Part shown: positions 1 through 12,693 of the stretch, in pieces
How positions within the stretch are numbered: the first letter of the stretch is position 1
Layout: each line of letters opens with the position of its first letter
Assembly (NCBI GenBank): GCA_003455235.1
Contig: DMRT01000261.1
Location: forward strand, 1-12,693
DNA: 12,693 bases
Direction of reading: 5' to 3'
Origin: Chitinophagaceae bacterium
Lineage (GTDB): Bacteria > Bacteroidota > Bacteroidia > Chitinophagales > Chitinophagaceae
The notes under the pieces: generated by a model
The model's database searches: none
What the model was told of the DNA's origin: nothing
Seen by the model: the letters and a program-made list of their open reading frames with translations, nothing else
Translations under genes and position numbers: made by a program

Positions 1-5
1 GCTGC

Positions 6-128
6 CTAACTTCCGAGGGAGTTCACTTCGGGCAGGGGCACAAAACAGGAAGCCACAATCCAGCAAACCAGGGCAATGAATAAAATGGTTTCGGTGGTGG
101 AAATCCGGAGCTGTAAAAACTTTTTCAT
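6..128 (-). CDS. possible small membrane protein, 40 aa
   Basis: On the minus strand an ATG at 128 opens a 40-codon frame that ends in TAG at 6-8. The peptide begins MKKFLQLRIS and continues with one hydrophobic stretch (about residues 13-31, ILFIALVCWIVASCF) before a short polar tail. That could be a single transmembrane helix or an uncleaved signal. I do not recognise a family. It is divergent from the outer-membrane barrel gene, and the tandem repeat at 228-249 lies about 100 bp upstream, but I found no TAnnTTTG element in a suitable place for it. It may be a genuine small protein, the front of a decayed gene, or a chance frame. Support is limited to a complete frame with a plausible basic-then-hydrophobic start. 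Confidence 0.35.
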   Translation of the reverse strand: MKKFLQLRISTTETILFIALVCWIVASCFVPLPEVNSLGS

Positions 129-227
129 AACGTATTTTTTAATGCGTTACAGATAGACCGGTTACGGCAGGAGGCGTTTAAAGCAATAAAACCATCACTT
201 TCTATCTTGTGTTTTCATTAACAGCCC

Positions 228-266
228 TCATTAACCTTAATTAACCTTATACCAATATTGATTAAC
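228..266 (+). promoter_or_regulatory. direct-repeat operator upstream of the outer-membrane barrel gene
   Basis: Two perfect tandem copies of the 10-mer ATTAACCTTA lie at 230-239 and 240-249. A third, imperfect unit (ATTAACTGCC) begins at 261, so TTAAC starts fall at 231, 241 and 262 (10 and 21 bp apart, one and two helical turns). Bases 228-249 are identical to the reverse complement of 6055-6076 in the GLPGLI/kinase intergenic region. Same-face direct repeats are the usual target layout for OmpR-family regulators, and one is encoded at 7595-8287. A weaker ATTAAC also occurs at 217-222, out of phase (13 bp). Binding by that regulator is inference. Confidence 0.7.
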
Positions 267-288
267 TGCCTTTGCAGGCCATGGCTGA

Positions 289-296
289 TATTTTTG
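289..296 (+). promoter_or_regulatory. -7 promoter element (TATTTTTG) of the barrel gene
   Basis: TATTTTTG matches the Bacteroidetes TAnnTTTG consensus and predicts transcription starting near 300, about 17 nt before the ATG at 317. There is no TTTG at the usual -33 spacing; the third TTAAC unit of the operator (262-266) occupies that place, the layout expected of an activator-dependent promoter. The spacing from that unit to the -7 element (27 bp) is the same as at the GLPGLI promoter. Confidence 0.65.
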
Positions 297-316
297 TACT
301 CCATAAAATTATAGCC

Positions 317-3112
317 ATGAAATATCTCATTTTTGTACTCGGACTTTTGTTCTTATCCATCACCATCGCGTCGGCCCAGAAGAGCGGACTTACCCTGAAA
401 GGCCGGCTGGCCGACAGCCTGCAAAAGCAGCGGGTAAGCGAAGCCACCGTTTCACTGGTGAAAAGCTCCGACTCCTCCCTGGTAGGATTTACCCGAACCG
501 ACTCGGTTGGCCGTTTCAGTTTCCATAACCTGAACCCCGGTAAATACCGTCTTTCTGCTTCACAGGTAAACTTTCATCCGCAATGGGTGAATGTTGAAAT
601 AGCCGGCGATCTTGACCTTGGTTCAGTACTGATGAAAGATAAATCCATTATGGAAGAGGTAACGGTAAAAGCCCAGCGTCCGCCCGTGGTAGTGAATGGT
701 GATACACTCGAGTTCAATGCCGAATCGTTTAAAACAAAGCCCAACGCTGTGGTGGAAGACATGCTGAAAAAAATGCCGGGCGTGGAAGTGGAGAAAGACG
801 GCAGCATCAAAGTGAATGGAAAACGCATCAGCCGGGTACTGGTGAACGGCCGCGATTTTTTCAACGGCGACCCCAAGATGGCAACAAGAAATCTGTCTGC
901 TGATGCCATCGATAAAGTGCAGGTATTTGAAAAGCCATCCGATCAATCGGAGTTCACCGGCATCGACGACGGGAATAAAACCCCCACCATCAACCTGAAA
1001 TTAAAAAAGGATAAAAAGAACGCCGCCTTCGGCAAAGCCAGCCTGGCTGCAGGAACCAAGGACCGTTACGACGGGCAGTTCAACATCAATAAATTCAACG
1101 GCGATCAGCAGCTCTCAGCCATCGGCATGGCCAACAACACCAACCGCCAGGGTTTTTCCATTATGGACATGCTCAACTTCAGCGGCCAGTCGAGGAAGAT
1201 GATGAGCGGTGGCGGCGCCCGCATTGTGATCAACAACGAAAACGATGATGAGTTCGGCCTGCCTGTTGCCGGCATTAACAACAGCCAGGGCATTACGCAA
1301 ACCATTGCCGGAGGATTGAACTATAACGATGTGTGGAAGAAGAAAACCGACGTGAACGCCAGCTATTTTTATAATAATCTTACCCTGGATAACACCCGCA
1401 ACACCACCCGGCAGAATATACTCCCCGGGAATGAATTCACCTACCTGCAGAACAGCAGTACCCGGAATAAAACCAGCAGCAACCGATTTAACTTCAGCGT
1501 AGATCATAAGATCGACTCCTTCAATTCCATCAAACTGAGTTCCGTGTTTGGGTACCAGAACGGAAACAATGAAAAAAAGAACGACTATCAGTCGCTGGTG
1601 CCGGGTGATAAAATGCTGAACAACGGGTTTTCCAACACCCGCAACTCCACCGAAGGATATGTAACCAGCCAGGAGCTGCTGTACCGGCATAAGTTTGGCA
1701 AGAAAGGAAGAACCCTGTCGCTTACCGGCAATATGCAGTACAACGACAGCCGCGGACGCGGAGCGCAGAATGCCATTAATAATTTTTATAACAATGGTAA
1801 TATCGACCGGCGTGATACACTGGACCAGCAAACAACACTCAACAGCCTTACGCAGAGCTACGGAGTGAATGCCAGCTATACCGAACCGTTGAGCAAGCGT
1901 TCCCTGCTTGAGTTCAGGGGCTTTTACAATACCAGCATGGGCATTCTTAACCGGAAGACATACGACTATAATAAAGTCAGCGATAAGCACGACAGGCTGA
2001 ACAAAACGCTGAGCAATGCCTTTGAGAACACCTATAACTATATGGGAGGCGGGGTGAGTGTACGTGCGCAGCAAAAGAAATACGGCTACAGCGTTGGGGC
2101 AAACCTGCAGTATGCGGAACTCAACAGTCACCTCAAAGACAGCGCCTTCCGGGTGAAGCAGCACTTTACCAACCTGCTCCCCATCGCCAACTTCAATTAT
2201 AATTTCTCCCGTACCAAAACATTACGGCTGGATTATTCCACCTCCACGTCGCAACCAACAGCCAAACAGCTGCAGCCGGTGCAGGATATCAGCGATCCGC
2301 TCAATGTTATTGCAGGAAACCCGGAGCTGAAACAATCCTACACCCATACGGCAAGCCTGCAGTTCTTTAATGCAATACCTGCACAGCAAAAAAACCTGTT
2401 CGTATTCCTGAATTATACGGCATTAGCCAATGCCATTGTGTACAGCGACCAGATCACTGCATCCGGCGCCCGTACCAGCATGCCCGTGAACGCAAACGGG
2501 GTGTACAGCCTCAATGCAAATGTTGACCGCGGCTTCCGGATCAAGAAACTCAATACCCGGGTGGATGTTGGGCTGAATGCCGGCTACAACCAGTCGGTGA
2601 ACTTTATTAATAATGCCAAAAACAAAACCAGAACGCTTTCCGTAATGCCGCGTATCAATGCAGGCTACAGTTACAAAGAACTGCTGGAGCTGAACATTGG
2701 CGCACGGGTGAGCTACAACAATGCCCGGTATTCTTTACAGCCATCGCTTAATAATAATTACTGGCGCCAGGTATACGAAATGGATGCCACCCTTAACCTG
2801 CCTGCCGGTATTACGGTGGGTACCGAGTTCAGCTACAGTGCCTATACCGGCCGCAGCAACGGGTACAACACCCGTATTGCCTTGTGGAATTCATCCATCA
2901 GCAAACAGGTACTGAAGAGTAAGAAAGGGGAGGTTAAACTCAGCGCATTTGACCTGCTGAACCAGAACATCGGGGTGGACCGGAACGGGAATTCCACCTA
3001 CGTGGAAGACGTACAGTACAAAACACTGCAGCGCTATTTTACACTTGGGTTTACTTACAGTTTGCAAAAAGCGGGCAGTGGAGGCCCAAGGGCTGTGATC
3101 AGAACATTCTAG
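317..3112 (+). CDS. TonB-dependent-receptor-like outer-membrane beta-barrel protein with carboxypeptidase-like N-terminal domain
   Basis: The 931-aa product starts MKYLIFVLGLLFLSITIASAQ, a clear signal peptide. I chose the ATG at 317 over the in-frame TTG at 272, which would add 15 residues ahead of the signal and overlap the -7 element. Residues about 25-105 form a carboxypeptidase-regulatory-like beta-sandwich (GRLADS...VSLV...D..GRFSF..L.PGKYRLS). Residues about 113-235 resemble a TonB-receptor plug (VVVNGDTLEFNAESF, VVEDMLKKMPGVEV, VNGRDFFNGDP). The rest, rich in alternating aromatic and Asn/Ser strands, is an outer-membrane barrel ending in phenylalanine. This is the 'outer membrane beta-barrel family' type that often accompanies GLPGLI genes. 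The substrate is unknown; transport versus structural or peptide-uptake roles cannot be told apart. It has its own promoter and a terminator at 3134-3167. The repeat at 228-249, shared with the kinase operon region, suggests control by that system. Confidence 0.9.
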   Translation: MKYLIFVLGLLFLSITIASAQKSGLTLKGRLADSLQKQRVSEATVSLVKSSDSSLVGFTRTDSVGRFSFHNLNPGKYRLSASQVNFHPQWVNVEIAGDLDLGSVLMKDKSIMEEVTVKAQRPPVVVNGDTLEFNAESFKTKPNAVVEDMLKKMPGVEVEKDGSIKVNGKRISRVLVNGRDFFNGDPKMATRNLSADAIDKVQVFEKPSDQSEFTGIDDGNKTPTINLKLKKDKKNAAFGKASLAAGTKDRYDGQFNINKFNGDQQLSAIGMANNTNRQGFSIMDMLNFSGQSRKMMSGGGARIVINNENDDEFGLPVAGINNSQGITQTIAGGLNYNDVWKKKTDVNASYFYNNLTLDNTRNTTRQNILPGNEFTYLQNSSTRNKTSSNRFNFSVDHKIDSFNSIKLSSVFGYQNGNNEKKNDYQSLVPGDKMLNNGFSNTRNSTEGYVTSQELLYRHKFGKKGRTLSLTGNMQYNDSRGRGAQNAINNFYNNGNIDRRDTLDQQTTLNSLTQSYGVNASYTEPLSKRSLLEFRGFYNTSMGILNRKTYDYNKVSDKHDRLNKTLSNAFENTYNYMGGGVSVRAQQKKYGYSVGANLQYAELNSHLKDSAFRVKQHFTNLLPIANFNYNFSRTKTLRLDYSTSTSQPTAKQLQPVQDISDPLNVIAGNPELKQSYTHTASLQFFNAIPAQQKNLFVFLNYTALANAIVYSDQITASGARTSMPVNANGVYSLNANVDRGFRIKKLNTRVDVGLNAGYNQSVNFINNAKNKTRTLSVMPRINAGYSYKELLELNIGARVSYNNARYSLQPSLNNNYWRQVYEMDATLNLPAGITVGTEFSYSAYTGRSNGYNTRIALWNSSISKQVLKSKKGEVKLSAFDLLNQNIGVDRNGNSTYVEDVQYKTLQRYFTLGFTYSLQKAGSGGPRAVIRTF

Positions 3113-3133
3113 CCCTTGCCGCTGCAAGCCTGG

Positions 3134-3167
3134 AAAACCTGTCCTGCCAATACGGGACGGGTTTTTT
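3134..3167 (+). terminator. rho-independent terminator of the barrel gene
   Basis: The arm AACCTGTCC (3136-3144) pairs with GGACGGGTT (3155-3163) with one G-U pair and a 10-nt loop. Flanking A-T pairs extend the stem, and a T run reaches 3167. It sits 22 bp after the stop codon. The last T of the tail is also the first base of the next gene's -7 element. Confidence 0.75.
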
Positions 3168-3174
3168 AGTTTTG
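3167..3174 (+). promoter_or_regulatory. -7 promoter element (TAGTTTTG) of the MOSC gene
   Basis: TAGTTTTG matches TAnnTTTG and ends only 4 nt before the ATG at 3179, so the transcript would have almost no 5' leader. No TTTG is seen at -33 spacing; that region is taken up by the terminator stem. Confidence 0.5.
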
Positions 3175-3178
3175 CAGC

Positions 3179-4018
3179 ATGACAACCCAGGATGCTATAA
3201 AACCCGTTATACACAACATTACCATTTACCCGGTGAAATCGCTCGACGGCATTTCATTGCAAACAGCACAGGTGGTAAAGGGCGGCTGTCTCAGGCACGA
3301 CCGGGAATATGCAATTGTGGATGCCGAAGGAGATTTTGTAAATGGTAAATCCAATGCCCTTGTACATACCCTGCGTTCGGAGGTTGATCTGCAGCAAGAG
3401 CGCATCTCTTTCCGCCATGAACCGGAACAGGCATGGAATTCATTTCATTTGCAGGATGAAGCAAACCGCATCAATGATTATTTATCCGGCATCTTTCACA
3501 CACCGGTGTCTCTAATAAAAAATTCGGAAGGACGGTTCATGGATATCCCCGATAAAGCAGGCCTTACCATTCTTTCTGACGCCAGCTTACAAACCGTTTC
3601 AGGCTGGTTTAATAATATGAACCTGGAAGAAACAAGGCAACGCTTCCGGGCTACCATCGAAATCAGCGGGGTGCCTGCCTTTTGGGAAGACCGGCTTTTT
3701 GCAGAGCAGGATGTAATGGTTGAATTCATGGCAGGAGATGTTCGCCTGTATGGAGTTAGTCCGCGTGCACGGTGTGTGGTACCCACCCGCCATCCCCGAA
3801 CCGGGCAAGTGATTCACGCCTTCCCGAAAACATTTGCAAAACACCGGGCAACAGACCTGCCTTCCTGGTCCATGCTGGAAGCGTATGGACATCATTATTA
3901 TCTCACTGTAAATTGTTATATCCCTCCCACGCAGGTTGACAAATGGATATCAGTGGGCGATGAAATACATCTTACCGGGAATGTACATCCCAATATTTTC
4001 AAAGATTCTGACTGGTAA
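3179..4018 (+). CDS. MOSC domain-containing protein (YcbX/mARC-like core)
   Basis: The 279-aa cytoplasmic protein has the two-part layout of the mARC/YcbX group. The N-terminal MOSC_N-like barrel (about residues 10-115) opens with the typical IYPVKSLDG and GG.L..DREYAIVD segments. The MOSC domain (about 130-270) follows and contains RFRATIEISG (155-164) and PRARCVVPTRHPRTG (195-209). Cys199 sits where members of this family bind the molybdenum cofactor, so a Moco-dependent reductase of N-hydroxylated or related substrates is the family-based expectation. The C-terminal 2Fe-2S ferredoxin domain of E. coli YcbX is absent, so a separate electron donor would be needed. The canonical RFRPN motif reads RFRAT here. 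It stands alone between terminators and has no obvious link to its neighbours. Confidence 0.85.
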   Translation: MTTQDAIKPVIHNITIYPVKSLDGISLQTAQVVKGGCLRHDREYAIVDAEGDFVNGKSNALVHTLRSEVDLQQERISFRHEPEQAWNSFHLQDEANRINDYLSGIFHTPVSLIKNSEGRFMDIPDKAGLTILSDASLQTVSGWFNNMNLEETRQRFRATIEISGVPAFWEDRLFAEQDVMVEFMAGDVRLYGVSPRARCVVPTRHPRTGQVIHAFPKTFAKHRATDLPSWSMLEAYGHHYYLTVNCYIPPTQVDKWISVGDEIHLTGNVHPNIFKDSDW

Positions 4019-4146
4019 CTGCTTGCGAAAAAAAGAGCCGCAAAGGCCCGGCAATTATTTCTGAAAACATCAGGAGTTCCTGGTGATTAACCCGGGTTTA
4101 CCGGAACCGCACATTAATATCTTATTAGAACCTGTACAGTTTTCAA

Positions 4147-4160
4147 TTTTGTTAACAAAA
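4147..4160. promoter_or_regulatory. 14-bp perfect palindrome upstream of the small secreted protein gene
   Basis: TTTTGTTAACAAAA is a perfect inverted repeat in the 208-bp gap between the MOSC gene and the gene at 4227. It lies about 67 bp upstream of the ATG, a reasonable place for a dimeric repressor or activator. Nothing else identifies a binding protein, and AT-rich palindromes of this size can arise by chance. The same gap holds a weaker inverted repeat around CAGGAGTTCCTG (near 4070-4082). Confidence 0.3.
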
Positions 4161-4226
4161 AAACAGGCATATCAAACCTGCTGGCATCTTATTTGAAAAA
4201 GACAGTCCGGACCAAAAATAAGTTTT

Positions 4227-4682
4227 ATGAAAAAGATTCTGTTAAGCCTGTTATTTGTTTCAACCGCCGTTGTATTTACAAACACATCAAAAGCCCAGGT
4301 GCGGGTGGGTGTTAGCATTAATATCGGCGAACAGCCCGAATGGGGCCCGGCCGGTTATGATTATGCCGAATATTATTACATGCCCGATATTGAAGCCTAT
4401 TACAGCATTCCCCGTCACCAGTTTGTTTACCTGTCGGGCAACCGCTGGATATTTGCCAGTTCGCTTCCTCCCATGTATTCGCATTATAACCTTTATACAG
4501 GATACAAAATAGTGCTGCGGGAACGGGATGCATACCGGCACTTCAACGATCACCGGGTACGCTATGGTAAATACCGTGGACGGTACAACCAGCAGGTGAT
4601 CATTGTAAACCACCACGATAATGGCAACCATTACGGGCAATATAAAAACAACGGAAAAGGCCGCGGCCGCGGAAGGCATTAA
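4227..4682 (+). CDS. small secreted tyrosine-rich basic protein, function unknown
   Basis: The 151-aa product has a signal peptide (residues 1-23, MKKILLSLLFVSTAVVFTNTSKA, then QVRV). The mature part has a Tyr-rich segment (about 44-60, YDYAEYYYMPDIEAYYS), a RHQFVYLSGNRWIFASSLPPMY segment, and a basic Asn/His/Gly/Arg tail ending GKGRGRGRH. It has no cysteine in the mature part and no transmembrane segment, so it should be periplasmic or surface-associated. Similar small exported proteins with a Y..PDI..YY / YL..G.W.F...LPP.Y pattern are frequent in Sphingobacteria-type genomes, but I know no function or symbol. It has its own terminator (4713-4742). A TAAGTTTT (4219-4226) directly abuts the ATG and is too close to be trusted as the -7 element. 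Confidence 0.8.
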   Translation: MKKILLSLLFVSTAVVFTNTSKAQVRVGVSINIGEQPEWGPAGYDYAEYYYMPDIEAYYSIPRHQFVYLSGNRWIFASSLPPMYSHYNLYTGYKIVLRERDAYRHFNDHRVRYGKYRGRYNQQVIIVNHHDNGNHYGQYKNNGKGRGRGRH

Positions 4683-4712
4683 GATATTACGGAACACAAG
4701 AACAAGCACAGC

Positions 4713-4742
4713 AGGAGCCACTTAATTGTGGCTCTTGTTTTT
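4713..4742 (+). terminator. rho-independent terminator after the small secreted protein
   Basis: GAGCCAC (4715-4721) pairs perfectly with GTGGCTC (4728-4734) around a 6-nt TTAATT loop; outer A-T and G-U pairs lengthen the stem. The tail is TTGTTTTTG. It lies 31 bp after the stop codon. Confidence 0.75.
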
Positions 4743-4770
4743 GACTGAACAGGAAATAAAAATAAGTTTG
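4740..4770 (+). promoter_or_regulatory. canonical Bacteroidetes promoter (TTTG-N19-TAAGTTTG)
   Basis: TTTG at 4740-4743 and TAAGTTTG at 4763-4770 are separated by 19 bp, matching the -33/-7 consensus of the Bacteroidetes primary sigma factor. The predicted start is near 4774, giving a leader of about 13 nt before the ATG at 4787. The -33 TTTG lies inside the T tail of the preceding terminator. Confidence 0.7.
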
Positions 4771-4786
4771 GTTATTTTACAGCCTG

Positions 4787-5194
4787 ATGGACATACTGCT
4801 CAACATTTTGAAGGAAATGGTGGAAACACACCCGAAGTCTGAATTTATACACAGCCTGTACCAGCAGTACTGCAACCGGGGTGGGTTAAGCAAAAAACAA
4901 CTGGAAGGATTACACAGCAAGGCAATAAAAGCCGGAAACATCTCATCCAATAAGATCGCTACCCTGGAAGCCATCATTAAAAAAAAGCCCACCCGCGAAC
5001 GGGCGGCAGCCAGCATCAGGGCAGATTTGCCGCTGAAAGACGAAGCGCTGGGTAAAACACTTTCTGATATGCTTGCAAAATATCCCGGGCATAAGCGGAT
5101 CCTGTTCCTTAAATCCAAGTATGACAATAATGAGAACATCTCGGCGGCAGAAACAGCCGAGGTCAAAAAATTCAGCAAACTGTTACTGAAATAG
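4787..5194 (+). CDS. small helical cytoplasmic protein, function unknown
   Basis: The 135-aa product has no signal peptide or membrane segment. It looks almost wholly alpha-helical and is lysine-rich. A central piece, residues about 24-44 (LYQQYCNRGGLSKKQLEGLHSKA), has the shape of the short Y..RG.LS.KQL..L helix-turn-helix-like segment found in varied nucleic-acid-associated proteins. That resemblance is from memory and weak. There is one cysteine (in QQYCNRGG) and no recognisable catalytic motif. The gene is monocistronic, with a canonical promoter at 4740-4770 and a strong terminator 2 bp after its stop. It converges on the GLPGLI gene. I do not recognise a family. Confidence 0.75.
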   Translation: MDILLNILKEMVETHPKSEFIHSLYQQYCNRGGLSKKQLEGLHSKAIKAGNISSNKIATLEAIIKKKPTRERAAASIRADLPLKDEALGKTLSDMLAKYPGHKRILFLKSKYDNNENISAAETAEVKKFSKLLLK

Positions 5195-5196
5195 AA

Positions 5197-5229
5197 AGCC
5201 CGGTGCATGGCACCGGGCTGTTTGTTTTC
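5197..5229. terminator. strong, probably bidirectional terminator between convergent genes
   Basis: AGCCCGGTGC (5197-5206) and GCACCGGGCT (5210-5219) form a perfect 10-bp GC-rich stem around an ATG loop, followed by GTTTGTTTT on the plus strand. On the minus strand the same stem is followed by TTCTATTTC, so it can also end the GLPGLI transcript, whose stop is at 5248. Confidence 0.85.
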
Positions 5230-5247
5230 TGGCTTACTTTATTCCTG

Positions 5248-5967
5248 TTAATTTGTTACAATCCGTACCGGGCCATTGCCCATTAATTCTTTTTGTTTGG
5301 CAATAAAATCACTGTGAGAGATCTTCTTTCCTTTAACAGGCGCTTTAATATTCTTCCTGTCCACTTTCTTGTCGATCGTTTTGGCGGTAAAAACAATTTC
5401 ACCTTTATTGGCATCAATGCCCAGGATCATCCCGGGTAATCCGTTGAACTGCTCGGGTCCCGAAGCAACCGGGATCTCTTCGGTGTACCAGGCCACCACA
5501 TCAGTGCCCCGCGATGTTCTGCCGCTTGCTTTTTTACAGGCATAGCCCAGGATGCTTTTTGTTTCGCCCTCCTCCAGTTTCCAGGCCATGCTGCGGATGG
5601 AATCTTCCACCAGGTACAGCTCGTCCATCAGTTCCCGTATCTCCACAGCTTTTTGTGTACCGAAGTTGCGGTAATATACATTCTCCCCGCTTCCGCCCAT
5701 GCGTATCACCAGGCCACCGCCATTGTTCTGTTCGGTCATATCCGGTTCTTCTTCCACGGATTTGTACAGGCTTTGGTTATCGGCAAAATACAATTCAAAC
5801 TTTGCCGTACGGAACTGGGGTACCATCGACCGCAGCTGCTGGTTTTCCTCGGGAATGCGGCGATACATATCCACCGTTTGCTCGTACGTGATCTTTCCTT
5901 CTTTTACCTGGGCTGTTGCCGTTTGCAGGAACAGGAAAGCCGCGGATACAGTTATTAGTTTTTTCAT
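5248..5967 (-). CDS. GLPGLI family exported protein
   Basis: The 239-aa protein begins MKKLITVSAAFLFLQTATAQ, a signal peptide of about 19-20 residues. The diagnostic motif of the GLPGLI family (TIGR01200) is at residues 176-181, as GLPGMI, in the conserved setting VVAWYTEEIPVASGPEQFNGLPGMIL (158-182). Upstream is the family's W.L..E.K.ILGYACKKA block (129-147). The function of the family is unknown; members are periplasmic or envelope proteins of Bacteroidetes often encoded near the type of outer-membrane barrel found at 317-3112. The gene is divergent from the kinase operon. Its promoter has the same operator and spacing as the barrel gene, so co-expression with the barrel is likely. It ends at the bidirectional terminator at 5197-5229. 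Family assignment is firm; role is not. Confidence 0.92.
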   Translation of the reverse strand: MKKLITVSAAFLFLQTATAQVKEGKITYEQTVDMYRRIPEENQQLRSMVPQFRTAKFELYFADNQSLYKSVEEEPDMTEQNNGGGLVIRMGGSGENVYYRNFGTQKAVEIRELMDELYLVEDSIRSMAWKLEEGETKSILGYACKKASGRTSRGTDVVAWYTEEIPVASGPEQFNGLPGMILGIDANKGEIVFTAKTIDKKVDRKNIKAPVKGKKISHSDFIAKQKELMGNGPVRIVTN

Positions 5968-6007
5968 GACAAGTGTATTTTGTTTTTTAGTAAATCAATT
6001 AACAGCA

Positions 6008-6015
6008 CAAAACTA
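6008..6015 (-). promoter_or_regulatory. -7 promoter element (TAGTTTTG) of the GLPGLI gene
   Basis: Read on the minus strand, TAGTTTTG matches TAnnTTTG. It predicts a start near 6004 and a leader of about 37 nt to the ATG at 5967. It starts exactly 27 bp after the third TTAAC unit (6042), as at the barrel promoter (262 to 289). Confidence 0.65.
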
Positions 6016-6036
6016 CCCGGAAGCTTTCCGAAAGCA

Positions 6037-6076
6037 GGTTAACCAGCCTTTCATTAAGGTTAATTAAGGTTAATGA
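6037..6076 (-). promoter_or_regulatory. direct-repeat operator in the divergent GLPGLI / kinase intergenic region
   Basis: On the minus strand, ATTAACCTTA occurs twice in tandem (6074-6065 and 6064-6055). A third unit, TTAACC, starts at 6042, giving starts at 6073, 6063 and 6042 (10 and 21 bp apart). This copies the arrangement at 228-266 before the barrel gene, and 22 bases (6055-6076) are identical to 228-249. The plus-strand repeat also lies upstream of the histidine kinase promoter, at about -40 to -60 from its likely start. One site could thus serve the GLPGLI gene and the regulator's own operon. Confidence 0.7.
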
Positions 6077-6102
6077 ACCGGAGAACCTGCCGGTTTTAGA
6101 AG

Positions 6103-6110
6103 TAGCTTTG
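6103..6110 (+). promoter_or_regulatory. -7 promoter element (TAGCTTTG) of the kinase/regulator operon
   Basis: TAGCTTTG matches TAnnTTTG and ends 7 nt before the ATG at 6118, predicting a leader of only a few nucleotides. No TTTG is found at -33 spacing, which fits dependence on an activator bound at the repeat upstream (6055-6074). Confidence 0.6.
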
Positions 6111-6117
6111 TCGGGTC

Positions 6118-7608
6118 ATGAATAAGTTACGCACCGCACGGATCCTGATGGCTGCCACCATCCTGCTCATCATCGGCTTCCAGGTATACTGGATGCGGAA
6201 GCTGTATAGGGAAGAGATCACCGGGTTTAAAAAATCCACCGATATCATTTTCCGGGATGCCATGTACCGCCTGCAGGCGCAGCGTTTTTCGGGCGATACC
6301 CTGGCGCTGCGGGGTGGACTGGAAGACAACCTTTTCATGGCCGACTTCATCAGCAGCGTGGAAAAAATAAAAGGAGGCGACAGCCTGAAACAGCGGCTGG
6401 TGATTTCTATGGATACCCATTCCGAAAAAATGGTTTCTCCGGAAGAAAGGGTTGCCGGAAAAAAAGAAAAAGATACCGTCGTTTATGTGTCCACCAAAAA
6501 GGGCGACATACCTTCTCCCCAGCTGGCGGAAGCGCTGATAAAAAACAGGAACCTGTCTGATTCCATCCCGGTAAAAACAGTGGATTCAATGTACCGGGCC
6601 CTCCTTTTAAAAGAGGGCGTTTCGGTAAACTTCACTATCATTAAAACAAACCCCACCCTCATTGCCACCGATTCGGGAGGAAAAAACCGGTTTACCATCA
6701 AGCTGGAGGAGCCCATGGGTGCTTTTTCCACCAAGCGGGTTCCGGTAGGCTTGATGAAACCCGTATTTTACCGGGCCGAATTTTCTGATCCCGGGTTTTA
6801 TGTATTTAAGAAGATGAGCATGCAGCTGCTGTTATCTGTCCTGCTGATCGCCCTCACCGTTCTTTCTTTTGTGTTTATTTACCGCAACCTGCTGGCACAA
6901 AAAAGATTAACCGATATAAAAAATGAATTCATCGGCAACATCACCCATGAACTGAAAACACCCATTGCCACGGTAAGCGTAGCCATCGAAGCCATGAAAA
7001 ACTTCAACGCCCTGCAAAATCCCGAACGCACGCAGGAATACCTGGGCATTGCCGGACTGGAGCTGAACCGCCTCTCCCTGCTGGTGGATAAAGTACTCCG
7101 TCTTTCCATGTTCGAAAAACAACAGCTGGAAATGAAATTTGAATGGTTCGACCTGAAAGAGCTGGTAAAAGAAGTAACGGCTTCCATGCAGCTGCAGTTT
7201 GAAAAAACAGGCGCCGCTGTTAAACTTGATTTTACGGGGGATGATTTTTCATTGATGGCAGACCGTATGCACATCAGCAGCGTGGTGTATAACCTGCTGG
7301 ATAATGCACTTAAATACAGCACGGCAAACCCGCAGATAGAAATTTCCGTGGAAGCCGGTGAAAATGAAATGCTGTTGAAAGTAAAAGACAATGGCATCGG
7401 CATACCGGCGGCCTACAAAGAAAAGATCTTCGATAAATTCTTCCGGGTGCCGCACGGGGATAAGCACAATGTAAAGGGATACGGGCTCGGACTGAGCTAC
7501 GTGGCGCATATCATTGCCGAACACAAGGGAAGTATCACAGTAGACAGCGGCCAAGAAAAAGGAACCACATTCGTCATTAAACTACCCAAAGAAAATGGCC
7601 GGAGTTAA
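6118..7608 (+). CDS. membrane sensor histidine kinase
   Basis: The 496-aa kinase has a first transmembrane helix (about residues 9-25), an extracytoplasmic sensor region of about 205 residues (28-233) with no recognised ligand-binding fold, and a second helix (about 235-256). The HisKA segment carries the H-box EFIGNITHELKTPIA with phospho-acceptor His277. The ATPase part has the N-box VVYNLLDNALKYS (389-401), G1 KDNGIGIP (423-430), F-box FDKFFRVP (438-445) and G2 GYGLGLSY (454-461), so all catalytic motifs are intact. The start at 6118 gives a basic N-terminus before the first helix. The response regulator gene overlaps its 3' end by 14 nt, so the two should be translationally coupled and form a cognate pair. 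The layout resembles Bacteroides RprX. The signal sensed is unknown; envelope stress or barrel substrate are guesses from the neighbours. Confidence 0.95.
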   Translation: MNKLRTARILMAATILLIIGFQVYWMRKLYREEITGFKKSTDIIFRDAMYRLQAQRFSGDTLALRGGLEDNLFMADFISSVEKIKGGDSLKQRLVISMDTHSEKMVSPEERVAGKKEKDTVVYVSTKKGDIPSPQLAEALIKNRNLSDSIPVKTVDSMYRALLLKEGVSVNFTIIKTNPTLIATDSGGKNRFTIKLEEPMGAFSTKRVPVGLMKPVFYRAEFSDPGFYVFKKMSMQLLLSVLLIALTVLSFVFIYRNLLAQKRLTDIKNEFIGNITHELKTPIATVSVAIEAMKNFNALQNPERTQEYLGIAGLELNRLSLLVDKVLRLSMFEKQQLEMKFEWFDLKELVKEVTASMQLQFEKTGAAVKLDFTGDDFSLMADRMHISSVVYNLLDNALKYSTANPQIEISVEAGENEMLLKVKDNGIGIPAAYKEKIFDKFFRVPHGDKHNVKGYGLGLSYVAHIIAEHKGSITVDSGQEKGTTFVIKLPKENGRS

Positions 7609-8287
7609 AATCTTATACATGGAAGACGAGCTCTTCCTGGGAAAAATTGTAAAAGAAAGCCTGGAAAGCCGCTCGTACCAGGTGATCATGGAAGCGGATG
7701 GGGGCAAAGCCTTCCCGTTGTTTCAGCAGCACAATCCCGACATCTGCGTGCTGGATGTAATGCTGCCCAATAAAGATGGTTTTGCCATTGCCGAAGAGAT
7801 CCGAAGCATGAATGCCGAAGTGCCCATCATTTTTCTCACTGCCAAAACACAAACCGAAGACCTGGTGAAGGGATTTAAAACCGGGGGTAATGATTATATC
7901 CGCAAACCGTTCAGCATGGAAGAACTGATTGTGCGGATTGAAAACGCACTTCGTTACAAAAACGGGGAGAAAAACACCGATGACAAAAAGGACATTGTAA
8001 AGATCGGCAAGTACACATTTCACATGAATCACCAGGTACTGAAAAACAACGGCGATGAACGAAAGCTTTCTTTCCGGGAAAGTGAGTTGCTGAAAGTGCT
8101 GTACGAGAACCGGGATAAAATTGTTGACCGCCGCGATATCCTGAACCTGTTATGGGGCAATGATAATTTCTTCAACTCCCGCAACCTCGACGTATACATC
8201 ACCAAGCTCCGCGGCTATTTAAAAAGCGATACCCGGCTGGAGATCATTACCATCAAGGGGATTGGGTACCGCTTTGTTACCGAATAA
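7595..8287 (+). CDS. OmpR-family response regulator, RprY-like
   Basis: The 230-aa regulator has a receiver domain (about residues 4-118) with the acidic pocket E10/D11, phospho-acceptor Asp54 (CVLDVMLPNKDG), Thr82 (FLTAK) and Lys104 (YIRKPF). A winged-helix Trans_reg_C domain (about 131-228) follows, with KLSFRESELLKVL, NLDVYITKLRGYL and IITIKGIGYRF. The sequence runs close to Bacteroides RprY as I remember it. The ATG lies inside the kinase gene (14-nt overlap). It probably binds the TTAACC direct repeats at 228-266 and 6037-6076: the 10-bp repeat pitch fits an OmpR-type dimer on one face of DNA, and one site lies upstream of its own operon. No terminator follows; its stop is 2 bp from the convergent FG-GAP gene's stop. 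Confidence 0.95.
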   Translation: MAGVKILYMEDELFLGKIVKESLESRSYQVIMEADGGKAFPLFQQHNPDICVLDVMLPNKDGFAIAEEIRSMNAEVPIIFLTAKTQTEDLVKGFKTGGNDYIRKPFSMEELIVRIENALRYKNGEKNTDDKKDIVKIGKYTFHMNHQVLKNNGDERKLSFRESELLKVLYENRDKIVDRRDILNLLWGNDNFFNSRNLDVYITKLRGYLKSDTRLEIITIKGIGYRFVTE

Positions 8288-8289
8288 GA

Positions 8290-11200
8290 TTATTCTTTTA
8301 TAAACACTTGTGCTGCTTCGTCGTTCTTTAAGAAGATCAGCGGCGATCCTTTGGCGCTTTTCAGGTAAATGATCTTCCTCACTTCTCCCCGTACGGTGAG
8401 GCCATTTCCGGCCGCTGAAACTGCCGTAAAATTTCCTTTGCCCGTTCCCTTCAGCAGCAGGGCGCCTGCCACGTCGATGTTGCCTACCATCACCGCCGGA
8501 TCATTGGTGTTGCCGCATACCAAAATGTCTTTGATGCCATCGTTGTCCATATCATCCACGATCATATCGTTTACAGTAGACAGCTGTGCTTTTTCAGGGA
8601 AGGGAATAAAACGGAAGCTGCTGTTGCCTTCGTTGACAAGTATACCCGATTCAAAGAAATTGGTTTTGTATACATCCATGTCTTTCTTTTCCTGCTCGGT
8701 GAAAATATCATCCATTGTTTTGCCGGAATAATTCCGGTAACGGATAAATTTTTTGCGCATGCCGGGCATCTGGTCCATCAGCTGGTCGCGGCTGTACAGC
8801 GGGTAGCATTTGCCCCAGATGTAGTAGCCCAGCACTGCGTCATAACTTCCGTTGCCATCAAAATCCTTGGCATAAATGGTACAGGGGTTGTTGATGTTTC
8901 CTTTGATGGAACAATTCAGTCCCCGGTTGCCCATTACAAAATCCAGGTCGCCATCGCCATCAATATCTTCCGCTTTCATATTGTACCACCAGCCGGTAAA
9001 GGCGTCCATGCTGATGACTGAATCCATTTTAGAAACGGTGGTGATGCGGATGCTGTTTTGTGATTTCACAAACTGTCCGTCTTGGTAACTGAATATTTCC
9101 AGCGGCATCCATTCGCCGCTGATGGATAATTCTTTTTTGCCGTCGCCGTTCACGTCAGCCCATATGGCCTGGTTCACAATGCCTGGTTTCAGTAATTCTT
9201 TCGCATAAGTAGCGGTTACATCGGTAAAAGCCCCTTTGTTATTCTGCAGCAGCATGCAGCGGTCGGGCTTGGGAAAAACACCCGGCATCACATGACCACC
9301 TACAAAAAGGTCCAGGTCGCCATCGCCGTCAAAATCCAGCGGGAGTACACAGGATCCGTTGAATCCTTCTGTTGGCAGGGCTTTGGCAGTACGGGTAAAG
9401 TTTCCTTTTCCATCGTTGATGTACAGCCTGTCCTGGTACAGGGTACTGCCCGCAGGGAATTCGGCGCCACCGCTTACAACATACAGGTCCATATCGCCAT
9501 CGCCGTCTGCATCAAAGAACAGCGCATTCATGTCTTCATAATTTTTATCGGCTGCAAAAGCCGCCTGCTTTTTTTCGGTGAACATACCCGCTGCGTTCTG
9601 CAGCATCAGCTTTGCTTCAAAGCCGGCAGCGCCACCGATGAAAATGTCTTCCAGTCCATCGCCGTTTACATCGGCCTTTGTAAAGTAAGGGCCCTTGCGG
9701 CTGCACTTATACGGAATCAGCGGCTCCCGTTTGAAATCAATAAAATCATTTTCATTCTGCGTGTACCGGAACCTTGGCTCATTACTGATGTCTTTGAAAG
9801 TAACGCTGCTTTTTATTCTTGCAGGAGGGTTCACCGGGGTGGCTTCCGATTCAAAAACAGTCAGCTCCTGGTCGGCAGCCACATTGGTAAGCACCACGCC
9901 TTTGTTGCCGGGAAACAGGATCTCCACTTTGGGTATGGTTGTTTCGGTGCCCGTACCAAAATGAAGCACGTGCTCCATGCTGGAGATGAAGCCCCGCTGT
10001 GGATGGTAATGCTGCAGCTGTATCTGCCCGTTTTGCCCGGTGAGTTTTACCGTGGCATTATATACTTCATTAAAAGTGCCCGGCGCTTTCAGGAACCGAA
10101 ACCGCAGGTAATGCGATGAAGCCGGTGTGTTTTCCCGGGCATTGTTCCTGAATACAAAGGGCAGTCCATCAATGTTGTTCACCACCAGGTCCAGGTCGCC
10201 ATCATTGTCGAGGTCGGCATAGGCAGCGCCATTGGAAAAGGAGGGAGGTGTATCGCTCCACAGGTCGGTATAGTTATCAAACTTCAGCGTGCCGTTGTTG
10301 CGGTAAAAATAATTTTTTGTGGGAACCACCGGTATGCTCTTCAGCCACACATTCAGGTCAACCGATTTGCCGGTATTCATCTGCCGCATAACGGAGTCGA
10401 GAATGAAAACTTTATAATCCCAATCGGTCATGTCCCGTTTGATGCCATTGGTGACAAAAATGTCTTTCCACCCGTCGTTGTCAAAGTCGGTGATCAAGGG
10501 CGCCCAGCTCCATTCGGTTTCGGCCACGCCCGCATAGTTGGCTATTTCACTGAAGGTGCCGTCGGCATTATTCAGCTGCAGGCTGTTGCGGGGGTACTGG
10601 TAAAACAATCCGTACTTCACCATCAGGTGAAATTTATCGTAGTTCTGGTTTACGGCAAACAGTTGTTTCTGGCGAACGGGATCTTCCACGGCCATATCCA
10701 CCACGTAAATATCTTCAAACCCATCGTTGTTGATGTCGCTGATGTCGGAACCCATGGCAGAGAAGCTGGTGTGCTTGATGTAATCGGTAAGCCGGTTGGT
10801 AAAGGTTCCGTTGCGGTTGTTGATGTACAGGAAGTCGGGTTTATTGAAATCATTGGCTACGTAAATATCGGGCCAGCCATCGCCGTTGATGTCGGCCACC
10901 GAAGCACTTAAACCGAATGCATGATTGATGAGCCCGGCTTTTTTGGTAACGTCTACAAATTTTCCATTGCGGTTTTCAAAAAGCCGGTCGCTCACGTACA
11001 CCGTGTTGGTATCTTCCACGTACACCATCTTGCCGTTTACAATGGTGGTGGGAATGGTCATGGACTTGTTGAAGTCGTTGGGATGATCAACAAAATAAAC
11101 GTCTTTATCGCCGTCGTTGTCGTAATCAAAAAAATACGACTGGATGGTGAAGCTGGCATCATCCAGCCCCATTTCTGCCGCCCGGTCGGTAAAGGTTCCG

Positions 11201-11658
11201 TTGCCGTTGTTAATATAAAAGATTTTTTTCCTGAGCGAAGGATCTTTGAAGCCCGATTTGTTTACAAAGATGTCGATCAGCCCGTCGTTGTTGATGTCTA
11301 CCATGCTTACACCGGTTTTGATGCCGGTGCCGCCATTCACACCTGCCTGTTCGGTGATGTCTTTAAACCGGAAATTTCCCTGGTTGAGGTAGAGTTTATT
11401 GCTGCCGAGGGTGGACGAAAAATAAATATCAGGCAGCCCGTCGAGGTTGATGTCGCCGATGGCAACACCGCCTCCGGTGTACAGGTTCTCGTACATGTAG
11501 AGGAACATGTTGGATGTTTCTACAATGTCGTTCCGGAAGCTGATGCCGGTGCTTGTTTCGGGCAGCAGGGTGAACAGTTTTTTGCTCTGTGCGCTTACAA
11601 AGGACGCAACAAAAACGAGCAGCCACAAAAGAACCGGGCGCCTGAACGATGGAGACAT
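8290..11658 (-). CDS. exported FG-GAP/VCBS repeat protein with ASPIC/UnbV (CRTAC1-type) domain
   Basis: The 1122-aa protein starts MSPSFRRPVLLWLLVFVASFVSAQ, a signal peptide cleaved before or near SK. Fourteen DxDxDGxxD calcium-loop motifs typical of FG-GAP/VCBS propeller blades are visible: seven at about residues 69, 121, 178, 256, 308, 391 and 482, and seven at about 663, 716, 775, 835, 898, 932 and 1036. Between the groups, residues about 532-602 (VKLTGQNGQIQLQHYHPQRGF...LHFGTGT...VEILFPGNKG) match the ASPIC/UnbV domain. The pattern suggests two seven-bladed, calcium-stabilised propellers joined by that domain, for carbohydrate or protein binding outside the cytoplasm. It has no C-terminal sorting domain (the chain ends QVFIKE). 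It lies 7 bp downstream of the haloperoxidase gene and is probably cotranscribed with it. Molecular function is unknown; domain calls are strong. Confidence 0.92.
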   Translation of the reverse strand: MSPSFRRPVLLWLLVFVASFVSAQSKKLFTLLPETSTGISFRNDIVETSNMFLYMYENLYTGGGVAIGDINLDGLPDIYFSSTLGSNKLYLNQGNFRFKDITEQAGVNGGTGIKTGVSMVDINNDGLIDIFVNKSGFKDPSLRKKIFYINNGNGTFTDRAAEMGLDDASFTIQSYFFDYDNDGDKDVYFVDHPNDFNKSMTIPTTIVNGKMVYVEDTNTVYVSDRLFENRNGKFVDVTKKAGLINHAFGLSASVADINGDGWPDIYVANDFNKPDFLYINNRNGTFTNRLTDYIKHTSFSAMGSDISDINNDGFEDIYVVDMAVEDPVRQKQLFAVNQNYDKFHLMVKYGLFYQYPRNSLQLNNADGTFSEIANYAGVAETEWSWAPLITDFDNDGWKDIFVTNGIKRDMTDWDYKVFILDSVMRQMNTGKSVDLNVWLKSIPVVPTKNYFYRNNGTLKFDNYTDLWSDTPPSFSNGAAYADLDNDGDLDLVVNNIDGLPFVFRNNARENTPASSHYLRFRFLKAPGTFNEVYNATVKLTGQNGQIQLQHYHPQRGFISSMEHVLHFGTGTETTIPKVEILFPGNKGVVLTNVAADQELTVFESEATPVNPPARIKSSVTFKDISNEPRFRYTQNENDFIDFKREPLIPYKCSRKGPYFTKADVNGDGLEDIFIGGAAGFEAKLMLQNAAGMFTEKKQAAFAADKNYEDMNALFFDADGDGDMDLYVVSGGAEFPAGSTLYQDRLYINDGKGNFTRTAKALPTEGFNGSCVLPLDFDGDGDLDLFVGGHVMPGVFPKPDRCMLLQNNKGAFTDVTATYAKELLKPGIVNQAIWADVNGDGKKELSISGEWMPLEIFSYQDGQFVKSQNSIRITTVSKMDSVISMDAFTGWWYNMKAEDIDGDGDLDFVMGNRGLNCSIKGNINNPCTIYAKDFDGNGSYDAVLGYYIWGKCYPLYSRDQLMDQMPGMRKKFIRYRNYSGKTMDDIFTEQEKKDMDVYKTNFFESGILVNEGNSSFRFIPFPEKAQLSTVNDMIVDDMDNDGIKDILVCGNTNDPAVMVGNIDVAGALLLKGTGKGNFTAVSAAGNGLTVRGEVRKIIYLKSAKGSPLIFLKNDEAAQVFIKE

Positions 11659-11665
11659 AGTCTGT

Positions 11666-12693
11666 TTATTTGGTTAAAGCCTGCGGGAATAATGTTTTCA
11701 GCACATGGTTGCCCACTTCTTTTCCCTGCCCGATGCTGATGCGTGCTGTTTCGGGATAATGAATACCTCCGTACACCCGGCTGTAGGTGGATTCGTATGC
11801 GGCATCAATAAATGTTTTAAAATGACGTGATTTATTGCCGAACTGCATTTCTATTTCGTCTGTGAATTCATAATTTTCTCCCAGTAAGCCGGTGAGTACA
11901 ACAGCCGCAGCATTCGATATTACCGAGTGGCCGCTGGTAAATTCGGGGAATGGCGGGGTTTGAATGTAGGGCACCCAGTTCTTGTCGATCCAGCGGTTGA
12001 TGATGGTGATGGGGCGGATGAGGTTGCCGCGGTACTTTTCATCCCAGCAGCTGATGAAAGCATCAAAGATGGCAATGGACGTAAGTGCGTATACCTGTGC
12101 GGCTTTTGTTACGGGAATGTTTTTCTGTTTGCACGCCTGCTGGCCAATGAGTATCCAGTGCCCTCCCGGCGAAACTTTGTGAATGAAATAATTCAGGTGA
12201 CCGATGTTGACGGATACATTCGGATTATCGTCCCAGTACAGTGCAATTTCTTTCTGCGTGGTATCCAGGTTCTTACCGATTTTATACACCTCCATTACGG
12301 TTTTATAAAACTTAGAGTCTTTCGATTTGCTGTAAACGAGTTTTTCTTTGGGGGCAAACTGGGCGGCGTTTTTCAGCGTCATGGGCCGGATTGTGTTCCA
12401 GTAAGGTTCCAGGGCCTGTGCATAATCCAACGGGGTGGGTTGCCAGGCACCTTCGGCGCTGGAGATCACGTACCGGGTCCTTCCCCTTGACTTGAGATAA
12501 TTATCCCGCTTGGACCAGGCAATGATGCTGTCGGCTACGCTGCGCCCGAAGAGGATTGATTGCTGCGCCATCACCGAATCGCCATGGGCAAAAACCGAAT
12601 CGGCGAAGTTCTTCCGCCAGTCGCTAAACTTGTATTCGGAACCCACCAGTGTTTGCGCCACGTGAGTAAATGAAATGCAGGCGGCAATAAAGG
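11666..12693 (-). CDS. exported vanadium-dependent haloperoxidase / PAP2-type protein (5' end outside window)
   Basis: The frame runs off the right edge. An in-frame GTG at 12659-12661 could be mistaken for the start, but ten more codons (FIAACISFTH) read through to the edge and look like the end of a signal peptide or lipobox (IAAC), so the real start is beyond 12693. Counting from that GTG as 1, the vanadate/phosphate-binding motifs of the haloperoxidase-PAP2 superfamily are present: K209-X6-R216-P217 (KYRGNLIRP), TSGH with His245, and SR-X5-H with Arg295 and His301 (SRVYGGIHYPET). The usual PSGH proline is Thr, and the Asp that normally follows the last His is Thr305. Bacteroidetes members are usually annotated as vanadium-dependent haloperoxidases, but halide oxidation versus phosphatase activity cannot be decided here. 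It is the first visible gene of an operon with the FG-GAP protein. Confidence 0.9.
   Translation of the reverse strand, partial: FIAACISFTHVAQTLVGSEYKFSDWRKNFADSVFAHGDSVMAQQSILFGRSVADSIIAWSKRDNYLKSRGRTRYVISSAEGAWQPTPLDYAQALEPYWNTIRPMTLKNAAQFAPKEKLVYSKSKDSKFYKTVMEVYKIGKNLDTTQKEIALYWDDNPNVSVNIGHLNYFIHKVSPGGHWILIGQQACKQKNIPVTKAAQVYALTSIAIFDAFISCWDEKYRGNLIRPITIINRWIDKNWVPYIQTPPFPEFTSGHSVISNAAAVVLTGLLGENYEFTDEIEMQFGNKSRHFKTFIDAAYESTYSRVYGGIHYPETARISIGQGKEVGNHVLKTLFPQALTK

Follow-up and report, generated by a model that had tools for sequence, protein, structure and literature searches.

To our knowledge, few operators of classical two-component systems have been described in the Bacteroidota, a phylum in which the promoter recognized by the primary sigma factor is unusual. 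The PhoP boxes of Bacillus subtilis and the PhoB boxes of Escherichia coli are built of tandem direct units ∼11 bp apart; they sit just upstream of the −35 region or overlap it, and they are read head-to-tail by regulators of the OmpR/PhoB family.

The nearest published case is PhoP of the PhoPR system of Riemerella anatipestifer, and the novelty of what follows is therefore limited. According to the available text of that study (PMC9603813), PhoP binds sites whose most conserved bases are TTTAACA, and one stretch of 35 nt that it binds is located upstream of its own operon. Among the targets listed are genes for GLPGLI proteins and for outer-membrane barrels; when PhoP was lost, levels went up for two GLPGLI genes that it binds and for one barrel gene, and down for three further GLPGLI genes. 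This system is apparently the RAYM_RS09735/09740 pair mentioned in the accessible part of PMC5399024. For HaeSR (PG0719/PG0720) of Porphyromonas gingivalis, the available texts report that the regulator binds its own promoter (PMC3764172) and that two GLPGLI genes are among the changed transcripts (PMC8757827); the sequence TTAAC was not found in the main text of either paper. A further system for comparison is RprY of Bacteroides and Porphyromonas (NF051850), for which PMC3646045 makes no mention of TTAAC, a motif, a consensus, a binding site or a footprint.

The locus considered here lies in a window of 12,693 nucleotides (the whole stretch of DNA that was analysed) from a Chitinophagaceae bacterium. 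Two of its promoters carry the same operator. The first precedes a gene for an outer-membrane beta-barrel protein with CarboxypepD_reg and OMP_b-brl_3 domain matches (317..3112, plus strand), whose likely start is the ATG at 317, preferred over the mechanical TTG at 272. This operator copy (231..266, plus strand) has TTAAC units at 231, 241 and 262, and 27 nt from the last unit comes the −7 box TATTTTTG (289..296, plus strand), a spacing kept in orthologues. The second copy (6038..6073, minus strand; units at 6073, 6063 and 6042) occupies the intergenic region between a GLPGLI family gene (5248..5967, minus strand, start at 5967; TIGR01200, 166 bits vs a cut-off of 50) and a divergent operon (6118-8287, plus strand) of a sensor histidine kinase (6118..7608, plus strand) and an OmpR/PhoB-family response regulator (7595..8287, plus strand). 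The −7 box of the GLPGLI promoter, TAGTTTTG (6008..6015, minus strand), is also 27 nt from the last unit.

An earlier note on this DNA had placed the units at these coordinates and the TAnnTTTG starts at 289 (plus strand) and 6015 (minus strand), all exact on re-checking. Its intervals of 10, 21 and 27 in both copies were borne out, as were the 22 identical first bases, the shared stretch being TCATTAACCTTAATTAACCTTA. It had left unnamed the operon that probably encodes the regulator, beside site 2.

Some other features of the window deserve a mention. At 218-222 an extra TTAAC precedes unit 1 of the barrel site by 13 nt, out of phase; there is none in the 60 nt preceding the site of the nearest relative (L048). 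Between the barrel and GLPGLI genes lies a MOSC-domain gene (3179-4018) for which no match was found in the seven neighbourhoods compared, L048 included, and L048 keeps both of its neighbours. The remaining genes are two unassigned ORFs, an FG-GAP/ASPIC-UnbV protein and a PAP2-like protein.

Is this arrangement kept in related organisms? Within the genus sample, 6 of 93 genomes, the own genome included, have a kinase match at E≤1e-100. The pattern is far from absent at these orthologous loci: all six carry the operator at 10/21/27 at the GLPGLI promoter, and five carry it at the barrel promoter too, the contig of the sixth (L049) ending inside the barrel gene. The bases between the units vary among these loci, and those between the later units are also unlike in the two window copies. 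Thirty-six genus genomes entered both the kinase and the pattern searches, and the four with a kinase homologue are exactly the four with the N16 pattern (4/4 vs 0/32); one genome (G014) has an N15 match only. A locus taken for its weaker kinase match (L053), where no GLPGLI or barrel match was found, has units at 10/20 upstream of the kinase and TAATTTTA 27 nt on. L054, which belongs to a different family of the order, shows 10/21/27 and a box with one mismatch.

A broader comparison took loci by the kinase alone, with no use of the operator: among 198 genomes of the order, kinase matches at E≤1e-70 turned up in 28, at 29 loci in all, of which two (the own genome and G018) were known beforehand and four share DNA with the loci of the scan described below. 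Three exact units at 10/21 are present in 26 of the 29; in L210 and L213 the units are at 10/20, and L214 is without the last unit. The distance from the last unit to the box is 27 nt in 19 loci and 26 or 28 nt in two (26-28 nt in 21/29), and it is 16-17 nt in four (L191, L193, L195 and L200). Three loci have no following box, and L214 falls outside this count. The 16-17 and 27 nt classes are one helical turn apart, as would be expected if the bound protein kept to one face of the helix and touched the polymerase. The direct half-sites, one helical turn apart (0/10/(20)/31), are as in a tandem operator of the OmpR/PhoB family, and the constant position of the downstream half-site beside the core promoter (27 nt, 19/29) is as in a class II activator-dependent promoter. 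These comparative spacings support the idea, already in the earlier note, that one regulator would contact one DNA face beside RNA polymerase.

The exact pattern followed by TANNTTYG was also searched in the contigs of GTDB genomes, which returned at least 117 stretches with 121 sites among these. The titles of 116 of the stretches listed name Bacteroidota, assigned by reading the names; the other is from Nostoc and has neither a kinase nor a regulator match. At the 121 sites among the matches listed, the downstream gene is GLPGLI in 47, a barrel in 26, another gene in 32 and none in 16; the expected placement before barrel or GLPGLI genes is thus found at 73 sites and not at the remaining 48. 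At 71 of these 121 listed sites, the kinase lies on the divergent side. A first subset of the matches listed (80 loci, 84 sites) gives agreeing counts: GLPGLI 33, barrel 19, other 21 and none 11 downstream; kinase divergent 47; kinase or regulator match 56, none 28. From these 84 listed sites, 73 downstream ORFs were scanned (the other 11 sites have no ORF of ≥50 codons within 200 nt), 34 of which match TIGR01200 and 16 OMP_b-brl_3. Outputs other than GLPGLI and barrel proteins often have a start resembling a secretion signal (L093, L106, L117, L132, L138, L141 and L153), and the output protein of L093 has no match in Pfam or NCBIfam.

The scan modifies one feature of the operator. Three units had been claimed, and the three TTAAC units are real; the full form, however, has four, since 27 of the 121 sites among the matches listed have a complete TTAAC at +20, as in TTAACACTTTTTAACATTTGTTAACGGAGTTTTAAC. 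Judged from these sites, the complete operator is one of four units (0, 10, 20, 31), the third having decayed in the window copies to ACCAA (251-255, plus strand) and TGAAA (6053-6049, minus strand).

The scan also bears on the other side of the operator. A divergent TAnnTTYG lies 27-29 nt from unit 1 in 68 of the 121 sites among the matches listed, and in 58 of the 71 listed sites where the kinase is the divergent gene. In the 84-site subset of the matches listed, distances of 27, 28 and 29 nt occur at 15, 14 and 22 sites, and any other distance within 100 nt at two sites at most. The window has such a box, TAGCTTTG (6103..6110, plus strand), 29 nt from unit 1 and ending 7 nt before the ATG of the kinase; with this second TAnnTTTG box facing the kinase operon, site 2 is probably shared by two promoters pointing in opposite directions. 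The first possible kinase start follows the divergent box by 3-9 nt in 26 of the 43 sites measured among the matches listed (43 of 56, as 11 had no box and two no start; some starts are GTG). With the start this close the message would be leaderless or nearly so, which suggests a leaderless or nearly leaderless kinase mRNA at many sites, and possibly a leaderless kinase operon in the window. On the output side, the ORFs begin at a median of 23 nt from the box (73 ORFs, sites among the matches listed).

Which protein reads the operator? The regulator encoded at 7595..8287 combines a receiver domain (PF00072, E=1.4e-24) with a Trans_reg_C winged helix (PF00486, E=2.1e-17), as OmpR/PhoB-family response regulators do. 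Its best NCBIfam match is RprY (NF051850) at 246.9 bits; this is below the curated cut-off of 370, so membership of that equivalog was rejected. The organisms named among its 120 listed relatives are Ferruginibacter or Chitinophagaceae. By position, co-occurrence and domain type, it is the best candidate for the reader. Residues of its recognition helix and wing tend to change with the operator class: loci with the decayed unit have N197 in 22/28, L198 in 23/28 and K221 in 23/28, vs S197 in 11/11, M198 in 8/11 and H221 in 9/11 of the loci with a full third unit, a co-variation that may be shared ancestry. Its best match in Chryseobacterium pennae (42% identity) is encoded with a kinase beside an exact operator and box (L218, L176), which lends indirect support to a putative relationship of the window regulator with PhoP of Riemerella.

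By its layout, the element appears to be a further tandem-repeat operator of the OmpR/PhoB kind, and that kind is already known. It differs from the boxes of B. subtilis PhoP and E. coli PhoB in the sigma factor, in its spacings of 10/10/11, and in its reference element, which is here the −7 box (TAnnTTTG) recognized by the sigma factor of the Bacteroidota. Riemerella PhoP, as presented in the available text (PMC9603813), is alike in being an OmpR-family regulator of the Bacteroidota, in the TTTAACA of its motif, and in having GLPGLI and barrel genes among its targets, as predicted here. That text reports 583 DAP-seq peaks, a broad in-vitro set, whereas the own genome here has two sites; and it describes the PhoP sites without unit spacing, a fixed TAnnTTTG distance or a two-sided promoter. 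HaeSR is alike, in the portions available, in binding its own promoter, as predicted for the window regulator, and in affecting GLPGLI genes, but its regulon is haemin acquisition. Searches of open-licence papers gave no prior description of the promoter geometry.

Taken together, the data make it very probable that both sites are operators of the 7595-8287 regulator, which would activate the barrel and GLPGLI genes as a class II activator and autoregulate the kinase operon. The phosphorylated regulator would bind head-to-tail along a single DNA face, to four direct half-sites TTAAC at 0, 10, ∼20 and 31. With TAnnTTTG 27 nt downstream of it, the last half-site would set the last subunit against RNA polymerase with the primary sigma factor, and it is this placement that would make the protein a class II activator. 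At site 2, the operator also has on its other side, at 29 nt, the −7 box that belongs to the kinase-regulator operon, and would in this way provide for autoregulation. This explanation draws on sequences, spacings, gene order and conservation, and from them we infer binding, activation, the sign of autoregulation and the signal. It had also been claimed that the third unit takes the place of a missing −33 box. The spacing does fit an activator beside the core promoter; the −33 argument itself is weak, because F. johnsoniae is another case in which no −33 motif was identified, according to the accessible part of PMC7366714. TTTG starting −28 to −21 before the TA occurs at 0/84 sites among the matches listed, a figure to be read with the fact that the last unit itself largely fixes those bases.

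Could the same regulator repress instead? The last unit sits where polymerase would contact the −33 region, and a bound protein could block it at both promoters or at one. An exact distance to the −7 box is seldom required of a repressor site, and for this reason the constancy of the 27 nt in 19/29 loci, and the single turn by which the other main class is closer, count against repression. The Riemerella deletion, in the text available (PMC9603813), speaks for both sides: two GLPGLI genes that PhoP binds rose together with one barrel gene, as repression predicts, and a further three GLPGLI genes fell. Activation is not assured given these mixed effects, and repression is nevertheless unlikely.

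Distinctly less probable still is a reader encoded elsewhere, with the adjacent two-component system merely a target. The barrel promoter is kilobases from the kinase, and binding by the adjacent regulator is a prediction from sequence. Moreover, the surrounding block of ≤8 kb has a kinase or regulator match at 79 of the 121 sites among the matches listed and none at 42, though some of these 42 listed sites are barrel promoters or cut blocks. Against it stand the co-occurrence of kinase and operator in the genus (4/4 vs 0/32 genomes) and in 26/29 loci of the order, together with the recognition-helix residues of the adjacent regulator, which tend to vary with the operator class.

Very little can be said for the core TTAATTAA as the palindromic site of a dimeric repressor, with the direct repeat incidental. 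The palindrome is inside both window copies and in 38 of the 94 decayed-unit-class sites among the matches listed, but it is missing from the other 56 and from 26 of the 27 four-unit sites listed, and for the latter reason it was rejected; the direct repeats are present in all scan sites by choice of pattern.

Last is chance. The three-TTAAC pattern occurs twice in the window, against a mean and maximum of 0 in 200 dinucleotide shuffles. No further copy of it was found in the own assembly (2.62 Mb, 68% complete), nor of the form with the box at ≤3 mismatches. The loose form (no box, N15-17) occurs near the chance rate, with 17 matches vs 12 of the reversed control in 59 related genomes. When the pattern with the box was searched in 15 genomes at ≤3 mismatches, the matches with 0-1 mismatch, 12 in number, all fell at this gene cluster, and those with 3 mismatches, 7 in number, all fell outside it; 12 matches came from the reversed control. 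Since loose and three-mismatch matches are close to the reversed control, only the full, near-exact form is informative, and the specificity of the pattern comes from the spacing and the box. Chance or a recent duplication copying one promoter is the least credible reading of all: the two window copies do share 22 identical bases, and those of L048 are likewise alike in this stretch, but units plus box are expected 9e-9 times per window from base composition, the sequence between the later units is unlike in the window copies, and the copies of L050, L051 and L052 differ in the 22-base stretch with spacings unchanged, for which duplication was rejected. The operator shared by the two promoters is real and strongly conserved.

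The activating, autoregulated operator may be one instance of something older, a view to which we lean slightly: an old promoter cassette of the Bacteroidota, with a four-unit operator between divergent TAnnTTTG boxes at nearly fixed distances, whose outputs would have been exchanged between lineages as the geometry stayed constant. One side would drive the often leaderless kinase-regulator operon, and the other GLPGLI proteins, barrels, other secreted-looking proteins and, in some Flavobacteriales, a terminator-ended small RNA. Concerning the latter, in L081, L105, L126 and L136 the operator promoter facing away from the kinase precedes ∼100 nt without an ORF, with a conserved CTGTTTAGTTAGTGCAA (its first base is T in L105) and a terminator-like hairpin; L150 and L109 are loosely similar. 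This stretch is a candidate for a small RNA controlled by the regulator. Its fold z-scores are −1.0 to −3.8 (six sequences), it has no Rfam match at the gathering score, and its tag was found in 0/395 genomes sampled across the phylum. In 13 loci plus the window, Rfam matches were limited to a tRNA and a SAM-I/IV riboswitch.

Because the site is strictly spaced, widespread in the phylum and linked to one pair of genes, it offers a direct route to regulon prediction. It also lets one study how activation could compensate for a weak −33 element, and it gives a way to look for a signal and a function of the GLPGLI proteins.
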